Source: Alloprevotella sp. oral taxon 473 str. F0040
Lineage (GTDB): Bacteria; Bacteroidota; Bacteroidia; Bacteroidales; Bacteroidaceae
Length of the DNA: 64,000 nt
Reading direction: 5' to 3'
Assembly: GCF_000318095.2 (NCBI RefSeq)
Contig: NZ_KB290714.1
Span: 1-64,000 of the forward strand
The position numbers were made by a program, and so were the translations under genes. Positions 1-64,000 of the stretch are shown piece after piece. Numbering within the stretch: the stretch's first letter is position 1; every line of letters begins with the position of its first letter. The notes below the pieces were generated by a model. That model worked only from the letters and a program-made list of their open reading frames with translations, did no database searches and was not told the DNA's origin.

Positions 1-541
1 AAGACTTTCTATAAAAAAATCGGAGGAAAATTTTAGATGGCACCATTTTGCTATGTATACTACGCAAGTTCCACCCTTATAGCCCATTTTTCACACCCAC
101 CCCACTGGAACGAGATTTTACCCTTTTCTATCCCCTTTGATGGCGTTTGAGGGTGTCTCATGCTATCATCGCGCTTTGCGGTCTCTAAAATGCTCCACTA
201 TCGGCAGTTGTTCTCCACCAATTCTCCGCTTCTCTCGGACCTTTCTCAAAAAACGTGGGAGATTTCCCCAAAAACGTTGGAGTTTTTTTCAGTCCCCTCC
301 GAAAGAATATTTCTCACAGCAAATAGAAACACAAATAAAGCAGGAAATGGAAGAGCTGCAAGCTTAGAAGTTCAACCTTTAATTGCGAGAATAGACAACT
401 TTCAAGCATAGACAAAATAATAACGCGCGCGCGTAGAAAATGATTCATACAGCAGTGGCGAAGGTGATAATCCTCCATAAACGAATCGATACACTTGCGA
501 AATAGGCTTGTTTACCCTAGAGCAGACGTAGCTAGGAAGAA
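1..541. other. gene-free left edge with degenerate repeat remnants
   Basis: I see no convincing gene here. The only open frames are short, overlap each other and show no family features. The stretch does hold pieces that recur in the other two gene-free regions of the window: a degenerate GGAGATTT-type repeat of about 21-nt period near 231-310, a run CGCGCGCGCG at 424-433, and a GCCCATTTTTCACACCC segment near 82-99 that resembles a motif near 14866 and 55367. It is probably a decayed copy of the same repeat cluster. This is an inference from short matches only. Confidence 0.5.
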
Positions 542-1804
542 TTACTTGAATCTTTTGAGCAAGAAACGTGGATGGGCTCGTAAAAACACACCAAAAGAAA
601 AAGTATGACGCAGGGCGGCTGGATCTATGGCACCATTTTTCAACAACAAATGTCCGGCATCAGTAACATAACCATTGGCTTTTGCCCCAAAAACATAGTC
701 GCGAGACAAAGTTCGCACAAATTCCACACTCCAAAAGGCAGTGTTCATGTGAGAAAAACGCGCACCTTCGTTTTTTAGAGAAAGCGTGTTGAAGAAAGGA
801 CTACCATAGAGTGTGACAAAATCTTGCGTTTTCCACCATCCGAGTTGAAGTCGGAGAGCATGCCACAGATTGAGCGAACCACTGACCCACATGGCAGCAC
901 CATTGTTGAAGGGCCACAGTTTTCCAGCTTGCTGATAGGCGCCAAGTGCGTGCATCTCTAGTGCAGCCTCATTGAAAACACGATGATGCAGAGTTTTTCG
1001 TAACTGCAGCCCAACACTAGCATTGCAGAGTGTTTGCACTCCCAAATCCGTATCATCTTGTTCTCCTCCGCGGTGTTGCACCATCATTTGCACTGGCAAA
1101 TCGAGCGACCATCCATGAGCATGCGGGTGGAGAAGATGCAGGATTTGCGACATGCCCACCGTGAAAGCCTCTTGATGCTTGTCCATCTCGTAGATGAAAC
1201 TTTGCCAATCAATCCACGCATCCATCTTCCAGTGACGCGTGCGAATGATGGTTTGAAATCCTTTTTCGGGATCAGTGGTGAGTAGAGTCTCGGGGTTATA
1301 GAGCGGAAGAATTAGATTATGATTTGCTCCCCCGTAGAGGTCACCCAACACAAGAGTGGCAGCTCCCATCTGCAGTGCCACTCAAAAAAAGGGCAAAGCG
1401 TGTGCAAATCCTTGATAAGCATTGCCCTTCCAGGTGACGATGTCGTGAAAGGCATAGTTGGGATAGTAGTTGGTGCCGTCATAGCAGAGTGCGGTGAGTC
1501 CCAGCTGCAAATTCAAATTGGGTAGAGGTCGATAAGCGAGATACGGAGTAAGGCGCACTCCAGGGAGGGTGTAGCCTTTGGCAATGTTTCCATCGAACTC
1601 GTTGTCTTTGAAGAAAGCAAGAGCATCAACATCAAGATAAAGCGTTTTGATTTCAACGGAGTCTGTGTCGCAACGTGCAGTGAGTTGATGACACAAATCG
1701 GTTTCAGCTGTTTGCGCAAGGGCTACTCCGGAGAAAAAGATTCCCCCCAAGAGAAGAAAAAGACCACTCAAGCACGGCAGAGCGAGTGCGGACATGTATT
1801 TCAT
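542..1804 (-). pseudogene. outer-membrane beta-barrel protein gene interrupted by an in-frame TGA
   Basis: Two open frames lie head to tail in the same reading frame: 1382-1804 (140 residues) and 542-1381 (279 residues, which would have to restart at GTG). They are separated only by a TGA at 1382-1384. The first part starts with a clear signal peptide (MKYMSALALPCLSGLFLLLG, ending near VALAQ). Both parts have the alternating aromatic and polar pattern of an outer-membrane beta barrel, so the original protein was about 420 residues. No indel is needed to join them, so this is a nonsense change (for example from a Trp codon) rather than a frameshift. I do not recognise the family. It sits downstream of the DUF2141 and DMT transporter genes on the same strand, 83 nt after the former. 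A strain polymorphism, a sequencing error next to the T7 run, or readthrough are alternatives. Confidence 0.6.
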
Positions 1805-1887
1805 AAATGATACAATAGATGAATCGGCGAATCATCAGGTATTTGAGCGACAACCAATGTGGAATAAGGTACAATGACAAAGGCTGT

Positions 1888-2379
1888 TCAATGCAAGAGA
1901 ATCGTAGTGTGGAGATTTCCCTCAAGTCGAAAAGCGCATCTTTTGAAACTAGGTGGACCCATGACAATGCGGGGATTATTGCTAAACCCACCTAATTCGG
2001 TGGGAATCCCCATGAAATTACGATCTATTTTTCCATTTCCATTGGCATCTTGATAGATGGTGATAGCATAAGTGCCTGCTGGCAGTGCCACAGAGATTCC
2101 ATGTTGTTGAGCAGTGGCCGTGGCCACACGCAGCACCTGAAGGGGTTGTTTGCGATAGTGCTCGGGATTATCATAGACAGAAAGGACGATTCTCCCCTTG
2201 CTCTCCTTTATCCCACTGAAATGTACAGACAAAGTAGCCTTGGTAGTGGCAGTAGACTGCTGATCTTTGTGATGAAAAGCGAAGCTGATTCCACTAAAGC
2301 AGAACAAGAAGAGTAGAAAGGTACAACAAAAAGGCAAAATACGAGAAGACTTCTTGCGGAATAATAAGACTCTGCTCAT
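1888..2379 (-). CDS. DUF2141 domain secreted protein
   Basis: A 163-residue protein, taking the ATG at 2379 (MSRVLLFRKK); a longer frame reaches 2427 but adds an unlikely N-terminus and abuts the upstream stop. A basic start and a hydrophobic stretch (LPFCCTFLLFLFCFSGISFAF) form a signal peptide. The mature part matches DUF2141: the GRIVLSVYDNPEHY segment, then LPAGTYAITIYQDANGNGKIDRNFMGIPTE near the C-terminus, where the Asp/Asn-rich turn looks like a metal-binding loop. The family's function is unknown; members are exported and small. It lies 47 nt downstream of the DMT transporter gene and upstream of the split barrel gene, so the three may be one transcript. Confidence 0.8.
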   Translation of the reverse strand: MSRVLLFRKKSSRILPFCCTFLLFLFCFSGISFAFHHKDQQSTATTKATLSVHFSGIKESKGRIVLSVYDNPEHYRKQPLQVLRVATATAQQHGISVALPAGTYAITIYQDANGNGKIDRNFMGIPTELGGFSNNPRIVMGPPSFKRCAFRLEGNLHTTILLH

Positions 2380-2426
2380 ATAAAAAAGTATTACGTAAGA
2401 AATAAAACAGAACGAAGGGTTCAGCA

Positions 2427-3431
2427 CTAAGACTGTTCTTTTGAGGCCGCTTGCAGTTCAGATAAAGACGAAGTAGAGGAGGCTTTGGCACGCTTTTCTG
2501 CTTCTAGCAAGTCGCGGCGCGACTTGGAGAGTGTCACAAGAGCTACTCCCGAAAAGATGAGTGCCACGGCCAAGGCGTGGGTGAGCGTGAAGACTGCAAG
2601 CCCAAGAATAATACTAACAATGACAGCTACAATGGGCTGCACATAGTTATACATACTTACCACAGTTGGTCGCAACACTTGTTGACCTCGAATCATCAAT
2701 ATATAAGCTAGGAAAGTTCCTCCGACGACGACATAAAGAATTTCGCCGAGCGTGACAGCAGAAAGAGTGCTCCATGGAGTTTGCCACACATGATATGCAG
2801 TAAATGGCCAAATGATACAGGTGGCCGAAAGGAACATCCACTTATTCACCGTGAAGATACTGTAGCGTTTAGCCAACCACCCGAACACAGTGAGGTAAAT
2901 GGTATATGATATCTGAGCCGCAAAACAGAGGAGATCCCCACGAATGTCGCCCATGCTCAAAGTGCCTACCGCAGCACTTCCAGAAGCAGCACGCACGCTC
3001 GACATCACCAGCAAGACTGCACCACAGCATCCCAAGGCTACACCCAGTGCTTTGCGCAATGTTATAGGTTCTTTAAGGATTATCGCCGAAAAAATAAGTG
3101 CTGAAATGGGCATGGTTGTGGTGACAATACCAGCATTGACAGGCGAAGTGAGGCTAAGCCCAATGGTGAAGCAACACTGATTGCCTACGAGTCCAAAAAC
3201 TGCAGCAAGGCACAAAAGAGCGATATGTTTTCGGGAAATTGATTCACGAGGTGCAAAGAGAGAGGAAATCCAAAAGAGTATAGCACCTCCCATGACTCGC
3301 AGTGAAACGAGCGTGATGCCATCAATGCCATGTTGCATGGCATCTTTGCCCAGTGGCGACATGAGCCCCCAACAGATTGCTGCACCTGCAAGGCTAAAAT
3401 GAGCTAGAAGAGGAATTCGATTAGTAGACAT
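2427..3431 (-). CDS. EamA/DMT-family inner-membrane transporter
   Basis: A 334-residue polytopic membrane protein with about ten predicted membrane segments arranged as two EamA repeats (roughly residues 10-140 and 165-305). The first repeat shows the typical start AGAAICWGLMSPLGKDA and a PITLRKALGVALGCCGAVLLV segment; the second ends LGLAVFTLTHALAVALIFSGVALV. Drug/metabolite transporters of this type export amino acids, nucleotides or other small metabolites; the substrate cannot be told from sequence. The C-terminal 30 residues are charged and cytoplasmic. It is the first gene of a probable DMT-DUF2141-barrel transcript. A short TTAGAC-type repeat tract lies just upstream. Confidence 0.88.
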   Translation of the reverse strand: MSTNRIPLLAHFSLAGAAICWGLMSPLGKDAMQHGIDGITLVSLRVMGGAILFWISSLFAPRESISRKHIALLCLAAVFGLVGNQCCFTIGLSLTSPVNAGIVTTTMPISALIFSAIILKEPITLRKALGVALGCCGAVLLVMSSVRAASGSAAVGTLSMGDIRGDLLCFAAQISYTIYLTVFGWLAKRYSIFTVNKWMFLSATCIIWPFTAYHVWQTPWSTLSAVTLGEILYVVVGGTFLAYILMIRGQQVLRPTVVSMYNYVQPIVAVIVSIILGLAVFTLTHALAVALIFSGVALVTLSKSRRDLLEAEKRAKASSTSSLSELQAASKEQS

Positions 3432-3435
3432 TGAA

Positions 3436-3468
3436 TGTTAGAGAGTAGACATTAGACATTAGAGAATC
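3436..3468. repeat. short TTAGACATTAGA-type repeat tract
   Basis: Four to five tandem copies of a TTAGAnAGTAGACATTAGA-like octamer unit directly upstream of the DMT transporter gene. It is the same family as the larger arrays at 8.4, 49.7, 57.4 and 59.1 kb, but short and in one orientation only. Confidence 0.6.
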
Positions 3469-3616
3469 GATAATCATGGCTGTAGATCAAACCTCTTCTC
3501 TACTTATGCTCAAGATTTGTCTTAGCATTCGCACTATGACAGAGAAACTAACAGAGCGATAAAAATACCACTACTTCTTTCGCCGACTATCTATAAATTA
3601 GGAGTCCGTGCGAAGC

Positions 3617-3656
3617 CAAAAAAAGCACGACACGCCGTATAGGTATGTCGCGCTTA
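3617..3656 (-). terminator. rho-independent terminator of the HU gene
   Basis: Read on the minus strand, arms at 3647-3656 and 3624-3633 form a ten-position stem with one mismatch, followed by a T7 tract (the A run at 3619-3625). It begins 21 nt after the HU stop codon. Confidence 0.85.
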
Positions 3657-3677
3657 TGTGGGGTTTCGAAAGAAGTA

Positions 3678-3944
3678 TTACTTCACTTCGAGAGCAGAAC
3701 CAGCCTTGAACTTAACCACCTTCTTAGCAGGAATAGTGATCTTTTCTTTAGTAGCGGGGTTGATACCTTGACGTTCAGGACGCTCTGTAACAGAGAAAGT
3801 ACCGAAACCGAGGAGGGCCACCTTGTCACCTTCCTTAACGGCAGCAGCGATAGCATCGAGAGTAGCTTCTACAGCGGCCTTAGCCTGAGCTTGCGTCAAG
3901 TTGGCTTGCTTAGCCACTGCGCTAGAGAGTTCTGTTTTGTTCAT
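3678..3944 (-). CDS. HU-family DNA-binding protein
   Basis: An 88-residue histone-like protein of normal HU length. It begins MNKTELSSAVAKQANLTQAQ, the helical dimerisation part, and contains the diagnostic LLGFGTFSVTERPERQG and GINPATKEKITIPAKK segments; the conserved arm proline of NPATKE is present. HU dimers bend and compact DNA and affect replication, recombination and transcription throughout the nucleoid. The gene is its own transcription unit: a consensus promoter lies 75-106 nt upstream and a strong terminator directly downstream. It could be called HupA or HupB, but Bacteroidetes carry several HU/IHF paralogues, so I give no symbol. Confidence 0.95.
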   Translation of the reverse strand: MNKTELSSAVAKQANLTQAQAKAAVEATLDAIAAAVKEGDKVALLGFGTFSVTERPERQGINPATKEKITIPAKKVVKFKAGSALEVK

Positions 3945-4018
3945 ATTAGTGATGTATTTAAATGATTATTCAATTCTATAAGAGTGATTTTTCCAGAAAT
4001 TAGTGTTTCTTTTCCCTG

Positions 4019-4050
4019 CAAATATATTGTAATATAGTGGGTTGCACAAA
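4019..4050 (-). promoter_or_regulatory. Bacteroidetes-type promoter for the HU gene
   Basis: On the minus strand there is a -33 TTTG (4047-4050), a 20-nt spacer and a -7 TATATTTG (4019-4026). This matches the known Bacteroidetes housekeeping promoter TTTG-N19-21-TAnnTTTG. Transcription should start near 4012, giving a leader of about 70 nt before the HU start. Confidence 0.85.
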
Positions 4051-4149
4051 TAAAATTCTCTTTTTTTGATAGAATCTCCTCAAAAAAGTGGATTTTATCG
4101 AGTTTACAGGCTGTTTTACCTATAGAATAAGGTGATTTCCCTCTACGAT

Positions 4150-6570
4150 TTATCGTACAAGAGCCACCTTCGCTACGACACTCTGCGCGCCCCCTTGTGC
4201 AGCGACATAGAAATAGTAGACTCCTGATGCTGCCTTCTCGCCTCGGGCTGTTCGTCCATCCCATGTGAAACTTCCTCCAAGACTCATGCCACGCGTAATC
4301 AGGCGACCATCCGAGCTCACCACACGAACTTCTGCATCCGCCACAAGACCATCCAGGGTGATATTTCCTACATAATCTGGACGAACAGGGTTAGGATAAA
4401 CCCGGATATTTGAAGTCTGAAGTGATGTGGCAGGAGCAGAAACACCTGCTTGATAAGAAAGAAGCCCTGCACTAGTACCAATCATCACTTCACCAGAAGA
4501 TGGATGACATGCTATACTCCATATTTCATTGGAGAAAAGTGGAGAGTTATCTGTTGTAAAATGTTGTTCTACGGTGAGTGCATCTGCTGAAAGAAGATAC
4601 AAACCATCGTTGAGTGTACCCACCCACTTGCGATTGGCCCCATCCACAGCAATGGCCGAGATGCTCGCTCCAGCCAACAGATAATCTGCTAAATTACTTC
4701 CGTCATTACGAGGCACCTTAATTTGAGTGACATAAAAATCTCGATTACTCCAGGTGTTAGGATTGTCCACTCGGAATAAACCTTGATTCGTCCCTAACCA
4801 AATGGCACTATCACGGTCTTCCGCAATGGAAGTAGCAAAAGTGAAAATGATTTTTTCCCCATCTTGATTAGAAAAAGAGGAACGGAAAGTAGACACATCA
4901 TCTCGTGTATTTGTGGGAGTTTTATTATAATCTAAACACAAGAAACCACTATTATAATCCCCTGCAGAGCGACGAGAAAGCATCCACAATCTACCTTTAG
5001 AGTCAAACATCGTCTTTTCCAATGTCGGAGCATTATCTAGCGCACTCAGGTATATTTTACCCCAAGTGCCTTGGGGAGTTATAACATGGAGAGCTGTATC
5101 TGCACTACTGTTGAGCAAAAAGAGATTACCTTGGGCATCATATATAGCTCCATCAGTACGGACATAATTCTTAAAAGCGTTTTCATTGCGCTTTTCAGCT
5201 GAAACAAGGGGAGAATTCGTGTAAGTATATTGCCTACTGATATGATTTCCCTCATAAAGATATAGCCCCGTACGGGAAGTTGTCACTGCATATTGCTGAG
5301 AATTCAGAGGATTGCGATCGATGCAAGTGGCATTCTGAAACGCAGTACCCACATATCCTTCTGAAGCAGAGGGGGTGTCTAGAAAGTTCCAAGACTTCCC
5401 ATCGTAAATTTCAGCCATCTGAGGATAGGATACCCTATCTAGAGGGTCTAGGCGACCACAAGCGACCAACAAATCACCTCCGCGATAACGCATAAAATAG
5501 GCTAAATCGTAACGTGGCCCCCACCCACCAAAACGCTGTGAGGCTTTTTCGACAGTCCAATCCACAGCATTAGCTGGACGATGCGCAATTCCTTTATCAC
5601 TAAATCCTAGCCACCATCCTCCCTGACCATCTGTCTCTGCGCACTGGGCTTCGGCTGGAAGTTGGGTACGAACAAGCGATGTCTGTTCTGTAGGAGATAC
5701 TAATACGGCTTGCCCTCGCTGAAAGGCCAAAAGCCTACCTTCAGCATCTATGTGCAGGTCATTTCCTCGATACTCTTTGTCAAAGTGCACCCAACCAGCA
5801 GAGGGGTTCACCTGCGCAGCCATAGTCTCTAAAGAAGATGTAGAAGGAGCTGAAATACTCCAGAGTCCGGCATTCACACCTTGGTCTGGATCAAGTGCTA
5901 CAAAGAGGGTTTTACCAGAAGGTGCAATAGCACTCACATGAGCATCGAGAGCCAGAGTCCAAAGCGAGAGGTCATTAAAGTTGCTTCGTCTATTGATTTG
6001 ACGTAGCTTTCCTCCAAAAGCAGCAAAGATTTGTCCACCCCATTGCACCACATCGAGACATTGTCCCACGGCAAAATGCCCACGCACAAGAGCCTGCCCC
6101 ACATCTATCCAAAGAAAACCCGCATTGGTGGTGACAAAAGCATCATCATCCTGCACTCGCAAACGCTGGACAACAAGTTCTTGTTGTTGATAATTGGCAA
6201 GATGCGGGAGATGCTCCACTGTTCCAGTCTGCAATCTGAGCAAATCTACATTACCATCTGCATAAAGAAGAATCAGAGTACGATGCTTGCGAGACAGCCC
6301 AATGTGAGCAATAGACTTGCGAGCAAGACCATGCGACATACGGGTGATGGGAGTGGAAGTGCGGGCCACAAGGTCGCAAACCAGAAGATTCTCACCCATC
6401 AGAGCATAGAGATACCGCCCATCACGCACCACCTCCTTCCCATCGTAATAGGAAAGATGAGGTGTCCATCGAGAGAAATCAGCTGCTTGAGCAGTGACAC
6501 TAAAGCAGAGAAGGAGATAAATGATAAGTTTATACAAATCTTGAAGTATTAAAAACGCAAACTCAAACAA
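4150..6570 (-). CDS. porZ: PorZ-like beta-propeller protein of the type IX secretion system
   Basis: An 806-residue exported protein. After a signal peptide (LYKLIIYLLLCFSVTAQAAD) come many propeller blades with motifs such as DGRYLYALMGENLLV, AIWLGTNQGLFRV and RKWVGTLNDGLYLL, typical of two-component-regulator-type propellers, and a C-terminal sorting-domain-like segment from about residue 725 (IRVYPNPVRPDYVG ... GRTARGEKAASGVYYFYV). This layout and length match PorZ, a surface component of the type IX secretion system that takes part in attaching A-LPS to cargo. The frame has no ATG near the signal peptide; TTG at 6570 or, better placed, TTG at 6537 must be used. It follows rdgB by 17 nt and is probably co-transcribed with it. 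A different propeller-type T9SS client is the main alternative. Confidence 0.75.
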   Translation of the reverse strand: MFEFAFLILQDLYKLIIYLLLCFSVTAQAADFSRWTPHLSYYDGKEVVRDGRYLYALMGENLLVCDLVARTSTPITRMSHGLARKSIAHIGLSRKHRTLILLYADGNVDLLRLQTGTVEHLPHLANYQQQELVVQRLRVQDDDAFVTTNAGFLWIDVGQALVRGHFAVGQCLDVVQWGGQIFAAFGGKLRQINRRSNFNDLSLWTLALDAHVSAIAPSGKTLFVALDPDQGVNAGLWSISAPSTSSLETMAAQVNPSAGWVHFDKEYRGNDLHIDAEGRLLAFQRGQAVLVSPTEQTSLVRTQLPAEAQCAETDGQGGWWLGFSDKGIAHRPANAVDWTVEKASQRFGGWGPRYDLAYFMRYRGGDLLVACGRLDPLDRVSYPQMAEIYDGKSWNFLDTPSASEGYVGTAFQNATCIDRNPLNSQQYAVTTSRTGLYLYEGNHISRQYTYTNSPLVSAEKRNENAFKNYVRTDGAIYDAQGNLFLLNSSADTALHVITPQGTWGKIYLSALDNAPTLEKTMFDSKGRLWMLSRRSAGDYNSGFLCLDYNKTPTNTRDDVSTFRSSFSNQDGEKIIFTFATSIAEDRDSAIWLGTNQGLFRVDNPNTWSNRDFYVTQIKVPRNDGSNLADYLLAGASISAIAVDGANRKWVGTLNDGLYLLSADALTVEQHFTTDNSPLFSNEIWSIACHPSSGEVMIGTSAGLLSYQAGVSAPATSLQTSNIRVYPNPVRPDYVGNITLDGLVADAEVRVVSSDGRLITRGMSLGGSFTWDGRTARGEKAASGVYYFYVAAQGGAQSVVAKVALVR

Positions 6571-6587
6571 AGTCTGCGAGGTTAGAC

Positions 6588-7166
6588 TTATTGAACAGTA
6601 GCTAGGAACTTAAGCAATTGAGCAACTGCTCTTGCTCTGTGAGACAAACTATTTTTCACTTCAACCCCTAATTCAGCAAAGGTCTTGCCTGTCTCCTCTG
6701 GAGAAAACACTGGATCATAGCCAAAACCATCGGTTCCTCGACGTTCTGGTGTGATGTAGCCTTCTACTTTTCCTTCAAACAGATATTCTTTTCCATCCAA
6801 GATGAGCGCAATAGCCGTACGGAAGGCAGCTTTTCGATTGGTCTTCCCTTCCATCTCGTGCAACAACTTTGTGACGTTGGCCTCAGTATCGTGGCGATCA
6901 GAAAAAGCATAGCGTGCCGTATGCACCCCAGGCTGCCCATTGAGAGCCTCCACTTCCAGCCCAGTATCATCCGCAAACACATCAAGTCCATAACGCTCGT
7001 GCACAAAACGTGCTTTAAGCAGAGCATTCTCTTCAAGCGTATCGGCCGTTTCGGGAATGTCTTCGTGGCAATTGATATCGGCCAGTGACACAATCTTAAA
7101 TCTATCTCCCACGACAGCACGAATTTCTTCAAGTTTGTGGACGTTGTTGGTAGCAATAACAAGCAT
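6588..7166 (-). CDS. rdgB: RdgB/HAM1 non-canonical purine NTP pyrophosphatase
   Basis: A 192-residue cytoplasmic enzyme of normal length. It hydrolyses dITP, ITP and XTP to the monophosphate and pyrophosphate, keeping deaminated purines out of DNA and RNA. The N-terminal [11 protein letters not shown] phosphate-binding motif, the catalytic [12 protein letters not shown] segment with [11 protein letters not shown], the [11 protein letters not shown] motif and the C-terminal SHRARA are all present. It is followed after 17 nt by the PorZ-like gene. A terminator after the upstream yitT-like gene suggests rdgB-porZ is transcribed on its own. Confidence 0.96.
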
Positions 7167-7321
7167 TTTTAGTAAGTTAAGAATTAGAGCTTTGAGACTA
7201 TCTGTTCATAAAATCTTTTCTACCCTTTATCCTCCGCGAAACCATAAACGGCTCCTATATTATAGAGAAGACATAGTATGAGAAAAAGAGAGAGAAACCT
7301 CCATGTTGATAACGGAGATTT

Positions 7322-7370
7322 CTCCAAAAAAGTGTGTGATGAAGAAGGGGAAACTCTTCTTACATCACAC
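7322..7370 (-). terminator. terminator after the YitT-family gene
   Basis: On the minus strand, arms at 7356-7370 and 7334-7347 pair over 14 bp with one bulged base, followed by a T6 tract (A run 7325-7330). It starts 10 nt after the yitT-like stop codon and separates that gene from rdgB. Confidence 0.85.
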
Positions 7371-7379
7371 TAATAGAGA

Positions 7380-8393
7380 CTACCGACGTGAATTAGCTTG
7401 GTCAGTAGCTACTTTAGCTTTCAACTTTTCCATTTCGGCACGTTGTTTTTGCTCGGCATTAGCCTTTACCTTGATGCGGTCAAAGCCATAACCGAACACG
7501 CCACTAGCCAAAGTCTGACTCACGAAAGCATGAGGATCGACAGCAGTAATGATACGGAATATCGTACTCGCCTCGCGTTTCTTTGCCAATACGACAAGCA
7601 CCTTGCGCTCCTGTTTCGTGTACCACCCTTGTCCATTGAGCACTGTGACACCACGATTGAGGGCATTGATTTCTGAAGCGATTTCCTCGTATTTATTAGA
7701 GAAAATGAGGAACTGCACCGATTGTCTACCACTATTCACCACCAGATCTACCATCATCGTGATAATGATGAGCGTGGTGTAGCCATACAAGAGTTTCTCA
7801 AGATTGCTATTAGGCAAGAACAGCGAAGCGGTGATAATGCCCACATCAGAAAGTAGAATGAGTGTACCGAGCGACATATCGCGATATTTGTTGATCATCG
7901 CAGCAATCACATCAGTACCACCTGTCGAACCATTGCGCAGAAAAACAAGTCCCATGCCCAATCCCATAATACCCGATCCAAACACAGCACTCATGAACGC
8001 GTTACTGGTAACGATGGGCAATCCCACAGCTTCATTGAATCCTGCGGGAAAGAACTCAGGTTTAACTTCCCAAAGATAGCGCAGTACGTTTTCTACCCCA
8101 GCGAGGAACACAAAAAGCATTGCAATAGCAAAGAAGGTCTTCAGACAAAATTTCCAATCTAGCACCTTCAAAGCCACAGAAAGGAGTATCACGTTGGCTA
8201 TAAAAAATGTCCATTGTGGTTTGAACCAGCCTGTCGCATAAAACACCAAGGATCCCAGACCTGTGGTTCCTCCTGGGGTGACCTGGTGAGGCACAAGGAA
8301 ACAATAATAACCGATGGAATAACATAACAATCCAAGAGAGATAATGATCAAATCCTGAATTTCGAGCTTCCAGTTGATTTTAAGATTAGACAT
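7380..8393 (-). CDS. YitT-family membrane protein (DUF161 plus DUF2179)
   Basis: A 337-residue protein with five to six membrane segments in the first 200 residues, including the family-typical VPHQVTPGGTTGLGSLV near the start and FLRNGSTGGTDVIAAMINKY in the middle. It then has a soluble DUF2179 domain ending in FRIITAVDPHAFVSQTLASGVFGYGFDRIKV. The last 25 residues are a charged, probably helical tail (AEQKQRAEMEKLKAKVA). The family's function is not established. It lies downstream of leuS on the same strand, separated by a 207-nt gap filled with TTAGAC-type repeats, and ends in its own terminator. Confidence 0.9.
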   Translation of the reverse strand: MSNLKINWKLEIQDLIIISLGLLCYSIGYYCFLVPHQVTPGGTTGLGSLVFYATGWFKPQWTFFIANVILLSVALKVLDWKFCLKTFFAIAMLFVFLAGVENVLRYLWEVKPEFFPAGFNEAVGLPIVTSNAFMSAVFGSGIMGLGMGLVFLRNGSTGGTDVIAAMINKYRDMSLGTLILLSDVGIITASLFLPNSNLEKLLYGYTTLIIITMMVDLVVNSGRQSVQFLIFSNKYEEIASEINALNRGVTVLNGQGWYTKQERKVLVVLAKKREASTIFRIITAVDPHAFVSQTLASGVFGYGFDRIKVKANAEQKQRAEMEKLKAKVATDQANSRR

Positions 8394-8399
8394 TTGATT

Positions 8400-8592
8400 G
8401 AGACATTAGGGGGCACAGCCCCTATTTAGAGGTTAGGTATTAGACCTTAGTAATTAGAGGTTGGAGGTTAGACGTTAGAAATTAGACGTTAGCCTCTAGC
8501 ATATAGGACGTAAAGATGCAAGATTCTAGAGATTAGACGTCAGACGTTAGAGGTTAGAGCCTACCAGCAGCCCATAACGTCTAACGTCTTCC
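8400..8592. repeat. fold-back TTAGACGTTAGA repeat array between leuS and yitT-like gene
   Basis: About a dozen degenerate copies of a TTAGAnnTTAGA unit run forward from 8400 to 8560; at 8575-8592 the unit appears inverted (AACGTCTAACGTCT). A small GGGGCACAGCCCC palindrome lies near 8411-8424. The transcript of this stretch could fold into a long imperfect stem. No reading frame explains it. Confidence 0.75.
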
Positions 8593-8601
8593 ATCTTATT
8601 T

Positions 8602-11436
8602 CTACTTGACCACAATGTTCACGATACGACCAGGCACTACAATCACCTTCACCACAGTCTTACCTTCGAGGTGCTTCGCACTATGTTCTGACTCGAGTGC
8701 TGTTTTTTCGATTTCCTCCTTAGAAGCTTCAGCGGGAAAGTCGAGCGTGAAACGTGTCTTACCATTGAAGGAAATACCCAGTGTCACGGTGTCTTCCTTG
8801 ATGTGCGCCTCATCAAACTTAGGCCATGTAGCATCACACACCGTGGTGGTGTGACCCAGTGCGTGCCACAACTCTTCTGCCACGTGAGGAGCGAAGGGAG
8901 CGAGCAGCACCACGAGCGACTGAAGCACTTCCTTAGCGGAGCACTTCTGTTGCGCCAATTCGCCCACAGCAATCATGAAGGCAGGCACAGACGTGTTGTA
9001 AGAGAACACCTCGATGTCATCGGTCACCTTCTTGATGAGTTTGTGAAGGGTCTTGAGGTTTTCCTTGGTAGGAGCTACATCAGTAGGCAAGAACTGCTCG
9101 TCTTTGTAGAAGAGATTCCACAACTTTCTAAGGAAACGGAAGCAGCCATCGATACCATTGCTATCCCAAGGCTTACTTTGGTTGATGGGGCCCAGGAACA
9201 TTTCATAAAGTCGCAACGTATCTGCACCATATTTCTCAACGATGAGGTCAGGATTCACCACATTAAACATCGACTTCGACATCTTTTCCACTGCCCAACC
9301 ACAGATATACTTTCCATCTTCGAGGATGAACTCTGCATCTTTATATTCAGGGCGCCATGCCTTGAAGGCTTCAACATCAAGCACATCGGCAGAAACGATA
9401 TTCACATCCACGTGCAGAGGAGTCACCTCGTAGTTGTCCTTCAAACCAAGACTCACAAAGGTGTTCGTGTCCTTGATGCGATAGACAAAGTTGGAACGAC
9501 CTTGGATCATACCTTGGTTCACCAACTTCTGATAAGGCTCATCTTTGGGACAAACTCCAAGGTCGAAGAGGAACTTATTCCAGAATCGTGAATAGATCAA
9601 GTGACCAGTAGCATGTTCTGAACCACCCACATAGAGATCCACCTGTTGCCAATAGTTGACAGCGGCCTCACCTACCAATGCTTCATTGTTGTGGGGATCC
9701 ATATAGCGGAGATAGTAGGCAGAAGATCCTGCGAAACCAGGCATCGTGCTGAGTTCAAGCGGGAACACCGTCTTGTGGTCGATGCGGCTATTGTCAGTAA
9801 CGCAGCGATTCTCCTCGTCCCACGCCCAGTGTGTGGCATTGCCAAGAGGAGGTTCACCCGTTTCAGTGGGTAAGAACCTTGTCACTTCAGGCAATTCGAT
9901 GGGGAGACAGTCTTCTGGCACGAGATAAGGCATCTCGTTTTTATAGTACACGGGGAAAGGCTCACCCCAATAACGTTGGCGAGAGAAGATGGCATCGCGC
10001 AAGCGATAGTTGGTCTTCACACGGCCCAACTTATGTTCGGTCACGAAAGCCTTCGTTTTAGCAATCGCTTCTGTCACGGTCAATCCATTGAGCGAGAAAC
10101 CATGGAGGGCTGTTTCGCCCGCCTTGGGAGAATTCGTCACAATACCTTCCTTAGCATCAAAGCTCTCTTCGCTCACATCGGCACCTTCGATAAGGGGCAC
10201 GATGGGAAGATCGAAATGACGAGCAAAAGCATAGTCGCGACTATCGTGAGCAGGCACTGCCATGATAGCACCGGTGCCGTATCCAGCGAGCACATAGTCT
10301 GACACCCAGATAGGTATTTCAGCTCCAGTGAAAGGGTTCACTGCATACGCCCCAGAGAACACACCGCTCACCTTGCGATCGCTGATGCGCTCACGCTCCG
10401 TGCGCTTAGCCGTGGCTGCCACGTAAGCATCCACTTCGGCACGCTGAGCATCGGTGGTGAGTTGTGCCACGAGTTCACTCTCAGGAGCAAGCACCATGAA
10501 GGTCACACCAAAAATCGTGTCGGCACGTGTGGTGAAGATGGTGAAACTGTGGTCACTGTCTTTCACACGGAACTCCATTTCCGTACCTTGCGAACGACCA
10601 ATCCAGTTGCGTTGTGTTTCCTTGAGCGAATCGCTCCAGTCAAGGTGCTCTAAGCTGTCGAGCATGCGACCTGCATAAGCACTCACGCGCAAGCACCATT
10701 GCTTCATCTTCTGTTGCACAACGGGGTGTCCACCACGTTCAGACACACCGTCCACCACTTCATCATTAGCCAACACCGTGCCAAGCGCAGGACACCAGTT
10801 CACCATCGTCTCACCGATGTAGGCAATGCGATAGTTCATCAAAGCCTGCTGCTGCTCCACTTCATTCATGGCTTTCCATTCAGCAGCCGTGAAGTGCAGA
10901 GCTTCAGTCTCAGCCACATTCAGCCCTTCTGTGCCGTTGGCTTCAAAATGTTCGATCAATTCGCTGATAGGACGTGCCTTTTGTGCGGCATTGTCATAGA
11001 AAGATTGGAACATTCTGCCAAATGCCCACTGTGTCCATTTGTAGTAATCAGGTTCGCACGTGCGCACCTCACGACTCCAGTCGAAGGAGAAACCGATTTT
11101 GTCGAGCTGCTCTCGATAGCGCGTGATATTCTGCTGAGTGGTCACTGCAGGGTGCTGTCCCGTTTGGATAGCATATTGTTCAGCAGGCAATCCATAGGCA
11201 TCATAGCCCATAGGATTGAGCACATTGAAGCCGCACAAACGTTTGTAGCGGGCATAGATGTCGGAAGCAATGTAACCAAGGGGATGCCCCACATGAAGTC
11301 CCGCTCCAGAAGGATAAGGAAACATATTGAGCACATAGTATTTTGGGCGATCACTCCCCGTTTGCGCGTGGTAGGTACCTTCTTGCGCCCAGGTTTCGCG
11401 CCATCTTTTTTCAATGTCTCTGAAGTTATATTCCAT
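8602..11436 (-). CDS. leuS: leucyl-tRNA synthetase
   Basis: A 944-residue class I aminoacyl-tRNA synthetase that charges tRNA-Leu in the cytoplasm. The HIGH motif appears as HVGH at residues 48-51 within [15 protein letters not shown], and the KMSKS loop is intact near residue 715. The CP1 editing domain with its [19 protein letters not shown] and [15 protein letters not shown] segments lies between them, so the enzyme can hydrolyse mischarged tRNA. The bacterial-type anticodon-binding domain and a lysine-rich C-terminal domain follow. The ATG at 11436 gives the expected N-terminus [21 protein letters not shown] -7 element lies about 140 nt upstream. Confidence 0.98.
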
Positions 11437-11997
11437 GTCAGTGGTGGATTGTATATGCTTTTAGGATTACAAGAATCATCCTATCTCCTACATTTTCAAA
11501 TAATTACATATTTTTCAGCAGGAGCAAAGGGCAGCTAGCAGACCTATTCCGCCCAAGTTAAGAACGATCTTCCTGCAAAGTTACGCGAACGACAAAGAAA
11601 AAACAAGAAAAGCCGTATGTTTTTTCCTCCCACTTCTTTTTATATACATGTAGAGTAGACCTGCAATTATCATTATTCTCTTATCAAACTCATATTCTTT
11701 ATAGAAACCCACTGCAATACAACAAAATATTGTAATTTTGCTATTAGAAAGTATGAGCACTACTTCTTCAGAAGATTTCTGATTTTCAACAACTAACAAA
11801 TGTAAACAATATTCCCTTAAGGCTACCTCACAAATATTTATTAAGCATACAATAAGAAAATCCTCATACAACATTGGGATAACATGCTTTCAGGACTCTA
11901 GAGATTAATGAAAAGCCTTAACACAAAGATTGTCTCTAGTATTAACAGAACTATACACAGTATATCTTTTTATCCATCAGAATATCTTAGTAGAAAC
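11437..11997. other. divergent intergenic region between leuS and a secreted protein gene
   Basis: A 561-nt stretch between divergently transcribed genes. It contains the leuS -7 element near 11576 and is otherwise very AT-rich. A 97-codon minus-strand frame (11581-11874) runs through it, but it overlaps the leuS promoter and has low-complexity composition with no recognisable domain, so I treat it as chance. I see no RNA gene or repeat. Confidence 0.6.
11576..11583 (-). promoter_or_regulatory. probable -7 element of the leuS promoter
   Basis: TAACTTTG on the minus strand fits the Bacteroidetes -7 consensus TAnnTTTG, within the GCAAAGTTA context common in this window. A clean -33 TTTG at the right distance is missing; only a TTG-rich run is there. 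The leader would be about 135 nt. Confidence 0.5.
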
Positions 11998-14778
11998 ATG
12001 AAACATACTATTGTCACCAGAATTATATGGCTAGTTATCTTTCTAAGTTATCAAAGCTTTATACTTTCCGCACAATGTCCTAGTGATGTAATATTCACAG
12101 CAACCATCACTCATTCAGTTGGCCCTAGCGATGGTGCGTTCAACATCAACACTAAGGTTGTAGGAAGTAATGACAACATGGTTACTTATGTTTTTGAGAC
12201 AATACCCCTCACACAAGGTGCTTCTCACCCAGCCCCTACAGATAATCCTGTGATTAACAACTTGGCACCTGGAACCTATAACTTACTCATGAAAGCCACT
12301 TGTGTCAATGACAACTCTAGAATAATTAGCAAAACACTTACGAACCTTGTAGTGAAGGGTAGTTATATTCTACCCAGCATCACAGAAAGCAAACTAAAAC
12401 GAGGGTCATTCTCGGCTTGCCCCTTGGGCATTCTTGCAGTCAATGTCAAGAATGGAGGTTCCACTTTTACGTGTACACTTAAGGATGCTCCAGCTGGCGT
12501 TTCTTTAGGCATAACACCTTTCACTATAAAACCAGGCGCGAATGGTTCAAAAGAACTTGTGCTTAATGGATATTACCCCGCCGGCACTTATAAGCTAGAT
12601 ATCCGAGACCAATATGGGAAAGGGCGCGAACTAAACATCACTTTGGCACAACTCACTGTAGACAACTTACCCACCATTGTTCCACCTGCCACTTGGGTGC
12701 ATGAACGATTTACCCCTGGTTCAGATTGCAATCACATCTTCTTTAACTACTTAGGTCTCTATGATGCACAGTTTTCCAACGAAGACTTCAAAAAGTATTA
12801 TGACCAAGAAGAGTTTGAAATAGCCATTGCTCCCACTGGAGAAGTCCCTAACCGTTGGCAAACAGTTATCGTTCCTTCTCCTTACCACCCTGCACAACTT
12901 TTTGACATAACGCCCTACACAATAGGAGAGCTTCACACAAAAGGTGTGTCTGTCTTCGCTCGTTTAAAAAACTGCCCTAACGTCTTCAACGAATGTAAGA
13001 TCAAACTCCGCAAACCAGAATTCCAACACGAAGGTTCTCAAGATCAATGTGAAAAATATGGATGGAGAATTTACGAAGCCAAGTTCCAATTTAATAGTCT
13101 TTGGTGCTTCCCTGTAACCCTCACCTTACGCGAAAAGAACAAAACGGGAAATGTGGTAGGAACCTATACCATCAATTCTGCGAAGGACAATGTAACAATG
13201 CTCGTTGATTATAACAAACAGTGGTATGTCCAAGCCACTGATGGCACCAATACGTGGGAAGCAACAACAACTCCCGAGAGGTTTGTCGATTATGAAAAAC
13301 TTCCTCGCCAAACGTTCTGCGACCATTGGCGGAAGTTCTATAACCTCAACACCTTTTCGGCTTGTGTGCCTCTCATCGTGAAAATCGAACGCGAAAGCGA
13401 TGGGCACGCCCAGAGCGTGCAGGTCATTAAAAAGGCGACTGATTTCAATTACTTTGGAACAACAAACAATAACAGCAATGACAAGGCGTCCAACCCTCTT
13501 GAATATGGGGTAGATTATCGGCTCAAGGTCTACAAAGCCGATGGCACAACCCTCCTATGGTCTGCACCCACCACCTTCCATCAAGACGCCCGGAGCGATA
13601 AATTCGAATTCCGCCGCTGGAACCCCAGCTCATGCGGTAAACACATGGGCAGTCTGTTTCTCCGATTTGGAGAAAATGGACTAGAACCCCCTCTACGAGA
13701 TGCTAAAGGAGAAATCATGGTGTCTTACCGCATACTAGACAGTAAAGGCAAAGAAATACCAGGCACCTTCAATACGTATAAATCTTATACTGGTACTTAC
13801 TTTAGCACCACAACGACTCCAATGCCTCCAGGCACCTACACCCTCGAGGAGACCAACCTCTCCCTACCCATAGGAGATCCTTGTCGTGTACGTTTTCTCA
13901 GTGCCAAATGGGAAGGTCTCTATGATGTGCAAAACTTCACTTACACTTCAACTACAGAATGTGGAATCCTACGTCTCAAACCTCAAGGTAAGATTATGGA
14001 CAAAGGCGTTCTTCTTGACGGGAATAAAAAGACCAGATTCTCCATTCTTTCTGGTGTAGCAGGAGGCTATACTCCCAAATTTCTCGTAAAAGAAGGAGAT
14101 ATCATCGAGCTTACTAAACCAGGAAACTACGTTCTTGGGATAGGTGATGATCGAGTAAGCCCCACCTGCTATCTCGACACCCTCCATGTGCATATTGAAC
14201 CTCTCAATTTTGAAATCTCACGTCCCCATTTGAAGGCTTATAGTTGTATGAACTCGTCATCTTCTGTGGGACATATTGAAGTAAAGGGCATAAAAGGCAA
14301 AGAACCCATCACTTATGAACTTCGCAAAATGGATGGGGTCACTGTTGTAAAATCGGCTCCAGACGATATATCCTCCGATGGAGTAGCTCACTTTGTAGCT
14401 GGCGTCACAGGCGATCAATTCATGGTCTATGCGAAGGATGCTTGTGGGCAATACTTTCTTGAACCTGTCACTGTTGTGAGTGCTCGTAGCATGCTCCTCC
14501 TTCCTACGAGCTACATCCGTGCCTGCCCTAATAGCACCATTCACCTTCAATCAACTTACGAATTGGACACCTACGAATGGAGAGCTCCTGATGGCACAAT
14601 CATCTCCACCGACCACAGCTTTGACATCGTTGATGCCCAACCATCTCAAAGCGGACGCTATCATTTTACCACCAAACTTCGGAATTGTGATTACAAACTT
14701 GAAGCAGACGTTGATGTGCAGATATTTCCTTGTGTAGTGTTAGTCAACCCTCACCTCATTTCACCCGTCATCCCTTAA
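11998..14778 (+). CDS. large secreted protein with repeated beta-sandwich-like segments
   Basis: I do not recognise the family. Taking the ATG at 11998 (MKHTIVTRIIWLVIFLSYQS, then ILSAQ) gives a 926-residue protein with a good signal peptide; a longer frame starts at 11908 but adds 30 poorly typical residues. The mature protein is rich in Thr, Tyr and Pro, and has recurring paired cysteines and repeated stretches such as GTYNLLMKATC, AGTYKLDIRDQYG and PGTYTLEETN, which suggest serial Ig-like or SprB-type beta domains. The last ones (WRAPDGTIISTDHSFDIVDAQ ... SGRYHF) look PKD/Ig-like. The protein stops after VNPHLISPVIP without an obvious sorting domain, so it may be C-terminally truncated; 1.4 kb of repeat-rich DNA follows. 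A surface or T9SS-exported role is inferred. Confidence 0.65.
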   Translation: MKHTIVTRIIWLVIFLSYQSFILSAQCPSDVIFTATITHSVGPSDGAFNINTKVVGSNDNMVTYVFETIPLTQGASHPAPTDNPVINNLAPGTYNLLMKATCVNDNSRIISKTLTNLVVKGSYILPSITESKLKRGSFSACPLGILAVNVKNGGSTFTCTLKDAPAGVSLGITPFTIKPGANGSKELVLNGYYPAGTYKLDIRDQYGKGRELNITLAQLTVDNLPTIVPPATWVHERFTPGSDCNHIFFNYLGLYDAQFSNEDFKKYYDQEEFEIAIAPTGEVPNRWQTVIVPSPYHPAQLFDITPYTIGELHTKGVSVFARLKNCPNVFNECKIKLRKPEFQHEGSQDQCEKYGWRIYEAKFQFNSLWCFPVTLTLREKNKTGNVVGTYTINSAKDNVTMLVDYNKQWYVQATDGTNTWEATTTPERFVDYEKLPRQTFCDHWRKFYNLNTFSACVPLIVKIERESDGHAQSVQVIKKATDFNYFGTTNNNSNDKASNPLEYGVDYRLKVYKADGTTLLWSAPTTFHQDARSDKFEFRRWNPSSCGKHMGSLFLRFGENGLEPPLRDAKGEIMVSYRILDSKGKEIPGTFNTYKSYTGTYFSTTTTPMPPGTYTLEETNLSLPIGDPCRVRFLSAKWEGLYDVQNFTYTSTTECGILRLKPQGKIMDKGVLLDGNKKTRFSILSGVAGGYTPKFLVKEGDIIELTKPGNYVLGIGDDRVSPTCYLDTLHVHIEPLNFEISRPHLKAYSCMNSSSSVGHIEVKGIKGKEPITYELRKMDGVTVVKSAPDDISSDGVAHFVAGVTGDQFMVYAKDACGQYFLEPVTVVSARSMLLLPTSYIRACPNSTIHLQSTYELDTYEWRAPDGTIISTDHSFDIVDAQPSQSGRYHFTTKLRNCDYKLEADVDVQIFPCVVLVNPHLISPVIP

Positions 14779-14865
14779 TTAAAGAGAACATTTTTACAGA
14801 AGAATAAGAAGAAACTCAAGCATATTGATTGAGTATTTACTGACCACTCTCCTTTATACGCATAG

Positions 14866-14893
14866 CCCCCTATTATATACTGGGTTGAAATGG
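14866..14893 (+). repeat. CCCCCTA...GGGTTGAAAT motif (copy 1)
   Basis: CCCCCTATTATATACT followed by GGGTTGAAATGGG. The inverse complement of nearly the same motif occurs at 55367-55393. In both places it stands about 235 nt outside the nearer end of an inverted-repeat element, in mirrored orientation. Confidence 0.5.
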
Positions 14894-15102
14894 GCCAAAA
14901 GAGAGAAAATCCGCGTTAAATGATGTCAAACCGCTCCATTTTTCTGCATTTTTACTCGAAAGTCGGATGCTACAGCGCACACAGTCTTCGAACAGACCTC
15001 TCTGACTTTTCTCAAATCAGTGGAAAAACTGGCCTTCCCCTGCTTCCATGCCCTTCTCTTCTACAAGCCATGATTCCAGTGTCTCATGGAGTATGTTTCT
15101 CA

Positions 15103-15383
15103 CGCGTGCGCGTCGCACGCGCCTTCCCTGGGATTTTGACTTTTTCTCTTTCACAACCTTCACAAAAGTCGACAACAACTTATCTTGTTCCCCTTCCGCA
15201 AGTCACTCATACGTGATGTGACTTGCGGAAGGCAAAAGCAGCATTTTTCGATACAAAACTCACCATTCTGTTAAAAATTGTCCGAAAAACACGTGTTATT
15301 CTCTGTAATACAACTCATTACAGACAAATCGGTGAAGGTTGTGAAAGCAAAAACATCAACTTTGCTGTACGTACGCGCGCGAG
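15103..15383. repeat. inverted-repeat element with CG-rich tips (copy 1)
   Basis: The left arm has CGCGTGCGCGTCGCACGCGC (15103-15122) and then CTTTCACAACCTTCAC (15148-15163). The right arm has the exact complement GTGAAGGTTGTGAAAG (15332-15347), an A-rich spacer and GTACGTACGCGCGCGAG (15367-15383). Between the arms lie 168 nt that include a perfect 15-bp hairpin and a 7-bp hairpin (15303-15323). No reading frame spans it. A second element with the same arms but a different interior is at 54751-55134, which suggests a small mobile or RNA-encoding element. Confidence 0.75.
15192..15232. ncRNA. perfect 15-bp stem-loop inside the inverted-repeat element
   Basis: CCTTCCGCAAGTCAC at 15192-15206 pairs perfectly with 15218-15232 around an 11-nt loop. 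There is no T tract on either side, so it is not a standard terminator. Whether it is transcribed is unknown; it could be an RNA structure, a protein-binding cruciform or a recombination site. I list it as a candidate only. Confidence 0.35.
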
Positions 15384-15561
15384 AAGGAGTCAAACCCCAG
15401 GTGATTAACATTCATTTAACCAATGATAACTCAGACACGACTGGAGAAACAATCTCACCGAAAACTCTTCACCATTTGCAGTCGTTAAGAAGCATCCTCC
15501 TAAGCAATGCATCCATGTGCTACACATTGTTCGAAAAAAGTAGGTGAAATGCCAACGAAAT

Positions 15562-15670
15562 GTCGCAGATTTTGGTGCAAAAAGTCCGAGTTTCTCTCAA
15601 ATATCTCCGAGATTTTCTGAAAAAACTCGGAGATATTTTCGTAAAAATCCGACAAAACTTTGCCAAAACT
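15562..15670. repeat. 21-nt degenerate repeat tract (copy 2)
   Basis: Four to five units related to ATCTCCGAGATTTTCTGAAA with a spacing of about 21 nt; some units appear as the complement (CTCGGAGATATTTTC), so the tract can also fold. Related tracts lie at 231-310, 34475-34588 (inside a gene) and 54986-55030. Confidence 0.7.
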
Positions 15671-15864
15671 TAGAAATAGATTGCATCAAAGTATCACCAT
15701 TTAGTGTAGAATAAAGCCCCAAAACACGGAATACATGAAAGGGTAAAACAGAAACTTTGTAGCAAAAAGTGCTCTTTAGGCTTAGCAGAAATAAAGACAA
15801 AACACAACAGAGACTGACAAAAGCAAGAAAATGAATGAAAATCGAAGAAAAATACGTCTATCAC

Positions 15865-15895
15865 TTTGTTGTTTAATTAGATTACACTATATTTG
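15865..15895 (+). promoter_or_regulatory. Bacteroidetes-type promoter of the SusC/SusD operon
   Basis: TTTG (15865-15868), a 19-nt spacer and TATATTTG (15888-15895) match the consensus exactly. Transcription from here, near 15902, would give a leader of about 320 nt before the SusC start. Confidence 0.85.
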
Positions 15896-15901
15896 CAAAA
15901 T

Positions 15902-16224
15902 CCCCCCTTAGCATCTGCACACTTAGAGCAAAGCATCTAAAAAGTGCTGTACGCTGGCCAGACGAGAGCGTCTGTGACGACTGGCATAAAGCTCAGCGTG
16001 ATGGCTATTTGGTTATAGAAATATGGTGCACCACAGAAGCCCTTGTTGTCAAGCCATCTAAATTTGGGGGTATCACAGAACCAACCCCGTGCTGCCCATC
16101 TACCGGCAGCCTCATTTCGATGATTTGCGCTGCATGGAAAGGTTCTCCTCTCCATTCAAAAATGGATGATGCAAACATCGCTCAACACTAGACAATATAC
16201 CTATCACCCATCCAACTTAAGCAC
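15902..16224 (+). promoter_or_regulatory. long structured leader of the SusC/SusD operon
   Basis: The stretch between the promoter and SusC holds several hairpins: CAGACG-AGAG-CGTCTG enclosed by GCCAG/CTGGC near 15955-15986, GCTGCC/GGCAGC near 16090-16110, and TCCAT/ATGGA near 16152-16167. A frame without an ATG also runs through it to a TAG at 16189-16191, with a rather protein-like composition (for example WPDESVCDDWHKAQRDGYLV). It matches no riboswitch class I know. It may be a regulatory leader, a leader peptide or a gene remnant. Confidence 0.4.
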
Positions 16225-19200
16225 ATGAGGTTAGTATTAATTCCACTAAGCACCCTGCTGGCTGGCGTTAGCTTGACAGCAAGCGCGGCACATGCCCTGC
16301 CCCCTATGCCTGTGGCACAGACTGCGCAGCAAAATGACCCAACGGGTAAAGTCATCAAAGGCCGTGTCATTGATGGCAAGGGCGAGCCCCTCGTTGGTGC
16401 AACGATCAAACTCAAAGGTGGCAACGGTGTGTACTTCACCGACCACAATGGTAATTTTGAGATCATCACCAAAAAGAATCGTGAAGAAATCACCGTGACC
16501 TATATCGGACACGTCACCCAAACACTCTTTGTGTTCCCTGGCAACGATACTACGATTCCTTTGGCAGCTGACAACACCTCACTCAGTGAAGTCGTGGTCA
16601 CTGGCTTCGTGAACAAATCTAAGGTGAGCTTTACTGGTTCGCAAACTACGGTGCAAAAAGACCAACTGCTCTCGATGGGTACTAAAAACGTGTTGGAGAG
16701 CTTGCAGAGCTTTGTGCCTGGCCTTGTGATTGCAGAGAACAACTTGGCGGGCTCTAACCCCAACAGTCGTCCAGAACTCAGCATCCGCGGTCGCGCCACT
16801 TTCGATGGTTCGGCCAACATGCCCCTCTTTGTCGTAGACGGCACAGAGGTGAGTGCAGACTATGTGTATGACATGGACATGAACGACATCGAATCGGTGA
16901 CGGTGCTCAAAGATGCTTCAGCATCTGCCCTCTACGGTTCTAAGGCTTCGGCAGGTGTGATTGTGATCACCACCAAAACGATGAAGCCTGGTCGTCTGCG
17001 CCTCAACTATAGCGGCACCTATCGTCTGTCCACTCCCGACCTAACGGACTATCGCATGCTTAATGCTGCACAAAAGTTGGAATTCGAGCGTTTGGCAGGT
17101 CTTTACACGGACAATAACGACAGAGAACGTCAATATCGTCTCGACGCTGAATACAATCGTTTAGCTCAAATCGTGCGTAGCGGAGTCAACACCGACTGGT
17201 TGGCAAAGCCCCTGCGCAATGGTTTCTCACAAAACCACAGCTTGAGTATCGATGGTGGTGACGACTATGCACGCTACAACCTCGGATTGCGCTATGCCAC
17301 TGACGATGGTGTGATGATAGGTTCTAAGCGCGACCGCCTCTCACTCTTCTTCAAGTTCTCTTACAACAAGCCTGGTGCGTTCTCTGTGAACAACTCTACC
17401 ACTTTGATGACGGTAGACTCTGAAGATTCGCCCTATGGTTCGTTCTCAGACTACACGCAGCAGAACCCCTACGAGTCGCCTTACAACGAGGATGGTTCGT
17501 TGCGTAAGAACTTGTCAAACTTTATCAATAACCCTCTTTACGAAGCGCAAGCTGGCAATTTCAAGAAGTCGGAAAATGTGAACATCCTCAACACGACGAC
17601 GTTGCAGGTATGGTTCTCCGATGCTTTCCGCCTCAATGGTGACTTCTCCTTCACCAAGGACATGACCACGAGCAATCGCTTCACTTCTCCCCTCTCTTTC
17701 AGTGAACTCAGAAAGACCGATATGTCGCAACGCGGTAGCTTGACCGAGAGTCACAGCAACCTAGTGCGCTATGCTGGTAAGTTGATGTTGTCGTACAACA
17801 AGAATATGTTTGGCAAACTCTTCACGAGTGCCACCGCTGGTTCGACCATCGAAGCCAACAATGGTGACAACACTTCCTACACTTCCATTGGTTACTACTC
17901 TGCCAACCTTTCTCACCCCTCTTTCGCAGCAGCTTATCAGGAAGGAAAGCCTAGCGGTTCGGACAACATCTACCGCACTGTGGGCTTCTTTGCCAACCTC
18001 AACTCAATTTGGGACAACAAGTACTTCCTTGACTTGATCTACCGCTACGAAGGTTCGTCTAAGTTTGGTAAGAACACTCGCTTCGCTCCTTTCTGGAGTG
18101 TGGGTGCTGGTTGGAACATTCACAACGAATCGTTCCTCCAAGGCAAGGCCATCGAACTGCTCAAACTCCGTGCGAGCATCGGTTACTTGGGTAACATCTC
18201 GTTTGAGCCTTACCAAGCTATCACCTCATATAACTACGCTTCCGGCTACAACTATGTGAAGGGTATCGGTGCGATTCCTAAGACCATCGGTAATCCCGAC
18301 CTGCGCTGGGAACGTACGCTCACCTCTAACGTGGGTATCGACCTCACCATGTTCAAGGGACGTTGGGATTTGACTTTCGACGCTTATGTCAAGAACACCG
18401 ACGACTTGCTCGTCAATGTGACCAAAGCTCCTTCTGTGGGTGTGACTACTGCGCGCGAAAACCTCGGTGCCATCGAGAATAAGGGTGTGGAACTCCGCAC
18501 TCGCGTGATGCCCATCAAGAACAAGAACTTGCAATGGTCGATTTCTGCCACTTACGCTTACAACAAGAGTAAGATTAAGCAAATCAGTAATGCACTGATG
18601 AGCAAGAATGAGGAAAACCGCAACGCAACGGGCACGGCTCCTCTTCCCATCTACGAAGAAGGTGGTTCGCTTACAGCAATTAAGGTAGTGCCTTCTGCAG
18701 GTATCGATCCTGCCACTGGTCGTGAAATCTACATCAAGCGCGATGGCACTTACACCTTCGACTATGATGCTCGCGACAAGGTGACCTTTGGCGACGAAGC
18801 TCCTTGGGCTCAAGGTAGCTTGAGTTCTTACCTCACCTACAAGCAATGGTCGGCCTCTGCTTCATTTGGCTACTCTCTCGGTGGCTTGGTCTACAACCAA
18901 ACTCTCGCAAGCCGCGTGGAAGGTGCAGATCCTAAGTACAACGCAGACGAGCGCGTGTTTAACGACCGCTGGAAGAAGCCTGGTAACTATGCCAAGTATC
19001 GCAACATCGCAGACTACTCCACTCCACAACAGACGAGCCGTTTCGTTCAAGTGAACAATTACCTCACACTCCAATCTCTCTCGGTGGCTTATGAATTTAC
19101 ACCTTGGCAGATTCGCAAACTTGGTTTGACCCGTTTGCGCTTGGAATTGCTCACCAACGACCTCTTCTATCTCTCTTCTATCAAACGCGAGCGCGGACTT

Positions 19201-19251
19201 GACTATCCTTATGCCCGCAGCGTGGAAATGTCAGTGAGATTCTCATTCTAA
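16225..19251 (+). CDS. SusC/RagA-family TonB-linked outer-membrane transporter
   Basis: A 1008-residue TonB-dependent outer-membrane protein. A signal peptide (MRLVLIPLSTLLAGVSLTAS) is followed by a carboxypeptidase-regulatory-like domain (about residues 42-120, VIKGRVIDGKGEPLVGATIKL), the plug with LSEVVVTGF and the SusC-specific RPELSIRGRATFDG ... MPLFVVDG and SVTVLKDASASALYGSKASAGVIVITTK, then a long barrel ending in aromatic RFSF. It forms the outer-membrane channel that takes up a large ligand with its SusD lid, energised by TonB. SusD follows after 20 nt. The presence of two metalloproteases in the same operon suggests a peptide substrate, as for RagAB, rather than a glycan; no glycoside hydrolase is present. 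The substrate is inferred. Confidence 0.95.
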   Translation: MRLVLIPLSTLLAGVSLTASAAHALPPMPVAQTAQQNDPTGKVIKGRVIDGKGEPLVGATIKLKGGNGVYFTDHNGNFEIITKKNREEITVTYIGHVTQTLFVFPGNDTTIPLAADNTSLSEVVVTGFVNKSKVSFTGSQTTVQKDQLLSMGTKNVLESLQSFVPGLVIAENNLAGSNPNSRPELSIRGRATFDGSANMPLFVVDGTEVSADYVYDMDMNDIESVTVLKDASASALYGSKASAGVIVITTKTMKPGRLRLNYSGTYRLSTPDLTDYRMLNAAQKLEFERLAGLYTDNNDRERQYRLDAEYNRLAQIVRSGVNTDWLAKPLRNGFSQNHSLSIDGGDDYARYNLGLRYATDDGVMIGSKRDRLSLFFKFSYNKPGAFSVNNSTTLMTVDSEDSPYGSFSDYTQQNPYESPYNEDGSLRKNLSNFINNPLYEAQAGNFKKSENVNILNTTTLQVWFSDAFRLNGDFSFTKDMTTSNRFTSPLSFSELRKTDMSQRGSLTESHSNLVRYAGKLMLSYNKNMFGKLFTSATAGSTIEANNGDNTSYTSIGYYSANLSHPSFAAAYQEGKPSGSDNIYRTVGFFANLNSIWDNKYFLDLIYRYEGSSKFGKNTRFAPFWSVGAGWNIHNESFLQGKAIELLKLRASIGYLGNISFEPYQAITSYNYASGYNYVKGIGAIPKTIGNPDLRWERTLTSNVGIDLTMFKGRWDLTFDAYVKNTDDLLVNVTKAPSVGVTTARENLGAIENKGVELRTRVMPIKNKNLQWSISATYAYNKSKIKQISNALMSKNEENRNATGTAPLPIYEEGGSLTAIKVVPSAGIDPATGREIYIKRDGTYTFDYDARDKVTFGDEAPWAQGSLSSYLTYKQWSASASFGYSLGGLVYNQTLASRVEGADPKYNADERVFNDRWKKPGNYAKYRNIADYSTPQQTSRFVQVNNYLTLQSLSVAYEFTPWQIRKLGLTRLRLELLTNDLFYLSSIKRERGLDYPYARSVEMSVRFSF

Positions 19252-19271
19252 CCCCTTTGCCCATTACTGCA

Positions 19272-20714
19272 ATGAAGAAATCACTCATCAACTCAATATG
19301 TGTGGCAGCCTTCGCGCTGTCGGCAACATCTTGCAACGACTTCTTGGACGTGCAGCCTAAAGGCACGCTCACGGAAGATGTACAGTTTAATAGCGCACAG
19401 GGTTTCTATGACGCTATGTATGGCGTATATAGTAAGATGGCTACCGCCAACCTTTACGGTGAAAACCTCTCCTACGGATTCACCGACAAGATTGGTCAAC
19501 TCTTTGGAAAGCTCAATGTCAACGATAAGGACAACGAGATTCTTAAATACGACTATCAGAATGCAAAGGTGCGCCCCATCATCGACAACATTTGGAATTC
19601 ACAATATGAAGGCATCTCGTATGTCAATAATATCATCAAGAACGTAGAGGCAACTTCTTTGCACGACAGCCACCTCCAATTGGTACGTGGCGAAGCCTAT
19701 GGCTTGCGTGCCTTCCTCCACTTCGACTTGGTGCGCCTCTTCTGTCCTGACTATGTGACGAATCCTAACGCACAATATGGTGTGCCTTATGCCGACACTT
19801 ACAATTTAGCTAACAAGACCGTACCAACGTTGAAGGGCACTTATGAGCGCATCCTCCAAGATCTCAACACCGCTGAGAACATCTTGGCCAATGATACCGT
19901 GGTGACTCCCATCGTCGATGTACTCAACGACTACAACCACGGACGTGCCCGCCAATTTAACCTCTATGCTGTGTATGCCACCAAGGCGCGTGTGTATTAC
20001 ACCATGGGCGACAACGAGAATGCCGCAAAGTATGCGAAAAAGGTGATCGATGCGAAAAATAACTTCTCACTCACCGAGTCTCGCGATTTTGCCAATGTTC
20101 GCCGTTTCCCTGCCGACAAGGAGATGATTTTTGGTCTCAACAATAGAAATCTGTCTCAAAGCATCTACAACATCTTCGTGGGTGTGACCCAAAGAAGTGG
20201 TGTCTTTACAGAAGGACGCCGAGATGTGGAAACTCTCTACGAAACGAAGACCTTCACTTCCAACAACATCGATGTAAGATACGCTGCTTTCTACCGCATG
20301 GAAGTAGGTGCCTCTATCTTCTTGCGCTTTGTCGCCAACGAATCTGAAATCCGCACTAACGCACTTCAAGGCTTGACCTTGATTCGTCTGCCCGAGATGT
20401 ACTACATCCTTGCAGAGTCTTTGTATGACACTGATGCCACTGCTGCCAAAGCTGCTTTGGACGAAGTGCGCAAGAGCCGCGGTCTTCTACCCGTGGCCGA
20501 TGCCAAACTCTTGACCAAAGATGCTTTCTTGCAAGAAATGCTCAATGAGCGCATGCGCGAAATGCCTGGTGAAGGTCAGGTGTTCTTCGCATTGAAGCAC
20601 TACAACAAGCCTTTCAAGGCACTGGATGGCAGAACAACTATCGAACCTTCTACCGCACGCTTTGTCTTACCAAGACCAGATCGTGAAACAGAATTCGGTA
20701 ATAAGCAACAATAA
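19272..20714 (+). CDS. SusD/RagB-family nutrient-binding outer-membrane lipoprotein
   Basis: A 480-residue lipoprotein using the ATG at 19272 (a TTG at 19257 also keeps the frame open). The lipobox SATSC places the lipidated Cys at residue 21, followed directly by NDFLDVQPKG, the signature SusD N-terminus. TPR-like helices follow (for example GEAYGLRAFLHFDLVRLF and LYAVYATKARVYYTMGDNENAAKYAKKVIDA), and the C-terminal region has LIRLPEMYYILAESLYDTD and the ERMREMPGEGQVFFALKHYNK segment. SusD proteins cap the SusC barrel and bind the ligand at the cell surface. The protein is shorter than many SusDs but looks complete. Confidence 0.95.
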   Translation: MKKSLINSICVAAFALSATSCNDFLDVQPKGTLTEDVQFNSAQGFYDAMYGVYSKMATANLYGENLSYGFTDKIGQLFGKLNVNDKDNEILKYDYQNAKVRPIIDNIWNSQYEGISYVNNIIKNVEATSLHDSHLQLVRGEAYGLRAFLHFDLVRLFCPDYVTNPNAQYGVPYADTYNLANKTVPTLKGTYERILQDLNTAENILANDTVVTPIVDVLNDYNHGRARQFNLYAVYATKARVYYTMGDNENAAKYAKKVIDAKNNFSLTESRDFANVRRFPADKEMIFGLNNRNLSQSIYNIFVGVTQRSGVFTEGRRDVETLYETKTFTSNNIDVRYAAFYRMEVGASIFLRFVANESEIRTNALQGLTLIRLPEMYYILAESLYDTDATAAKAALDEVRKSRGLLPVADAKLLTKDAFLQEMLNERMREMPGEGQVFFALKHYNKPFKALDGRTTIEPSTARFVLPRPDRETEFGNKQQ

Positions 20715-20798
20715 TCGGTTTTTCATGGCAGTAGAATCAGTGCTCGACGCACTGACTTCTGCTATGAGCAACAAACCAGTTGATAAAAACATACGAAC

Positions 20799-21533
20799 AT
20801 GAAGCACTTTTTCCAGATATTGCTACTGCCTTTGCTCGCAGCCGGGGTATTAGGTTCATGTCAAAGCATCGTTTACGACGAAGAATACAGCAAAGATGGG
20901 TTCTACCACTCCCAAAACGCGGTATATTTCCATTATCCAGAGGCACAAGACACCGTGAGATTCTACTCTTTTGGTGCGCTCCCTGTTGAGACTCAAGAAT
21001 ATGTGATGAAGATTCCCGTGCGCCTCGCAGGTGTGCCCCAAAAGCAAGCACAAAAGTTTAAGCTGATGGTGGATCCTTCATCAACCATGAAAGAGGGCGT
21101 GCACTACAAATCACTTAATCTCGAACAAGAGATTCCCGCTGACTCGGTGAATACCGTGGTGCCTGTGACTTTGCTCCGCAGTGGTCTTTCTCCTGACAAG
21201 GATACGCTCAAACTTGTCCTCCGTTTGGTAGAAACATCCGATTTGGCCTTGAAATTCCCCAATGCTCAAAAGGTGGAGATACAAGCCACTAACGTGCTCA
21301 CCGCACCTATCTACTGGCAATACTTTGAAGTTTACTTTGGAAGATTCGAACGTCGCAAATATCTTATGATGTTAGCGAACTACCACTCTAACGAAGCTGA
21401 GTTATGGGAAGCTATGTCAAGAGACAGCAACCAGTTCTTCTTGAACTTCATGAAAGTGTATCGCATCTTGAAAGACGATCCTACTTACGACAAATCATAT
21501 CTCCCTGCCAATCCCTATAACCCCTACAAATAA
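20799..21533 (+). CDS. DUF4843 surface lipoprotein
   Basis: A 244-residue lipoprotein: MKHFFQILLLPLLAAGVLGSC gives a lipidated Cys at residue 21. The mature part (QNAVYFHYPEAQDTVRFYSFGALP ... YVMKIPVRLAGVP ... GVHYKSLNLEQEIPADSVNTVVPVTLLRSG) fits DUF4843, a family found directly downstream of SusC/SusD pairs. It has an Ig-like N-terminal half and a helical C-terminal half. A role as an extra surface ligand-binding subunit is inferred from position. The next gene starts 5 nt after its stop, so the two are translationally close. Confidence 0.85.
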   Translation: MKHFFQILLLPLLAAGVLGSCQSIVYDEEYSKDGFYHSQNAVYFHYPEAQDTVRFYSFGALPVETQEYVMKIPVRLAGVPQKQAQKFKLMVDPSSTMKEGVHYKSLNLEQEIPADSVNTVVPVTLLRSGLSPDKDTLKLVLRLVETSDLALKFPNAQKVEIQATNVLTAPIYWQYFEVYFGRFERRKYLMMLANYHSNEAELWEAMSRDSNQFFLNFMKVYRILKDDPTYDKSYLPANPYNPYK

Positions 21534-21538
21534 AGCTC

Positions 21539-23029
21539 ATGAAAAGATTTAATCAACTATGCTTCTTCTCGCTGGCTGCTACAAGTATGCTGGGGGTATC
21601 TTCATGTATTTCAGACGACTCAGTAGGCGTTGTCAACCAATTGTCTTACCTCACAGTGAACAAGACATTGGCGGAAGAATACAAAGCCGACCGTTGGGAT
21701 ACACTTCACATTGCTGCGCCAGAGGTGCAACAAAGCAATGCGAACAAGCCACTTTCCTATCGTTGGGAAATCAATGGTGAGGTGGTGTCTACCGAAAAGG
21801 ATTTGGCCTACGAATGTAAAGACTATACGAAGGATAAGAACAATCCTTTCCTCTGCCGCTTGACAATTTCAAACGAAGACGGAAGCTACTACAAGACCTT
21901 CAAACTCCACGTGCAATATCGCTATCGCACTGGCGTATATGTCCTTGCAGAAGACAATGGTAAGGCTATCATCAGCTACATTCGCCCTGATAGCGAAAAG
22001 CCTGTCGTAGAGCGCGACTTGCTCAGCAAGAACAATGCTGAAGTCACTTTCAGTGGTGCTCCCACAGCAGCCACCATCATCGACTATTATGGTAAAAACG
22101 ATATTTTCTTTGCTGCGGGTTCTCCCAGCCAAGTGTATCGTTTGGATGGCAACACCATGCAGTTGGTCTCTACAGCTAAGGCAGCAGGCACGGTGTCTTA
22201 CCTCTATCCTAACAAACTTGGTGCACTGAACAATGAGCAGTCAGGCGGAAAGCTCTCTGTCATCGAAGACGGAGAAATCTCTGACATCAAAACTTCAGAC
22301 CTTTCTTTGGTAATCACAAGTGCTACATCTCGCGATATCGCAAAGGTTATCCCCAAGAGTAACTTGGCTCCTGCTGTATTCTCTTGGGCAGACATCGGTA
22401 TTGATAACTATACAGGTCTTGCACTCTACGATAACTCTCAAGGTTTCGTGACTTATTCTCCCGATGCAAAGGTTTCCACCAAGGACAATCTCCAAAAGAC
22501 GAAGCTCACCTACCCCGAACAATTCACAGGACTCCAGCTGCTTGGCATGGTGCCTGTAAGCAAGAACCACGATGTAGCTCTCTTCTTGCAAGATGCTGCC
22601 GCTGGTAAATACTATCACGTATGGCTCTACCCAGGAAGCTACAACGACCGTGTGAAGCGTCAGAATTCAGAACCAGAACTCAAGCAAGCGAAGATTGAAG
22701 TGCCTGCTTCTGCTGGATTTAACGCGAAAACGAAGTTTGTGGCAGCACAGTCTACCAACCTCGTTTACTACTCTTCTGGCAATAAGGTCTATGCTTACAG
22801 CGTATTGTCAAAGGGTAATTTCCCCACCACACCTGACTTCACTTGTGGAGAAGGCGAAGAAGTGGCAGCCATGGTGCTCAATGCCGATGAAAGCGAGCTC
22901 ATCGTAGCTACTAACTCCACCACTTCCAAGCAAGGCAATGTGTATTCCTTCAATTTGCACGACAAGAAACAAAGCTGGAAATACCAGAATGCCACTGGCA
23001 ATGTGGTTTCTTTGATGTTCAGAAAGTAA
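21539..23029 (+). CDS. PKD-like surface lipoprotein
   Basis: A 496-residue lipoprotein with the Cys at residue 23 (LGVSSC). Residues about 35-125 form a PKD/Ig-like domain (LHIAAPEVQQSNANKPLSYRWEINGEVVSTEKDLAYEC). The rest looks like a beta-propeller or beta-rich domain with repeated KVYAYSVLSKGNF and GNVYSFNLHDKKQSWKY type strands. The combination matches the PKD-like lipoproteins that follow DUF4843 genes in Bacteroidetes SusCD loci. It probably forms part of the outer-membrane uptake complex at the cell surface. It is followed by a 213-nt gap before the first metalloprotease. Confidence 0.8.
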   Translation: MKRFNQLCFFSLAATSMLGVSSCISDDSVGVVNQLSYLTVNKTLAEEYKADRWDTLHIAAPEVQQSNANKPLSYRWEINGEVVSTEKDLAYECKDYTKDKNNPFLCRLTISNEDGSYYKTFKLHVQYRYRTGVYVLAEDNGKAIISYIRPDSEKPVVERDLLSKNNAEVTFSGAPTAATIIDYYGKNDIFFAAGSPSQVYRLDGNTMQLVSTAKAAGTVSYLYPNKLGALNNEQSGGKLSVIEDGEISDIKTSDLSLVITSATSRDIAKVIPKSNLAPAVFSWADIGIDNYTGLALYDNSQGFVTYSPDAKVSTKDNLQKTKLTYPEQFTGLQLLGMVPVSKNHDVALFLQDAAAGKYYHVWLYPGSYNDRVKRQNSEPELKQAKIEVPASAGFNAKTKFVAAQSTNLVYYSSGNKVYAYSVLSKGNFPTTPDFTCGEGEEVAAMVLNADESELIVATNSTTSKQGNVYSFNLHDKKQSWKYQNATGNVVSLMFRK

Positions 23030-23150
23030 ACAGCAGCCCAAGACTGAAATTGTTGAATCCGACATTAAACAAGAGCGTAAGACGACTTACACTTTTATAG
23101 CATCAACAATGTACACTCTGTCTATACACTATACTATCACACCTCATCAA

Positions 23151-23172
23151 GAAAGTGGCTTTTGCTACTTTC
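23151..23172 (+). other. short hairpin in the gap before the first metalloprotease
   Basis: GAAAGTGGC and GCTACTTTC pair around a TTTT loop with one G-T pair, 70 nt before the metalloprotease start. No clear T tract follows. It could be an attenuator, a processing site or a weak terminator that lowers expression of the two protease genes relative to SusCD. Confidence 0.35.
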
Positions 23173-23242
23173 TTGCAGGGGTGGAGATTTTGCGTTAATG
23201 CCCCTCTATAATTCTTATCCACTAAACAAGACATATCAAGCG

Positions 23243-25927
23243 ATGAGGAAAAATCTTATTCCCCTCTTATTTGGAGCTGCGTTTGCCGTGGTAGGTGCTT
23301 TTCAGTCGATGACGGCAATGGCCGACAACAAGAAGCCCGCCTCCGACAGCACTGCTGTTGTCACAGCCACAGACAAAAAGCCCGAAGCTCACAAGCCTTC
23401 TAAGAAAGAGAAGAAAAAGAGCAAGTATGCTAAGTTCTTTGAAAATAAAAAGTACGATTCTGCCAAAGGTAAGTTCATCTCCTTGTACAAGACCGATGGT
23501 AAGGTGTACTTTGAACTTCCTCTAAAGTATCTGGGTCGCGAAATGCTCCTCGGAGCCACTATCTCTTCGGTGTCCGATCCCACCTATCTCAGCACAGGAC
23601 TCAAAAACAGCACCCCTCTCTATCTCCGCTTTGAACTCCAAGACAGTAGCATCGTGGCAAAAGTGCCCAACTCTAACTACTTCAAACATGGACTCACGGA
23701 GCGCGAAAAGAATGTGCTCGCCCTTAACTACCGCGATCCTTCTTTCCAATCCTTCAAAATCGAATGCTACACACCAGATAGCACCGCAGTGCTTATCGAT
23801 GCAACCTCACTCGTGGGACGTGCAAACCCATTGCTCAACGTAGTACCTGCGAAATCTGGCAACTTCACTCTCCGCTCTACTCCTACTTCGGAGCTCACCT
23901 TTGTGAAGCAACTCAAAGCCTTTGACAACAACGTGAGTGTGAAGGTGGAACTCAACTACAAGATGAGTGCCTCCATCATGAACATCTACTACCTCATGAA
24001 GGATGTTCCCACCACAGTAGATGTCACCTACTCTCTCCTCCTCTTGCCCGAACACAAGATGACTCCACGCATCGCAGACGCTCGCGTGGGCATCTTCTCC
24101 TCTCCCAAGTTCGACATCAACGGCAGTGATGACCACACCCGCAGTGTCTATCTCGCTCACCGCTGGCGTCTTGTCCCCAAGGATCGCACCGCCTATCTCA
24201 ATGGTAAGCTCACCGAACCCGTTCAACCCATTGTTTACTACCTTGATCCAACCTTCCCCGAGGCTTGGAAACCAGCTTTGCGCGAAGGTGTGCTCCGCTG
24301 GAACAAGGCTTTCGAAAAGGCTGGCTTCAAAAATGCAGTGCAAGTGAAGGACTTCCCCAAAGATGATCCTCAATTTGACCCCGACAACTTGGCCTACTCT
24401 TGCATTCGCTATATCCCAAATACAGAAGCAAATGCTTATGGTCCATCTTGGGTAGACCCTTCTACCGGTGAAATCATCAATGCCTCGGTAATTGTTTACA
24501 ACAATGTGGAAGATCTTCTCCATAAGTGGCGCTTCGTGCAAACAGCTAATGTAGATAAGGCAGTGCGTGGCAATCGTTTGCCTGCCAACTTACTCAACGA
24601 ATCTCTCGCCTATGTGGTGAGCCACGAAGTAGGTCACACCCTCGGTCTTGAGCACAACATGGCTGCTTCTGCCGCCTTCCCCACCGACTCTTTGCGCTCG
24701 CGCACCTTCACCCAGAAGTATGGCACCACGCCTTCTATCATGGACTATGCGCGCTACAACTACATCGCTCAACCTGGCGACCGCGGTGTTTCCCTCTCTC
24801 CTCCCACACTTGGTGTCTACGACCACTACGCCATTGAGTGGAACTACCGATTCTTCCCTCAATATGACGGAAATCTGGATAAGGAAACTGAAGCTATCGA
24901 AGCATGGACAGACCAAAAGTCTAAACAACCCTATCTTCGCTTCATGCGCCAGCAAGTGCGCCTCATCGATCCTACCGTGGTTGCTGAAGACCTCGGCAAC
25001 GATCCTCTCAAGGCTACGCAATATGGTATGAAGAACCTCGAGGGTATCCAAAAGAATCTCTCTAAATGGATCACCAACGACGAAGATTCTCGCAAAAAGA
25101 CCGCTCTCAATCTTGCCATTGCTCAACAGTATCATCAGTATTTCAAAAATGTGTTGAATCTCGTGGGTGGTACGATTGTAAACGTCAGCAAGGAAAACTC
25201 TGGCATTCCTCGTTATCAAGTGTTGCCTAAGGCTCGCCAACGTCAAGCCTTCCTTTGGGCACTCAATGAAACGAAGACTTTCACTCGCCATGCCGACCGC
25301 GCGGCAGAACGCAAGGAATACATGAGCGTGAGCTACTATGATCAACTCTTGGAATTCCTCATCAAGGATCTCTTCGACGTTCGTGCACGTGTCATCATTG
25401 CACAGCACCTCGACAGCAAGAGCTACACCCTGGGCGAATTCTTCGACGATCTCTACCAAAACGTCTTCGCTTCTACTCTCGCTGGCCGCACGCCTAGCCA
25501 CATTGAGCAATTGATGGAACAAACCTTCCTCAACCAAGCCACAAACATCGTGACTGGTGGTCCTGAAAAGGCAATTCCTTCACTCCCCGCTGGTCTTCGT
25601 GGCTACAACAATGACGCTGCTGGTGCTTACTTCTCAGTCATCGAGCGTCTCGGCTATGCTCCTGCTGGCTTGAAAGATCAGTTGCTCAGTGCTCCCCTCC
25701 AAGTAGAGGAAGAGCAAGATGCTCACTTCGGCAACCCTGCTGCTAATCCTTACCCCACCGTAAGCGTGAGCATGCTCGATAAGTCCGACATCTACTATCA
25801 AGTGGCCATCACGAAGCTTCAGCCCATCCTTCAACGTCGTGTAGCTTCTACCACTTCTCCCACTCTCAAAGCCCACTATCAGCTCCTTCTTGCCAAGATT
25901 GACAAGGCACTTGGAGTGAAGAAATAA
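23243..25927 (+). CDS. zinc-dependent metalloprotease of the DUF5117/DUF4953 type (first paralogue)
   Basis: An 894-residue exported protease, starting at ATG 23243 (MRKNLIPLLFGAAFAVVGAF); an upstream in-frame ATG at 23162 gives no better signal. A lysine-rich segment follows the signal peptide, then a DUF5118/DUF5117-like region (KFISLYKTDGKVYFELPLKYLGREMLLGATISSVSDP ... FDINGSDDHTRSVYLAHRWRL) and the catalytic domain. The metzincin zinc motif HEVGHTLGLEH is at residues 461-471, and a Met-turn-like SIMDYARYNYIA follows. All three zinc histidines and the catalytic Glu are present. It lies in the SusC/SusD operon and is followed after 15 nt by its paralogue. It probably acts in the periplasm or at the surface, cutting proteins for uptake; the substrate is inferred. 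Confidence 0.9.
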   Translation: MRKNLIPLLFGAAFAVVGAFQSMTAMADNKKPASDSTAVVTATDKKPEAHKPSKKEKKKSKYAKFFENKKYDSAKGKFISLYKTDGKVYFELPLKYLGREMLLGATISSVSDPTYLSTGLKNSTPLYLRFELQDSSIVAKVPNSNYFKHGLTEREKNVLALNYRDPSFQSFKIECYTPDSTAVLIDATSLVGRANPLLNVVPAKSGNFTLRSTPTSELTFVKQLKAFDNNVSVKVELNYKMSASIMNIYYLMKDVPTTVDVTYSLLLLPEHKMTPRIADARVGIFSSPKFDINGSDDHTRSVYLAHRWRLVPKDRTAYLNGKLTEPVQPIVYYLDPTFPEAWKPALREGVLRWNKAFEKAGFKNAVQVKDFPKDDPQFDPDNLAYSCIRYIPNTEANAYGPSWVDPSTGEIINASVIVYNNVEDLLHKWRFVQTANVDKAVRGNRLPANLLNESLAYVVSHEVGHTLGLEHNMAASAAFPTDSLRSRTFTQKYGTTPSIMDYARYNYIAQPGDRGVSLSPPTLGVYDHYAIEWNYRFFPQYDGNLDKETEAIEAWTDQKSKQPYLRFMRQQVRLIDPTVVAEDLGNDPLKATQYGMKNLEGIQKNLSKWITNDEDSRKKTALNLAIAQQYHQYFKNVLNLVGGTIVNVSKENSGIPRYQVLPKARQRQAFLWALNETKTFTRHADRAAERKEYMSVSYYDQLLEFLIKDLFDVRARVIIAQHLDSKSYTLGEFFDDLYQNVFASTLAGRTPSHIEQLMEQTFLNQATNIVTGGPEKAIPSLPAGLRGYNNDAAGAYFSVIERLGYAPAGLKDQLLSAPLQVEEEQDAHFGNPAANPYPTVSVSMLDKSDIYYQVAITKLQPILQRRVASTTSPTLKAHYQLLLAKIDKALGVKK

Positions 25928-25936
25928 GATGATCTT

Positions 25937-28630
25937 ATGAAGAAAATCCTATACGGCACGCTTTTCCTCTCCCTCGCGCTGGTTGCTGCAGCACCAGCCG
26001 AGGCAGGAATCTTCAGTTTTCTCCACAAGAAAAAGAAGACCGAGAAGAAAGCAGAGCCCAAGAAAACACCTTATGAGAAGATTCTCACCGATCGCCCCAT
26101 CCAAACGGCATCGGGCCCTCTCATGAAGCTCCACAAGTCTGATGGCAAACTCTATTTAGATATCCCTAAAGCCAACCTTGGCAAAGACTTCCTTATCGGA
26201 GCCACCATCGCTTCTATCTCCAATCCTAGCTTAGGCAACGTGGGATTCCGCAACAGCAACCCTGTACACTTCCGCTTTGTTCAGAAAGACAGCACTGTCG
26301 TGATGGACATCGTTAACACAGAGTTGCTCACCACCACCGAGCCTAGCAAGGAAATGGCAGCTAGCATCCAACAGAACTATAGAAACCTCAGTTTCCTTAG
26401 CTTCCCAATCAAGGGATGGAGCAAGGACAGTGCAAGTGTGCTCATCGATGCTAGTTCTTTCTTCCTCAAAGACAACCGTTTCTTCCCCGTCATTGAGGGA
26501 TCTAGCAGCGGTATCGAGGTGCAAGAAGAGCAACGCGACGATTTGACTCACATCAAAACCTTGAAGAGTTTCAAGAACAATGTGAGCATCCTCGTGGAAC
26601 GTAGCTACAAAGCTACCATTTCCGCTGGTCCTGCTTCACGCACCATCACCAACTATCCCGTCACTGCTGGCATCAACTTCACCATCCTCGCCCTTCCAGA
26701 GAAGCCCATGACGCCTCGTCTTTCCGACACGCGCGTTGGCATCTTCCTCACCTCCAAAAACGTGCTTCATGAAGGCCGCATCGAACCTGCCACCTTCGCA
26801 CGTCGCTGGCGCGTTGAGCCCAAGGATGAAGCAGCTTTTGCGGCAGGACAGTTGGTAGAGCCCAAGAAACCCATCGTATATTACGTGGATTCAGCTTTCC
26901 CTCCTGTGTGGCGCAAAGCCATTGACGTAGGCGTGGTTCGTTGGAATGATGCTTTCGAGAAAATCGGTTTCAAAAATGTGGTACAAGTGCGTGACTATCC
27001 CACTGACGACCCAGAATTTGACCCCGACAATCTCGAATACACCTGCATTCGTTTCGTTCCCACCGCAGTACAAAATGCGATGGGTCCCTCATGGAGTGAC
27101 CCACGTTCGGGTGAAATCATCAATGGATCGACCTTCATCTATCGCGGTGTAAACAGCATCCTTGCCAACTGGCGTTTCATCCAAACGGCACAGATTGACG
27201 AAAGTGTCCGCACCAAGAAGATGCCCGAAGCTGCTTTGCAAAAATCACTCGAGTATGTGTTGGCACACGAAATCGGTCACACCCTCGGATTTATGCACAA
27301 CATGGGAGCTTCTTTCTCCTATCCTGTAGATTCTCTCCGCTCCAAGTCGTTCACAGATAAGTATGGCACTACGCCTTCTATCATGGACTATGCACGCCAC
27401 AACTACGTGGCACAAGTGGGCGACCCTGTGACCAACCTCGATCCTCCTCCCATCGGTCTTTACGACTACTATGCGGTGGAATGGGCTTACAAGTATTTCC
27501 CCGAACTCAAGGGTGATTTCGTAGCTGAGAACAAAGAGTTGTGCAAGCTCATCGAGAAGCATGCTCACGATCTTCGCTATCGTTATGGTCTGCAACAAGA
27601 CAATCCCATCCTCGATCCCTCAAGCCTCACCGAAGACTTAGGTGATGATCCCATCAAAGCTGGAGATTATGGCATGAAGAACCTCAAGTTCATCATCTCA
27701 CATCTCACAGACTGGATCCAAGATGACGAATCTAGCGAGCGCAAAACGAGCCTCTACAGAGAGGCCCTCAGCCAGGCATATCGCTATGTCAATAATGTAC
27801 ACGTGAATGTAGCAGGTATCTATCTTCAACAATCTAGCGAAAGCTCTGGCATCCCTCGCTATCGTGTGGTTCCTCGCGATAAGCAGCGCGCTTCGGCTCA
27901 GTGGCTTCTGAAGCAAGCTCGTGATTTCTCACAGCTGAGCAACCGCAAGTTAGAAGCAATTTTGCCCTATGCGTCCAATCGCCCATTTGATTTGATTGTC
28001 AACAACCTACAGTCAATGGCTATCAATCAGGCTTCACGTTTGGCACTCAGTGCCTATCTCGACTCTACCTCCTACACACCAGCCGAATATGCTGAAGATG
28101 TTTTCAACAATGTCTTTGAGAAAACCCTCGCTGGTCAGGAGAACCTCACTGAACAAGAGCTAAGTTTCCAATCACTCTACGTCAAGTATATGAGTGGTAA
28201 TGTCGAAAATGTGACTCGCCCTACGGCAATGCAAGTGGGTCTTAGTGCAAATGGCAAAGCAGCCTTCGAAGCAAGTCTGAAAGGTGGCCTAGATGCTGCT
28301 CCCCTCTCTCCCGAGGCTTTGCGTCATCAACTCCTTGCCACAAATGGTCACATGCACGATAGTTCTATCGAAGAAGCTGCAAGCCTCTGTGGTTCTTGCA
28401 CTCAAGGCAACACCACGGCTCAAGTTGGATTCCTCAACTTCGGTAAGGGTTATGGTGAGCAAGCCGACCTTTGGGGCAATATGGTCAATCGCTCTTCTGT
28501 AGTGCTGTATGGATATGCCGTAAAGACTCTCGAACTTCTCGAGAAGGCTGCCAAGACTACTAAAAACCCCGAAGTTCGTGCACACTATCAAACCTTGCAC
28601 ACTCGCTTGAAGAAGAAGTTTGATCTCTAA
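25937..28630 (+). CDS. zinc-dependent metalloprotease of the DUF5117/DUF4953 type (second paralogue)
   Basis: An 897-residue paralogue of the preceding protein, starting 9 nt after it ends. It has a signal peptide (MKKILYGTLFLSLALVAAAPAEA), a Lys-rich linker, the same DUF5117-like region (LMKLHKSDGKLYLDIPKANLGKDFLIGATIASISNP) and the zinc motif HEIGHTLGFMH at residues 444-454 followed by SIMDYARHNYVA. Long segments are shared, such as DPEFDPDNLEYTCIRFVP against DPQFDPDNLAYSCIRYIP. The two arose by duplication but have clearly diverged, so they may differ in cleavage preference. It is the last gene of the operon; a strong terminator follows 80 nt downstream. Confidence 0.9.
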   Translation: MKKILYGTLFLSLALVAAAPAEAGIFSFLHKKKKTEKKAEPKKTPYEKILTDRPIQTASGPLMKLHKSDGKLYLDIPKANLGKDFLIGATIASISNPSLGNVGFRNSNPVHFRFVQKDSTVVMDIVNTELLTTTEPSKEMAASIQQNYRNLSFLSFPIKGWSKDSASVLIDASSFFLKDNRFFPVIEGSSSGIEVQEEQRDDLTHIKTLKSFKNNVSILVERSYKATISAGPASRTITNYPVTAGINFTILALPEKPMTPRLSDTRVGIFLTSKNVLHEGRIEPATFARRWRVEPKDEAAFAAGQLVEPKKPIVYYVDSAFPPVWRKAIDVGVVRWNDAFEKIGFKNVVQVRDYPTDDPEFDPDNLEYTCIRFVPTAVQNAMGPSWSDPRSGEIINGSTFIYRGVNSILANWRFIQTAQIDESVRTKKMPEAALQKSLEYVLAHEIGHTLGFMHNMGASFSYPVDSLRSKSFTDKYGTTPSIMDYARHNYVAQVGDPVTNLDPPPIGLYDYYAVEWAYKYFPELKGDFVAENKELCKLIEKHAHDLRYRYGLQQDNPILDPSSLTEDLGDDPIKAGDYGMKNLKFIISHLTDWIQDDESSERKTSLYREALSQAYRYVNNVHVNVAGIYLQQSSESSGIPRYRVVPRDKQRASAQWLLKQARDFSQLSNRKLEAILPYASNRPFDLIVNNLQSMAINQASRLALSAYLDSTSYTPAEYAEDVFNNVFEKTLAGQENLTEQELSFQSLYVKYMSGNVENVTRPTAMQVGLSANGKAAFEASLKGGLDAAPLSPEALRHQLLATNGHMHDSSIEEAASLCGSCTQGNTTAQVGFLNFGKGYGEQADLWGNMVNRSSVVLYGYAVKTLELLEKAAKTTKNPEVRAHYQTLHTRLKKKFDL

Positions 28631-28710
28631 TGCTCCACAGCCTTTAGGCTGCCTCTCCCAAGGCTGTTACCGATGCTCCAACGCACCCTTCAACAGCTCA
28701 TAACACAAAA

Positions 28711-28755
28711 GCGGACACCTCCATCGAATGTGATGAAGGTGTCCGCCATTTTTTT
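28711..28755 (+). terminator. strong terminator of the SusC/SusD-metalloprotease operon
   Basis: GCGGACACCT (28711-28720) pairs with AGGTGTCCGC (28737-28746), with CATC/GATG extending the stem inside, followed by T7. A preceding AAAA run makes it possibly active for the converging dacB transcript as well. Confidence 0.92.
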
Positions 28756-28904
28756 GCACGGATCGGAGGTTTAAGCGCGGGTTTATGCGTTGTTGACAAG
28801 AGTCTAAGCAAAGCACACGTCATAGCCCTCAGTTACTATAATAACACTGTGACAATCGACGATTAAGATGTCTACGTCTGTCGAAGAATCACTCTAGCAC
28901 AAGC

Positions 28905-30212
28905 TCAGCAGCAAGTAGGAGCAGCCGTCTCGTCTTCGTTCATGGGTTCAGCATCGGGCTGAACATCGGGGCGAATGTGAGGAGTATCGAAGCCTTCAGT
29001 CAAAGCCCGGCACACAGCATCTTGGAAGCTACGACCTTCAGCTGCTGTGCGCACCCCTTGATTCACGATAGCAAAGCACAGTCTGTGCCCATTAGCTGCC
29101 ATAGCATAGCCCGTGAGTGAACTCACTCCTTCCACGGTGCCGGTTTTAGCCCGCACATTATCTTGCGCAGTAGTACGACGACAGCGAGACTTCAGCGTGC
29201 CGTCACGTCCCATGATGGGGAGCGCAATGGTAAGATGCGTGAACGTCTCTTCATTCTGTGCGGCATGCCGCAACACCGCTACGAGTAGCAAAGGCGACAC
29301 ATAGTTATATAGAGAGAGCCCACTGCCATCAGCTACTAGATAATCAGAAGGCTGTAACCCACAATCGGCAATAAGTTGATGCACCTGTGCAGCTGCATCC
29401 TTATAGGTGGCATAAGCACGCTTAGAAGTAGCCGCGAGCTGATAGAACATGGCCTCTGCACAGAGGTTATCTGAATCTTTGAGCATCGGCCGCAGCACTT
29501 GGTCAATGCTGTGTTTGCGTTCCACCAGCAATTGTGCACCACTGGGTAGCACACCACGATGGATGTTCCCTTCTAGCGTGATGCCAGCACGCTGCAATTG
29601 CTCAATGAAATGGTCACCCCAACTATCATTACCACGATAGAGCAATGGAGTGAGTGGTTTGTTCTTGTCGTCCCAACACCAACCCCATCCCAGATTAGTG
29701 GTGTCTTTCAGCGACACATCAAGGATGATGTCGCCAGTAATCCTACGGATGCCACGTTGTCGGAGCACTTCCACAAAAGCCCTAAGATCATCTCTCCCAA
29801 AGAGGGGATCGAATCCTCCACGTGCCACAAGCGAACCTTGGAGCAAGCTATCCGCGGGTGCTGCAGTGGCATAGAGCTGTGTGGCAAACTGATAGTCTCC
29901 TCCCAACCTATCCAGAGCAGCTACCGCTGTGACAACCTTCATGCTCGAAGCAGGGCGCATGCGCTGCTGATGTCCATGAGCATAAATCAGCGAATCTGTG
30001 GTGAGATCATAGACACACAGCCCAAGTTGGCTGCGCTCCATCAGAGGCAATCGCACAAGCGAATCTAAGCGATGGCAGATGAGATGGCTAAACGCGCTCG
30101 TAGAACGATCAGCAGTGGTCATAACGCTAGCGGTCTGCGCATGACTCATAAGAGCCGTAGGCAAGCATAGACAGCAAAGCGCGACAATCCCCAAAGAGAG
30201 AAGACGAAACAT
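28905..30212 (-). CDS. dacB: D-alanyl-D-alanine carboxypeptidase/endopeptidase, PBP4 class (S13)
   Basis: A 435-residue periplasmic enzyme using the ATG at 30212 (MFRLLSLGIVALCC); the frame extends to a TTG at 30218. It removes the terminal D-Ala or cuts D-Ala-mDAP cross-links in peptidoglycan. All three penicillin-binding motifs are visible: SSMK at residues 89-92 within MRPASSMKVVTAV, SDN in the KDSDNLCAEAM segment, and KTG in RAKTGTVEG. The long insert between the first two motifs is typical of S13 peptidases. The C-terminal tail is Asp/Glu-rich and ends in two cysteines (TCC), which is unusual. It lies downstream of the two Skp genes but is separated from them by a terminator. Confidence 0.94.
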   Translation of the reverse strand: MFRLLSLGIVALCCLCLPTALMSHAQTASVMTTADRSTSAFSHLICHRLDSLVRLPLMERSQLGLCVYDLTTDSLIYAHGHQQRMRPASSMKVVTAVAALDRLGGDYQFATQLYATAAPADSLLQGSLVARGGFDPLFGRDDLRAFVEVLRQRGIRRITGDIILDVSLKDTTNLGWGWCWDDKNKPLTPLLYRGNDSWGDHFIEQLQRAGITLEGNIHRGVLPSGAQLLVERKHSIDQVLRPMLKDSDNLCAEAMFYQLAATSKRAYATYKDAAAQVHQLIADCGLQPSDYLVADGSGLSLYNYVSPLLLVAVLRHAAQNEETFTHLTIALPIMGRDGTLKSRCRRTTAQDNVRAKTGTVEGVSSLTGYAMAANGHRLCFAIVNQGVRTAAEGRSFQDAVCRALTEGFDTPHIRPDVQPDAEPMNEDETAAPTCC

Positions 30213-30254
30213 GGGCAATACTTAGGATAAAGCAGCTAAGAAGAAATAAATGTG

Positions 30255-30316
30255 CAAGAAAAAGCATCTGAACCATCGGGCGCGTCTATGAAAAACGCCA
30301 GAGAGTTCAGATGCTA
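30255..30316 (-). terminator. terminator of the skp-like gene pair
   Basis: On the minus strand, 30306-30316 and 30264-30274 form a perfect 11-bp stem (AGCATCTGAAC), with an inner GGCG/CGCC stem in the 31-nt loop, followed by TTTTTCTT. It lies between the second skp-like stop and the dacB start. Confidence 0.75.
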
Positions 30317-30401
30317 AAGATGGGAAACCAAGGCTGTATGATGCAGCAGTCTTGCTGATGTGCAATCATCACAAGCATGGCCTATCCGACGTTCTCAGGA
30401 T

Positions 30402-30911
30402 TTACTTAATGCCGAGCTGCGACTTGATTTGCGCAGTGATGTCGGTAGAGAGAGCTTCGTTGATGTGAATCATGCCTTGTGCAGCACTTTTGTCGATAGC
30501 AAACACGTATTGACCTGTTTTGATAACAGAGTTGATAGCTGCATTCACCTTATCGAGCACGGGTTGCAAACGCTTTTGTTGCTCTTGACGGAAGGCTTGT
30601 TCGTTATCTTGAGCTGTTTGTTGAACACGTTGTCGAAGATCTTGAAGTTCCTTCTCCTTGCGAGCACGAATGTTAGCAGGAGTCTTGTCAGTCACTTCAG
30701 CTTGATACTTCTCAAACTTAGTTTGGAGCTCCTTATCCATAGCCTCAAGGTCAGTTTGATATTGCTTTCCAATCGCTTCGAGTTCGGTTTGCACCTTCTT
30801 GAATTCAGAGTAGTTGGTCACGATGTCTTGTGAGTTGTAGTGTGCCACTTTTTGGGCGAGGAGGCTCAAAGGAGCCACCATGAGGAGCATGAGGAGGATT
30901 TTCTTGAACAT
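30402..30911 (-). CDS. OmpH/Skp-family periplasmic chaperone (second copy)
   Basis: A 169-residue protein with a signal peptide (MFKKILLMLLMVAPLSLLAQ) and then a long coiled coil rich in Glu, Lys and Gln (residues 35-125), matching the tentacle helices of Skp. The OmpH-type C-terminus (VFAIDKSAAQGMIHINEALSTDITAQIKSQLG) is present. Skp trimers hold unfolded outer-membrane proteins in the periplasm until the Bam complex inserts them. It lies 149 nt downstream of a paralogue, and both are probably driven by the promoter at 31667. In many Bacteroidetes the pair follows bamA; here no bamA is adjacent. Confidence 0.9.
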   Translation of the reverse strand: MFKKILLMLLMVAPLSLLAQKVAHYNSQDIVTNYSEFKKVQTELEAIGKQYQTDLEAMDKELQTKFEKYQAEVTDKTPANIRARKEKELQDLRQRVQQTAQDNEQAFRQEQQKRLQPVLDKVNAAINSVIKTGQYVFAIDKSAAQGMIHINEALSTDITAQIKSQLGIK

Positions 30912-31060
30912 ATTGTTGTTTTTTGATGTTTCTAAAAGGGGGTTACGCTAAGCCTTAGCAATGTAAAAAAGAACTGTCGGACGATGGAATTCTTAGGTCT
31001 AGCTCTTTCACAACAGCCTAATTGCTACTGCCCTACGATATTTGGGCAAAATTACGACAT

Positions 31061-31579
31061 TTAGTTGGAATAGCCTAATTTCGCTAGCACTTCGTTACTA
31101 ATATCTATGGCAGGAGAAGCAAAGATGATGCCTGCACCTTCACTTGCTCGATCCAAAATAAGCTGGAAACCTTTGGCTTGTGCCACTGCCTTCACCGCAT
31201 TGTACACTTCGTCTTGGATGGGTTGAAGCAGCGCAGTACGCTTCTTGTGCAATTCTCCCTCAGGGCCAAAATAGCGTTTTTTGAGGTCGGCAGCATCTTT
31301 TTCCTTTTTCACGATGGCATCTTCACGAGTTTTCTTCTGCGATTCAGAAAGAAATACTGCTTCGTTCTGATAGTTGCGATAGAGTGTCTTTGCTTCGGTG
31401 TCAAGAGCTTCGACTTCTGCTTGCCACTTCTTGGAGATTTGATTGAGCTGTTCGCCTGCACGCTCATAGGCAGGGATATTGTGCATGATATATTCCATGT
31501 CAATGAGGGCGAATTTCTGAGCTGCCGCTCCTACACTAGTGGTGAGGGCAATAAAGAGGAGAAGGAGGAATTTCTTCAT
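31061..31579 (-). CDS. OmpH/Skp-family periplasmic chaperone (first copy)
   Basis: A 172-residue paralogue of the next gene downstream, with a signal peptide (MKKFLLLLFIALTTSVGAAAQ), the family start KFALIDMEYIMHNIPAYERA, a charged coiled coil from about residue 45 to 120, and the C-terminal GFQLILDRASEGAGIIFASPAIDISNEVLAKLG. The conserved SPAIDIS(N/D)EVLAKLG ending is better kept here than in the second copy. It is the first gene after the promoter at 31667-31698. The two copies may form different oligomers or serve different clients, which cannot be decided from sequence. Confidence 0.92.
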   Translation of the reverse strand: MKKFLLLLFIALTTSVGAAAQKFALIDMEYIMHNIPAYERAGEQLNQISKKWQAEVEALDTEAKTLYRNYQNEAVFLSESQKKTREDAIVKKEKDAADLKKRYFGPEGELHKKRTALLQPIQDEVYNAVKAVAQAKGFQLILDRASEGAGIIFASPAIDISNEVLAKLGYSN

Positions 31580-31666
31580 ACGAGGGAAAGTTTGATGAAC
31601 TATCTAAAAATACTGAATCAGGTCAACCACCTTTGCCATGCAAAAAGTTAGCGACCATTGACCCGA

Positions 31667-31698
31667 CAAATATAATGATTCTCTGTCGGATTGACAAA
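31667..31698 (-). promoter_or_regulatory. Bacteroidetes-type promoter of the skp-like gene pair
   Basis: On the minus strand there is TTTG (31695-31698), a 20-nt spacer and TATATTTG (31667-31674), an exact consensus match. The leader to the first skp-like gene would be about 80 nt. It lies between oxyR, which ends at 31753, and the skp pair. Confidence 0.85.
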
Positions 31699-31752
31699 GA
31701 AAGCAGAGAATATGTGGTGATTCTTTTTACTTTTGTAACGAGAATTGCCCTT

Positions 31753-32682
31753 TTAATTGACGTGTTTCTGCACTTTGGTCAAATGGTGCATTTCAGAAGG
31801 CACAGATTGTCGAATAGCATCGACAAGAATCTGGTGAATAGAATGGCGCACGAAATCAGGACTCGTGAGCAACACCACCTCACGAGTGGGCACAGGCACT
31901 GCGAAAGGACGAACTAGTTCGCGCTGCTCGGGTGAAAGTTGAAAGGTACAAAGCTCTGGAATAAAGGTAACTCCGACTCCATTTTCCACCATGCGCATGA
32001 AAGTTTCTATGCTCCCCAAGTGATAGGAACGCTGACTGCGACGTCCCGACTTGAGTTGGCAAAACTGCACGAGCTGATCACGAAAACAATGCCCTTCATC
32101 CAACAACCACAGCGGCACTTCTCTCAAATCACTGGTCTTCACAGAAGGCAGATGGGAAAGTGGCGTGTCGTGGGCTGCATAGACAAAATACTGTTCGAAG
32201 AATAAGGTGGTGCTGAGAAAGTCGTCCAAACCTTCCATATCCGCCAAGATACCTGCATCAACTTCCCCATTCGTGATGGCCGCTTTGATAGAACTAGTCT
32301 TCATCTCCGTGATGTGCAATTCAACATCGGGATATCGGCGTGAGAACTCGGGATAGAAACGAGGGATTAGGTAAGGAGCTATTGTGGGAAGAACAGCGAT
32401 AGAAAAAGTTCCTCTTGGGCTATTTTGTGCCTCATCGACACATGATTTAAGCCGTTGAGCTTGCACAAGTGTCTGACGAGCTTCTGCCACAATCGTTTCT
32501 CCCACAGGCGTAAGCGCAATAGGCTTGATGCGACGATTAAAGATTTTCACTCCCAGTTCCTCTTCTAGCTTTTGCACCATCGAACTGAGCGTGGGCTGTG
32601 TGACATCACAGGCTTCAGCGGCTTTGAGAAAATGGCGATGCTCTGCCACCGCCACCACATATTCTAGTTGTTGAAGCGTCAT
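31753..32682 (-). CDS. oxyR: OxyR hydrogen-peroxide-sensing LysR-type regulator
   Basis: A 309-residue LysR-family activator. The N-terminal winged helix-turn-helix (MTLQQLEYVVAVAEHRHFLKAAEACDVTQPTLS) is followed by a linker helix and the co-inducer domain. Within LLDEGHCFRDQLVQFCQL the cysteines fall at residues 199 and 208, the same positions and spacing as the redox pair of E. coli OxyR, so I call it OxyR with confidence. On oxidation it switches on catalase and peroxidase genes; none of those targets is in this window. It starts 32 nt after the glycosyltransferase gene on the same strand, with a short TTAGAC-like tract between. Confidence 0.96.
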   Translation of the reverse strand: MTLQQLEYVVAVAEHRHFLKAAEACDVTQPTLSSMVQKLEEELGVKIFNRRIKPIALTPVGETIVAEARQTLVQAQRLKSCVDEAQNSPRGTFSIAVLPTIAPYLIPRFYPEFSRRYPDVELHITEMKTSSIKAAITNGEVDAGILADMEGLDDFLSTTLFFEQYFVYAAHDTPLSHLPSVKTSDLREVPLWLLDEGHCFRDQLVQFCQLKSGRRSQRSYHLGSIETFMRMVENGVGVTFIPELCTFQLSPEQRELVRPFAVPVPTREVVLLTSPDFVRHSIHQILVDAIRQSVPSEMHHLTKVQKHVN

Positions 32683-32714
32683 ATATATATAGGTTATTCA
32701 TTAGACTTTGGACT

Positions 32715-33701
32715 TTAGCATCGGGCTAAAAGGCGAGCGATGCGCCATGCTCCACGGCCTCCCCAACGCACATAGTGGCGAAGTAGGGAAGAAAAGAGGC
32801 TATGTCGCTTGGGACACTGTGGCAGCTGACTGCCCATCGCACAGAGTAATTGTTGTGCGGCTCGAGGATTACCCTCACACAGAAGTTGGCCAGCCACAAT
32901 GTTCGTGCGATAGAGCAAGGCGGTGAAGGCATGTCGGAGTGGAGGTGCACTGAATCGGTCGGAGTGCTCTTGCAAAGTTCGGGCTATGCTCACCAAAGCT
33001 AGGGTGAGCTGCTCAGCTCGATCACTCAAACAACTCCCTGTGATGCTATCTGGGTGCTGGAAGATTTGATGAAACACTCCTTCACACCATGCTGGCTGTG
33101 GAGATGCCAGTAGCAGGCGTAGGCCAATTTCGTAGTCGTTCCACATCGGGAGATGCTCATTCCATCCTTTAATGCGACGTAACAGTGATGTTTGTGCCAC
33201 AAAACTTTGGGTGGAGATACAAGCTCCTAAGATATGATCCACTAGGGTAGGCTGAGATGTGCCCCAACGAACGATGCGTTTCGGAAAGGAAGCCGAGGTG
33301 TTTGGTGCAAACACCATCTGCGTGCGAGCTATGACCCACTCTTTCTCTTGCGCCTGGGCACAACCCAGCATCCGCTCTAAAAAGTCGGGCGACATCAAGT
33401 CGTCGGAATCAAAGAAACTCACCCACTCTGTGGTGACCGCTTGTAGTCCTCTGTTGCGAGCCGCAGATGCACCACGACATGGTTCAGAGAGCAAGAGCAG
33501 TTCACAGTGAGGTTTTTGCTGCTGCATCCATGCTTCCACCACTGCTTTGGACTGGTCCGTAGAGCCATTGTCCACCACGATGACCTGCGCAGGTCGCAAT
33601 GTCTGCGCAAGTATGGAATCGAGCGTGGCAAGAATGCAATGTGCGCGATTAAACACGGGCACAACCACAGCTACTCTAGGCAAAAGTGGGGAGAGGGACA
33701 T
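32715..33701 (-). CDS. family 2 glycosyltransferase
   Basis: A 328-residue GT-A fold enzyme. The nucleotide-sugar part is clear: VAVVVPVFNRAHCILATLDSILAQTLRP at the start, the VVDNGSTDQSK segment, GASAARNRGLQA, and the metal-binding DSDD motif in EWVSFFDSDDLMSPDF. The C-terminal half is divergent and probably sets acceptor choice; it has no membrane segments. It would transfer a sugar from a UDP- or dTDP-sugar to a surface polysaccharide or lipid acceptor, but there is no other polysaccharide gene around it. It is upstream of oxyR on the same strand and may share its transcript. Confidence 0.9.
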   Translation of the reverse strand: MSLSPLLPRVAVVVPVFNRAHCILATLDSILAQTLRPAQVIVVDNGSTDQSKAVVEAWMQQQKPHCELLLLSEPCRGASAARNRGLQAVTTEWVSFFDSDDLMSPDFLERMLGCAQAQEKEWVIARTQMVFAPNTSASFPKRIVRWGTSQPTLVDHILGACISTQSFVAQTSLLRRIKGWNEHLPMWNDYEIGLRLLLASPQPAWCEGVFHQIFQHPDSITGSCLSDRAEQLTLALVSIARTLQEHSDRFSAPPLRHAFTALLYRTNIVAGQLLCEGNPRAAQQLLCAMGSQLPQCPKRHSLFSSLLRHYVRWGGRGAWRIARLLARC

Positions 33702-33810
33702 GGGATAAACTTGGGCACTAGCAAAATAATATGAGTAGATCTCATGATTAGCTCAATAACAAGTGCGTGAGTGAACCTGCCATGGAGCATGACTTTAAAA
33801 ATAGCTCTTA

Positions 33811-33854
33811 AAATGAAACGATAGCGAAAGCCAATGGCTTCCGCTATCGTGCGA
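33811..33854 (-). terminator. probable terminator of the DUF2795 gene
   Basis: ACGATAGCG (33818-33826) pairs with CGCTATCGT (33842-33850), extended by AAGCC/GGCTT inside. On the minus strand the stem is followed by TTCATTTTA, a modest T tract. It starts just after the DUF2795 stop codon. Confidence 0.65.
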
Positions 33855-33858
33855 TAAT

Positions 33859-34080
33859 TTAATATTCGTCTTCGTTGAAGAGGAAGTCTTCCTTAGTGGG
33901 ATAATCGGGCCAAACATCTTCGATGGTCTCAAAAACCTCACCTTCATCTTCAAGTTCGTTGAGATTTTCTACCACTTCCATGGGCGCGCCCGAACGCATA
34001 GCATAGTCGATGAGTTCTTCCTTGGTGGCTGGCCAAGGCGCGTCTTCGAGTTTTGAAGCCAATTCCAAAGTCCAATACAT
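33859..34080 (-). CDS. small acidic DUF2795-family protein
   Basis: A 73-residue, strongly acidic cytoplasmic protein starting MYWTLELASKLEDAPWPATKEELIDYAMRSGAP, which fits DUF2795; the WPATKEELIDYA segment is the family core. The C-terminal half is rich in Asp and Glu (NELEDEGEVFETIEDVWPDYP) and is well kept in Bacteroidetes homologues as I know them. The function is unknown. The gene is a single transcription unit with an exact consensus promoter at 34113-34143 and a hairpin downstream, which suggests steady housekeeping expression. Confidence 0.88.
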   Translation of the reverse strand: MYWTLELASKLEDAPWPATKEELIDYAMRSGAPMEVVENLNELEDEGEVFETIEDVWPDYPTKEDFLFNEDEY

Positions 34081-34112
34081 ATCTGTCGAGATTGATGAAA
34101 TAATTTAGAGCG

Positions 34113-34143
34113 CAAAGTTAGCAAAACTTTCCGTATATCCAAA
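34113..34143 (-). promoter_or_regulatory. Bacteroidetes-type promoter of the DUF2795 gene
   Basis: On the minus strand there is TTTG (34140-34143), a 19-nt spacer and TAACTTTG (34113-34120). The leader would be about 25 nt. Confidence 0.82.
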
Positions 34144-34228
34144 TTTTTGTGCAGCTATTTTCATCAGTGCATTCGTTTCTGATGAACAGGCCTCACATTA
34201 TCGGATTAACAGGCTGCGAAAACCTCTA

Positions 34229-35041
34229 CTAGAAATAATTGACAACATAGTGCTGGCGTTGAAGTTTGGGATAGCAAAAGGCTACTCCGAAGCGGTGCAG
34301 GTCGAAAGACACCGTGGTATAGTCCAACTGCTGGAGCGACTGCCAAGCCGTGGTGCGCTCCTCATTGGCATGAGGCAGAAACAAGACAAAAACAGACTGG
34401 GGCGACAATGCCGAATGCGGGGCTTTAACATCCATGGGGGAAGGGGAGATTTCGGCCGATGCAACACAAGTAGCGGAGTTATGCTCAGCACTCTCCGAGA
34501 TAAGCAAAGAAATGTCCGACATTTTCTCAAAACTCTCGGACTTTTTTGGAAATATCTCCGAGTTTTTTTCTAAACTCTCCGAGATTTTCGGACACAAGTG
34601 GGAGAAATGTGCTTGACTTGGGCTTGCAGCTGCCATCCACAGCACGAAGTCGAAGCGATACTGCGCCAGTAGGCCTTGCTTAAAAGCCTGATCCACCGCC
34701 GCCTCATCGGCGAAATGAACTATCGTGGCAGAAGGGCGCGCGGCTTTGAGGTAATGGATTTCTCGCTCCACCCTTTCTCCTACAACTAAGATGCAAGTGG
34801 CCTTAATGTGATTAGCCATGCGGAAGAGCAAACGAGCATCTTTCACGGAGAGAACTCCTGGCCACACCTCATGATGCTTGGATAGGTGGGCATAGGCATA
34901 GTATTGCGCCTTCTGATTGTACACCACGTCGGTGATCCACTCAAAAGCAAAGGGCGAATGCACACCGTAGCCTCGGCGTTGACGAAAACGACGAAACCAC
35001 CGCAAGATGCGAGGAATCAGGCAATAGGAAGGCAACATCAT
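34229..35041 (-). CDS. degenerate SAM-methyltransferase-like protein carrying a repeat-derived insert
   Basis: A 270-residue protein. The N-terminus (RFRQRRGYGVHSPFAFEWITDVVY) matches a Bacteroidetes family annotated as class I SAM-dependent methyltransferases, but the SAM-binding glycine-rich loop is replaced by ILVVGERVEREIH, so activity is doubtful. Between the strand DFVLWMAAASP (about 131-141) and VFVLFLPHANEE (about 217-228) lies an extra segment of about 65 residues. Residues 152-189 of it are heptads such as KISESLE, KNSEIFP and KKSESFE. These are the translation of the same 21-nt repeat found in intergenic DNA at 231, 15562 and 54986. The repeat seems to have entered the gene in frame. 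The gene lies downstream of a terminator that follows the transglutaminase gene. Confidence 0.6.
   Translation of the reverse strand: MMLPSYCLIPRILRWFRRFRQRRGYGVHSPFAFEWITDVVYNQKAQYYAYAHLSKHHEVWPGVLSVKDARLLFRMANHIKATCILVVGERVEREIHYLKAARPSATIVHFADEAAVDQAFKQGLLAQYRFDFVLWMAAASPSQAHFSHLCPKISESLEKNSEIFPKKSESFEKMSDISLLISESAEHNSATCVASAEISPSPMDVKAPHSALSPQSVFVLFLPHANEERTTAWQSLQQLDYTTVSFDLHRFGVAFCYPKLQRQHYVVNYF
34475..34588. repeat. 21-nt degenerate repeat tract inside a coding sequence (copy 3)
   Basis: About five units of the CTCCGAGATTTTC / CTCGGACTTTTTTGG type lie inside the methyltransferase-like gene. The 21-nt period equals seven codons, so the frame is kept and a heptad peptide is produced. 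Confidence 0.75.
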
Positions 35042-35061
35042 GGAATAAACAGAGAATAGAG

Positions 35062-35118
35062 AGCAAAAATAAAGGCAGGTTCTACCAATGCCTAAAAGGG
35101 AATTCGTAGAACGTGCCT
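35062..35118 (-). terminator. terminator of the transglutaminase/LRR lipoprotein gene
   Basis: On the minus strand, arms at 35106-35118 and 35073-35085 (AGGCAnGTTCTAC) pair with one mismatch, followed by TTATTTTTG. It starts 10 nt after the stop codon. Confidence 0.75.
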
Positions 35119-35127
35119 AACAGAATA

Positions 35128-36474
35128 TCAACGACGAACACGACGAATGCCGGTAAAGTCGCCACGCACTAGCTGAACGTCTTTGGAGCGTTCTGCAAAT
35201 GCACCTTCTTGCACTTCACAGTCTTCAGGAAGATAGATGGTACGGAGCTTGGGGCAACGCTCAAAAGCATAGGCCTCGATGACTTTCGTGCCTGGTAGCA
35301 CATAGACAGACTCTAGTTCGGCACAGCCAGTCACCGTATTTTTCTCCAAACGTGGCATAGGCAGGAGTTTTAGGCTCTTCTTCTGAGTGGGCACATATAT
35401 CAACTCGTCAATAACACGCTCCTTATTCTTGAGATGACAACGATAGACCGCTCCATCCTCACTACATAGTTTCTTATTGTTGGGCGAAACGTGCACGGCT
35501 TCTACTTGATTGCCAAAACGAGAAAGGCCTACCAAGCCTTGTCCGAGCGAGACGATGTTGTCGCCTAGATAGATTTGCTTGACTTCATCGGGCAACATCT
35601 TGTGAGGATTAAAGCTCGTGATGCGGAAAGACTTGTGACGCTTCGCATCATACTCATAGCTGTAAGGCACGGTGAGTATGGATTGGCGAGATTTCACCTC
35701 AGCGACGTTGAGATGCACCTCGTGAAAGTCAAGGACGAATCCATCTTTCTCAAAGGCGGCAGGCGAAATCCAAGTAGTCTGCAAGTCGGCAGCATAAGCA
35801 TCTGCTGGCTTCATGGGATAGAAATTGCCGTTGGTGGGATCTTCAATAATCCATTCTCCATCTACCAAAGCAGCAGCCCATGCATGGCCACCATAGTAGT
35901 AGGTACCTTTACCGCCAAATAGATTACCATTGAGGCTCACCGAGGGGATGCCTTGCGAGATGGCCATCACACGAAGCAGATTGGCATAACCTTGACACAC
36001 ACAAAGCTTGTTGCGGAATACTAAGTAAGGAGAATTGGAGTCTTTGCCACCTGCAAGCTCTGCGCCTTTTCCATCCTTGTCATAGTTGATATTCTTCACC
36101 AAATAGTCATGAATGCGACGAAGAGCTTCCTTCTGATTCTTTGCCCCTTGAGTGATTTCGCTAGTTTTGACTTTGATTTCTTCAAACTGCTCCGCGGTGA
36201 GTTCGGGATAGTCCGAAAGCGTCAGTGCCACCTTGGGATCCATCACCGATAAAATTTTGTTGGCTGCTGCTGTACCATTGGTCGTAGAGATATTGGATAG
36301 AATCTCACTCTTATCGGGTGTGGCGAAATGTGCAGGATCATAGTCAAGACTTGTGGGCGAAGCCACATTTTGCGCCGTCAGTGGGTGGGACAACTCGGTG
36401 TCGATGGGACTTTCAGCAGTGCAACTGGCTAAAGCATACAGCGCGATTGCACCAAGGATGATGTGCTTATACAT
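35128..36474 (-). CDS. lipoprotein with transglutaminase-like domain and BspA-type leucine-rich repeats
   Basis: A 448-residue lipoprotein, Cys at residue 18 (ALASC). A transglutaminase/protease-like core spans about residues 95-225 with a full catalytic triad: Cys160 in CVCQGYANL, His197 in GGHAWAA and Asp212 in IIEDPTNG. The middle is beta-rich, and the C-terminal part (about 375-435) has LRR_5/BspA-like units (GCAELESVYVLPGTKVIEAYAFERCPKLRTIYLPEDCEVQEGAF). Surface LRR_5 proteins often bind host or microbial partners, while this transglutaminase fold usually acts as a peptidase or amidase, so a surface peptidase or cross-linker with an adhesive tail is a reasonable guess. It lies 76 nt downstream of the 7TM-HD gene and has its own terminator. 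Confidence 0.85.
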   Translation of the reverse strand: MYKHIILGAIALYALASCTAESPIDTELSHPLTAQNVASPTSLDYDPAHFATPDKSEILSNISTTNGTAAANKILSVMDPKVALTLSDYPELTAEQFEEIKVKTSEITQGAKNQKEALRRIHDYLVKNINYDKDGKGAELAGGKDSNSPYLVFRNKLCVCQGYANLLRVMAISQGIPSVSLNGNLFGGKGTYYYGGHAWAAALVDGEWIIEDPTNGNFYPMKPADAYAADLQTTWISPAAFEKDGFVLDFHEVHLNVAEVKSRQSILTVPYSYEYDAKRHKSFRITSFNPHKMLPDEVKQIYLGDNIVSLGQGLVGLSRFGNQVEAVHVSPNNKKLCSEDGAVYRCHLKNKERVIDELIYVPTQKKSLKLLPMPRLEKNTVTGCAELESVYVLPGTKVIEAYAFERCPKLRTIYLPEDCEVQEGAFAERSKDVQLVRGDFTGIRRVRR

Positions 36475-36550
36475 GAATTGAAGGGGTAAGATATTTGCTG
36501 CTAGCTAGCATGGGAGCTAATTGAAAAATCTGAATAACAAGCGTAGATTT

Positions 36551-38698
36551 CTAATCTACCTCCCGACTCGTGGGGAATAGTCCACGATGTGTCATGGGAA
36601 TGATGGGCGATTCCGATTTTAGTTCGGGATAAGAGATGCGGTCGTGATAGATGGTTTTTAGGCTCTCTATCAAGGTGACCTTAGCTTGCGAGAGATCACG
36701 GAAGGTGATGGGACATTGATCGAAAGCCCCATTGGCCACCTGATCATCAATGATGCGATGAACCAACTGGGAAATAGCCTCTTCGGTGTGCTCTTTTAGA
36801 CTACGAGAAGCAGCTTCGACCGAGTCGGCCATCATGATGATGGCTTGTTCGAGGGTGGTAGGATTTGGCCCTGGATAGCGATAGTCTGCTTCATCCACAT
36901 GTTCGGCACCATATTTATTGACGGCTTGCACATAGAAATAACGCACTAGCGAGCGACCATGATGTGTCAGGATGATATCGCGAATGGATTTAGGCAAACG
37001 ATATTTCTCGGCTAGCCGCACTCCTTCGGTGACGTGTTCAATGATGATTCGCGCAGAATCTTGTTCGGACAACATATCATGTGGATTGAGTGCACCTTGA
37101 TTCTCAGTGAAAAAACCAGGATTGAGCATCTTCCCTATATCATGATACAAAGCACTGGTACGCACCAAGAGCACATTCCCCCCAATCTTATCGGCCACTT
37201 CTGCAGCAAGGTTGCCCACCTGCATCGAATGAACAAAGGTGCCTTGCGCCAACTTGGCCAAACGACGAAGCATGGGGTTGTTGATATTGCTCAACTCAAT
37301 GAGCGTGACTGCTGAGGTGAATCCAAACATGCGCTCAATGAGGTAGAGCAACGGATAGGTAAAAAGTAAGGCTACACCACTAAGACCAATGTCGCGATAA
37401 CGCTCAAGGTTAAGTCCAAATATGATTTGTTCCAAACCAGTATCACGACTAAAAGTGTTGAGTGTTGCTAGCTCGTGGAAGAAGACAAAAAGTGAGGTGC
37501 CTATGGTGACGATGGCCGCTGTGCGGAGAATCTGCGAACGCTCATAAAGTTCGCTCAAAGAGTAGACAGCAAGCAGCCCAGCCAAAAGCTGAACAGGCAT
37601 GAAAATGACATCGTTGTGTCCCGAGAGCGACACAATCACCACTGTGGTGAGATGCGCCATAAATGCCGTACGTGAATCGGTGAAGATGCGCAACACGATG
37701 GGCACCATGACGAAGGGAATGATGTAGATAGGTGCCAAATTGATGCTCTGCACAAGCGAAGCTATGATGCAAAAGATGGTGATGAGCGAAAAGATGAGAT
37801 AAATCTTGTGAGAAGAAGCCAGATAGGCATGACGAAAGAGTCTGAGATAGAGTATCATCACGCCGATGCAGGTGATGATTAAGCCCAACCGACCAATGTA
37901 AAAAAGCAAAACATTCTTCTGGCTATCATTGCGCAGATTGAGTTCATCGTTGAAAGACTCTACTTCCAACTGATGTTGGCGCGTCACAATGTCACCGCGG
38001 TCTATGATTTTAGCTCCTGCTGGTTTGAGATAATCTATAGTGGTGATTTCTCCAAGAGCTTCTTGGAGAGCACTTGCACTCTTTTCTTTGTTCAGACTAA
38101 GATTGATGTTGAGATAATTGTCGAGTTGATCCACAAGAGCATTGTCTCGATCTTGACTTTTGTCTGAAAGGAGATACTCGCGTGCACTATTTTTAGTGAG
38201 CAAAAGCCTGCTCTCACGAAGTGTCGACGTAGTGCCCACCACAATTTGCACCTGCGCATATTCGTCCTGCTGCACCTTGTTCATATCCTCACTCGAGATA
38301 ATGCCTGCATGATACACTTCTTTCAGCTTATTGACCGCATGTTGTATCTCGCTAGCACTGAAATATCCGAGTTTTCCTGAGCGACAATCGCGCTCAAAGC
38401 GTTCAATTTGAGTTTGAGCCACAGAGGGCATAAGATCAAAGTAGGGTTTGAAGGCTCTGCGGGTGCTATCTTTCTCCTGTTGAATGCGCTCTGCTCCCTT
38501 TTTCACCGGAAGCTCAAAGGGGGCAATCAGACGTGGATAAGGCCAAGGTTTGTTGATATCTACTTCATATCTCGTCACATCGGTCTTAGGCAAGGCTACG
38601 AAAATGACCACCACGCTGATAAGTGCTGTGATGGTGACATTTAGCCATGTCTTTTTACGAAGTTCTATAGTTTGAGAAAGAAAATTGAGCAAGCGCAT
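36551..38698 (-). CDS. 7TM-HD (PgpH-like) membrane HDIG phosphodiesterase
   Basis: A 715-residue membrane protein. One membrane helix near residue 20-40 is followed by a periplasmic domain of about 220 residues (7TMR-HDED type), then seven membrane segments (about 265-470), and a cytoplasmic HD domain with SALYHDIGKM near residue 515 and conserved LTHHGRSLVRYFY and MMADSVEAASRSL motifs. Proteins of this layout such as PgpH hydrolyse cyclic di-AMP to pApA and so control potassium and wall homeostasis; the metal-binding HD pair and later histidines are present. I infer c-di-AMP as substrate from the family. No di-adenylate cyclase gene is in the window. It is divergent from rpoN, with -7-like elements on both strands between them. 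Confidence 0.92.
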   Translation of the reverse strand: MRLLNFLSQTIELRKKTWLNVTITALISVVVIFVALPKTDVTRYEVDINKPWPYPRLIAPFELPVKKGAERIQQEKDSTRRAFKPYFDLMPSVAQTQIERFERDCRSGKLGYFSASEIQHAVNKLKEVYHAGIISSEDMNKVQQDEYAQVQIVVGTTSTLRESRLLLTKNSAREYLLSDKSQDRDNALVDQLDNYLNINLSLNKEKSASALQEALGEITTIDYLKPAGAKIIDRGDIVTRQHQLEVESFNDELNLRNDSQKNVLLFYIGRLGLIITCIGVMILYLRLFRHAYLASSHKIYLIFSLITIFCIIASLVQSINLAPIYIIPFVMVPIVLRIFTDSRTAFMAHLTTVVIVSLSGHNDVIFMPVQLLAGLLAVYSLSELYERSQILRTAAIVTIGTSLFVFFHELATLNTFSRDTGLEQIIFGLNLERYRDIGLSGVALLFTYPLLYLIERMFGFTSAVTLIELSNINNPMLRRLAKLAQGTFVHSMQVGNLAAEVADKIGGNVLLVRTSALYHDIGKMLNPGFFTENQGALNPHDMLSEQDSARIIIEHVTEGVRLAEKYRLPKSIRDIILTHHGRSLVRYFYVQAVNKYGAEHVDEADYRYPGPNPTTLEQAIIMMADSVEAASRSLKEHTEEAISQLVHRIIDDQVANGAFDQCPITFRDLSQAKVTLIESLKTIYHDRISYPELKSESPIIPMTHRGLFPTSREVD

Positions 38699-38786
38699 AG
38701 GTTATGATATAAAGCCACATGGCGATGTATGGGCAAAGTTACTACTATTTTTCGAAGAATTAGAGCCTCTATCGCAAAAAACTTAG

Positions 38787-38794
38787 TAAATTTG
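38787..38794 (+). promoter_or_regulatory. probable -7 element for rpoN
   Basis: TAAATTTG fits TAnnTTTG 66 nt before the rpoN ATG. No TTTG is found at the -33 distance, so the call rests on the -7 part only. A TAACTTTG for the divergent 7TM-HD gene lies at 38734-38741 on the minus strand. Confidence 0.45.
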
Positions 38795-38859
38795 CAGTAC
38801 ATCCAAGCATTGTATTTTTACAGTGTCTTCATGTTTCTCTCTCAAGCACATATTTCTCT

Positions 38860-40353
38860 ATGTCACAACGCCAAGGACTGCAACAAAATCAACAACAGCA
38901 ACAGGTGCAAAACACCTCTAGCGCACAAGTTTTGCTCTCTACCATCGTAGAGATGCCCTTGGCCGATTTTGAAACTCGCTTGCAAAACGAGCTCCTAGAC
39001 AATGAAGCCCTAGAAGTAAGTGAGCACGACAGCGCAGACGAGGCAGACTTTATGGGAAACGAAGCTGATGATGGGCTCAACGATAGCGAGAGAGAAAACG
39101 CACGCTTAGAAGATGAACTTGGAGACTACCGCACGCTTGACGATGTGCCCGACACCTTGAGAGAAGCCTACAACAACCGAGGAGAAGACAATGGACGTGA
39201 ACGACAAATCAGCAGTGAAGATTCGTCGTATGATGAACTTTATCGACAGATTGGTGAACTCCCTCTCTCCGAACATGAGATGGCGATTATGGTGTATCTC
39301 GTGGGTTCGCTCGATGAAAACGGATTTCTCTCTAAAGATGATGAGACCCTCTGCGATGAATTGGCTTTTAAGGAGTATATTGACACGACTCCCGAAGAAA
39401 TCAATCGACTAGCCAAGCTCTTGCAACAGTTTGAGCCGAAAGGGATCGGGGCTAGAAATCTGAGAGAATGCCTCTTACTCCAATTGGCTCCCGATGCGCC
39501 AGCACGAATTGTGGTGGATCGATACTTCGATGATTTGATGCACTCCAGATGGCCTCGGATTGCCACCAAACTTTCTCTTTCTGACGAGGACGTGGAACGC
39601 ATTCGCCATGACATCAGCCGCCTTAATCCACGCCCAGGTAGTGTGCTCTCAGAGGGCATCAACACTTCTGCTCCCACAGTGGTTCCAGACTTTCGGGTCA
39701 CCTTGGACAGCGATGGCACACCCATTGTGCAACAACAGCGTGGACAATTGCCAGACCTTCGCGTAAGTCCAGCCTTTGCAGAAACCCTGGTGATGCACCG
39801 CATGGCCAAAGATCGCGCTACACAAGAAGGAAAAGCCTTACAGCTTTCCCGCAGTCAAGAAGAAGCCCTGGTCTATGCACGACAAAAGGTGAATGCTGCT
39901 CAATCTTTCATCGAGAGTGTGCGCCGTAGGCACTACACCCTACAAGCAGTCATGGAAGCGATTGTGGAACTACAGCATGACTTCTTTGTCAATGACGACG
40001 ACGAAAGCCAGATTCGCCCCATGGTGCTCAAAGACATTGCCGAGCGCGCACACATTGATGTGAGCACCGTGTCACGTGCCATCAACTCGAAATATGTGGA
40101 AACCGACTACGGCACCTACCCTTTGCGCCATTTCTTCTCCACACAGTTCACCTCTGCTGACGGAGAAACCGTAGCCGCTCGCAAGGTAAAAGCAGCGATC
40201 CAGGAAATCATTGCCGAGGAAGACAAACGTAAGCCTCTCTCTGACGAAGCGGTGGCCACTCTACTTGCCGAAAGAGGGCTAAAAGTGGCACGACGCACTG
40301 TCTCCAAATATCGCGAACAGCTAGGCATTGCCAAAGCTGGATTGCGCAGATAA
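38860..40353 (+). CDS. rpoN: RNA polymerase sigma-54 factor
   Basis: A 497-residue sigma-54. Region I is Gln-rich (MSQRQGLQQNQQQQQ ... LLSTIVEMPLADFETRLQNELLDNEALE), followed by an acidic region II and the core-binding region. The DNA-binding part has IAERAHIDVSTVSRAINSKYVETDYGTYPLRHFF and the RpoN box ARRTVSKYREQLG near residue 480. It directs polymerase to -24/-12 promoters and needs an AAA+ activator. None is encoded here. The ATG at 38860 gives the usual N-terminus. The PAP2-like gene starts 52 nt downstream and is probably in the same transcript. Confidence 0.97.
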   Translation: MSQRQGLQQNQQQQQVQNTSSAQVLLSTIVEMPLADFETRLQNELLDNEALEVSEHDSADEADFMGNEADDGLNDSERENARLEDELGDYRTLDDVPDTLREAYNNRGEDNGRERQISSEDSSYDELYRQIGELPLSEHEMAIMVYLVGSLDENGFLSKDDETLCDELAFKEYIDTTPEEINRLAKLLQQFEPKGIGARNLRECLLLQLAPDAPARIVVDRYFDDLMHSRWPRIATKLSLSDEDVERIRHDISRLNPRPGSVLSEGINTSAPTVVPDFRVTLDSDGTPIVQQQRGQLPDLRVSPAFAETLVMHRMAKDRATQEGKALQLSRSQEEALVYARQKVNAAQSFIESVRRRHYTLQAVMEAIVELQHDFFVNDDDESQIRPMVLKDIAERAHIDVSTVSRAINSKYVETDYGTYPLRHFFSTQFTSADGETVAARKVKAAIQEIIAEEDKRKPLSDEAVATLLAERGLKVARRTVSKYREQLGIAKAGLRR

Positions 40354-40404
40354 TGGTTGCTACCTCCACTACACTACTATTCTTGCTATAGACTTTTCTC
40401 TGAT

Positions 40405-41043
40405 ATGTCTACCCCTCAACAATCTCTGCGCAACAAATATGCGTTGCTCACAGCCAAAACCATCTCGTGGCTATTTCATCCCTTCTACCTTCCCACGGTG
40501 GCAGTCACCCTCTTGTTGGTATTTAGCTATCTCAACCAGCTTCCCAATGCCTACCGCTTCGCTTTTGCAGGTATTGTGATCCTCTTCACCTGGGTATTCC
40601 CCCTCATTGCCATCCGCATGTATCGCGCCATCAATGGATGGACAAGCCACCAAATGAGCTTGCGCGAACGCAGATTTGTGCCTTATATCATCAACATCAT
40701 TTGCTATAGCATTCTCTTTGCGCTGATGCGATTCTTTCGCATGCCCTATTTTCTCTCCACCATCATCATTTCAGGGCTACTCATTCAGATTGTCTGCGCA
40801 CTGATTAACTTGAAAATCAAAATTTCTACTCATGCTGCGGCATCGGGAGGCGTGATTGGCATGCTCATGGCCTTCTCGCGGGTGTTTCACTTCGATGCTA
40901 CCTTCTGGATTTGTTGGGCTATTCTCCTCTCAGGTGCTGTGTGTAGTAGTAGAATGATTCTGAAGATGCACAACTATAGCGAACTACTCTTCGGAGTCAT
41001 CGTGGGTTTCTTCTGTGGTTTGGGCATCGTCTTTTTCCTCTAA
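40405..41043 (+). CDS. PAP2-like integral membrane protein
   Basis: A 212-residue protein with six predicted membrane segments, taking the ATG at 40405 (MSTPQQSLRNKYALL); a longer frame from 40357 adds a Tyr/Cys-rich N-terminus. The segment KISTHAAASGG resembles PAP2 motif 2, and SSRMILKMHNYSELLFGVIVG resembles motif 3 (SRxxxxxHxxxDxxxG) with Glu for Asp. I do not see the first motif (KxxxxxxRP). It may therefore be a PAP2-fold lipid phosphatase with changed residues or a non-catalytic relative. It follows rpoN on the same strand, a pairing I recall from other Bacteroidetes. Confidence 0.75.
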   Translation: MSTPQQSLRNKYALLTAKTISWLFHPFYLPTVAVTLLLVFSYLNQLPNAYRFAFAGIVILFTWVFPLIAIRMYRAINGWTSHQMSLRERRFVPYIINIICYSILFALMRFFRMPYFLSTIIISGLLIQIVCALINLKIKISTHAAASGGVIGMLMAFSRVFHFDATFWICWAILLSGAVCSSRMILKMHNYSELLFGVIVGFFCGLGIVFFL

Positions 41044-41148
41044 CCAAGAAATGCCCTGTAAAGGCAACTCTTCGCTCAAACTCCTCAGCGTATTTTGCAC
41101 TTTCTTCGACATTTTATCCCCCCAACCCTATAATTTCACTATATTCCT

Positions 41149-41652
41149 ATGCAACCACTTGTAAGCATCATCATGGGTAGCACCAGCGACCTTCCAGTGA
41201 TGGAAAAAGCTGCTCAACTTCTCGACGAACTTGAGATTCCTTTTGAAATCAATGCGCTCTCTGCCCATCGCACTCCTGCTGAGGTTGAGAAGTTTGCACG
41301 CGAAGCCAAAGGTCGCGGTCTCCGAGTTATCATCGCTGCAGCTGGCATGGCTGCCGCTCTTCCAGGTGTGATAGCCGCCAACACCACGCTACCCGTTGTC
41401 GGAGTGCCCATCAAAGGAATGCTCGACGGCTTGGATGCCCTCCTCTCCATCGTTCAAATGCCTCCTGGCATCCCAGTAGCTACAGTGGGTGTCAACGGAT
41501 CACTCAATGCTGCTCTCTTGGCAGTGCAAATGATTGCCCTTTCTGATGAAACTGTGGCGCAAAAACTTGCAGCCTATAAGGAAGGATTGAAAAAGAAAAT
41601 CGTGAAAGCCAACGAAGAACTCGCGGCTATACAATATAAATATAAGTGCTAA
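41149..41652 (+). CDS. purE: N5-carboxyaminoimidazole ribonucleotide mutase
   Basis: A 167-residue class I PurE of normal length. It moves the carboxyl group of N5-CAIR to C4 to make CAIR in purine synthesis. The motifs VSIIMGSTSDLPVMEKAA, the SAHRTP loop with its catalytic His, AAAGMAAALPGVIAANTTLPVVGVPI and the GxxSLLSIVQMPPGIPVATV-type segment are all present. It lies upstream of ispG on the same strand, an arrangement also known elsewhere in Bacteroidetes; a perfect 11-bp hairpin stands between the two. Confidence 0.97.
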   Translation: MQPLVSIIMGSTSDLPVMEKAAQLLDELEIPFEINALSAHRTPAEVEKFAREAKGRGLRVIIAAAGMAAALPGVIAANTTLPVVGVPIKGMLDGLDALLSIVQMPPGIPVATVGVNGSLNAALLAVQMIALSDETVAQKLAAYKEGLKKKIVKANEELAAIQYKYKC

Positions 41653-41715
41653 GCACGCTTAGTTGGGCGATACATCACGCCACCTTCTAAGCACGACCTC
41701 TTGATACTCTTTATC

Positions 41716-41751
41716 AGACTCTGGTGTCTTCTTTTTGAGTCACCAGAGTCT
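41716..41751 (+). terminator. hairpin between purE and ispG
   Basis: AGACTCTGGTG (41716-41726) pairs perfectly with CACCAGAGTCT (41741-41751) around a T-rich 14-nt loop. No T tract follows, so it may be a weak terminator or an mRNA-stabilising structure that lets ispG be transcribed. Confidence 0.45.
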
Positions 41752-41795
41752 GCCTACATAGACACAACAATTTACTATACTTCTTTTCGACACTC

Positions 41796-43664
41796 ATGAA
41801 TTTGTTTAACTACTCCCCCCGAAGTAGCCACGCTGTGAAGGTGGGGAACACGATAATAGGTGATGGAAATCCCCTGCGCCTGCAGAGCATGACCACTACT
41901 CTGACCACAGACACGGAAGCTAGTGTGGAACAGTGCATCCGCATCATTGAGGCTGGGGCAGACCTCGTGCGCTTGACCACACAAGGGCTGCGCGAAGCGG
42001 AAAACCTTCGCAACATTCGCGCTGAACTCGACCGCAGAGGCTACCACACTCCTCTGGTGGCTGATGTGCACTTTAACCCTAAAGTGGCTGATTTAGCGGC
42101 TACCATTATTGAAAAAGTCCGCATCAACCCGGGCAACTATGTAGATCCAGCGCGCACTTTCAAGAGTGTAGAATATACTGACGAAGAATATGCTGCAGAA
42201 CTCCAACGTCTAGAAACGCGCTTCAAGAAGTTGCTCGAGATCTGCCGCGAAAACGGCACTGCCATCCGCATCGGCGTGAATCATGGCTCGCTCTCCGACC
42301 GCATCATGTGCCACTATGGCGACACCCCTGCTGGCATCGTAGAGAGCTGCATGGAGTTTCTCCGTATTTGCATGCGCGAGAACTTCTTCGATGTGGTCAT
42401 CTCCATCAAGGCCTCCAACACGGTGGTCATGGTGCAAAGCATGCGTTTGCTGGTAGATGCCATGAAGCGCGAGGGTATGTCTTTTCCCCTCCATCTCGGA
42501 GTCACCGAAGCTGGAGAAGGTGAAGATGGTCGCATCAAGAGCGCAGTTGGCATTGGTGCACTCCTAGCAGACGGCATCGGCGATACCATCCGTGTATCAC
42601 TCTCCGAAGCTCCCGAACAAGAGATTCCCGTGGCTTATAAGCTGGCATCTTATGTGCTAGAGTCTCGCTCGGGTCATGCCCATATCCCAGCCCTTCCTTG
42701 CGCAGAATTCAACTGGCTCGAACCACAACGTCGTCCCACCTGCTCGGTGCTCAACATCGGGGGTAAGCACACCCCTGTGGTAGTATCTTACCAAGCTGAC
42801 TCATCCTTACCTCAGCCTTCACATAGCAACGGCACTCCTCGGGCTGACTATGCCTATTTTGGTGGCAACCTGCCCCAAGACTGGAAATCGCGCGTGCCTG
42901 CTGCCATCGTAGACGCACCTAACTGGACTGGAGAAGAAGGCACTTATCCTGCTTACGTGCCCCAATATCTCATGTTTGTGTCGGGCAATCCTGCTCCGCT
43001 CAAGTTCCTGTTCTTAAGCTATGCCCAACTCAACGATGAAGTAAAGGCTTGCCTCCGTGCGCACAGCGAGATGGTAGTCATCGCGCAGAGCAATCATGCC
43101 AATCGTGCCGGAGAACTTCGTGCTCTCGTGCACGAAATGTGGAGAGAACGCCTCACCAACCCCGTCATCTTCTGCCAACAATATGGCGACACAGTGAAGG
43201 AGGACTTCCAAATCAAGGCGGCAGCCGACATGGGACTGCTCATGATGGATGGTTTGACCGATGGTGTGATGCTGGCTTCTCGATTGGCAGAACGCGATGA
43301 AACCGCCTTTGGCGTGCTGCAAGCTGGTCGCTTGCGCCAGACCAAAACGGAATACATCTCTTGCCCAGGCTGCGGCCGCACCCTCTATGATCTCCAAGAA
43401 ACGATAGCACGCATCAAAGCATCTACCTCTCACCTCAAAGGCTTGAAACTCGGCATCATGGGCTGCATCGTGAATGGTCCTGGAGAAATGGCGGATGCTG
43501 ACTATGGATATGTGGGAGCAGGTCCAGGCAAGGTGAGTCTTTATCGCGGAAAGGTCTGCGTGGAACGCAACATTCCCACCGCCGAAGCTGTAGATCGTTT
43601 GTTATCTCTCATTGAAAGTGACAAAGCAACTCAAAACGAAGGGACATCTTCACCAGAATCCTAG
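41796..43664 (+). CDS. ispG: 4-hydroxy-3-methylbut-2-enyl diphosphate synthase, long form
   Basis: A 622-residue IspG (GcpE). It converts MEcPP to HMBPP, the penultimate step of the MEP isoprenoid pathway, using a [4Fe-4S] cluster. The N-terminal TIM barrel is typical (NTIIGDGNPLRLQSMTTTLTTDTEAS ... VADVHFNPKVA), and the C-terminal cluster domain has CPGCGRTLYDL and GCIVNGPGEMADADYGYVGAGPGKVSLYRGK with the needed cysteines. Between them is the extra domain of about 250 residues found in plant and Bacteroidetes IspG, so the length is normal for this group. It follows purE. Confidence 0.97.
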   Translation: MNLFNYSPRSSHAVKVGNTIIGDGNPLRLQSMTTTLTTDTEASVEQCIRIIEAGADLVRLTTQGLREAENLRNIRAELDRRGYHTPLVADVHFNPKVADLAATIIEKVRINPGNYVDPARTFKSVEYTDEEYAAELQRLETRFKKLLEICRENGTAIRIGVNHGSLSDRIMCHYGDTPAGIVESCMEFLRICMRENFFDVVISIKASNTVVMVQSMRLLVDAMKREGMSFPLHLGVTEAGEGEDGRIKSAVGIGALLADGIGDTIRVSLSEAPEQEIPVAYKLASYVLESRSGHAHIPALPCAEFNWLEPQRRPTCSVLNIGGKHTPVVVSYQADSSLPQPSHSNGTPRADYAYFGGNLPQDWKSRVPAAIVDAPNWTGEEGTYPAYVPQYLMFVSGNPAPLKFLFLSYAQLNDEVKACLRAHSEMVVIAQSNHANRAGELRALVHEMWRERLTNPVIFCQQYGDTVKEDFQIKAAADMGLLMMDGLTDGVMLASRLAERDETAFGVLQAGRLRQTKTEYISCPGCGRTLYDLQETIARIKASTSHLKGLKLGIMGCIVNGPGEMADADYGYVGAGPGKVSLYRGKVCVERNIPTAEAVDRLLSLIESDKATQNEGTSSPES

Positions 43665-43683
43665 TCCTTTTGCACATTAAATA

Positions 43684-43717
43684 AGGTGGACAACTCCCTA
43701 AGAAGTGTTGTCCACCT
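43684..43717 (+). terminator. probable terminator of ispG
   Basis: AGGTGGACAAC (43684-43694) pairs with GTTGTCCACCT (43707-43717), a perfect 11-bp stem. The following CTATTCTATCC is only weakly T-rich. Confidence 0.55.
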
Positions 43718-43749
43718 CTATTCTATCCATCTCAATAGTTCGTTTCGTG

Positions 43750-45684
43750 ATGAAACACCTCCGACTTCCGCATTTCAGTATCTCTCAATATGGTGTACTC
43801 CTATGGCGTCTCCTTCTTGCCTTTGCGATGCTCACTCTAGCACGAGTGATTTTTCTTTGGCACAATGCAGACTTACTCCATCTTGAAGACCTTTCCTCCA
43901 CACTTCTCGCCTTTCGAGGTGGGGTGCGCTTTGACTTGGCAGCATTAGTCTACCTCAATGCCCTCATGCTCTTATTGCATTTCCTACCTCAACGATGGAC
44001 CAGTCAGAGATGGGGACAGCATTTATTGCGATGGACTTATCTTCTTCCCAACATTTTAGGCTTGATGGCCAACATGACCGACGTGGTCTACTTCCGATTC
44101 ACGCTCAATCGCACCACGATGGCCGTATTTCATGAGTTTTCCAACGAAAATCCTCTTCGCTTCTTGGGATTTCTTTGGGACTTCCTCCCCATCACTCTCC
44201 TCTCGTTGGGCATCATCGCTGTGTGGATGATTCTAGACCATCTGCCTCGGGTCAAAGTGCTTCATTGGCAAGCACGCAAAGAAGCCTTGGTGTCTAGCAG
44301 CTTGCTCGTGGTGGCAGCTGTATTGTCCATGGGCTGTGTCCGTGGCACATTTAGCGACCTCCGTCCACTAGCCCCACATAACGCTTCTCTTTATTGTAAC
44401 GAGCCACAACAACAGGCTCTTGTCCTCAACACCCCTTTCACCCTACTGCGAACGGCAGGCAAAACAGCCATGCCCATTCACACTTACTTCTCTGAGGAAG
44501 AAGCCCAACGCTACTTTTCTTCCGAGCGCACCCCTACCACTGATGGTGCTTGGAGCGGGCATTTCAAAGGACGAAATATCGTGATGATCATCTGGGAAAG
44601 TATGGCCAAAGAATGGGTAGGAAGCTTAAATCGTCAAATACCTAATTATCCCACTTACACACCTTTCATTGACTCTCTGCTGGTTCATTCCTTTGTATTG
44701 ACCGACGCTTATGCTTGCGGCACACAATCGGTCGATGCCATGCCTGCACTCTTCGGATCTATCACGCGGCCAGGCCAACCCTTTGTCACTTCGCCTTACG
44801 CAGGAAACGGATTGACAGCACTCCCCGAATTCTTGAAGCGCGCAGGGTACTACACCGCCTTCTTTCACAATGCGCAGAATGGTTCGATGGGCTTTGATGC
44901 CTTCTCCCGAAAGATGGGTTTCGATGCCTATTTCGGTATGGACGAATACAACAACCCGAAAGATTTCGATGGAGGTTGGGGGATTTGGGACGAAGAGTTT
45001 TTGCAATACTTCGCACACAAACTCAGCACCTTCCAACAACCCTTCTTTGCTACTGAATTTACCATCAGTTCGCACCACCCTTTCCACCTTCCTAAACGCT
45101 ATGAGAAAGTGTTTCCCCGTGACGAAGTGCCTTATCACGCCTTGATTCGCTACACGGATATGTCGCTGCGCAAGTTTTTCCAGACGGCACGCACGCAACC
45201 GTGGTTTCGCAACACGCTCTTCATCATCACCGCCGACCATGCCGTAGCAGGCATCAGACCTGAATATAACAACTCGGTAGGTCGTTTTAGCATCCCCTTC
45301 CTCTTCTACGATGCTCGCGAAGAATGGGTGGGCACCTCGGACAACACTTTCCAGCAAGCCGACTTCCTCCCTACTCTCCTCGACCTCCTCGATTTGCAAC
45401 AGCCCAAAATGATCAGTTTCGGGCACAATGTATTCTCTCCCTCTGCCCCACATTTTGCCGTCAGTTCGATTGGTCAGATGTATCAAATGATAGATGGCGA
45501 ATGGGTGCTCCACTTTGATGGAGAGAAGGTGCTAGGTTTTTACAACAAAACGAAGGATCCCCGACTCAAGTACGACCTTTCTGCCCAGCAGCTCCCAGAA
45601 ATGCAACGCATGCTGCTTACGCTCAAAGCCTACCTGCAAGACTTCACGCACCGCATGAAGGACAACCGACTGCGACTACGCTGA
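43750..45684 (+). CDS. LTA-synthase-like membrane sulfatase-fold protein
   Basis: A 644-residue protein using the ATG at 43750 (MKHLRLPHFSISQYG); an in-frame ATG at 43705 lies over the ispG hairpin. Four to five membrane segments fill the first 220 residues. A large extracytoplasmic alkaline-phosphatase-superfamily domain follows: NIVMIIWESMAKEWVG, CGTQSVDAMPAL with the likely Thr nucleophile, FHNAQNGSMGFDAFSRKMGFDAY, TEFTISSHHPF and FIITADHAV with the metal ligands. In Gram-positives this family makes lipoteichoic acid; in Bacteroidetes members probably transfer phosphoethanolamine or phosphoglycerol to surface lipids or glycans. The substrate here is not determinable. It ends with a strong terminator. 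Confidence 0.9.
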   Translation: MKHLRLPHFSISQYGVLLWRLLLAFAMLTLARVIFLWHNADLLHLEDLSSTLLAFRGGVRFDLAALVYLNALMLLLHFLPQRWTSQRWGQHLLRWTYLLPNILGLMANMTDVVYFRFTLNRTTMAVFHEFSNENPLRFLGFLWDFLPITLLSLGIIAVWMILDHLPRVKVLHWQARKEALVSSSLLVVAAVLSMGCVRGTFSDLRPLAPHNASLYCNEPQQQALVLNTPFTLLRTAGKTAMPIHTYFSEEEAQRYFSSERTPTTDGAWSGHFKGRNIVMIIWESMAKEWVGSLNRQIPNYPTYTPFIDSLLVHSFVLTDAYACGTQSVDAMPALFGSITRPGQPFVTSPYAGNGLTALPEFLKRAGYYTAFFHNAQNGSMGFDAFSRKMGFDAYFGMDEYNNPKDFDGGWGIWDEEFLQYFAHKLSTFQQPFFATEFTISSHHPFHLPKRYEKVFPRDEVPYHALIRYTDMSLRKFFQTARTQPWFRNTLFIITADHAVAGIRPEYNNSVGRFSIPFLFYDAREEWVGTSDNTFQQADFLPTLLDLLDLQQPKMISFGHNVFSPSAPHFAVSSIGQMYQMIDGEWVLHFDGEKVLGFYNKTKDPRLKYDLSAQQLPEMQRMLLTLKAYLQDFTHRMKDNRLRLR

Positions 45685-45712
45685 AAGAAATCTAAAGTTG
45701 CGATACAACAAA

Positions 45713-45754
45713 AGGCAGTGCCAAAACGTCTGTTTTGGCACTGCCTTGTTTTTT
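45713..45754 (+). terminator. strong bidirectional terminator
   Basis: AGGCAGTGCCAAAAC (45713-45727) pairs perfectly with 45732-45746 around a 4-nt loop, then TGTTTTTT. It lies between the convergent LTA-synthase-like and protease genes and can serve both. Confidence 0.93.
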
Positions 45755-45775
45755 GCAAGAATGCAAAGATAAGGG

Positions 45776-47737
45776 TTAGTTAGCAGGTGACACTTTCTGC
45801 ACTACGGCACGCCCCTTTGCAGTAATGCGTATGAGGAGGGAGGACTGTCCACGAGGAATACGGAAGGAGCAAGAAGTCTGTTTTATCACAGTCTGTTGCA
45901 ACTCGCGTCCTTCGAGGGATATCACCTCTACTTTAGCACCTTCTGGAGCAGCAACGTGGAGAATGTCACCTTCCCAACCACAAGAATAGTTGAAGGAGGT
46001 TGCGGTAGACACTCCTGCAACTCCACTCTTAATGGGAGCATCTTGCAAGATTTTCACATGCTCCACGACTTTGCGGTCGGACTGAGGGAGATAGAAGTGA
46101 CAGTCCAACACGGCATTGCGTGGTTTATCCTCTTCATTGGGTTCAACAATCAGTTGAATCTTTGTCTTTCCCTGACCTTGCCACAAAGTACTACTGAACC
46201 ACATTGCAGATGTTTGGAGAGAAAACTCTGCAGGTGCATCAATCGTGAGTACGACGATAGTGTCTTTTGCAGAAACATGGATGTCATTGGGAGAAATCCT
46301 CCATTTTTCTTCAACCTTAGGTGGATTAACTGGCTCTACTGGTTTAGGATTGGGCTTAATGGGATCCACCGGTTTGGGGTCAGGCTTCGTGGGCTCAACT
46401 GGCTTGGGGTCAGGCTTCGCGGGCTCCACTGGCTTGGGATCGGGCTTGACAGGATCTACCGGCTTAGGCTCAGGTTTGACGGGATCCACTGGCTTGGGAT
46501 CGGGCTTGACGGGATTAACTGGCTTGGGATCGGGCTTGACGGGATCTACTGGCTTGGGATCGGGCTTGACAGGATCTACCGGTTTGGGGTCAGGCTTAGG
46601 CTCGGGTTGATCAGAGGAAAGCTCTGTGCCTTGTTGAACCACGGTGTAGTTAACAAAGGTAGATTCGTCATCGCCAATGAGTTCAAAACGAAGATGTCCC
46701 ACTCGCGATTCCTTCTGCGGATTGTCTGCGACCGAGAGTCTAAAAGTTTTACTGTTGTATCCCGACTTCAAATCGGTAGTGAGCCATGCAGCATCACTGG
46801 TCACCAAATAGGTAGCCGTGGTGGTCATCTTCACTTCTAGGGTTTGTGCGCGATGATCGGGACGCCACTCTGCAGGAGCAAAACTGATTTGTGTGTTGCC
46901 TTCGCTAAACTGAGCAACGATAGGCATACGCTCGCGCAGCATGCGCACATTATCTTCCGTGGCAGAGCCCAAAACTACACCTTTCCACACACTTTTAGGC
47001 CCAGAGAAAATAGGTACTTGTCCTCCCACATGATCATGTGGTCCAGCCATCACCGTGCGATATTCGGGACGACTCGCCCCGACTGCATACTCATGCTTGC
47101 CTGCATCCACCTGTTGTCGCGAGTGCTGACAACCGATGTTGTGCGCGGCTTCGTGCGCCGCCGTATAATTGACTGCTGCCATAGAAGCACGTACGGAGGA
47201 GAAACCAGCATCTATACTCTTTGCCTCCTGAGTCGCCAATCCCGAAGCTCCATCGTTGACGGGTTCGGAAAGCAAAACCACAAGGTCGGCTTTTGCAGCA
47301 TCTCGCTGACGGCGTACTTCGGCATGGGCAGAAACCAATCCCAAACCTTGGTTGATGCTCTGCGCTTTTTCGGCAATCTCCATGTAGCCTGCCAAACGAA
47401 AACGCCCTTCTACATGAGAATTGCGCAACACAGCATTGATAGATTCTACCACCTCTTGGGCATATTTAGCCATACCTCCTCGTTGCGTTGCTACAGCTTT
47501 GCCCGAAGGATCATAGACCACAAAATAATCGATAATGGGCACACTGGTCTGAGCTTGGGTAGAAGCAGTGCGCCACGAAGAAGGTAGCGAATGATAAAAA
47601 GAGGTAGCATGCACCTTTTCCACTGCACCAATGGTAGGACTTAGGATTAAAGTACAAAGAAGGAATAGGAAACTCAATTTCTGTTTCACCACCGCATAAG
47701 AATGGTGTTTAGAAAAGAAAGATTGCAGACTTTTCAT
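45776..47737 (-). CDS. secreted metzincin-type metalloprotease with BACON-like domains and Pro/Lys/Asp repeat linker
   Basis: A 653-residue exported protein, using ATG 47737 (MKSLQSFFSKHHSYAVV); in-frame ATGs 9 and 12 nt upstream are also possible. After the signal peptide, a reprolysin-like protease domain carries HEAAHNIGCQH at residues 195-205, the HExxHxxGxxH zinc motif. A BACON-type beta domain follows (LVTSDAAWLTTDLKSG ... LRFELIGDDESTFVNYTVVQQG), then about nine copies of the ten-residue DPKPVDPVKP-like unit, then a second BACON-like domain (WRISPNDIHVSAKDTIVVL) and a C-terminal beta domain resembling a T9SS sorting domain (VEVISLEGRELQQTV ... KGRAVVQKV). It is probably displayed on the cell surface or released. 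It follows a Crp/Fnr gene by 66 nt on the same strand. Confidence 0.85.
   Translation of the reverse strand: MKSLQSFFSKHHSYAVVKQKLSFLFLLCTLILSPTIGAVEKVHATSFYHSLPSSWRTASTQAQTSVPIIDYFVVYDPSGKAVATQRGGMAKYAQEVVESINAVLRNSHVEGRFRLAGYMEIAEKAQSINQGLGLVSAHAEVRRQRDAAKADLVVLLSEPVNDGASGLATQEAKSIDAGFSSVRASMAAVNYTAAHEAAHNIGCQHSRQQVDAGKHEYAVGASRPEYRTVMAGPHDHVGGQVPIFSGPKSVWKGVVLGSATEDNVRMLRERMPIVAQFSEGNTQISFAPAEWRPDHRAQTLEVKMTTTATYLVTSDAAWLTTDLKSGYNSKTFRLSVADNPQKESRVGHLRFELIGDDESTFVNYTVVQQGTELSSDQPEPKPDPKPVDPVKPDPKPVDPVKPDPKPVNPVKPDPKPVDPVKPEPKPVDPVKPDPKPVEPAKPDPKPVEPTKPDPKPVDPIKPNPKPVEPVNPPKVEEKWRISPNDIHVSAKDTIVVLTIDAPAEFSLQTSAMWFSSTLWQGQGKTKIQLIVEPNEEDKPRNAVLDCHFYLPQSDRKVVEHVKILQDAPIKSGVAGVSTATSFNYSCGWEGDILHVAAPEGAKVEVISLEGRELQQTVIKQTSCSFRIPRGQSSLLIRITAKGRAVVQKVSPAN
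46330..46610 (-). repeat. 30-bp in-frame tandem repeat encoding the DPKPVDPVKP linker
   Basis: About nine to ten near-identical 30-bp units, varying mainly at the third residue pair (VDPV, VNPV, VEPA, VEPT, VDPI). Adjacent units are nearly identical at the DNA level, so copy number may change by slippage or recombination. Confidence 0.88.
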
Positions 47738-47803
47738 GTCAATCATCATAGGTCATATTTTACCGAAAAGAGAAGGAGTGATGGACTATAAACCTCAAAT
47801 TGG

Positions 47804-48412
47804 TTACGTCAAAATCCACCCTTCCCCTGTCTTTACTACTACTCCATCAGTTTGCAAATCCCCCAAAACGCGAGAAAGCGAAGGTCGCAGCACTCCCAAG
47901 GCTTGGGCTGCAGCTTGCACACTCTCCAGAGGTTGATGTTCGCGCAGGTAGTCTAGCACACGGGAACGCAGATTTTGCAAAGCAAAAGCACGGAGTTTCT
48001 TACTCAAGAACTGCGTACGGTCAGAGATATCGCTGATGAATCGACGCATCACCTTAGGTTGTGCAATCATAAAGTCAAAAAAAGCCTCCTTGTTCACAAT
48101 ACAAATTTGGCATTCAGTAATCGCTTCCACTGAAACAGGAAAAGTGTTTTCTGTGCCAAACACAAAAGCTGAAGCCAAAAGCATAGGAGCTTCCAAGAGA
48201 TCAAGCGTAAAATCGCGTCCTTCCTGTGCCATCTGCGTACGCACCATCCCATCCGTCAAAAGGAAAATAGAACGAACCGACGTGCCTTGTGCCACAATGC
48301 GGTTGCCTGGAGCAAAAGTTTCAAAACGATGCGGCACTTGTGCAAGCCACGTCTCGAGTTGCTCTGGGGTACAATCAGAAAATAGAGGAATCTGCTGAAG
48401 TGCACTATACAT
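47804..48412 (-). CDS. Crp/Fnr-family transcriptional regulator
   Basis: A 202-residue regulator. The cyclic-nucleotide-binding-like domain spans about residues 10-120 (FETFAPGNRIVAQGTSVRSIFLLTDGMVRTQMA), followed by the dimer helix and a winged helix-turn-helix (ESVQAAAQALGVLRPSLSRVLGDLQTDGVVVK). There is no Fnr-type cysteine cluster, so it does not bind an iron-sulfur cluster of that kind; the effector is unknown. It lies 27 nt downstream of yaaA and upstream of the secreted protease, so it may belong to a luxS-yaaA-crp-protease transcript and could regulate it. Confidence 0.9.
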   Translation of the reverse strand: MYSALQQIPLFSDCTPEQLETWLAQVPHRFETFAPGNRIVAQGTSVRSIFLLTDGMVRTQMAQEGRDFTLDLLEAPMLLASAFVFGTENTFPVSVEAITECQICIVNKEAFFDFMIAQPKVMRRFISDISDRTQFLSKKLRAFALQNLRSRVLDYLREHQPLESVQAAAQALGVLRPSLSRVLGDLQTDGVVVKTGEGWILT

Positions 48413-48439
48413 AGAGGTAAAGAGTTTAAGGAGAGCGTG

Positions 48440-49195
48440 TTAAAGAATCGCCCAAGCAGGTCGTAATTCAGTGGAATCAGGTAGCAAGGCGAATCCTTCA
48501 TATTCAAAGGATTGCCAGTCTTCTGTAGCAGTGACTCGGTTCGTGATGAGATGACGTGCCAAAGCGCCACGCATCATTTTGGTATACACCACGATTGTCT
48601 TCAGCTTACCATTCGCCATCACTTGGAAAGTAGGCATGATCACCTTCACTTCCTTTGTCACGCGCTTCCAGTCGAAAAGCTGTTTCATCTCGCCACTGCC
48701 CAAAAAGAAGAGCACTCCATCGTCTGCTTTCACCGCATCGATGAGCACATCTGTGAGACGCGTGCGCCAAAACTGAAACATGGTCTGTCCGTCATGCTCG
48801 GGCAACACCACATTTCCCTCAAGGCGATAGTTTTTGATACCATCGAGCGGACGTAGCAGTCCATAAAGAAAAGACGTCATCCAAAAGTGCTGCTGGGCAT
48901 AAGCTAGATCTTCGGGCGAGAATTCTGCAGCTCGCAGGTGACGATACGCCATTCCTGTGTAAGACAGCACAGCTGCCTGGGGAGTGAGTGCAGGAAAGTC
49001 CGTGTATCTCTGCTTATTGAGAGCTGCAAGCTGCGGATTGATTTTGAGCAACTGCGACAATTCTTCCGTAGACAGTTCGCTCATCTGTTCTGCACAGTGT
49101 TCGGCCTCAGCCAAAAACAGAGGAGTCGTGAGCGAAGGCAAAGATACTGAAGGGCTATCCGTCATATCTTTCGCAGGCGAAAGTAAGATTTGCAT
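48440..49195 (-). CDS. yaaA: YaaA peroxide-stress protein
   Basis: A 251-residue member of the YaaA/DUF328 family: MQILLSPAKDM at the start, LSYTGMAYRHLRAAEFSPEDLAYAQ and FLYGLLRPLDGIKNYRLEGNV in the middle, and MPTFQVMANGKLKTIVVYTKMMRGALARHLI near the end. In E. coli YaaA lowers free iron during H2O2 stress and is part of the OxyR regulon; the protein binds DNA. The luxS stop is 12 nt upstream and the Crp/Fnr gene begins 27 nt downstream, so the three are probably co-transcribed. The window also encodes OxyR at 32 kb. Confidence 0.95.
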   Translation of the reverse strand: MQILLSPAKDMTDSPSVSLPSLTTPLFLAEAEHCAEQMSELSTEELSQLLKINPQLAALNKQRYTDFPALTPQAAVLSYTGMAYRHLRAAEFSPEDLAYAQQHFWMTSFLYGLLRPLDGIKNYRLEGNVVLPEHDGQTMFQFWRTRLTDVLIDAVKADDGVLFFLGSGEMKQLFDWKRVTKEVKVIMPTFQVMANGKLKTIVVYTKMMRGALARHLITNRVTATEDWQSFEYEGFALLPDSTELRPAWAIL

Positions 49196-49207
49196 AATCT
49201 CTAAAGT

Positions 49208-49687
49208 TTAGTCAGGATATACCAAACGCTCGGGAGTCATCTTTGTAAGCACCTCATCGAGATACTTACGAGCTTCCCAACGCGCCATGTTGAGATCCAT
49301 GAGCTGATAGTTGCCGCAGTCGCGAGGTGTGGCACCAGGCACTTCGCCCTCAAAGTTAGCAATGAATTCGTAGGTTTCTACCAATAGTGGCAAAACCTGT
49401 TCAGAGGTAAGATCCCCACGAAGGATGAGATAATTACCAGTCAAACAACCCATTGGTCCCCAATAAATCACACGCTCTGCCCATGTGGGGTGGTTGCGCA
49501 AGAAAGTGGCTGCCAAATGCTCCATGGTGTGGATGGCATTGACGTGCAGTGCGGGTTCACGATTGGGAGCTTTCATGCGTACATCAAAAGTGGTCACAAT
49601 TTCTCCGCCCACTGCATCTTGGCGACTCACATACACTCCGCGATGGAGCGTGAGATGATTCACCGTAAAAGAAGGTATCTTTTTCAT
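49208..49687 (-). CDS. luxS: S-ribosylhomocysteine lyase (AI-2 synthase)
   Basis: A 159-residue LuxS, starting at ATG 49687 (MKKIPSFTVNHLTL); a TTG two codons earlier keeps the frame open. It cleaves S-ribosylhomocysteine to homocysteine and DPD, the precursor of autoinducer 2. The metal ligands His53 and His57 (AIHTMEHL) and Cys124 (RDCGNY), the catalytic Glu56 and the active-site Cys81 in GCLTGNYL are all present. It sits downstream of mtnN, which makes its substrate, with a TTAGAC-type repeat array between them. Confidence 0.97.
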   Translation of the reverse strand: MKKIPSFTVNHLTLHRGVYVSRQDAVGGEIVTTFDVRMKAPNREPALHVNAIHTMEHLAATFLRNHPTWAERVIYWGPMGCLTGNYLILRGDLTSEQVLPLLVETYEFIANFEGEVPGATPRDCGNYQLMDLNMARWEARKYLDEVLTKMTPERLVYPD

Positions 49688-49705
49688 TGTCAAAATAGTT
49701 TGAGA

Positions 49706-49868
49706 ATAGACGTTAGAAGTTAGACGTTAGAAATTAGAGGGTAGAAATTAGAAGTCCTTGAGATTTTCTAGTTCTTCTAGAGTATCTAGTTCTTCTCGTT
49801 TGCTAGAATATCTAGTCCAATAGCGTTAGCCCTCTAACGTCTAACATCTAATGTCTAACCTCTAATTC
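49706..49868. repeat. fold-back TTAGACGTTAGA repeat array between mtnN and luxS
   Basis: Forward copies (TAGACGTTAGAAGTTAGACG and variants) fill 49706-49752; inverted copies (CTAACGTCTAACATCTAATG and variants) fill 49828-49868. A TCTAGTTCTTCTAG-like spacer with short direct repeats lies between. The whole can fold into a long imperfect stem. Confidence 0.8.
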
Positions 49869-50556
49869 CTAAAATAAAATGTTTTGTGATGTCGAAAGAG
49901 CGATGCGCCATTTCCGACCAGAAGTTCTCATATTGTGCCCAGTGTTCGTCCACACCAGGAGTGTCGCTGATGATGCGGAAGCTCACAAATGGCACCTTTT
50001 CGAGGTGGCACACTTGAGCGATGGCCGCACTCTCCATGTCAACTGCCAGACCATCGGGGAATTGCGCTTTTATGCCTGCCAAAATCGCATGATCGGTGAT
50101 AAATTTATCGCCTGTGCAAATCAATCCTGTGTGGATTTTCGTCTGTATCGAAGCATCTGCCGCCATCTCACGTGCCACCTCCAAGAGAGGCTCAGCACCG
50201 GCAAAGCGTGCAGGCAGCCCTTGCACCTGACCATAGAGGTTGCCTTCGCCACACCACACATCGTGATAGGTGGTTTCTGCTCCCACGACGACATCCATCA
50301 CACCCAATTTCGCATCGATGCCACCAGCACATCCCGAATTGATGATGGCTTCTGGAGCAAAACGTGCGATAAGTTGAGTAGCTCCTACGGCAGCATTGAC
50401 TTTACCAATACCACACTGCATGAGCACAATCTCGTGATGCGCTAATTTACCCGTGGTATAGGTGCGGCCATCCACCAAAATATCTTCGCGCTGCTCTAGC
50501 AAAGCCGCTATTTGCGCGTGTTCTTCAGACATGGCCGTGATAATTCCTAATTTCAT
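49855..50556 (-). CDS. mtnN: 5'-methylthioadenosine/S-adenosylhomocysteine nucleosidase
   Basis: A 233-residue nucleosidase, using ATG 50556 (MKLGIITAMSEEHAQI), which gives the usual N-terminus; the longer frame to 50625 would overlap the promoter. It splits adenine from SAH and MTA. The motifs MSEEHAQIAALL, QCGIGKVNAAVGATQLI, NSGCAGGIDAKLGVMDVVV and the ribose-binding VDMESAAIAQVC followed by FRIISD are intact. With luxS downstream it completes the route from SAH to AI-2. A TATCTTTG element at 50583-50590 on the minus strand probably drives it. Confidence 0.96.
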   Translation of the reverse strand: MKLGIITAMSEEHAQIAALLEQREDILVDGRTYTTGKLAHHEIVLMQCGIGKVNAAVGATQLIARFAPEAIINSGCAGGIDAKLGVMDVVVGAETTYHDVWCGEGNLYGQVQGLPARFAGAEPLLEVAREMAADASIQTKIHTGLICTGDKFITDHAILAGIKAQFPDGLAVDMESAAIAQVCHLEKVPFVSFRIISDTPGVDEHWAQYENFWSEMAHRSFDITKHFILGIRG

Positions 50557-50582
50557 GAAGTTCTTGTCGTTTATTTCTCTTG

Positions 50583-50620
50583 CAAAGATAGTGTGTTTTG
50601 TCCACTTTTCCGTAACTTTG
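50583..50620. promoter_or_regulatory. divergent -7 elements between mtnN and the YfhO-family gene
   Basis: TATCTTTG on the minus strand (50583-50590) faces mtnN and TAACTTTG on the plus strand (50613-50620) faces the YfhO-family gene. They lie only 22 nt apart, so polymerases could compete. Neither has a perfect -33 TTTG. Confidence 0.5.
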
Positions 50621-50737
50621 CGCATATAAGTATAGATAGGTTCATCTTTTCCTTCCTTCTCAACTGTCCCACAACTGGTCTTTAGGAAGATGATGCTCTC
50701 ACAATCCTATTGATAATACCCATTTTCAAAGAACTAT

Positions 50738-53443
50738 ATGAAACAATTCTTCTTGCGCTATCGCTTAGATTTGCTCTTCGTTTTGGGCTTCATGCTCTTG
50801 AGTTGGGCATATTTCTTCACCCCGCTCAAAGAACACCTCGTACTGGGTGGACACGACACTGTGGCTGGTATGTGGCAAAGCCGCGAACAAGCCCCTCTGC
50901 TTGATGCCACAGGCGAAAAAAGCTGGTGGAGCAACGGCATCTTCTCTGGAATGCCCAACTATCAGATTTCTCCTTCCTATGGTTCTTCGACTCTGTTGGG
51001 ATGGGTGGGTCGTCTCATCACGCTCCTCTCCACAGGGCCACTGAGTTTTGTGTTTCTCTATCTCTTTGGGTTCTACATCTTGATGCGCTCGTTGAAACAG
51101 CGTCCATTAGTTTCCGCCTTCGGTGCTGTAGCTTGGGCATTTTCGAGCTATTTCTTCATCATCATTGCCGCTGGTCACTTATGGAAAGTCGCTACCCTTG
51201 GCTTCATCCCTCCCACCATCGCCGGTTTGGTGCTCGCCTATCGCGGCAAATATCTTTGGGGAGCTTTAGTCACTGCCCTATTCACAGGGTTACAGCTCTA
51301 TAGCAACCACCCACAGATGACCTACTATTTCCTCTTTGTGATGCTCTTCTTGGTCATCGCTTATGGTGTAGAAGCTGCACGCCAAGGCACCTGGGCGCAA
51401 TGGCTCAAAGCTTCGGGAGCAGTCATTGTGGGGGGACTCATGGGATTGATGATGAATCTGCCCAATATGTACCACACTTGGCAATATGCTAAAGAATCGA
51501 TGCGCGGCAAGAGCGAACTCACCTTCAACCCCGCCAAGATGTCAAAGCAGTCTTCCGCTGCTGCACAAGGCGCAGCAAGTGGTGCCGACAGTGCTGAGGG
51601 CACTGACCGCGCCACCAATGGACTCGACCGCGACTACATCACGCAGTGGAGCTATGGCATCGATGAAACTCTCACCCTCATGATTGCCAACTTCAAAGGC
51701 GGCGGTTCGGCTAGTATCCAACAACTGGACAATGCCGATCAGCTCAATGGCTACGAAGAAACCCTACAACATGCAGGTCAATTGCAACAAGCCATGGGCG
51801 AAAATGCAGGTTCATTACCAGGCATCAATCAATATTGGGGCAACCAGCCCTTCACCGTTGGTCCTGTGTATGTCGGTGCCATCATCTGCTTCTTGTTCCT
51901 CCTCAGCCTTGGTTTTGTGCGCGGCCCTATGAAATGGGGGCTCCTCGCTGCGACCTTCCTTTCACTCCTCTTCGCTTGGGGCAAAAACCTAATGCCAGTG
52001 ACAGATTTCTTCATCGATCACTTGCCGATGTATGCTAAGTTCCGTACGGTATCTTCCGCTTTAGTAATAGCAGAATTCACCATTCCTTTGCTCGCCATTT
52101 TAGCCTTAGCAGAAGTGATTCGTCGCCCTGATGAACTCTTCAAGACGCGTCGCGGACAATACTCTTTCCTCTTTGCTAGCCTCTTCTCTGCTGGTTTGTG
52201 TCTACTCTTGGCAGTAGCTCCTAGTATGAGCAATCTCTTGGCAGAAAGCGACAAAGAAATTTTCACCCAACTGCAATCTATGGGTGTTCCTGCCGATTTC
52301 GTTTCTGGTTATCGCGCTGCAGTGACCACACTCCACGGCTCCGTTCTTTCGGCCGATGCATGGCGCTCATTCTTCCTCATCGCCATTGCAATGACCTTAG
52401 TGGCCATCTATGCCCGCTATCCTCAAAAGCTCCCTGCTCCCCTCATGGTAGGTGCACTCCTCGTGCTCACACTCGGTGATATGTGGACGGTCAATAAGCG
52501 TTATCTCAACACCGACAGTTTCTCCGAACCTCAAGCCATGGAGGAAGGACTGAAGAAGACGCCTGCCGACGAAACGATTCTCCAAGACAAATCTTTGGAT
52601 TATCGCGTGCTCAATCTCGGCAATGGTGGTAGTCCTTTCAACGAAACTAGCAACCAAACAGCTTATTGGCATAAATCTGTCGGAGGTTATCACGCTGCTA
52701 AGCTCCATCGCTATCAAGATATCATCGATGCCTATCTCAACGCGGAATGCGTGGCACTCAACAAAGCCATTCAACAGCGTTACAGTGCCCTCTTAGCCGA
52801 CAGTAATCATTTGGCGGCACGTGGCATCACCTCGCAGGCTGATCTCGTAAAAGCTGTGAGTCAAGAACTGCGCACCGACTCTGTGTCGCCTGTGCTCAAC
52901 ATGCTCAACACGAAGTGGGTGATTCTGGCTGGTGGACAGTTTGCCGTGGAAAATCTTAGCACCAATGGCAACGCATGGTTTGTAGACCGCCTAGACTTCG
53001 TGCCCAATGCCGATGCAGAACTCAAGGCTCTCGCTAAGACCGACTTGAAACACGCTGCTGTGGCGGACGAACGTTTCAAAACTGACCTCGCTACCTCCAC
53101 TTTGGGCAACGGAACAGTGAAGCTCACGCACTATCAACCCAACGAACTCCGCTATGCTGTGCAGAGTGAAAAAGGAGGTGTAGTTGCTCTTTCCGAAATC
53201 TATTATCCTGGTTGGACAGCTACGCTCGATGGTCAGGAAATCCCCGTGGCACGTGTGAACTATGTACTGCGTGCGGTGAAAGTGCCTGCAGGCCAACACA
53301 CGCTCGTGCTCACTTTCCGTCCAGTTTCAGTGAAAACCACGGAGATTATCGCTTATCTCACACTCGCTCTCTTAGCCCTCGGCTTCGCCTTTGCACTGTG
53401 GCAGAGCTTCCGTTCGCAAAAGGGTAATCCTACCCAGGCCTAA
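50738..53443 (+). CDS. YfhO-family large membrane protein
   Basis: A 901-residue polytopic membrane protein with about 12 membrane helices. The start resembles GT-C glycosyltransferase-like proteins (FFTPLKEHLVLGGHDTVAGMWQSREQAPLLDATGEKSWWSNGIFSGMPNYQIS), with acidic residues in the first periplasmic loop. A long extracytoplasmic domain fills the last third and ends in the YfhO signature ALSEIYYPGWTATLDGQEIPVARVNYVLRAVKVPAGQHTLVLTFRP before a last helix. In Gram-positives YfhO is involved in glycosylating lipoteichoic acid; the role in Bacteroidetes is unknown. Residues about 265-285 are an Ala/Ser/Gly-rich low-complexity loop. It appears to be transcribed alone. Confidence 0.88.
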   Translation: MKQFFLRYRLDLLFVLGFMLLSWAYFFTPLKEHLVLGGHDTVAGMWQSREQAPLLDATGEKSWWSNGIFSGMPNYQISPSYGSSTLLGWVGRLITLLSTGPLSFVFLYLFGFYILMRSLKQRPLVSAFGAVAWAFSSYFFIIIAAGHLWKVATLGFIPPTIAGLVLAYRGKYLWGALVTALFTGLQLYSNHPQMTYYFLFVMLFLVIAYGVEAARQGTWAQWLKASGAVIVGGLMGLMMNLPNMYHTWQYAKESMRGKSELTFNPAKMSKQSSAAAQGAASGADSAEGTDRATNGLDRDYITQWSYGIDETLTLMIANFKGGGSASIQQLDNADQLNGYEETLQHAGQLQQAMGENAGSLPGINQYWGNQPFTVGPVYVGAIICFLFLLSLGFVRGPMKWGLLAATFLSLLFAWGKNLMPVTDFFIDHLPMYAKFRTVSSALVIAEFTIPLLAILALAEVIRRPDELFKTRRGQYSFLFASLFSAGLCLLLAVAPSMSNLLAESDKEIFTQLQSMGVPADFVSGYRAAVTTLHGSVLSADAWRSFFLIAIAMTLVAIYARYPQKLPAPLMVGALLVLTLGDMWTVNKRYLNTDSFSEPQAMEEGLKKTPADETILQDKSLDYRVLNLGNGGSPFNETSNQTAYWHKSVGGYHAAKLHRYQDIIDAYLNAECVALNKAIQQRYSALLADSNHLAARGITSQADLVKAVSQELRTDSVSPVLNMLNTKWVILAGGQFAVENLSTNGNAWFVDRLDFVPNADAELKALAKTDLKHAAVADERFKTDLATSTLGNGTVKLTHYQPNELRYAVQSEKGGVVALSEIYYPGWTATLDGQEIPVARVNYVLRAVKVPAGQHTLVLTFRPVSVKTTEIIAYLTLALLALGFAFALWQSFRSQKGNPTQA

Positions 53444-53557
53444 TCCATTCTCTCTATCACACTAATATCAATGCCCACCCTAAATGCTTCTCACATTTCA
53501 AAAGGGGGAGCTAAAGAATAGAATCAGGCATGGATATTCCCCCTAACAAGACTTCTT

Positions 53558-54526
53558 ATGCGCACTTTTTTTATTTCTCGCTTCCTATGGATGCTAATAG
53601 GAGTTTCGCTGCTCACACTTGGTGCTTGTCGCAAAGACAAACCCATTAATGAGTTTCCCGACCCTGGTAGCATTCTGTCTCCAGATATTATCATCGAAAA
53701 CGGAGTCCTCAAGAAGTGGCCCAACTATGATGTTCCTGTTTCAGGCTCTATCACCATTCCTGACTATGTGACCTCTATAGCGGATGGTGTTTTCAGCAAT
53801 TACAAAGATTTGAAGCACGTCAAGTTTCCTGCTGGTCTCAAATCTATCGGTGCGCGTGCCTTCCAAGGATGCAGTGCGCTCAACAATGTTGTGCTTCCCG
53901 AACAATTACAAAGCATCGAGGAAAAAGCCTTTATGAACTGTACTCGAATGACCAATATCAGTTTTGGCACAAAAATAACCTCTATGGCAGCTAGTGTTTT
54001 TGAAAACTGCACTGCATTACAGCAAATCACACTTTCTTCCTCTATAAAAACAATGGGAGAACGTACGTTTTGGGGGTGCAAGGCTCTCTCTAAAGTGACA
54101 CTTCCAGCACAAATGACAACACTGCCCAAGAGTACGTTTTCGTATTGCTCCCAACTGGCAGATGTAACACTTCCTCCTCATCTACAAACCATAGAAGGTG
54201 CAGCTTTCTGGCAATGCAGTAACCTGAAACAAATAGAACTCCCAACCACTTTGCAAAGCATTGGTTCTGCCTCTTTTGATGGTTGTAGTTCACTCATGTC
54301 TATTACTTTTCCTGCAAGTCTTCAACAACTAGGAGAGAGCATTTTTCATGGTTGCGATCACTTAGACAATCTCACTTGCCTAGCTCCTAATCCCCCTACG
54401 TTCACACAGAATGCTACAGATCCCTTGAGTTATTATCGGCAGCTTACGGTCCCTTCAGGCAGCAAGGGGCGTTATGAAGTGGCGCAAGGATGGAAACGAT
54501 GCAAACCTATTGTAGAAATACAATAG
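53558..54526 (+). CDS. BspA-like leucine-rich-repeat lipoprotein
   Basis: A 322-residue lipoprotein with Cys at residue 24 (LTLGACRKDKP). After a short linker, residues about 70-285 are eight to nine LRR_5 units of about 23 residues with the pattern (L/I)xxIxxxAFxxCxxLxxVxLP, for example LKSIGARAFQGCSALNNVVLP and LQSIEEKAFMNCTRMTNISF. The last part (FTQNATDPLSYYRQLTVPSGSKGRYEVAQGWKRCKPIVEI) is the cap seen at the end of many Bacteroidetes LRR_5 proteins. Such proteins are surface-exposed and often adhesive; a binding partner cannot be given. A strong terminator follows about 110 nt downstream. Confidence 0.92.
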   Translation: MRTFFISRFLWMLIGVSLLTLGACRKDKPINEFPDPGSILSPDIIIENGVLKKWPNYDVPVSGSITIPDYVTSIADGVFSNYKDLKHVKFPAGLKSIGARAFQGCSALNNVVLPEQLQSIEEKAFMNCTRMTNISFGTKITSMAASVFENCTALQQITLSSSIKTMGERTFWGCKALSKVTLPAQMTTLPKSTFSYCSQLADVTLPPHLQTIEGAAFWQCSNLKQIELPTTLQSIGSASFDGCSSLMSITFPASLQQLGESIFHGCDHLDNLTCLAPNPPTFTQNATDPLSYYRQLTVPSGSKGRYEVAQGWKRCKPIVEIQ

Positions 54527-54632
54527 ATATGCATTGATTGTAATGCAACCTACCAGTCGCTTCTTACTACTCTTATCAATCTTTCTAAGAACTCTATCTG
54601 AAGAGTATAGCTAAAAGCCTCTTACATGTTAC

Positions 54633-54673
54633 AGGTATTCATTCGTAATTATCGATGAATACCTGCTTTTTTG
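54633..54673 (+). terminator. terminator of the LRR lipoprotein gene
   Basis: CAGGTATTCAT (54633-54643) pairs perfectly with ATGAATACCTG (54656-54666), followed by CTTTTTT. Confidence 0.92.
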
Positions 54674-54750
54674 ACAACATCGCGACACAGATCTGGTTGA
54701 GCTCAAGAGAAGAAAAAACTACAAGTTAAAAAGAATAAATCAAGATTTCT

Positions 54751-55134
54751 CGCGCACGCGTACGCGCGCGCACCCTGCAATTTACACTTTTTGCTTTCAC
54801 AACCTTCACCATTTTCCGCTTAACATTATCTATTACAGCAATATACAGCATATTTATAACATCTTTTTTGAGAATTACTCAGAAACCGTGGAAAGGGAAG
54901 CAAAAATATAGATTATTCAATCAGAAAAATAGAATTATCGTACACTAAACTTGGAGCAAATTCTAGAATTCTCTGAGCGCAGTATAAAAAAGTCGAAGAT
55001 TTCTCATAAAATCTCCGACTTTTTCTTCGTATAACTCCTTGATTCTTATATAGAAATAGAATAGAGAAACAAACATCCTGTGAAGGTTGTGAAAGCAAAA
55101 AGTGCAAATTTCCTGACATGCGCGCGCGTACGCG
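54751..55134. repeat. inverted-repeat element with CG-rich tips (copy 2)
   Basis: The left tip CGCGCACGCGTACGCGCGCG (54751-54770) is followed by an arm at 54786-54809 that contains GCTTTCACAACCTTCAC. A perfect 24-bp complement lies at 55080-55103 (GTGAAGGTTGTGAAAG...), followed by GCAAATT and the right tip GCGCGCGCGTACGCG (55120-55134). The similarity of the arms continues imperfectly into the tips. The 270-nt interior is AT-rich, differs from that of copy 1 and carries a 21-nt repeat tract. No reading frame spans it. Confidence 0.8.
54986..55030. repeat. 21-nt degenerate repeat tract (copy 4)
   Basis: AAAGTCGAAGATTTCTCATA followed by AAATCTCCGACTTTTTCTTC: two units facing each other, so the tract can fold as a hairpin. 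It is related to the tracts at 231, 15562 and 34475. Confidence 0.6.
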
Positions 55135-55366
55135 AGGGTTATCACAATTTTCTACTGACCCTCTTCTGGCAAATAGAAAATCAGCAAGCCACTATAAACA
55201 CAATGCCTCGAATCACAAAGCCTCGTGAGAGGAGAATATAAGATATAAAGAGTTCTGGTTTCTAAGAAAGGTTATCACTGCTAGAAAATGACAACTGGAA
55301 ATGGCAAAAAAAGGATTCTTCAAAAATTATCTTCACTTTTTCGTCGTTTTTTCACTCTTTGCCTCT

Positions 55367-55393
55367 ATTTCAACCCCTATTATATGTAGGGGG
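55367..55393 (-). repeat. CCCCTA/TAGGGG hairpin motif (copy 2)
   Basis: ATTTCAACCCCTATTATATG followed by TAGGGGG. CCCCTA and TAGGGG can pair around a 7-nt loop. The motif is the inverse of the one at 14866-14893, and both lie about 235 nt outside an inverted-repeat element. Confidence 0.5.
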
Positions 55394-55691
55394 ATCGTTG
55401 AAAGAACAAGAAGGAAAAGAGGAAAAGAGCTTCACACCAAATAATAGAAAAAACTTCGAGGATTGTTGCGATTAAATCTTTGAAGTATGCTAAATATAAC
55501 TCGTTGAAGTAGCCAATATGGCACAAAAAAATGGGATACCACTGTACCCCAACCTTGTTAACCTTAAATCTAATACTATGAAAAACACATTGCAAAGATA
55601 CCATTTTCTTCGCAACTCTGCAAGAGTTTTACCTAATTATTTTATGAAACAATCCGTTTTTCGTTCATTATTGGGTATTATAGCTTCAAAT

Positions 55692-55728
55692 AAAAGAAAA
55701 ATCGCACAATTAAATTGAGCGATTTTTC
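55692..55728 (-). terminator. terminator of the nucleoside kinase gene
   Basis: AAAATCGC (55698-55705) pairs with GCGATTTT (55719-55726), with CAATT/AATTG inside. On the minus strand the stem is followed by TTTTCTTTTA. It lies about 30 nt after the stop codon. Confidence 0.78.
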
Positions 55729-55758
55729 TGATTCCAACTGGATTTTCTGCAGAATGTT

Positions 55759-57417
55759 TCAATAGTTGAAAGTGCTGCTACCCATAAATTCTCGCAGGAG
55801 AGAGGTCGGAGGCACAGCATCGAGAGGCATGGGAGTGAAATAGGAGATAAACTTGCGAAGGCGATAGGCTTCGGAGTATTCTTCAGCACTTTCAGGCACC
55901 ATCTCAAGGAGGGGTAGGGCTTGCGCACGGAGAGCAGCAAGTTCGTAGATGAGGGCGGTGTTGAACATGGTGTCTGCTTGTTCTTGGAAGGGGAAAATCC
56001 ATTTCTCTTCGCCAGCCGTGACGGATGCGCAACGACGGATGACCTCTTGAGGATGATAGCCACGATATTTATAGTCGCGACAGATGCGGCGCAGCAATCG
56101 GCTATCGCTGGTAGGAATATAGTTGTGGTCGTCGAGCATGATAGTGGTCAGCGCAGAAGCATAGATTTTATACTTGGCTTCGGCAGGAATTTTCTCACTC
56201 ATGCGAGGGTTGAGGGCGTGGTTGCCTTCGAGGATGAGAATGGTCTCGGGCTCTAGGCGCAGGAATTTTCCACTAGGACGACTCTTGCCAGAGGGGAAGT
56301 CGAAGAGGGGCAATTCCACTTCTAAACCGGCAAGCAGTTGCGACATCTGATTGTTGAAGAGTGGCAAGTCTACTGCTTCGATGGTCTCAAAGTCGTAATC
56401 GCCATTTTCATCGAGGGGAGTTGCTTCGCGATCCACAAAGTAGTTGTCGAGCGAGATGCTCACAGGACGTTTGCCACAGGCACGAAGCTGCACCGACAAC
56501 CGTTTGCTGAAGGTAGTCTTTCCTGAAGAAGAAGGACCTGCAATGAGCACCACTTTAATGTGGTCATGAGCCGCGATATGATCGGCTATCTTTGCGATTT
56601 GCTTCTCTTGCAAGGCTTCGGCCACATTGACTAAATCGTTGGTGGCTCCCGCACGAATGGCCTTGTTGAGCTCCCCCACTGTAGTGCATCCGAGGATTTC
56701 TTGCCGACTGTGCTGCTCTTGAAAGACATCGAACATCTTGCTTTGTTCGGTCATGGGGCGCAGTTGGCTGGGCTGTTTGGGATCAGGCACGCGGATGAGG
56801 AGTCCTTCGCCATAGGTGACGAGGTCAAACAGAGTGAGTTGTCCTGTGCGGAGGAGAAGTGCGCTGTAGAAATAGTCGACGGTATCGTCGAGTATGTAGT
56901 AATGAGTGTAGAGATCACCGATGCTCTCGAGCAACTGCACCTTGCGTGTGAGCCCTTGACTGCGAAAGACTTCTATTGCCTCCGTGGTGTGTGCTGTGAC
57001 GCGACGGAAGGGGATATCCGCTTCTACAATTTCTGCCATGCGCTGACGCAGTTGCACTGCAATCTCAGGCGTTACACCACCTTCTACTTCAAGATGGCAA
57101 TAGTAACCTCCTGCCACAGGAGTGCCGATGCGGAGGTTAGAGCCGGGGAAGAGGTCGCGAGTGGCTTTGTAAAGCACAAAAAAGAGGCTGCGCGTGTAAG
57201 TGCGCAAACCTGAGAGAGAGGTAAGTGTGAGAAATTCGAGGTCGCGCGAATCGTTGATGGTGTAGTGCAAGCCTTCCACACGATTATTGACCTTGCAGCT
57301 TGTAACACAGCAAGGGTGCTCGAGTCCCAAACTAGCATATACTTCTTCCAAGGTAGCACCTTTAGGCACTTCGTGATACTGCCCTGTATTTTTACAGAAG
57401 ATTTTAATGAGTTTCAT
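55759..57417 (-). CDS. TGS-domain nucleoside kinase (uridine-kinase-like)
   Basis: A 552-residue fusion known in Bacteroidetes as nucleoside kinase. Residues 1-60 are a TGS-like domain (IFCKNTGQYHEVPKGATLEEVYASLG), followed by a ThrRS-type second additional domain (about 150-215, with HTTEAIEVFRSQGL and HYYILDDTVDYFY). The C-terminal half is a P-loop kinase of the PRK/uridine kinase type: GPSSSGKTTFSKRLS near residue 290, ISLDNYFVDREATP, DFETIEAVDLPLFN and LEGNHALNPRM. It probably phosphorylates uridine or cytidine; the reason for the tRNA-synthetase-like part is unknown. TTAGAC-type repeats lie just upstream. Confidence 0.92.
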   Translation of the reverse strand: MKLIKIFCKNTGQYHEVPKGATLEEVYASLGLEHPCCVTSCKVNNRVEGLHYTINDSRDLEFLTLTSLSGLRTYTRSLFFVLYKATRDLFPGSNLRIGTPVAGGYYCHLEVEGGVTPEIAVQLRQRMAEIVEADIPFRRVTAHTTEAIEVFRSQGLTRKVQLLESIGDLYTHYYILDDTVDYFYSALLLRTGQLTLFDLVTYGEGLLIRVPDPKQPSQLRPMTEQSKMFDVFQEQHSRQEILGCTTVGELNKAIRAGATNDLVNVAEALQEKQIAKIADHIAAHDHIKVVLIAGPSSSGKTTFSKRLSVQLRACGKRPVSISLDNYFVDREATPLDENGDYDFETIEAVDLPLFNNQMSQLLAGLEVELPLFDFPSGKSRPSGKFLRLEPETILILEGNHALNPRMSEKIPAEAKYKIYASALTTIMLDDHNYIPTSDSRLLRRICRDYKYRGYHPQEVIRRCASVTAGEEKWIFPFQEQADTMFNTALIYELAALRAQALPLLEMVPESAEEYSEAYRLRKFISYFTPMPLDAVPPTSLLREFMGSSTFNY

Positions 57418-57645
57418 TAGAAGTTAGGGGTCACAGACCCTTTTTGCTCGGCTTCGGCTTTACTTGCCTCGACCATTTAGAGATTAGACGTTAGAGATTA
57501 GGGCTTAAGACGTTAGAAAACTATGCGATCTGATGCTTCTAGACGATTATACCCCATGCGGTCTATGGATAGAAATAAACGTTAGAAAGTAGTGTCTGTC
57601 GTCTGAAATTTAGGGACAGATGCTACTTCCTAACGTCTATAAAAT
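57418..57645. repeat. TTAGACGTTAGA repeat array upstream of the nucleoside kinase
   Basis: Forward units at 57418-57520 (including TTAGGGGTCACAGACCC, then TTTTTGCTCGGCTTCGGC), more units at 57580-57590, and one inverted unit CCTAACGTCTATAAA at 57630-57645. The GCTCGGCTT module recurs in the 59.1-kb array. Confidence 0.72.
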
Positions 57646-57650
57646 TAAGA

Positions 57651-59057
57651 TTACTCTTCTCCCTTAAAGAGAGGATCCCATGCGGGAAGGAGTGTGGGCT
57701 TTTGCTCGAGGAGCTTGAGGGTGGCCGCTGGCACATACTTCTTTTGCACCACAAGGCGGAAGGTGTATTCGTCGAACCATTTATCGGTCATCACCAAGTG
57801 GCCTGCTACACCATTGGTGGGGCCCCAAGAGTTTTCGACCTTCCACTTCAAAGGCTTACCCTCTTTGTCCAAATCTACGGCGCAAAGTGTCATGGCATGG
57901 CTAGAGGCAGAAGCAAAAGTCTGGATACGCTCAGCCTTGTTCATGGGGAAGGTGGTGTTGAAGAGGTTCTCGTAGTCAAAGTTGTCCATCGAGAGGAGGC
58001 CTGTCTTGCGGTCGTAGAACTTGCCTACATCGCAAGAGTAGTACATGCGCGTGCTGTCCTTAATGCTAGCAATGGCCATTTGTTTGATTTCCTCCATAGG
58101 AAGATTGAGGAACGTCCAGTTGTGACCATCGTAGGTGTGGCGGTCAAGATCAATGGTAAAGGTCTTATAATAAGGGCGTGAGGGATCGTTCATGAGCATC
58201 ACGTAGTCGCTCACCAAGTTGAAGCCCACATAGCGGCGATAGAACTCTTGCGGAGTGTAGGTTTCAGTGCTGAGGGGCTTTCCTTTGGTATCACGCAGAG
58301 TGTAGGTGAACTGCATGGGAGGTTCGCCCAAACAAGCCACAAGGATGCGGTAAATAGTAGCCAGTTGTTCAGTCTTGCGTGCTTCAAGTTTCTTGCCACG
58401 TTCGCCAGCTGCATAGGCTTTGCGAAGAGCAAGACCATATTCGCGAAGCTTGAGGGCAATCACCTTTGCCATAGCACTGGTGTTGTTGGCATTGTAGCTC
58501 TCGGGCATCACTTCAGCAGGCACGACACCATATTTGCTAATGACGTCTTGCACACCGGTGAAGGTACCACCGTCGCTGATGGGATTGCGAAACAACCACT
58601 CTACGGTGAGATCACTCATGGGCTTATTGGCCTTGTCAATGACAGACTGAAGGAAGAGATTTGCCTTTTCGAGTTGGTCGTAGAAAGAATTGTAGCTTTG
58701 TGAAAACTCGAAACGTCCCAACTTTTGCTCACGAATCATGTGTGAGCGCATCACGTTGAGTCCAGTGAAGAGCCAGCAACGACCGCTGGATTGCTGGTCG
58801 GTGATTCCCTTAGAGGGAGCTTCGTTGGAGAAATAGGTATCGTTGGCTTGCGCTACATTGGGACGTACGGAAAGTGCTGCTACACCCGAGGTCATGAGTG
58901 CGTTTTGCAGAGCTTTGCTCGTAGCGTTGTTGGGCACGCTCTTGCGGAAGTTGCTGAGCATGTCGGGAGTGATGGCACCGCTTTGTGCAAAGTTGGGGAG
59001 CACAGCAGCTGAGAAGCAAAGTGCAAGAGCTGCACGAGTGAGAAAATGATGTAACAT
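57651..59057 (-). CDS. exported C1-family (PepC/bleomycin-hydrolase-like) cysteine peptidase
   Basis: A 468-residue papain-fold peptidase of the C1B type. Active-site Cys94 lies in DQQSSGRCWLFTGLNVMR, the His in ASSHAMTLCAVDLDKEGKP and the Asn in KVENSWGPTNGVAGH. Bleomycin-hydrolase-like aminopeptidases are usually cytoplasmic hexamers, but this one begins with a signal peptide (MLHHFLTRAALALCFSAAV, then LPNFAQ), so it acts in the periplasm or beyond. That is common in Bacteroidetes and fits a peptide-using lifestyle. TTAGAC-type repeat arrays flank it on both sides, which makes co-transcription with the neighbours unlikely. Confidence 0.93.
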   Translation of the reverse strand: MLHHFLTRAALALCFSAAVLPNFAQSGAITPDMLSNFRKSVPNNATSKALQNALMTSGVAALSVRPNVAQANDTYFSNEAPSKGITDQQSSGRCWLFTGLNVMRSHMIREQKLGRFEFSQSYNSFYDQLEKANLFLQSVIDKANKPMSDLTVEWLFRNPISDGGTFTGVQDVISKYGVVPAEVMPESYNANNTSAMAKVIALKLREYGLALRKAYAAGERGKKLEARKTEQLATIYRILVACLGEPPMQFTYTLRDTKGKPLSTETYTPQEFYRRYVGFNLVSDYVMLMNDPSRPYYKTFTIDLDRHTYDGHNWTFLNLPMEEIKQMAIASIKDSTRMYYSCDVGKFYDRKTGLLSMDNFDYENLFNTTFPMNKAERIQTFASASSHAMTLCAVDLDKEGKPLKWKVENSWGPTNGVAGHLVMTDKWFDEYTFRLVVQKKYVPAATLKLLEQKPTLLPAWDPLFKGEE

Positions 59058-59064
59058 ATATTTT

Positions 59065-59236
59065 TTAGATGTTAGAAGATAGACGTTAGAGGGCTTCGCA
59101 GTTGGACGTATCTTAGACGCTTTTAGACGTTAGATGTTAGGGCTGTACCTTTTTTGCTCGGCTTGCTAGCTTCGAGCTTTTTAGACGTTAGAATCTGTGA
59201 CCCTCTAATGTCTAATGTCTAACGTCTAATATCTAA
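59065..59236. repeat. fold-back TTAGACGTTAGA repeat array between the peptidase and epimerase genes
   Basis: Forward units (TTAGATGTTAGAAGATAGAC and others) run from 59065 to about 59190, interrupted by TTTTTTGCTCGGCTTGCTAG; inverted units (CCTCTAATGTCTAATGTCTA and on) fill 59201-59236. This is the clearest fold-back array of the family in the window. Confidence 0.8.
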
Positions 59237-59237
59237 T

Positions 59238-60287
59238 CTATATCCACCCTTCGGCTTTATACCAAGCCACTGCTTCGGGGACTCCACGATATAATGGCCA
59301 TTGAGGAGAAAAACCTAAATCTTGTTGGGCGGGGGTAATATCGCAGATCCAGTTGCGTTGGCGCAAGAGTTGGAACTTGTCCATGTTGAGCGTTGACATC
59401 TTGCCAGTGCATTTGGAAATCCAGGTACTCACTTGGCATACTGCATGGAGAAACCACACTGGAGCTTTGATATGCGCCACCCATTTCACCCCCATCTCTT
59501 GTTGCAACAAATCACTAAAGGCGCGACTATCGTAGACTTCTCCATCACTGAGGAAGTAGCTACGACCGCGCTCTCCGCGATGAAGGGCAAGGAAACAGGC
59601 ATCGACCAAGTCGCGAACATAAATGAAGGTAAGGGCTTGTGGAGTGTACCCCACCGCGAAATCTATGTGCTTCTTGATACTATCGGCCATGAGGAAATAA
59701 TCTCGCTCACGAGGGCCATAGACTCCTGTGGGACGGAGGGTGACATAGTCCAAACCTTCGAGGGTGGCAAGGGCGCGCTCTGCATCAAGTTTGGAGCGGC
59801 CATAGGCGGTGTTGGGCTGGGGAGTATCGGCATCGGTGATAGCACGATAGCGTTCTAGCCCTTGGGCTATACTGCCATCTGGCTGGCGAACTGGATTTTC
59901 CGCCACAGCTCCTACGACAGAGAGCGAGGAGACAAAGACAAAACGTCCTTTGAGCAACTGCAACTCGAGTAGCGTACGCGCCAAACGAACTGTTCCTTCG
60001 GTGTTGGTGCGACGGAAAGCGGCTTCGTTGGGAGCTTTGGTGGCACCTGCTGCATGAATCACGTAGTCGAAAGCTCCGTGTTCAGCAGCATGAGTGCGGA
60101 GTTGCTGCGCAAGCACAGCATCATCGCCCAAATCAAGCTCGATGAAATGGATGCGCGGATCAGTGAGATACTCCTTGCTGCTCGTTTTGCGGAGCACTGC
60201 CCATGTGTCGAAACCTAATTCGAGTGCTTTTTCAACGAGGAAAGATCCTACAAAGCCCGAGGCTCCAGTGATAAGAATTTTAGACAT
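59238..60287 (-). CDS. NAD-dependent epimerase/dehydratase family protein
   Basis: A 349-residue extended short-chain dehydrogenase, using ATG 60287 (MSKILITGASGFVGSFL); a longer frame to 60416 would lie over the probable promoter. The NAD(P)-binding GASGFVG motif is at residues 8-14, catalytic YGRSK lies in NTAYGRSKLDAERAL, and SSLSVVG carries the catalytic Ser region. The rest (TLRPTGVYGPRERDYFLMADSIKK) is typical of nucleotide-sugar epimerases or dihydroflavonol-reductase-like enzymes. The substrate is unknown. No other sugar-nucleotide gene is close. Downstream lies a fold-back repeat array; upstream is tRNA-Pro on the same strand, behind its own terminator. Confidence 0.88.
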   Translation of the reverse strand: MSKILITGASGFVGSFLVEKALELGFDTWAVLRKTSSKEYLTDPRIHFIELDLGDDAVLAQQLRTHAAEHGAFDYVIHAAGATKAPNEAAFRRTNTEGTVRLARTLLELQLLKGRFVFVSSLSVVGAVAENPVRQPDGSIAQGLERYRAITDADTPQPNTAYGRSKLDAERALATLEGLDYVTLRPTGVYGPRERDYFLMADSIKKHIDFAVGYTPQALTFIYVRDLVDACFLALHRGERGRSYFLSDGEVYDSRAFSDLLQQEMGVKWVAHIKAPVWFLHAVCQVSTWISKCTGKMSTLNMDKFQLLRQRNWICDITPAQQDLGFSPQWPLYRGVPEAVAWYKAEGWI

Positions 60288-60489
60288 TGGCGAGATTGGC
60301 TTGTAGCAGATTTTGTGTGTTCGAGAGGCTTTGAGAGTCTCTCTTAGAGATAATTTCGCATTCTGCTCGATACACCTGCGTGCCCTATAGTCAGCACACA
60401 GCGGCATCATTGGCAAAGATAATGATTTTCAGCGAAACAAGCAAGGTAGCTTTGCGCTTCTACCAGTTCTTCAACACGATGGTGATGGG

Positions 60490-60533
60490 CAGAAAAAGAA
60501 AAGGCTCACTTTTCGATATGAAAAGTAAGCCTT
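60490..60533 (-). terminator. terminator of tRNA-Pro
   Basis: On the minus strand, arms at 60520-60533 and 60501-60514 form a 14-bp stem with one mismatch, followed by TTCTTTTTCT. It lies just after the tRNA 3' end. Confidence 0.85.
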
Positions 60534-60545
60534 AGACTTCCTTAG

Positions 60546-60619
60546 TCGGGGTGACTGGACTCGAACCAGCGACCTCACGCCCCCCAGACGCGTACTCTAA
60601 CCAACTGAGCTACACCCCG
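60546..60619 (-). tRNA. tRNA-Pro (anticodon GGG)
   Basis: A 74-nt cloverleaf on the minus strand: acceptor CGGGGTG paired with CACCCCG, D arm GCTC...GAGT, anticodon stem CGCGT/GCGTG with loop CTGGGGG giving anticodon GGG, and T arm GCTGG-TTCGAGT-CCAGT. The discriminator base is A and CCA is not encoded. It reads CCC and CCU proline codons. It has a consensus promoter (60671-60702) and its own terminator. Confidence 0.95.
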
Positions 60620-60670
60620 ATTCTTTGGAGGAAGCAAGAAGCATTGCTGCATTCTTGCCGTTTGCGTTTG

Positions 60671-60702
60671 CAAAATTACGACGAAAATTCGGAATCACCA
60701 AA
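60671..60702 (-). promoter_or_regulatory. Bacteroidetes-type promoter of tRNA-Pro
   Basis: On the minus strand there is TTTG (60699-60702), a 20-nt spacer and TAATTTTG (60671-60678). Its position is about 50 nt upstream of the mature tRNA 5' end. Confidence 0.8.
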
Positions 60703-60827
60703 TTTAACGACACATTTTTATGATATTTCGTCCCCAAAGGCTTATACTCGATGCTAAAAGCCTTCAACATAACCTCTACAAATCTTATGATGCAAGTGAC
60801 GATTAGCAAGCTTCCCCCCACAAAGCC

Positions 60828-61613
60828 TTACCAGTGCACTCGATAAGCAAGCCCTGTGGTGACAAACATGGGGTGCAATTTCATGCTCACCGTGGTGAAA
60901 CCTGGTTGGAAGAGATTGGTGAAAATGTAGCGAGCTTGTAAAAACACGGACCAGCGACTTGAAACCTGCCAATCTGCACCTACTTGCCACCCGAATCCCC
61001 ATCGTGCCATGTCATTGCTAAAGTCGTAGGTGGGAGCTTCTTCTGGAGATGCACCAAATTCAACCTTGCGTCCAGTGGGTTGATCGACACGGAGATAACC
61101 ATCGGTCACAGAACCTGTGAAACTTCTGTCGAAATACCATTCTACCACTGGCCCTGTGAAGAACGTACAGCGCGCAAGCGGTTGCCACTCTGCCTGAAGA
61201 GGAAGGGCAAAACCTTGTTGCGAAGCGCGTGTGTGATTGACACCGGAGAAATACCCTTCGAGGGTGTTGCCAGCTTGTACCACCTTCACTTGATAAGCTT
61301 TCACACGAGCTTCAGTGCGCATGCCGCGATCGAAATAGTGGATACCCACTGCTGCTCGCCATTGTGAGGAGACCTTCCGAGAGAAGTCAAATCCCCAGCT
61401 CAGACCATCGGTGGGATGGAAACGCTGAATTTCACGGATTTCTGCAGGTACCGGCACTGGAGTCATTCCTCCAATGGTGTATCCTAAATGTGGGGTGATT
61501 TGCCAAGCGGAAACAGATGGGTGGGAATGCTCGGTATCTTCAGCATGTAGAGTAGGTGCAAACGTGAGTGAAAGACACAAACTGAGCAAACTCAATATAT
61601 AATGATTAGACAT
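60828..61613 (-). CDS. outer-membrane beta-barrel protein
   Basis: A 261-residue protein, using ATG 61613 (MSNHYILSLLSLCLSLTFAPTLHA), which gives a clean signal peptide; the longer frame to 61667 adds 18 residues that spoil it. The mature part has alternating strands and turns (PHLGYTIGGMTPVP, SSQWRAAVGIHYFDRG, FALPLQAEWQPLARCTFFTGPVVEWYF, GFGWQVGADWQVSSRWSVFLQARYIFTNL) and ends with LAYRVHW, the aromatic-last pattern of outer-membrane barrels. It lies 95 nt downstream of a PCMD-domain lipoprotein; the two are probably one operon, a pairing I know from other Bacteroidetes. Its function is unknown. Confidence 0.82.
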   Translation of the reverse strand: MSNHYILSLLSLCLSLTFAPTLHAEDTEHSHPSVSAWQITPHLGYTIGGMTPVPVPAEIREIQRFHPTDGLSWGFDFSRKVSSQWRAAVGIHYFDRGMRTEARVKAYQVKVVQAGNTLEGYFSGVNHTRASQQGFALPLQAEWQPLARCTFFTGPVVEWYFDRSFTGSVTDGYLRVDQPTGRKVEFGASPEEAPTYDFSNDMARWGFGWQVGADWQVSSRWSVFLQARYIFTNLFQPGFTTVSMKLHPMFVTTGLAYRVHW

Positions 61614-61708
61614 TGAACTTATGATATTAGAGCAGGGTAAAAACCAAGCTAAATTATACAGCTGCAAGTTATAATGAAATGAAAACTTCTCTTACTCTCA
61701 TGCAGCGA

Positions 61709-62905
61709 TTAATAATCTATGCTGCAATCATCAATGATGAGCGTAGAACCTAATGCGCCTTCAAACTGCGCCCCATTCTTACTGGAAGAGAACACCAACG
61801 CTAGACTATAACCACGCTTGGAAAGTAAGGGTATAGACAACTCTGTTTTATAGTCAAAAGGCACATCAAACGAAGCCCACCGACTCGTCTTTTCTACTCC
61901 AGTAACCACAAAATTAGGCACCATAGCAACAGCAACGACCTGTGTATGCGTCAACACATTGCTACCATCCAAGACGAGGGCTTTTCCTTCACCATCGGTG
62001 TTCCGATAGATGACGGCATATACTTGCGGGAGGTCGCTCCCATCTGTCGAAGGGCCAGGGACTACTTTCTGCGATTTATTGAGATATTGTGCTCCAGGTT
62101 GCCATTTATAATATCCTTTGAAACGCAGTGGTTTTCTCCGAATCGGACGTCCAAACTGAGTAGCAGCAAGGGCATCTACCAAAGCCTTTTGCAGATTAAA
62201 TGTTCCTACAAAGAGATTACCAGCGGCAATGGGTTTCCCCACCAGTTGCCCCAGATATCCAGTACTCATCGTGGTGAGTTTTACGGCCATACCCGAACGG
62301 GCATCATCGGTAGATGTTGTGGGATATTCATGAGGTTTAGCCAAACTATTACTCAAGGCAAAGCCTGCATTTCCCGTTCCCCAAAAATCACCTAGTCCAT
62401 TCTTGCTGTTTTGCGTGCCCTCAAGTGGCCAAACATAATACTGATGATGGCTTGCTTCTAACTGGGGATTATCAAAAGAAAACACGGGACCCAGGTCGGG
62501 AGCAGGAAGAAACTGTACAGTATAATAACGTTGATGGCGACCATCTTCAGAGGTCACTACATAGCGCACCACTCGCTGTGCACTAAACTTGGCGTCTTTC
62601 TCAGTAGCTAAGGCGAGATGCGCACCTTGTGAGAGACGAAAATCAAGTTTTACACTATCTAGTGTAGCCTCTTCAACACCATCGGCTAAATGAAAGACGA
62701 TAGCGGTGTCTTGTGAAAGCACATTGCGCTCAGCATCAGACAGATTATCAAACAAACGAACAGCCGCTACACCTTGCACACTCACATGCTCGATGTCGGC
62801 TTCCATGGAAGGTAGCTCCTCGGTTATGCAAGAAGTTAATGATAACAATAGAAGAGAACTGCTCAAAGCAGCTATAGTATGCGAAAACAGAACTGAAAAT
62901 TTCAT
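61709..62905 (-). CDS. PCMD-domain lipoprotein
   Basis: A 398-residue lipoprotein, using ATG 62905 (MKFSVLFSHTIAALSSSLLLL) with the lipidated Cys at residue 26 (SLTSC). An Ig-like N-terminal part (VQGVAAVRLFDNLSDAERNV ... DGRHQRYYTVQF) is followed by the PCMD domain, a putative carbohydrate-related beta-sandwich: FSFDNPQLEASHHQYYVWPL, WGTGNAGFALSN, TTSTDDARSGMAVKLTT, LFVGTFNLQKALVDA and RKPLRFKGYYKWQPG. These pieces look like a surface glycan- or matrix-binding lipoprotein; direct evidence for function is lacking in the family. A TACCTTTG -7-like element is at 62942-62949 on the minus strand. Confidence 0.88.
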   Translation of the reverse strand: MKFSVLFSHTIAALSSSLLLLSLTSCITEELPSMEADIEHVSVQGVAAVRLFDNLSDAERNVLSQDTAIVFHLADGVEEATLDSVKLDFRLSQGAHLALATEKDAKFSAQRVVRYVVTSEDGRHQRYYTVQFLPAPDLGPVFSFDNPQLEASHHQYYVWPLEGTQNSKNGLGDFWGTGNAGFALSNSLAKPHEYPTTSTDDARSGMAVKLTTMSTGYLGQLVGKPIAAGNLFVGTFNLQKALVDALAATQFGRPIRRKPLRFKGYYKWQPGAQYLNKSQKVVPGPSTDGSDLPQVYAVIYRNTDGEGKALVLDGSNVLTHTQVVAVAMVPNFVVTGVEKTSRWASFDVPFDYKTELSIPLLSKRGYSLALVFSSSKNGAQFEGALGSTLIIDDCSIDY

Positions 62906-63069
62906 GACTACATTTGGATTACGCATCTGAGCGTACCACAGCAAAGGTACTATATTTTCGGATAATATTCACTGCATTTGTAGTGGCTTTATCAATCATC
63001 TTTGAAGAAAAACAGAAAAAACATGCAGCAAAGAGGCTAAATCGAATAATATATATAATAAAAAGGTCG

Positions 63070-63077
63070 TATTTTTG
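63070..63077 (+). promoter_or_regulatory. probable -7 element for the calycin-like gene
   Basis: TATTTTTG fits TAnnTTTG 69 nt before the ATG at 63147. No -33 TTTG at the right distance; the upstream sequence is an AT-alternating run. Confidence 0.45.
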
Positions 63078-63146
63078 CAGTTCATTATCTGCTAGTTGCA
63101 GAACTACAGACACAACTAAACTTTATTTACTCTTTATCTTAATTAT

Positions 63147-63725
63147 ATGAAGAAATTTCTACTCCTTGCTTTCGTGAGCCTCACTGCAATAGCAGGCATG
63201 GCACAAACTACAAAGAACTACGAAGACCAGCTTTCTGTAGACAAAGGTGTGGGCAAGTCTTACACCGCTACCGTGGAGCGCACGGCAGAAGGCAAGTTCA
63301 ATCTCACCATCCGCAACTTTTATTATAAAGCCTTCTTTGTTAATTTCGCCATCGGCAACATCGAATTGAAGGATATCCCTTACACAGTCGAAGGCAAGAT
63401 CATCAAGTTTGAGGGCGACATCAAGGGAACTATCGTGCCAGGCGACGACAACAAAGTAAAGTGGCAAGGCCCCACTTTGATGGCAAATCCCCAAATCAAG
63501 ATTTCGGGTAAGGTGGATAGCGAGAAACTCTATTTCACTGCTCAAATTTCTACTCCCATTGGCAATGTCACCACCGTGTTTGGCACGGAATCTCTCGTGA
63601 CTTCTCTCGGACTCGCTCCACGTGCTGCAAAGGCTGATGTCATCTATAGCCTCGATGGTCGTCGTCTTGAACGCGCCCCCGAACATGGAGTCTATATCCT
63701 TAATGGCAAGAAGGTCGTGAAATAA
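63147..63725 (+). CDS. calycin-like secreted protein with short C-terminal sorting-type tail
   Basis: A 192-residue protein with a signal peptide (MKKFLLLAFVSLTAIAGMAQ). The body (YTATVERTAEGKFNLTIRNFYYKAFFVNFAIGNIELKDIPYTVEGKIIKFEGDIKGTIVPG) fits the calycin-like lipocalin-type barrel found in Bacteroidetes secreted proteins. The last 30 residues (IYSLDGRRLERAPEHGVYILNGKKVVK) match the short C-terminal beta tail that follows this domain in many such proteins and resembles a T9SS sorting signal. A small-molecule binder at the surface or in the periplasm is inferred. Confidence 0.85.
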   Translation: MKKFLLLAFVSLTAIAGMAQTTKNYEDQLSVDKGVGKSYTATVERTAEGKFNLTIRNFYYKAFFVNFAIGNIELKDIPYTVEGKIIKFEGDIKGTIVPGDDNKVKWQGPTLMANPQIKISGKVDSEKLYFTAQISTPIGNVTTVFGTESLVTSLGLAPRAAKADVIYSLDGRRLERAPEHGVYILNGKKVVK

Positions 63726-63942
63726 GCATTCAAACCAAATCTATTAGATGTTTATCTCTAGGGAAAAGGATATAGATGCGTAATTCCTACCCTTGCAGTG
63801 CCTCTCGACACTTCAATCCTCCTTATTAGGCTAACGTCTAATTTCTTATGTTCAATGCTTATTCTGCGTTATTTATCGTTACTCTCTTTCGATTCCCCGC
63901 AGAAGTTCGTATTTTCGCTAAAATGTTTAGCTGTTGCAGCTT

Positions 63943-64000
63943 ATGAATAGACTACTCCGCATCATCCTTTTCTGTTGCACCCTCTTCTTGGGTGGAGCTG
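63943..64000 (+). CDS. start of an exported protein (cut by the window edge)
   Basis: An ATG at 63943 opens a frame to the right edge, encoding MNRLLRIILFCCTLFLGGA, a signal-peptide-like N-terminus. Only 19 codons are visible, so no family can be assigned. The preceding 217 nt hold one short inverted TTAGAC-type unit (63832-63845) and nothing else I can name. Confidence 0.55.
   Translation, partial: MNRLLRIILFCCTLFLGGA

Follow-up and report, generated by a model that had tools for sequence, protein, structure and literature searches.

We propose, with a probability of roughly one half, that an inverted-repeat element located at about 15099-15383 of the window (the first 64,000 nucleotides of contig NZ_KB290714.1 of Alloprevotella sp. 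oral taxon 473 str. F0040; genome G000, assembled as 2.55 Mb in 24 contigs) is one site of a dispersed, clade-specific, cis-acting family of putatively protein-bound sites, carried by a few related oral bacteria resembling Prevotella, that would organise the chromosome. According to the proposed mechanism, a sequence-specific DNA-binding protein would occupy both arms of a pair and bridge them into a loop of ~180 bp, with the boxes held at fixed, near-helical spacing, and the Z-prone tips of the element may respond to, or buffer, supercoiling. Such arm complexes would organise the chromosome as domain anchors, topological barriers or sites for segregation or condensation of the origin region, and not as controls of neighbouring genes. 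The organising role is suggested by the distribution of the sites, which lie at even intervals, cluster around oriC and are few near the presumed terminus.

Anatomy and copies of the element

The element extends slightly past the limits drawn for it by the first-pass annotation, whose description of the arms is borne out: perfect 16-mers lie at 15148-15163 (the reverse complement of GTGAAGGTTGTGAAAG, minus strand) and 15332-15347 (GTGAAGGTTGTGAAAG, plus strand), with 168 nt between them, and identical arms recur at 54794-54809 and 55080-55095. Seven arm matches with at most three mismatches were found in the window for 0.69 expected, a number reached in 0 of 100 shuffles. From the outside inwards, an element end consists of a CG-rich tip of ~20 nt with alternating pyrimidines and purines (Y-R), an intermediate segment of ~24 nt and the 16-nt arm, which is a direct repeat of a ~7-mer (CTTTCAC-aa-CCTTCAC in the window element). 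Two main end types, A and B, were distinguished. A ends carry TACAGCAATTTT.. within the intermediate segment and one of three motifs (TTTCGGACAwwTTTTAACA, TATTAGGAACrxxGTTC or TTTATAACATxxTTTTAGA) 45-62 nt inside the arm; B ends carry CTTCCCTGGGATTTT and have nothing constant inside. The remaining interior is private to each copy.

The window element has its B end at the left and its A end at the right. Its left tip (15099-15122) is CG-rich, mostly alternating and, as had been noticed earlier, self-complementary around its centre, and it is followed by the B-type intermediate segment CTTCCCTGGGATTTTGACTTTTTCT (15123-15147). The interior (15164-15331; 166 nt in the orthologue) is largely free in sequence and constrained in length, and its final portion (15269-15331, minus strand) forms the inner part of the A-type end, with a motif of the TTTCGGACAwwTTTTAACA type 45-62 nt inside the arm together with TGTAA/TTAC boxes. 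Beyond the right arm lie the A-type intermediate segment CAAAAACATCAACTTTGCTG (15348-15367; ..CAGCAAAGTTGATGTTTTTG on the other strand) and an alternating tip that terminates in CGCGCGCGAG (15368-15383). The second window element (54749-55136) has an A3-type left end and a 270-nt interior with 21-22-nt CTCCGAC repeats. About 400 nt beyond it, a match of 73 bits to the Rfam family FopS (family of paralogous sRNAs, RF04319) was observed at 55522-55588 on the minus strand; a stretch overlapping this match recurs, 96% identical, elsewhere in the sister species (2,626,555).

In the 2.55 Mb of G000, the arm (CTTTCACAACCTTCAC/GTGAAGGTTGTGAAAG) is present at about 46 places, 44 of which hold a complete inverted pair, with more than 80 exact occurrences and seven with one mismatch. 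Half-elements are few in this assembly and sit at scaffold gaps or break points. In the sister species, Prevotellaceae bacterium Marseille-P2826 (LT608321.1, a scaffold of 2,762,878 nt; G033), 43 inverted pairs of the same arm were found, and ~34 elements occupy identical intergenic places in both species. Searches with the G000 arm gave no match or single chance matches in the other genomes of the genus, and none in viral contigs, plasmids and phages. Elements measure ~290 bp and longer (range 290-800 bp). In G000, interiors are 166-168 nt long in 15 of 44 cases, the others falling at 154-156, 177-179 and 189 nt and in longer classes of 249-251, 270-271, 292-293 and 314-315 nt; long interiors also hold 21-22-nt CTCCGAC/GTCGGAG repeats.

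Several observations concern the surroundings and the assembly of these copies. Mirror-image repeats spaced by 21-22 nt occur inside long elements and outside them, at window positions 15584-15653 and at loci L207, L211 and L215 of genome G063, with a species-specific word (CTCCGAC/GTCGGAG in G000, CTCAGAGGTAGTT in G063). A second dispersed repeat, CCCCCTATTATATATGGGTTGAAATxGGxCAAAGAGTGAAAA, was found at 14868-14915 and, on the opposite strand, at 55340-55430; it lies outside many elements at a variable distance of 100-600 nt, and is a separate motif of promoter-like or protein-binding character. Gaps of 20 N in or beside elements L034, L036, L042, L045, L046, L048, L051 and L058, mostly with duplicated arm sequence, represent scaffold joins placed where assemblers failed to merge an element. 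The two halves of another element are 17 kb apart in G000 (C17:653,832 and 670,844; L066, L075); the element is whole in G033 (L099) and looks split by insertion or rearrangement in G000. A break point of interspecies rearrangement coincides with the 54.8-kb element (window 52700-57300 vs 1.721 and 1.739 Mb of G033), and no clean empty site for this copy was found in G033 because that genome is rearranged there.

Selective constraint and species-specific arm words

Orthologous elements of the two species were matched through their flanks, with 34 pairs accepted and a 35th listed pair (L051) dropped as a weak false match. Arm identity was 985/992 (99.3%), a value inflated by ascertainment, because the copies had been located through their arms. 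Outside the arms, identity fell to 84% for the intermediate segments, 82% for the tips and 73% for the interiors, against 64% for the outer flanks; since the search made no use of tips or intermediate segments, these provide independent evidence of constraint. Substitutions in the tips are mainly transitions (ts/tv 2.4 vs 0.5-0.7 elsewhere, Fisher p = 5e-25), which indicates that the Y-R alternation is kept, and its level reaches 0.875 vs 0.51 in shuffles. In a scripted scan of contig C14 (447 kb), 18 of the 23 alternating runs of at least 16 nt were located within element tips, and three further runs adjoin elements broken by assembly gaps.

The length of the interior is also held. It differs by 0-2 bp in 22 of 23 short-class orthologue pairs (the exception by 21 bp), although sequence identity in these interiors is only 58-95%, whereas the distance to the next conserved flank block varies by up to 251 bp (p = 4e-6 against interior length). 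Interior spacing is near-constant in length between orthologues and falls into discrete classes (144, 155, 166, 177 and 188; 250, 271, 292, 314 and 336). This rule covers about half of the copies because longer interiors vary freely. A single ~10.5-bp periodicity across the whole range of interior lengths was rejected, being driven by the 165-168 class and weak without it. Altogether, the sites are apparently kept by selection as conserved, spaced and oriented pairs.

A model built from the sequence of A ends alone was used to seek distant relatives, and returned weak relatives in genomes G063 and G064. These have the tips, T-run and inverted arms of the family and are clear homologues. The arm word differs by genome: CCTTCACTGCCTTCAC in G063, CCTTCACTGCCTTCGC in G064, CTTCCACTGC(C/T)TCCA in G005 and a CCTACAC-type word in G032. 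A general signature of element ends (CTCGCGCG, 8-38 nt, TTTTT) was enriched over its reversed control in G000, G033, G063, G005 and G032; a weak excess was seen in G064 and perhaps in G023, and no sampled genome outside the genus showed comparable enrichment. Furthermore, several G063 elements adjoin the same genes as those of G000 and G033, and beside one methyltransferase gene all four of G000, G033, G063 and G005 carry an element, with three arm words among them. From the combination of shared architecture and places with species-own arm words, we infer joint change of the sites and of a recognition factor acting in trans; the species-own word suggests that such a trans-acting binder exists. 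Gene conversion is improbable as an alternative, since tips and arm-adjacent interiors stay locus-specific.

Distribution along the chromosome

The cumulative GC skew of contig C14 has its minimum at 125 kb, and eight DnaA boxes (at most one mismatch) were found within 700 nt at 110.5 kb of this contig (L376:6500-6900, about 110.5-110.9 kb), the next-best cluster having three. The same cluster occurs in G033 at about 1.680 Mb (L127:3611-3880), near the skew minimum. On the basis of box cluster and skew minimum, this 1.8-kb intergenic region of both species is taken as the probable oriC; dnaA itself lies ~0.6 Mb away in G033. One element (L043/L127) shares the region in both species, ~220 bp from the DnaA boxes.

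Elements are concentrated around this position. In G033, taking the scaffold order as assembled, the 600 kb on either side of oriC hold 33 of 43 elements for 18.7 expected (p = 9e-6), and a single 1.1-Mb stretch contains 37 (mean 23 and maximum 33 in simulations). In G000, the 447-kb oriC contig carries 19 of 46 elements for 8.1 expected (p = 1e-4). This origin bias is a statistical one, and the two species have it in part through common descent. A terminus-type distribution such as that of matS was rejected, as GC skew and DnaA boxes place the dense region at the origin instead. Spacing is also more even than random, with a coefficient of variation (CV) of 0.47 vs 0.93 on C14 (p = 0.0008) and of 0.63 vs 0.96 in G033 (p = 0.002); mean spacing is 24-30 kb and no two elements are closer than ~11 kb. 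On C14, elements occupy intergenic gaps of 0.7-2.1 kb (the median over all gaps is 161 nt), and convergent, divergent and tandem contexts are used alike, without depletion of convergent gaps (11 of 43 cases). About a quarter of the sites are absent from the sister species, and two origin-near sites of G000 carry no element in G033, which indicates that single sites are dispensable.

Known chromosome-organising sites, such as matS (bound by MatP), SlmA-binding, Noc-binding and parS sites, are single palindromes of 13-16 bp. The present family resembles them in comprising tens of short conserved sites with an origin or terminus bias and no gene-orientation rule, and its distribution is non-random relative to oriC and the terminus, as is characteristic of such sites. 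It differs in that its sites are paired at a fixed spacing, measure ~290 bp or more and bear alternating tips and ends of two types, and in its enrichment on the origin side; in addition, each of the known families is bound by one protein, whereas binding is presumed for ours. In our analysis, the distribution thus appears most like that of matS-, SlmA- or Noc-type families, and the architecture differs. Ordinary parS sites are present as well.

None of the described families fits, no paper containing the arm was found in a literature search and, to our knowledge, few chromosome-organising sites have been described in Bacteroidota. At somewhat less than even odds, the elements may represent a novel chromosome-architecture system of one Bacteroidales clade, in which a putative protein would loop paired sites of ~180 bp that bear Z-prone tips and recur every ~20-30 kb around oriC, protein and sites changing word together between species. 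Some 45 evenly spaced, origin-centred and selected paired sites offer a concrete and testable handle, as their known sequence allows pull-down of the binder. The change of arm word between species supplies a natural series for the study of protein-DNA co-evolution, and the tips, a rare natural set of selected alternating Y-R tracts, allow a direct test of whether Z-DNA or supercoil buffering plays a part in a bacterial chromosome.

Alternative explanations

MITEs, REP/BIME repeats, invertons and structured RNAs each have at least one defining feature that was tested and is missing from these elements. A MITE family is unlikely. According to it, A and B would be the left and right ends of a transposon, arms and tips the transposase sites and interiors decayed filler, with copies surviving as selfish relics or because a transposase is still active. 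Inverted ends, intergenic position, tens of copies, two end types and the presence/absence differences between G000 and G033 agree with this explanation. So does the precedent of Porphyromonas gingivalis, whose BrickBuilt, MITE464 and PgRS elements are likewise from Bacteroidales, intergenic and present in tens of copies, some with internal repeats of 22-23 or 41 nt (PMC4596501). BrickBuilt, however, carries 12-nt terminal repeats of IS5-like type together with some target duplications (PMC4596501), neither of which was seen in the present family, where flank matches of 1.36 and 1.09 against shuffled values of 1.17 ± 0.25 and 0.94 ± 0.21 give no signal of target-site duplication. Interiors of different copies are unrelated outside the end motifs and the 22-nt repeats, so that full-length homology is missing; most copies keep their position in the sister species, as do several in G063, with arms that stay near-identical; and 138 flanking proteins (90-420 aa) included no transposase among the matches listed, XerD aside. 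More generally, nothing systematic that could be a linked binder or transposase was found among the matches listed for flanking genes. The family may nonetheless descend remotely from a transposon that was later domesticated.

Operator pairs of a global DNA-looping transcription factor that controls the neighbouring genes would share with the chromosome-organising sites the paired boxes, the near-constant spacing, the intergenic position and the species-specific binding word. This explanation is rather improbable, given that 11 of 43 elements lie between convergent genes and upstream positions are not preferred, that flanking genes are of mixed housekeeping function with no shared regulator among the matches listed, and that a regulon would not be expected to show even spacing or origin bias.

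It is quite doubtful that the elements are repeats of the REP/BIME kind, kept up by a RAYT transposase and used by gyrase or nucleoid proteins. They do have in common with REP/BIME/REPIN sequences the intergenic inverted pairs and the species-specific words (PMC3733652), as well as hairpin-capable tips, and CTAC/GTAG adjoins many tips in G063. On the other hand, the constant GTAG/CGTC tetranucleotide is missing from the G000/G033 end consensus, units of 290-800 bp with constrained spacing are much longer than REP dimers (PMC3733652) and are under purifying selection in place, and a rough motif for RAYT-like proteins found none in the scanned sequence of G000 and G033.

A non-coding RNA or transcript hairpin, as the first-pass annotation suggested in proposing a transcribed or protein-bound cargo, is very improbable. 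The perfect 15-bp stem that it reported is present (15192-15206/15218-15232, with the whole hairpin at 15192-15232), as is a small second hairpin at about 15299-15327, and the predicted fold of the element is stable (z = -8.1), largely because the arms are inverted; terminator-like hairpins also occur in some copies. The 15-bp hairpin is nevertheless private to the window copy: no counterpart aligns in the G033 orthologue (L128), whose interior has a longest perfect stem of 7 bp or less, below the ten longest in G033, and the small hairpin is not conserved either. Pairing is kept neither among copies nor in the orthologue, with no compensatory changes, and this lack of conservation is what the annotation itself had named as grounds for abandoning the hairpin cargo. 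In most of 87 interiors, stems are no longer than in shuffled sequence, and an Rfam search with the window element matched no family. An RNA helix of the arms was ruled out, as no covariation was seen between the outer arms; the two outer segments of an element are less complementary to each other than ends combined at random, which indicates two different ends rather than a paired RNA stem. What stands of the earlier proposal is protein binding, which for the arms and tips is supported by near-invariant arms, fixed spacing and species-specific arm words.

Finally, invertible DNA flipped by a recombinase can be practically dismissed: inverted repeats around a short segment are a common device in Bacteroidales, whose invertible promoters enclose 100-600 bp, but the ends here are complex and different from each other, neither promoter placement relative to genes nor any promoter logic was seen, and no inversion separates the two species, as 34 of 34 accepted orthologue pairs score better in the same orientation and the sole opposite-scoring pair (L051) is not a true orthologue.

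Follow-up and report, generated by a model that had tools for sequence, protein, structure and literature searches.

Evenly spaced arrays of a 21-bp palindromic repeat in Alloprevotella, some of them lying in frame within protein genes

How does a run of seven-residue repeats come to lie within one member of a conserved bacterial protein family? The question is raised by a 64,000-nucleotide stretch of the genome of Alloprevotella sp. oral taxon 473 str. F0040 (contig NZ_KB290714.1, positions 1 to 64,000; hereafter the window), in which a minus-strand gene at 34229..35041 encodes a 270-amino-acid protein of a conserved Bacteroidales family with an RRGYGIHSPFAF motif. The protein has no match in Pfam or NCBIfam, and its label, methyltransferase-like, is inferred from sequence alone: it rests solely on strings resembling motif I (ILEIGSGFG) that occur in distant orthologues. 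The orthologues in 28 other genomes measure about 158–230 amino acids, against 270 in the window species (genome G000) and 291 in its sister species (G033; LT608321.1, 'Prevotellaceae bacterium Marseille-P2826'). Between parts of the protein that align at FVLW and VFVLF, an extra segment spans approximately residues 148–210 (about 34412–34600). It is present only in the window species and G033, with heptads in both. A first-pass annotation had proposed that an intergenic repeat entered this coding sequence in frame, and had named a family-wide segment with unrelated DNA among the orthologues as a finding that would refute it; absence of the segment from all of them except that of G033 leaves the claim standing.

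Beneath the heptads we found a 21-nt array at 34451..34604 on the minus strand, with eight units in register (PWM score 77.7; the five clearest at 34493–34583), which reads on that strand as KISESLE KNSEIFP KKSESFE KMSDIS and onward. The first-pass annotation's account of the heptads KISESLE, KNSEIFP and KKSESFE as the translation of a 21-nt DNA repeat thus held, with its array limits of 34475–34588 slightly short, and so did its description of the peptide as amphipathic, since the helical moment at heptad spacing is significant (P 0.0155 here and ≤0.044 in other array-bearing proteins). The unit itself, given there as CTCCGAG/CTCGGAC-TTTTTT, proved partly right and incomplete. In full it is a 21-bp palindrome in which a 7-bp core, CTCSGAG, alternates with a 14-bp palindromic spacer, ATTTTYNRAAAAWT. 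A matrix of 220 units is two-fold symmetric, the core ([C/G]TC[C/G]GA[C/G]) about an axis at position 4 and the spacer about an axis at 14.5, and dyad axes recur every 10.5 bp. From this period we infer one dyad per helical turn, with the sites aligned along one side of the double helix. Cores of a more degenerate kind (GTGGGAG, CTCCTAG, CAAGGAG) also occur. In G000 and G033, neighbouring cores are slightly more identical than shuffled ones; their complementarity is not enriched (4.88 of 7 vs 4.93 in shuffles), which disfavours selection for hairpins between neighbouring cores.

Arrays of this kind, usually of 4–8 units, form a family that extends across the genome, and the segment in the methyltransferase-like gene belongs to it. 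In a search of all 24 contigs of the genome (2.55 Mb) for two cores 21 nt apart, the pattern STCSGAS-N14-STCSGAS returned 180 exact matches, where the reversed pattern returned 0; with one mismatch the counts were 353 and 14. We also trained a position weight matrix without C14 and C17, part of C16 being among the training contigs. Across 444 kb of C14 it detected 26 arrays, whereas the reversed sequence yielded none at any of the thresholds tried, which ranged from 14 to 25 bits. The first-pass annotation had suggested such a genome-wide profile search and would have accepted chance-level copy numbers as refutation; copies far exceed chance and the refutation fails. Three other tracts that it had placed in the window at 231–310, 15562–15670 and 54986–55030 were confirmed as the same type and refined to 213..303 (5 units in non-coding DNA; orthologous to a G033 array at C6:1795316), 15584..15653 (4 intergenic units; orthologous to the G033 array at C6:1779963) and 54950..55019 (4 intergenic units). 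All three lie outside long genes.

Both the window species and its sister carry the family, and its 7+14 layout recurs in a few other members of the genus. Among 58 genus genomes the exact pattern is richest in G000 (180), G013 (145) and G033 (98). Three poorer genomes, G003 (21), G073 (22) and G069 (12), have distinct units that keep the 7+14 palindromic layout around their own AT-rich spacers, as in the G073 unit CTCCGAG-CTAATTTGAATTAG-CTCGGAG. A stricter pattern is practically missing from the 197 genomes searched elsewhere in the order.

Although most arrays are intergenic, some are found in the linkers or termini of protein genes, where they keep an open reading frame. Searching the DNA without regard to reading frame and then inspecting the open reading frames, we found in-frame arrays in at least six G000 genes, rather than the single gene from which the first-pass annotation had suggested looking for heptads in other proteins: those for the methyltransferase-like protein, RsmF (rsmF), a GSCFA protein, TopB (topB; in a part that neither of the two TopB profile segments covers), a MobB-type relaxase (at the C terminus) and an APH-like kinase. 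The G033 carriers are the methyltransferase-like, GSCFA, MobB, beta-ketoacyl-synthase and MMPL-type transporter genes. A SusD-like gene has an array at its 5' end in both genomes, where translation of the array is uncertain. Most in-gene arrays use the frame that yields S-E heptads, and the APH-like and MMPL genes use a different one (LGDFSAK, VGDFSKN). We therefore dropped the notion of an exclusive S-E frame, to which our initial peptide search had been biased. Because the three frames are about equally open in non-coding arrays, we claim no selection for a frame. The rsmF gene of G033 has an open frame 35 amino acids shorter (105 nt, or 5 x 21) and no recognisable array; its DNA is approximately 92–95% identical to that of G000 outside a diverged linker. 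Of the 39 arrays on C14 and C17 1–400 kb, contigs that we examined without bias, only 2 lie within conserved genes, and arrays therefore strongly avoid genes.

The in-frame entry of an intergenic repeat into a coding sequence is thus supported. The companion idea, that divisibility of 21 by three lets the unit spread within genes, is not demonstrated: the dispersed entities are whole arrays without flank homology, and two frames are used. The 21-bp period corresponds to two turns of the helix, with a dyad every 10.5 bp, and this is a more probable reason for it than a multiple of the codon.

Comparison of the sister species shows how the arrays evolve. C14 aligns to G033 over about 350 kb at 86% identity, and within the part of G033 that we checked, about 14 of 21 C14 arrays have a counterpart at the corresponding position (in one case with poor alignment), 4 are absent and 3 fall at synteny breaks. 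The arrays are thus mostly old and common to the two species, a correction to the first-pass view. Units are gained and lost in 21-bp steps: the three aligned array pairs at 181193, 159796 and 288611 differ by exact multiples of the unit, 21 bp in two of them and 42 bp in the other. Arrays are often more similar between the species than their flanks (for example, 0.87 vs 0.65), and conservation is concentrated at particular unit positions, with T2 and A6 97% and 90% identical between G000 and G033 and other positions lower. At many loci the two genomes have shifted in concert to different consensus units. Indeed, the core-edge dinucleotide is CG solely in G033 at 22 sites and solely in G000 at 1, against 111:83 in flanking DNA. 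Such a concerted shift is compatible either with an altered binding protein or with conversion between arrays.

Arrays also form subfamilies that arose by copying of whole arrays. Among 1953 array pairs, 338 exceed 70% identity, compared with 20 of 780 in the null set, and we found no shared homology or ends in the flanks of the paralogous arrays. Recent slippage as the sole origin is rejected, as pooled spacer identity is the same within and between arrays (0.534 and 0.536); taken in one orientation, neighbours are slightly more alike (0.514 vs 0.473). A search of G033 for a clean empty insertion site found none: two candidates keep a remnant of one or two cores, a third cannot be aligned, and rsmF has the diverged linker. 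Two G033 arrays, at C6:1795316 and 1802332, lie 7 kb from each other and are 100% identical, which points to a recent local duplication. Synteny breaks or inversions between C14 and G033 (at approximately 54.9, 76.3, 99, 110 and 126 kb) coincide with loci of arrays or of the inverted pair described below, as if these were recombining.

The striking feature of the arrays, which the first-pass annotation missed, is that they are spaced along the chromosome more evenly than chance allows, most strongly on C14. There, 26 arrays on 444 kb are separated by a mean gap of 17.6 kb, with a coefficient of variation (CV) of 0.28 and a minimum of 8.8 kb. Random placement, whether uniform, weighted by intergenic length or drawn per intergenic region (20,000 trials each), gave mean CVs of 0.88–0.97, and the observed CV and minimum were reached in 0 of 20,000 trials under each scheme. 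The gene-borne array fills a regular slot in this series: without it, C14 would have a gap of 39.4 kb, its largest hole, compared with 28.4 kb for the largest other gap. As the spacing idea arose on C14 itself, the minimum-gap tests on C17 and in G033 are the fairer ones. On C17, the minimum gap among 13 arrays (11.2 kb) is unusual (P 0.004–0.007); the gap CV of 0.90 is not, owing to a 107-kb array-free stretch. Over 434 kb of G033, both the gap CV (0.56; P 0.003–0.006) and the minimum gap (P 0.002–0.003) are unusual, and only 3 gaps among 81 known G033 array loci are shorter than 8 kb, where 16.7 are expected, the closest pair being the two identical arrays. This test is not fully independent, because array loci are common to G033 and G000. 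Sampled GC skew in G033 revealed no simple relation to origin or terminus, and we found no report of evenly spaced repeat arrays in the literature searched. The array-free stretch of C17 (approximately 153.5–260.6 kb) has a G+C content of about 0.40, compared with 0.475 in the window.

Many arrays are accompanied by an outward-facing inverted pair, GTGAAGGTTGTGAAAG, composed of GTGAAGGTTGTGAAAGCAAAAAGTGCAAAATTGCAGGG and a CGCGCG tract. In the window, one pair at 15148..15347 (inner gap 168 bp) lies approximately 240 bp from the array at 15584, and a second at 54794..55095 (inner gap 270 bp) encloses the array at 54950 between its two halves. The inner gap usually measures 166–179 bp without an array and 213–314 bp with one. 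All 38 GTGAAGG halves on C14 lie within 442 bp of an array, and 19 of the 26 C14 arrays have a pair nearby; the remaining 7, the gene-borne one included, lack it. We found no pair on C17 1–400 kb, and among the 58 genomes the pair is limited to G000 and G033. It could represent the ends of a separate element. Runs of 20 Ns lie inside GTGAAGG copies on C14 (99273, 138940, 159904 and 209689), where the scaffold joins are possibly uncertain.

What, then, are these arrays? We favour, at a probability of roughly 0.58, a DNA-level element, most plausibly an array for cooperative protein binding, that is tolerated in genes; the binder and the function are both inferred. In this reading, the arrays would be bound cooperatively by an unidentified protein or other DNA-organising factor, with dyads every 10.5 bp placing all sites on one side of the helix, and the bound protein may act as a marker or anchor for domains of the chromosome about 10–30 kb in size. 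An array would occasionally land in, or grow within, a permissive stretch of a gene, where the 21-bp period preserves the frame and the heptad peptide, weakly amphipathic and harmless, would be tolerated; the methyltransferase-like gene would be such a case. A cooperative chromosome-organising binder would jointly explain the symmetry, the phasing, the concerted change and the spacing. Non-random spacing of multi-site arrays, as expected of domain-organising arrays, is seen in the CV on C14 and in the minimum gaps on C17 and in G033. Against the binding-array reading, no binding protein has been identified, some G000 arrays are missing from G033, and the arrays form paralogous subfamilies, which is what a mobile or selfish repeat would produce.

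A bolder version, which we judge less likely than not, would see in the arrays a regularly spaced set of sites (about 1 per 18 kb on the best-covered contig and hardly ever closer than 7–8 kb) bound by a dedicated nucleoid-organising protein, with genes at needed positions carrying the array in frame. If this were true, chromosome architecture would be written into protein sequence, an example of DNA-level needs shaping proteins. If the spacing is functional, it would offer a map of chromosome domains, readable from sequence, in a common host-associated genus. The sister species supply loci both with and without arrays.

The main rival, which remains possible, is a selfish minisatellite or MITE-like element without host function. 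It would have arrays copied by an unknown transposition or conversion, resized by unequal exchange and landing occasionally in a gene, with the spacing produced by target immunity of the mobilising enzyme or by selection against close repeats. In its favour are the whole-array paralogy, the presence/absence differences between sister species, the confinement to a few species of the genus, the GTGAAGG pair alongside, which resembles MITE ends, and the precedent of BrickBuilt (PMC4596501). Against it, the arrays lack homologous flanks or visible ends, no RAYT-type transposase (PF01797) occurs in five array-bearing genomes, and constraint is suggested both by the concerted changes at set positions of the unit and by one base being 97% conserved. 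Most loci are also common to the sister species, so any selfish activity must be low.

An RNA-level role is less likely, and is not excluded. Transcribed arrays would serve as bidirectional terminators or mRNA-stability hairpins, as many REPs do. Sampled arrays fold better as RNA than their shuffled versions do (z −1.8 to −6.3), genomes such as G073 and G003 have near-perfect palindromes built of one or two units, and there may be a mild excess between convergent genes (6/23). Against this, arrays occur in every gene orientation, usually hundreds of bases from genes and also inside them, and a separate classical terminator adjoins one array. An RNA hairpin under covariation we reject, as neighbouring cores in G000 and G033 are no more complementary than shuffled ones.

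A protein-level element is very improbable. Here the heptad would be a useful, selected module (a coiled coil or interaction segment) and the non-coding copies its decayed relics or donors, as in PARCELs. The significant helical moment and the use of the S-E frame in at least five different host proteins of G000 speak for it. Against it stand the 2 of 39 arrays in conserved genes, the two genes that read VGDFSKN-type heptads, the about equal openness of intergenic arrays in all frames and the conservation of non-coding arrays in place. Chance or low-complexity resemblance in AT-rich DNA, which an AT-rich and degenerate unit might suggest, is practically ruled out by 180 vs 0 exact and 353 vs 14 one-mismatch matches and by the absence of control matches in 444 kb.

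The array family departs in at least one defining feature from each of the known systems that it resembles, namely BrickBuilt, RPE, REP and PARCEL. BrickBuilt, a MITE of Porphyromonas gingivalis with a 23-nt minisatellite that is always intergenic (PMC4596501), likewise occurs in Bacteroidales as tens of dispersed copies of a short tandem repeat of similar length, with imperfect units, a repeat number that varies at conserved loci, and flanking inverted elements, the counterpart here being the GTGAAGG pair at many arrays. Its unit yields frequent stops when translated, and it has leader and tail segments with inverted-repeat ends. By contrast, the Alloprevotella unit is a 21-nt palindrome that changes in 21- or 42-bp steps, lies sometimes in genes and in frame, and is evenly spaced; nor can the GTGAAGG pair fill the place of leader and tail, being near 19/26 C14 arrays and absent from the gene-borne array and from C17 1–400 kb. 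As to the terminal inverted repeats and target-site duplication of MITEs in general, the flanks of paralogous arrays showed no common ends and no clean empty site turned up, and the outward GTGAAGG pair could be the ends of a separate element.

In-frame palindromic repeats in conserved genes have been described in Rickettsia, in Wolbachia and, as REPs, in several species (PMC2229807, PMC3733652). The Rickettsia palindromic elements (RPEs; Ogata et al. 2000/2002, reviewed in PMC2229807) were invoked by the first-pass annotation as similar in kind and different in unit, and this held. Like RPEs, the Alloprevotella family is palindromic, with some copies in intergenic DNA and others fused in frame within conserved protein genes; unlike them, it consists of tandem 21-bp units in variable number without defined ends, in another phylum, whereas RPEs are single stem-loops of 105–146 bp with terminal inverted repeats. 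REPs, which are GTAG- or CGTC-tagged and include intragenic copies (PMC3733652), share palindromes of 20–40 bp, high copy number, a mostly intergenic location and the occasional encoding of 20–30 amino acids inside genes. The arrays described here differ in their exact 21-bp tandem register and in not adjoining gene ends, and their unit matrix, CTCSGAG plus ATTTTYNRAAAAWT, contains neither tag. The RAYT gene (Y1_Tnp, PF01797) that accompanies REPtrons is absent from G000, G033, G013, G073 and G003, and we reject RAYT-driven spread. CGTC-type REPs likewise lack a dedicated RAYT (PMC3733652). PARCELs, palindromic coding repeats that are amphipathic and 25 residues long (PMC2996958), share tandem palindromic DNA that encodes amphipathic repeats, with dyad symmetry in the coding DNA. 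They differ in their 25-residue protein unit, located in open reading frames and spread by gene transfer, from the 7-residue and mainly non-coding units here. We found no prior report of the array family in Alloprevotella in the literature searched. It is a large family of a different, tandem design in Bacteroidota, and its even spacing may be new.

Further repeats and elements in the window were noted in passing. Degenerate 7-nt repeats, TTAGANN / TCTAACG, at 3423–3465, 8426–8492, 49707–49872 and 59204–59237 constitute a second short-period family. A FopS small RNA (RF04319, 73 bits) lies at 55522–55588 on the minus strand, 0.5 kb from the array at 54950. At 46338–46597, also on the minus strand, 30-nt repeats encode a PKPVDPVKPD linker in a 657-amino-acid protein, which also has a metalloprotease-like AAHEAAHNIGCQH stretch.

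Follow-up and report, generated by a model that had tools for sequence, protein, structure and literature searches.

The window analyzed here, a stretch of 64,000 nucleotides, contains an inverted-repeat element at positions 54751-55134. The segment at 54786-54809 (ACTTTTTGCTTTCACAACCTTCAC) is the exact reverse complement of that at 55080-55103 (GTGAAGGTTGTGAAAGCAAAAAGT), 24 bp with 0 mismatches, and the repeat search of the window extended the inverted arm to 47 nt at 83% identity. Each arm holds a core, GTGAAGGTTGTGAAAG, on the minus strand at 54794-54809 in the left arm (direct reading, 174-arm profile and ortholog comparison) and on the plus strand at 55080-55095 in the right arm (direct reading and arm profile). 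The cores are adjoined by an A-tract block, CAAAAA, at 54788-54793 on the minus strand (arm profile) and at 55096-55101 on the plus strand (direct reading and arm profile). The element is capped by a left tip, CGCGCACGCGTACGCGCGCGCAC at 54751-54773, which is GC-rich, alternates between purines and pyrimidines and is prone to form Z-DNA (direct reading and arm profile), and by a right tip, GCGCGCGCGTACGCG at 55120-55134, which is an alternating CG tract (direct reading and tip-alternation test). With a core-to-core distance of 286 bp, the gene-less interior at 54810-55079 (reading and ORF list) belongs to the class of long elements, and it contains sequence related to TCGGA-type repeats of about 21 bp. 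No ORF of at least 80 aa was found within 54527-55709, the region spanning the element, and the Rfam search identified 0 families inside it. The perfect arms, the alternating CG tips and the absence of a gene that were originally predicted from the sequence were thus confirmed by reading, ORF and Rfam checks.

A second copy is located at 15.1 kb, with tips of a similar kind at 15102-15122 and 15370-15381, a left core at 15148-15163 on the minus strand and a right core at 15332-15347 on the plus strand, all by direct reading. Its interior, at 15164-15331, is different, and the core-to-core distance of 184 bp places it in the modal class of distances. On the plus strand at 15269-15288 the interior carries the motif TGTTAAAAATTGTCCGAAAA, which the motif survey showed to lie at a constant position, about 47 bp inward from the right core. 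In total, the 16-bp core occurs in 4 exact copies in the window and in 7 copies when up to 3 mismatches are allowed, compared to 0.69 expected.

Several other features were observed in the window. The small RNA FopS (Rfam RF04319, 73 bits) is encoded on the minus strand at 55522-55588, about 390 bp to the right of the 54.8-kb element, at a site that is a synteny breakpoint relative to the sister species; similar copies are located elsewhere in the congeners. The window repeat search identified short intergenic arrays of a TAGACGTTAGA-type repeat with a unit of about 14 bp that recur throughout the window, at 3425-3476, 8427-8557, 49693-49758, 57471-57508, 59052-59242 and 63828-63851. A 21-bp TCTCCGAgattttc-type repeat, in which CTCCGA/TCGGAG units are conserved, forms arrays at 15570-15657 and 34479-34608, and the same unit fills the interiors of many long elements. 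Finally, about eight tandem 30-bp repeats (63-78% identity) at 46293-46622 lie inside an ORF of 657 aa at 45776-47749 that matches a reprolysin-like metallopeptidase and BACON domains.

A family of paired arms in four related species

Genome-wide statistics were obtained from pattern searches and retrieved stretches of the window's own assembly (G000; 2.55 Mb in 24 contigs). We identified 84 exact copies of GTGAAGGTTGTGAAAG, as against 0 for the reversed control, and about 46 elements in total; another 43 are present in the sister species G033 (LT608321.1, "Prevotellaceae bacterium Marseille-P2826"), which we take to be Marseilla massiliensis. The suggestion that arms and tips are common to the two copies in the window while the interiors differ was thereby borne out for a whole family. 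The arms are always paired and of a single polarity, CTTTCACAACCTTCAC ... GTGAAGGTTGTGAAAG, with the opposite order never seen; two seeming singletons have damaged partners, due to a 1-bp deletion (L044) or a decayed right arm (L058). Unpaired arms scattered through the genome, which would have argued against the original prediction, were not found. Runs of 20 N were observed in or beside the arms at eight G000 loci (L009, L013, L029, L037, L038, L040, L043 and L050), which indicates that the assembler broke at these repeats and that element counts from short-read assemblies may be too low.

The distribution of the family is narrow. A search for GTGAARGCAAAA-N(8-38)-CGCGCG, which combines the shared outer half-site with the CG tract, recovered dozens of arms in four of 58 congeners (G000, G033, G063 and G064) and 0 in the remaining 54, while the reversed control gave two stray matches, neither in the four carrier species. 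Another 392 genomes sampled across the order gave 0 matches to a narrower pattern, which excludes close forms only. In an 84,980-species collection, from which the nearest relatives are perhaps absent, no further record contained the exact pair with 152-182 bp separating the cores. Likewise, the exact core pair was not recovered from IMG/VR and similarity searches in phages and plasmids gave no match, although records very near G000 may be absent from these sources; a pattern of arm plus CG tract matched 32 stretches among the 2.9 million IMG/VR contigs, each with one unpaired match. Searches of the literature by sequence, species and architecture yielded no earlier description in open-access papers, in line with the initial statement that no element with these ends was known, and the family looks like a previously undescribed one.

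Conserved cores and helical geometry

The alignment of 174 arms revealed a common layout from the inside to the outside, consisting of the core, the CAAAAA tract, a weaker GTGCAAAAT(T/C)(C/G)C(T/A)G block and the CG tract. The 16-bp core is almost invariant and is composed of two half-sites arranged as a direct repeat, GTGAAGG-TT-GTGAAAG. Purine-pyrimidine alternation in the tips reaches 0.94-0.99 (166 arms) between positions +40 and +48, counted from the core start, compared to a background of about 0.42; over a fixed 20-bp tip window it is 0.87, as against 0.51 in shuffled sequences. The hairpin potential of the tips is barely above what alternation alone predicts (5.55 vs. 5.16 pairs); the CG tract is thus not simply palindromic, and it is the alternation that is conserved. 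Elsewhere, alternating GC-rich runs of at least 13 bp are rare, with 7 in 790 kb of the G033 sequence, at least one of which is inside an element.

Short elements, defined by a core-to-core distance of less than 240 bp, are asymmetric: 47 of 54 contain exactly one inner motif (TGTTAAAATATGTCCGAAA or GAACACCGTTCCTAATACCC), positioned 46-48 bp inside one core, whereas 7 contain none and 0 contain two. In long elements, the inner sequences are different or two motifs are present, and repeats of about 21 bp are found in many of them. The interiors of the short elements are mostly non-homologous to one another, the long elements have repeats and arm-proximal sequence in common, and in G033 just three pairs of interiors are similar over most of their length.

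At least 36 of the 46 elements in G000 are located at sites common to G033. In 32 ortholog pairs, the cores differ at 6 of 1024 positions (0.6%), as compared to 38% in the 40 bp inside the core and about 20% in the block outside the A-tract; the comparison was ungapped and the latter figures include misalignment caused by small indels, but the contrast to the core is still very large. The cores are therefore either constrained site by site or homogenized together; they are probably under purifying selection. The flanks of the 54.8-kb element and of another element at 76 kb are rearrangement breakpoints in G033, and no clean empty site could be read there.

The distances between the cores are also constrained. 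They cluster at about 171, 181-184 (the modal class), 193-195, 203-205, 228, 266, 287, 308, 330, 352 bp and longer, in steps of about 11 and 21 bp, or roughly one helical turn per step, with element lengths of about 110-670 bp overall. Of 33 ortholog pairs, 22 have kept their distance to within 2 bp, while about 11 have changed in length by more than 2 bp, not always by whole helical turns. Several ortholog interiors are 72-95% identical without gaps, whereas their 285-bp flanks often contain 10-25 gaps, and in other interiors several indels cancel out. Furthermore, inside the arms the A/T content varies in phase with the core at a period of 10.4-11.6 bp. This phase-locking exceeds that in all of 1000-2000 row-shifted controls in both species and for both arm types, even in stretches of the interior with almost no sequence conservation. 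Bacterial DNA has a general 11-bp signal (PMC4132750), which the row-shifted control retains, so that only the phasing to the core is removed. At gyrase sites, phased A/T has been read as a sign of DNA wrapping (PMC6379681). Because the interior has kept its length and its helical phase, it resembles a spacer rather than cargo. Hence, the idea of a cassette with variable cargo holds only in part, insofar as the interiors differ.

At a site located by way of a flanking gene, G063 and G064 contain elements with the same architecture and a changed core, GTGAAGG-CA-GTGAAGGCAAAA and variants thereof. This gene is also the one convincing match to a G000 or G033 site among the flanking genes sampled for their elements, which suggests that most element positions differ between the two sub-clades. 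An identity of sites in all relatives, which the original prediction regarded as evidence against mobility, was thus largely seen in the sister species but apparently not in these more distant ones, and the movement of elements is slow at most. Three elements in G064 (L189, L205 and L209) represent a more elaborate version, each holding between four and six internal GTGAARGCAAA sites that are placed almost identically from one element to the next; in two of these, L189 and L205, six internal positions are identical while the sequence has drifted. Some neighboring elements are mutual inverted copies (L081/L082 and L096/L097 in G033, and two in contig C7 of G063 at 85.9 and 101.8 kb), as are L062 and L064 in G000, with one element between them. 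The DNA between L081 and L082 in G033 is inverted relative to that between L062 and L063 in G000, with the breakpoints at the elements. These patterns suggest that copies were spread or rearranged by recombination between neighbors.

Spacing along the chromosome and a possible organizing role

The elements are intergenic and occur between genes of every relative orientation, with no orientation preference of the flanking genes. In G033, the minimum interval in the region from 0.96 to 2.05 Mb is 11.5 kb, whereas uniform random placement, which was not confined to intergenic DNA, gave a mean minimum of 0.8 kb. The corresponding minimum is 11.0 kb in contig C14 of G000 and, among the sites listed, 5.9 and 10.1 kb in G063 and G064, respectively. 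The elements are thus over-dispersed in the four genomes and never nearer to each other than about 6-11 kb. They are also unevenly distributed, with 37 of the 43 elements in G033 confined to a single arc of 1.09 Mb (40%) of the 2.76-Mb chromosome. The skew in this genome places the origin at about 1.7 Mb and the terminus at about 0.28 Mb, yet dnaA is located at 1.08 Mb and parB at 2.07 Mb, and because of this discordance we go no further than calling the distribution uneven.

We propose, with a confidence that is about evenly balanced and on the basis of these sequence patterns, that each copy is a cis-acting nucleoprotein element, most likely for chromosome organization. A putative sequence-specific protein would occupy the two arms on the same helical face, and the intervening phased DNA would be wrapped or looped. 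Short elements, with the inner motif in one arm, are asymmetric, which could give the complex a direction, and the alternating tips would probably flip to Z-DNA under negative supercoiling, thereby buffering or delimiting the topology. Most likely, the elements would act as nodes scattered along the chromosome, by which domains of about 10-30 kb are anchored, insulated or supercoiled, with new copies probably arising by rare inverted duplication between neighboring elements.

An organizing role is suggested by the constrained cores, the conserved core-to-core distances with their increments of about 11 and 21 bp, the phased A/T, the alternating tips and the over-dispersion, as well as by the indifference to the orientation of the flanking genes and the identical internal site positions in the diverged G064 elements. 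Moreover, the different cores of the two sub-clades would be explained if the core co-evolves with its putative protein. Other observations count against it. About a third of the ortholog pairs have changed in length, the apparently largely different positions in the two sub-clades imply turnover, the restriction to four of 58 congeners means that such chromosomes have no general need for the elements, and large parts of the G033 chromosome are without any. Helical phasing is also expected of short transposons with synapsing ends.

The topological domains of bacterial chromosomes measure roughly 10 kb each, but sequence elements dedicated to setting them at regular intervals are not known to us. 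We are somewhat less confident, rating the full scheme slightly below an even chance, that the family constitutes a clade-specific architecture system in which a putative protein and about 45 dispersed, wrapped or looped particles of fixed helical geometry with supercoil-sensitive tips would define topological domains, with a recognition sequence that changes in concert between sub-clades at dozens of sites. The anatomy of the elements, with two-arm recognition, helical length, phased A/T, tips and a minimum spacing, makes the idea of domain setting directly testable, and a sister species that carries the family has been isolated and sequenced.

Alternative explanations and comparison with known systems

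The main rival explanation, to which we assign a distinctly lower but still appreciable probability, is a non-autonomous mobile family similar to REPINs or MITEs, moved in trans by a transposase or another recombinase, possibly with target immunity. The cores and tips would then be the ends and the interior a filler, the length of which matters for end synapsis. Such a family, also put forward in the original prediction, accounts for inverted ends around a variable, gene-less interior in tens of copies, for the at least 10 sites that, in our comparison, are not common to the two sister species and for the apparently different sites of most elements in the two sub-clades; target immunity would fit the over-dispersion, and asymmetric ends are known from elements of the Mu and Tn7 type. 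However, target-site duplications were not seen, with no excess over shuffled pairs at lengths of 4-9 bp in 78 elements, although old insertions could have lost them. A search for Y1_Tnp (PF01797), the RAYT-type transposase, gave 0 matches in both G000 and G033, whereas the control genomes gave matches. All cores found lie in short gene-less pairs, so that no autonomous copy was seen among the paired arms. In addition, the short interiors are mostly unrelated, and the cores at old shared sites have not decayed while their distances were kept; a merely selfish element needs neither. If the elements are nevertheless mobile, selection for intact ends, spacing and helical geometry in copies at old sites would be unexpected as well. 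The two explanations are compatible if a mobile family was domesticated.

We also considered the possibility that the elements are loading sites for gyrase or another topoisomerase, resembling strong gyrase sites or BIME-2, in which the core would recruit or position the enzyme and the phased interior would be wrapped by it. The E. coli gyrase motif is marked by phased A/T with a period near 10.75 bp (PMC6379681), a value within the 10.3-11.6 bp observed for the elements, and the alternating tips and wide spacing would fit with supercoil control. Yet this motif is 130 bp and degenerate, whereas the elements combine a 16-bp core that is invariant with interiors reaching 668 bp, and gyrase is essential and general while the elements are limited to four species, which makes this explanation unlikely.

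Even less likely is a regulatory or RNA element, such as a promoter, a terminator, a small-RNA gene or a hairpin formed by the two arms. The inner motif, fixed in position in a single arm of most short elements, might serve as a promoter, and FopS adjoins the element in the window. However, no Rfam family was found inside the elements, FopS as a companion RNA is absent at the 18 other element loci checked, and the flanking genes have no preferred orientation. The RNA pair or cruciform that had been predicted is rejected, because the 16-bp cores would pair but beyond them the arms within an element are less alike, and thus less complementary, than the arms of different elements, which indicates that no hairpin is selected; nor is the variation in the core compensatory. 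An invertible switch, in which site-specific recombination inverts the interior, would fit the inverted repeats around a directional interior but is very improbable, since all alignable ortholog interiors have the same orientation relative to their flanks, with identity in the inverted orientation at the level of chance. We also rejected a Noc-like second ParB, as the four carrier species have one ParB_N gene each, like most congeners.

Similar to the REPIN/RAYT system and BIMEs, the elements consist of two inverted conserved repeats with a variable spacer, located in intergenic DNA in tens of copies and with long vertical persistence (PMC8049555). A link of REPs to gyrase binding and to the folding of the nucleoid has also been described (PMC8049555). 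Unlike REPINs and BIMEs, the elements described here have neither a Y1 transposase nor a hairpin within the element, and they have a longer spacer in helical length classes, alternating CG tips and an over-dispersed arrangement at intervals of at least 6-11 kb. Strong gyrase sites (Mu SGS, pSC101) likewise have phased A/T, which there promotes wrapping (PMC6379681), but the invariant paired 16-bp cores, the length of 110-670 bp and the restriction to a single clade set the family apart. Bacteroidales MITEs in Porphyromonas gingivalis (BrickBuilt, MITE239 and MITE464/PgRS) are gene-less with inverted ends, occur in about 10-20 copies per genome and contain internal tandem repeats of 23 or 41 nt (PMC4596501), reminiscent of the repeats of about 21 bp in our long elements. 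BrickBuilt has ends similar to those of resident IS elements, and target-site duplications flank some of its copies (PMC4596501). In contrast, the elements here lack such duplications, have mostly non-homologous short interiors and, unlike MITEs, are not homologous along their whole length.

The family thus fails the defining tests of REPINs, MITEs and invertible switches. The sites of matS/MatP, SlmA, Noc and parS/ParB are tens of short, invariant, intergenic protein-binding sites with an uneven distribution. The elements share these properties, with putative binding in our case, but the known sites are single short palindromes, whereas here the unit is a pair of directional sites at a constrained helical distance with alternating tips. 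By analogy, we suggest that the family works most like REP/BIME sequences or dispersed organizing sites.
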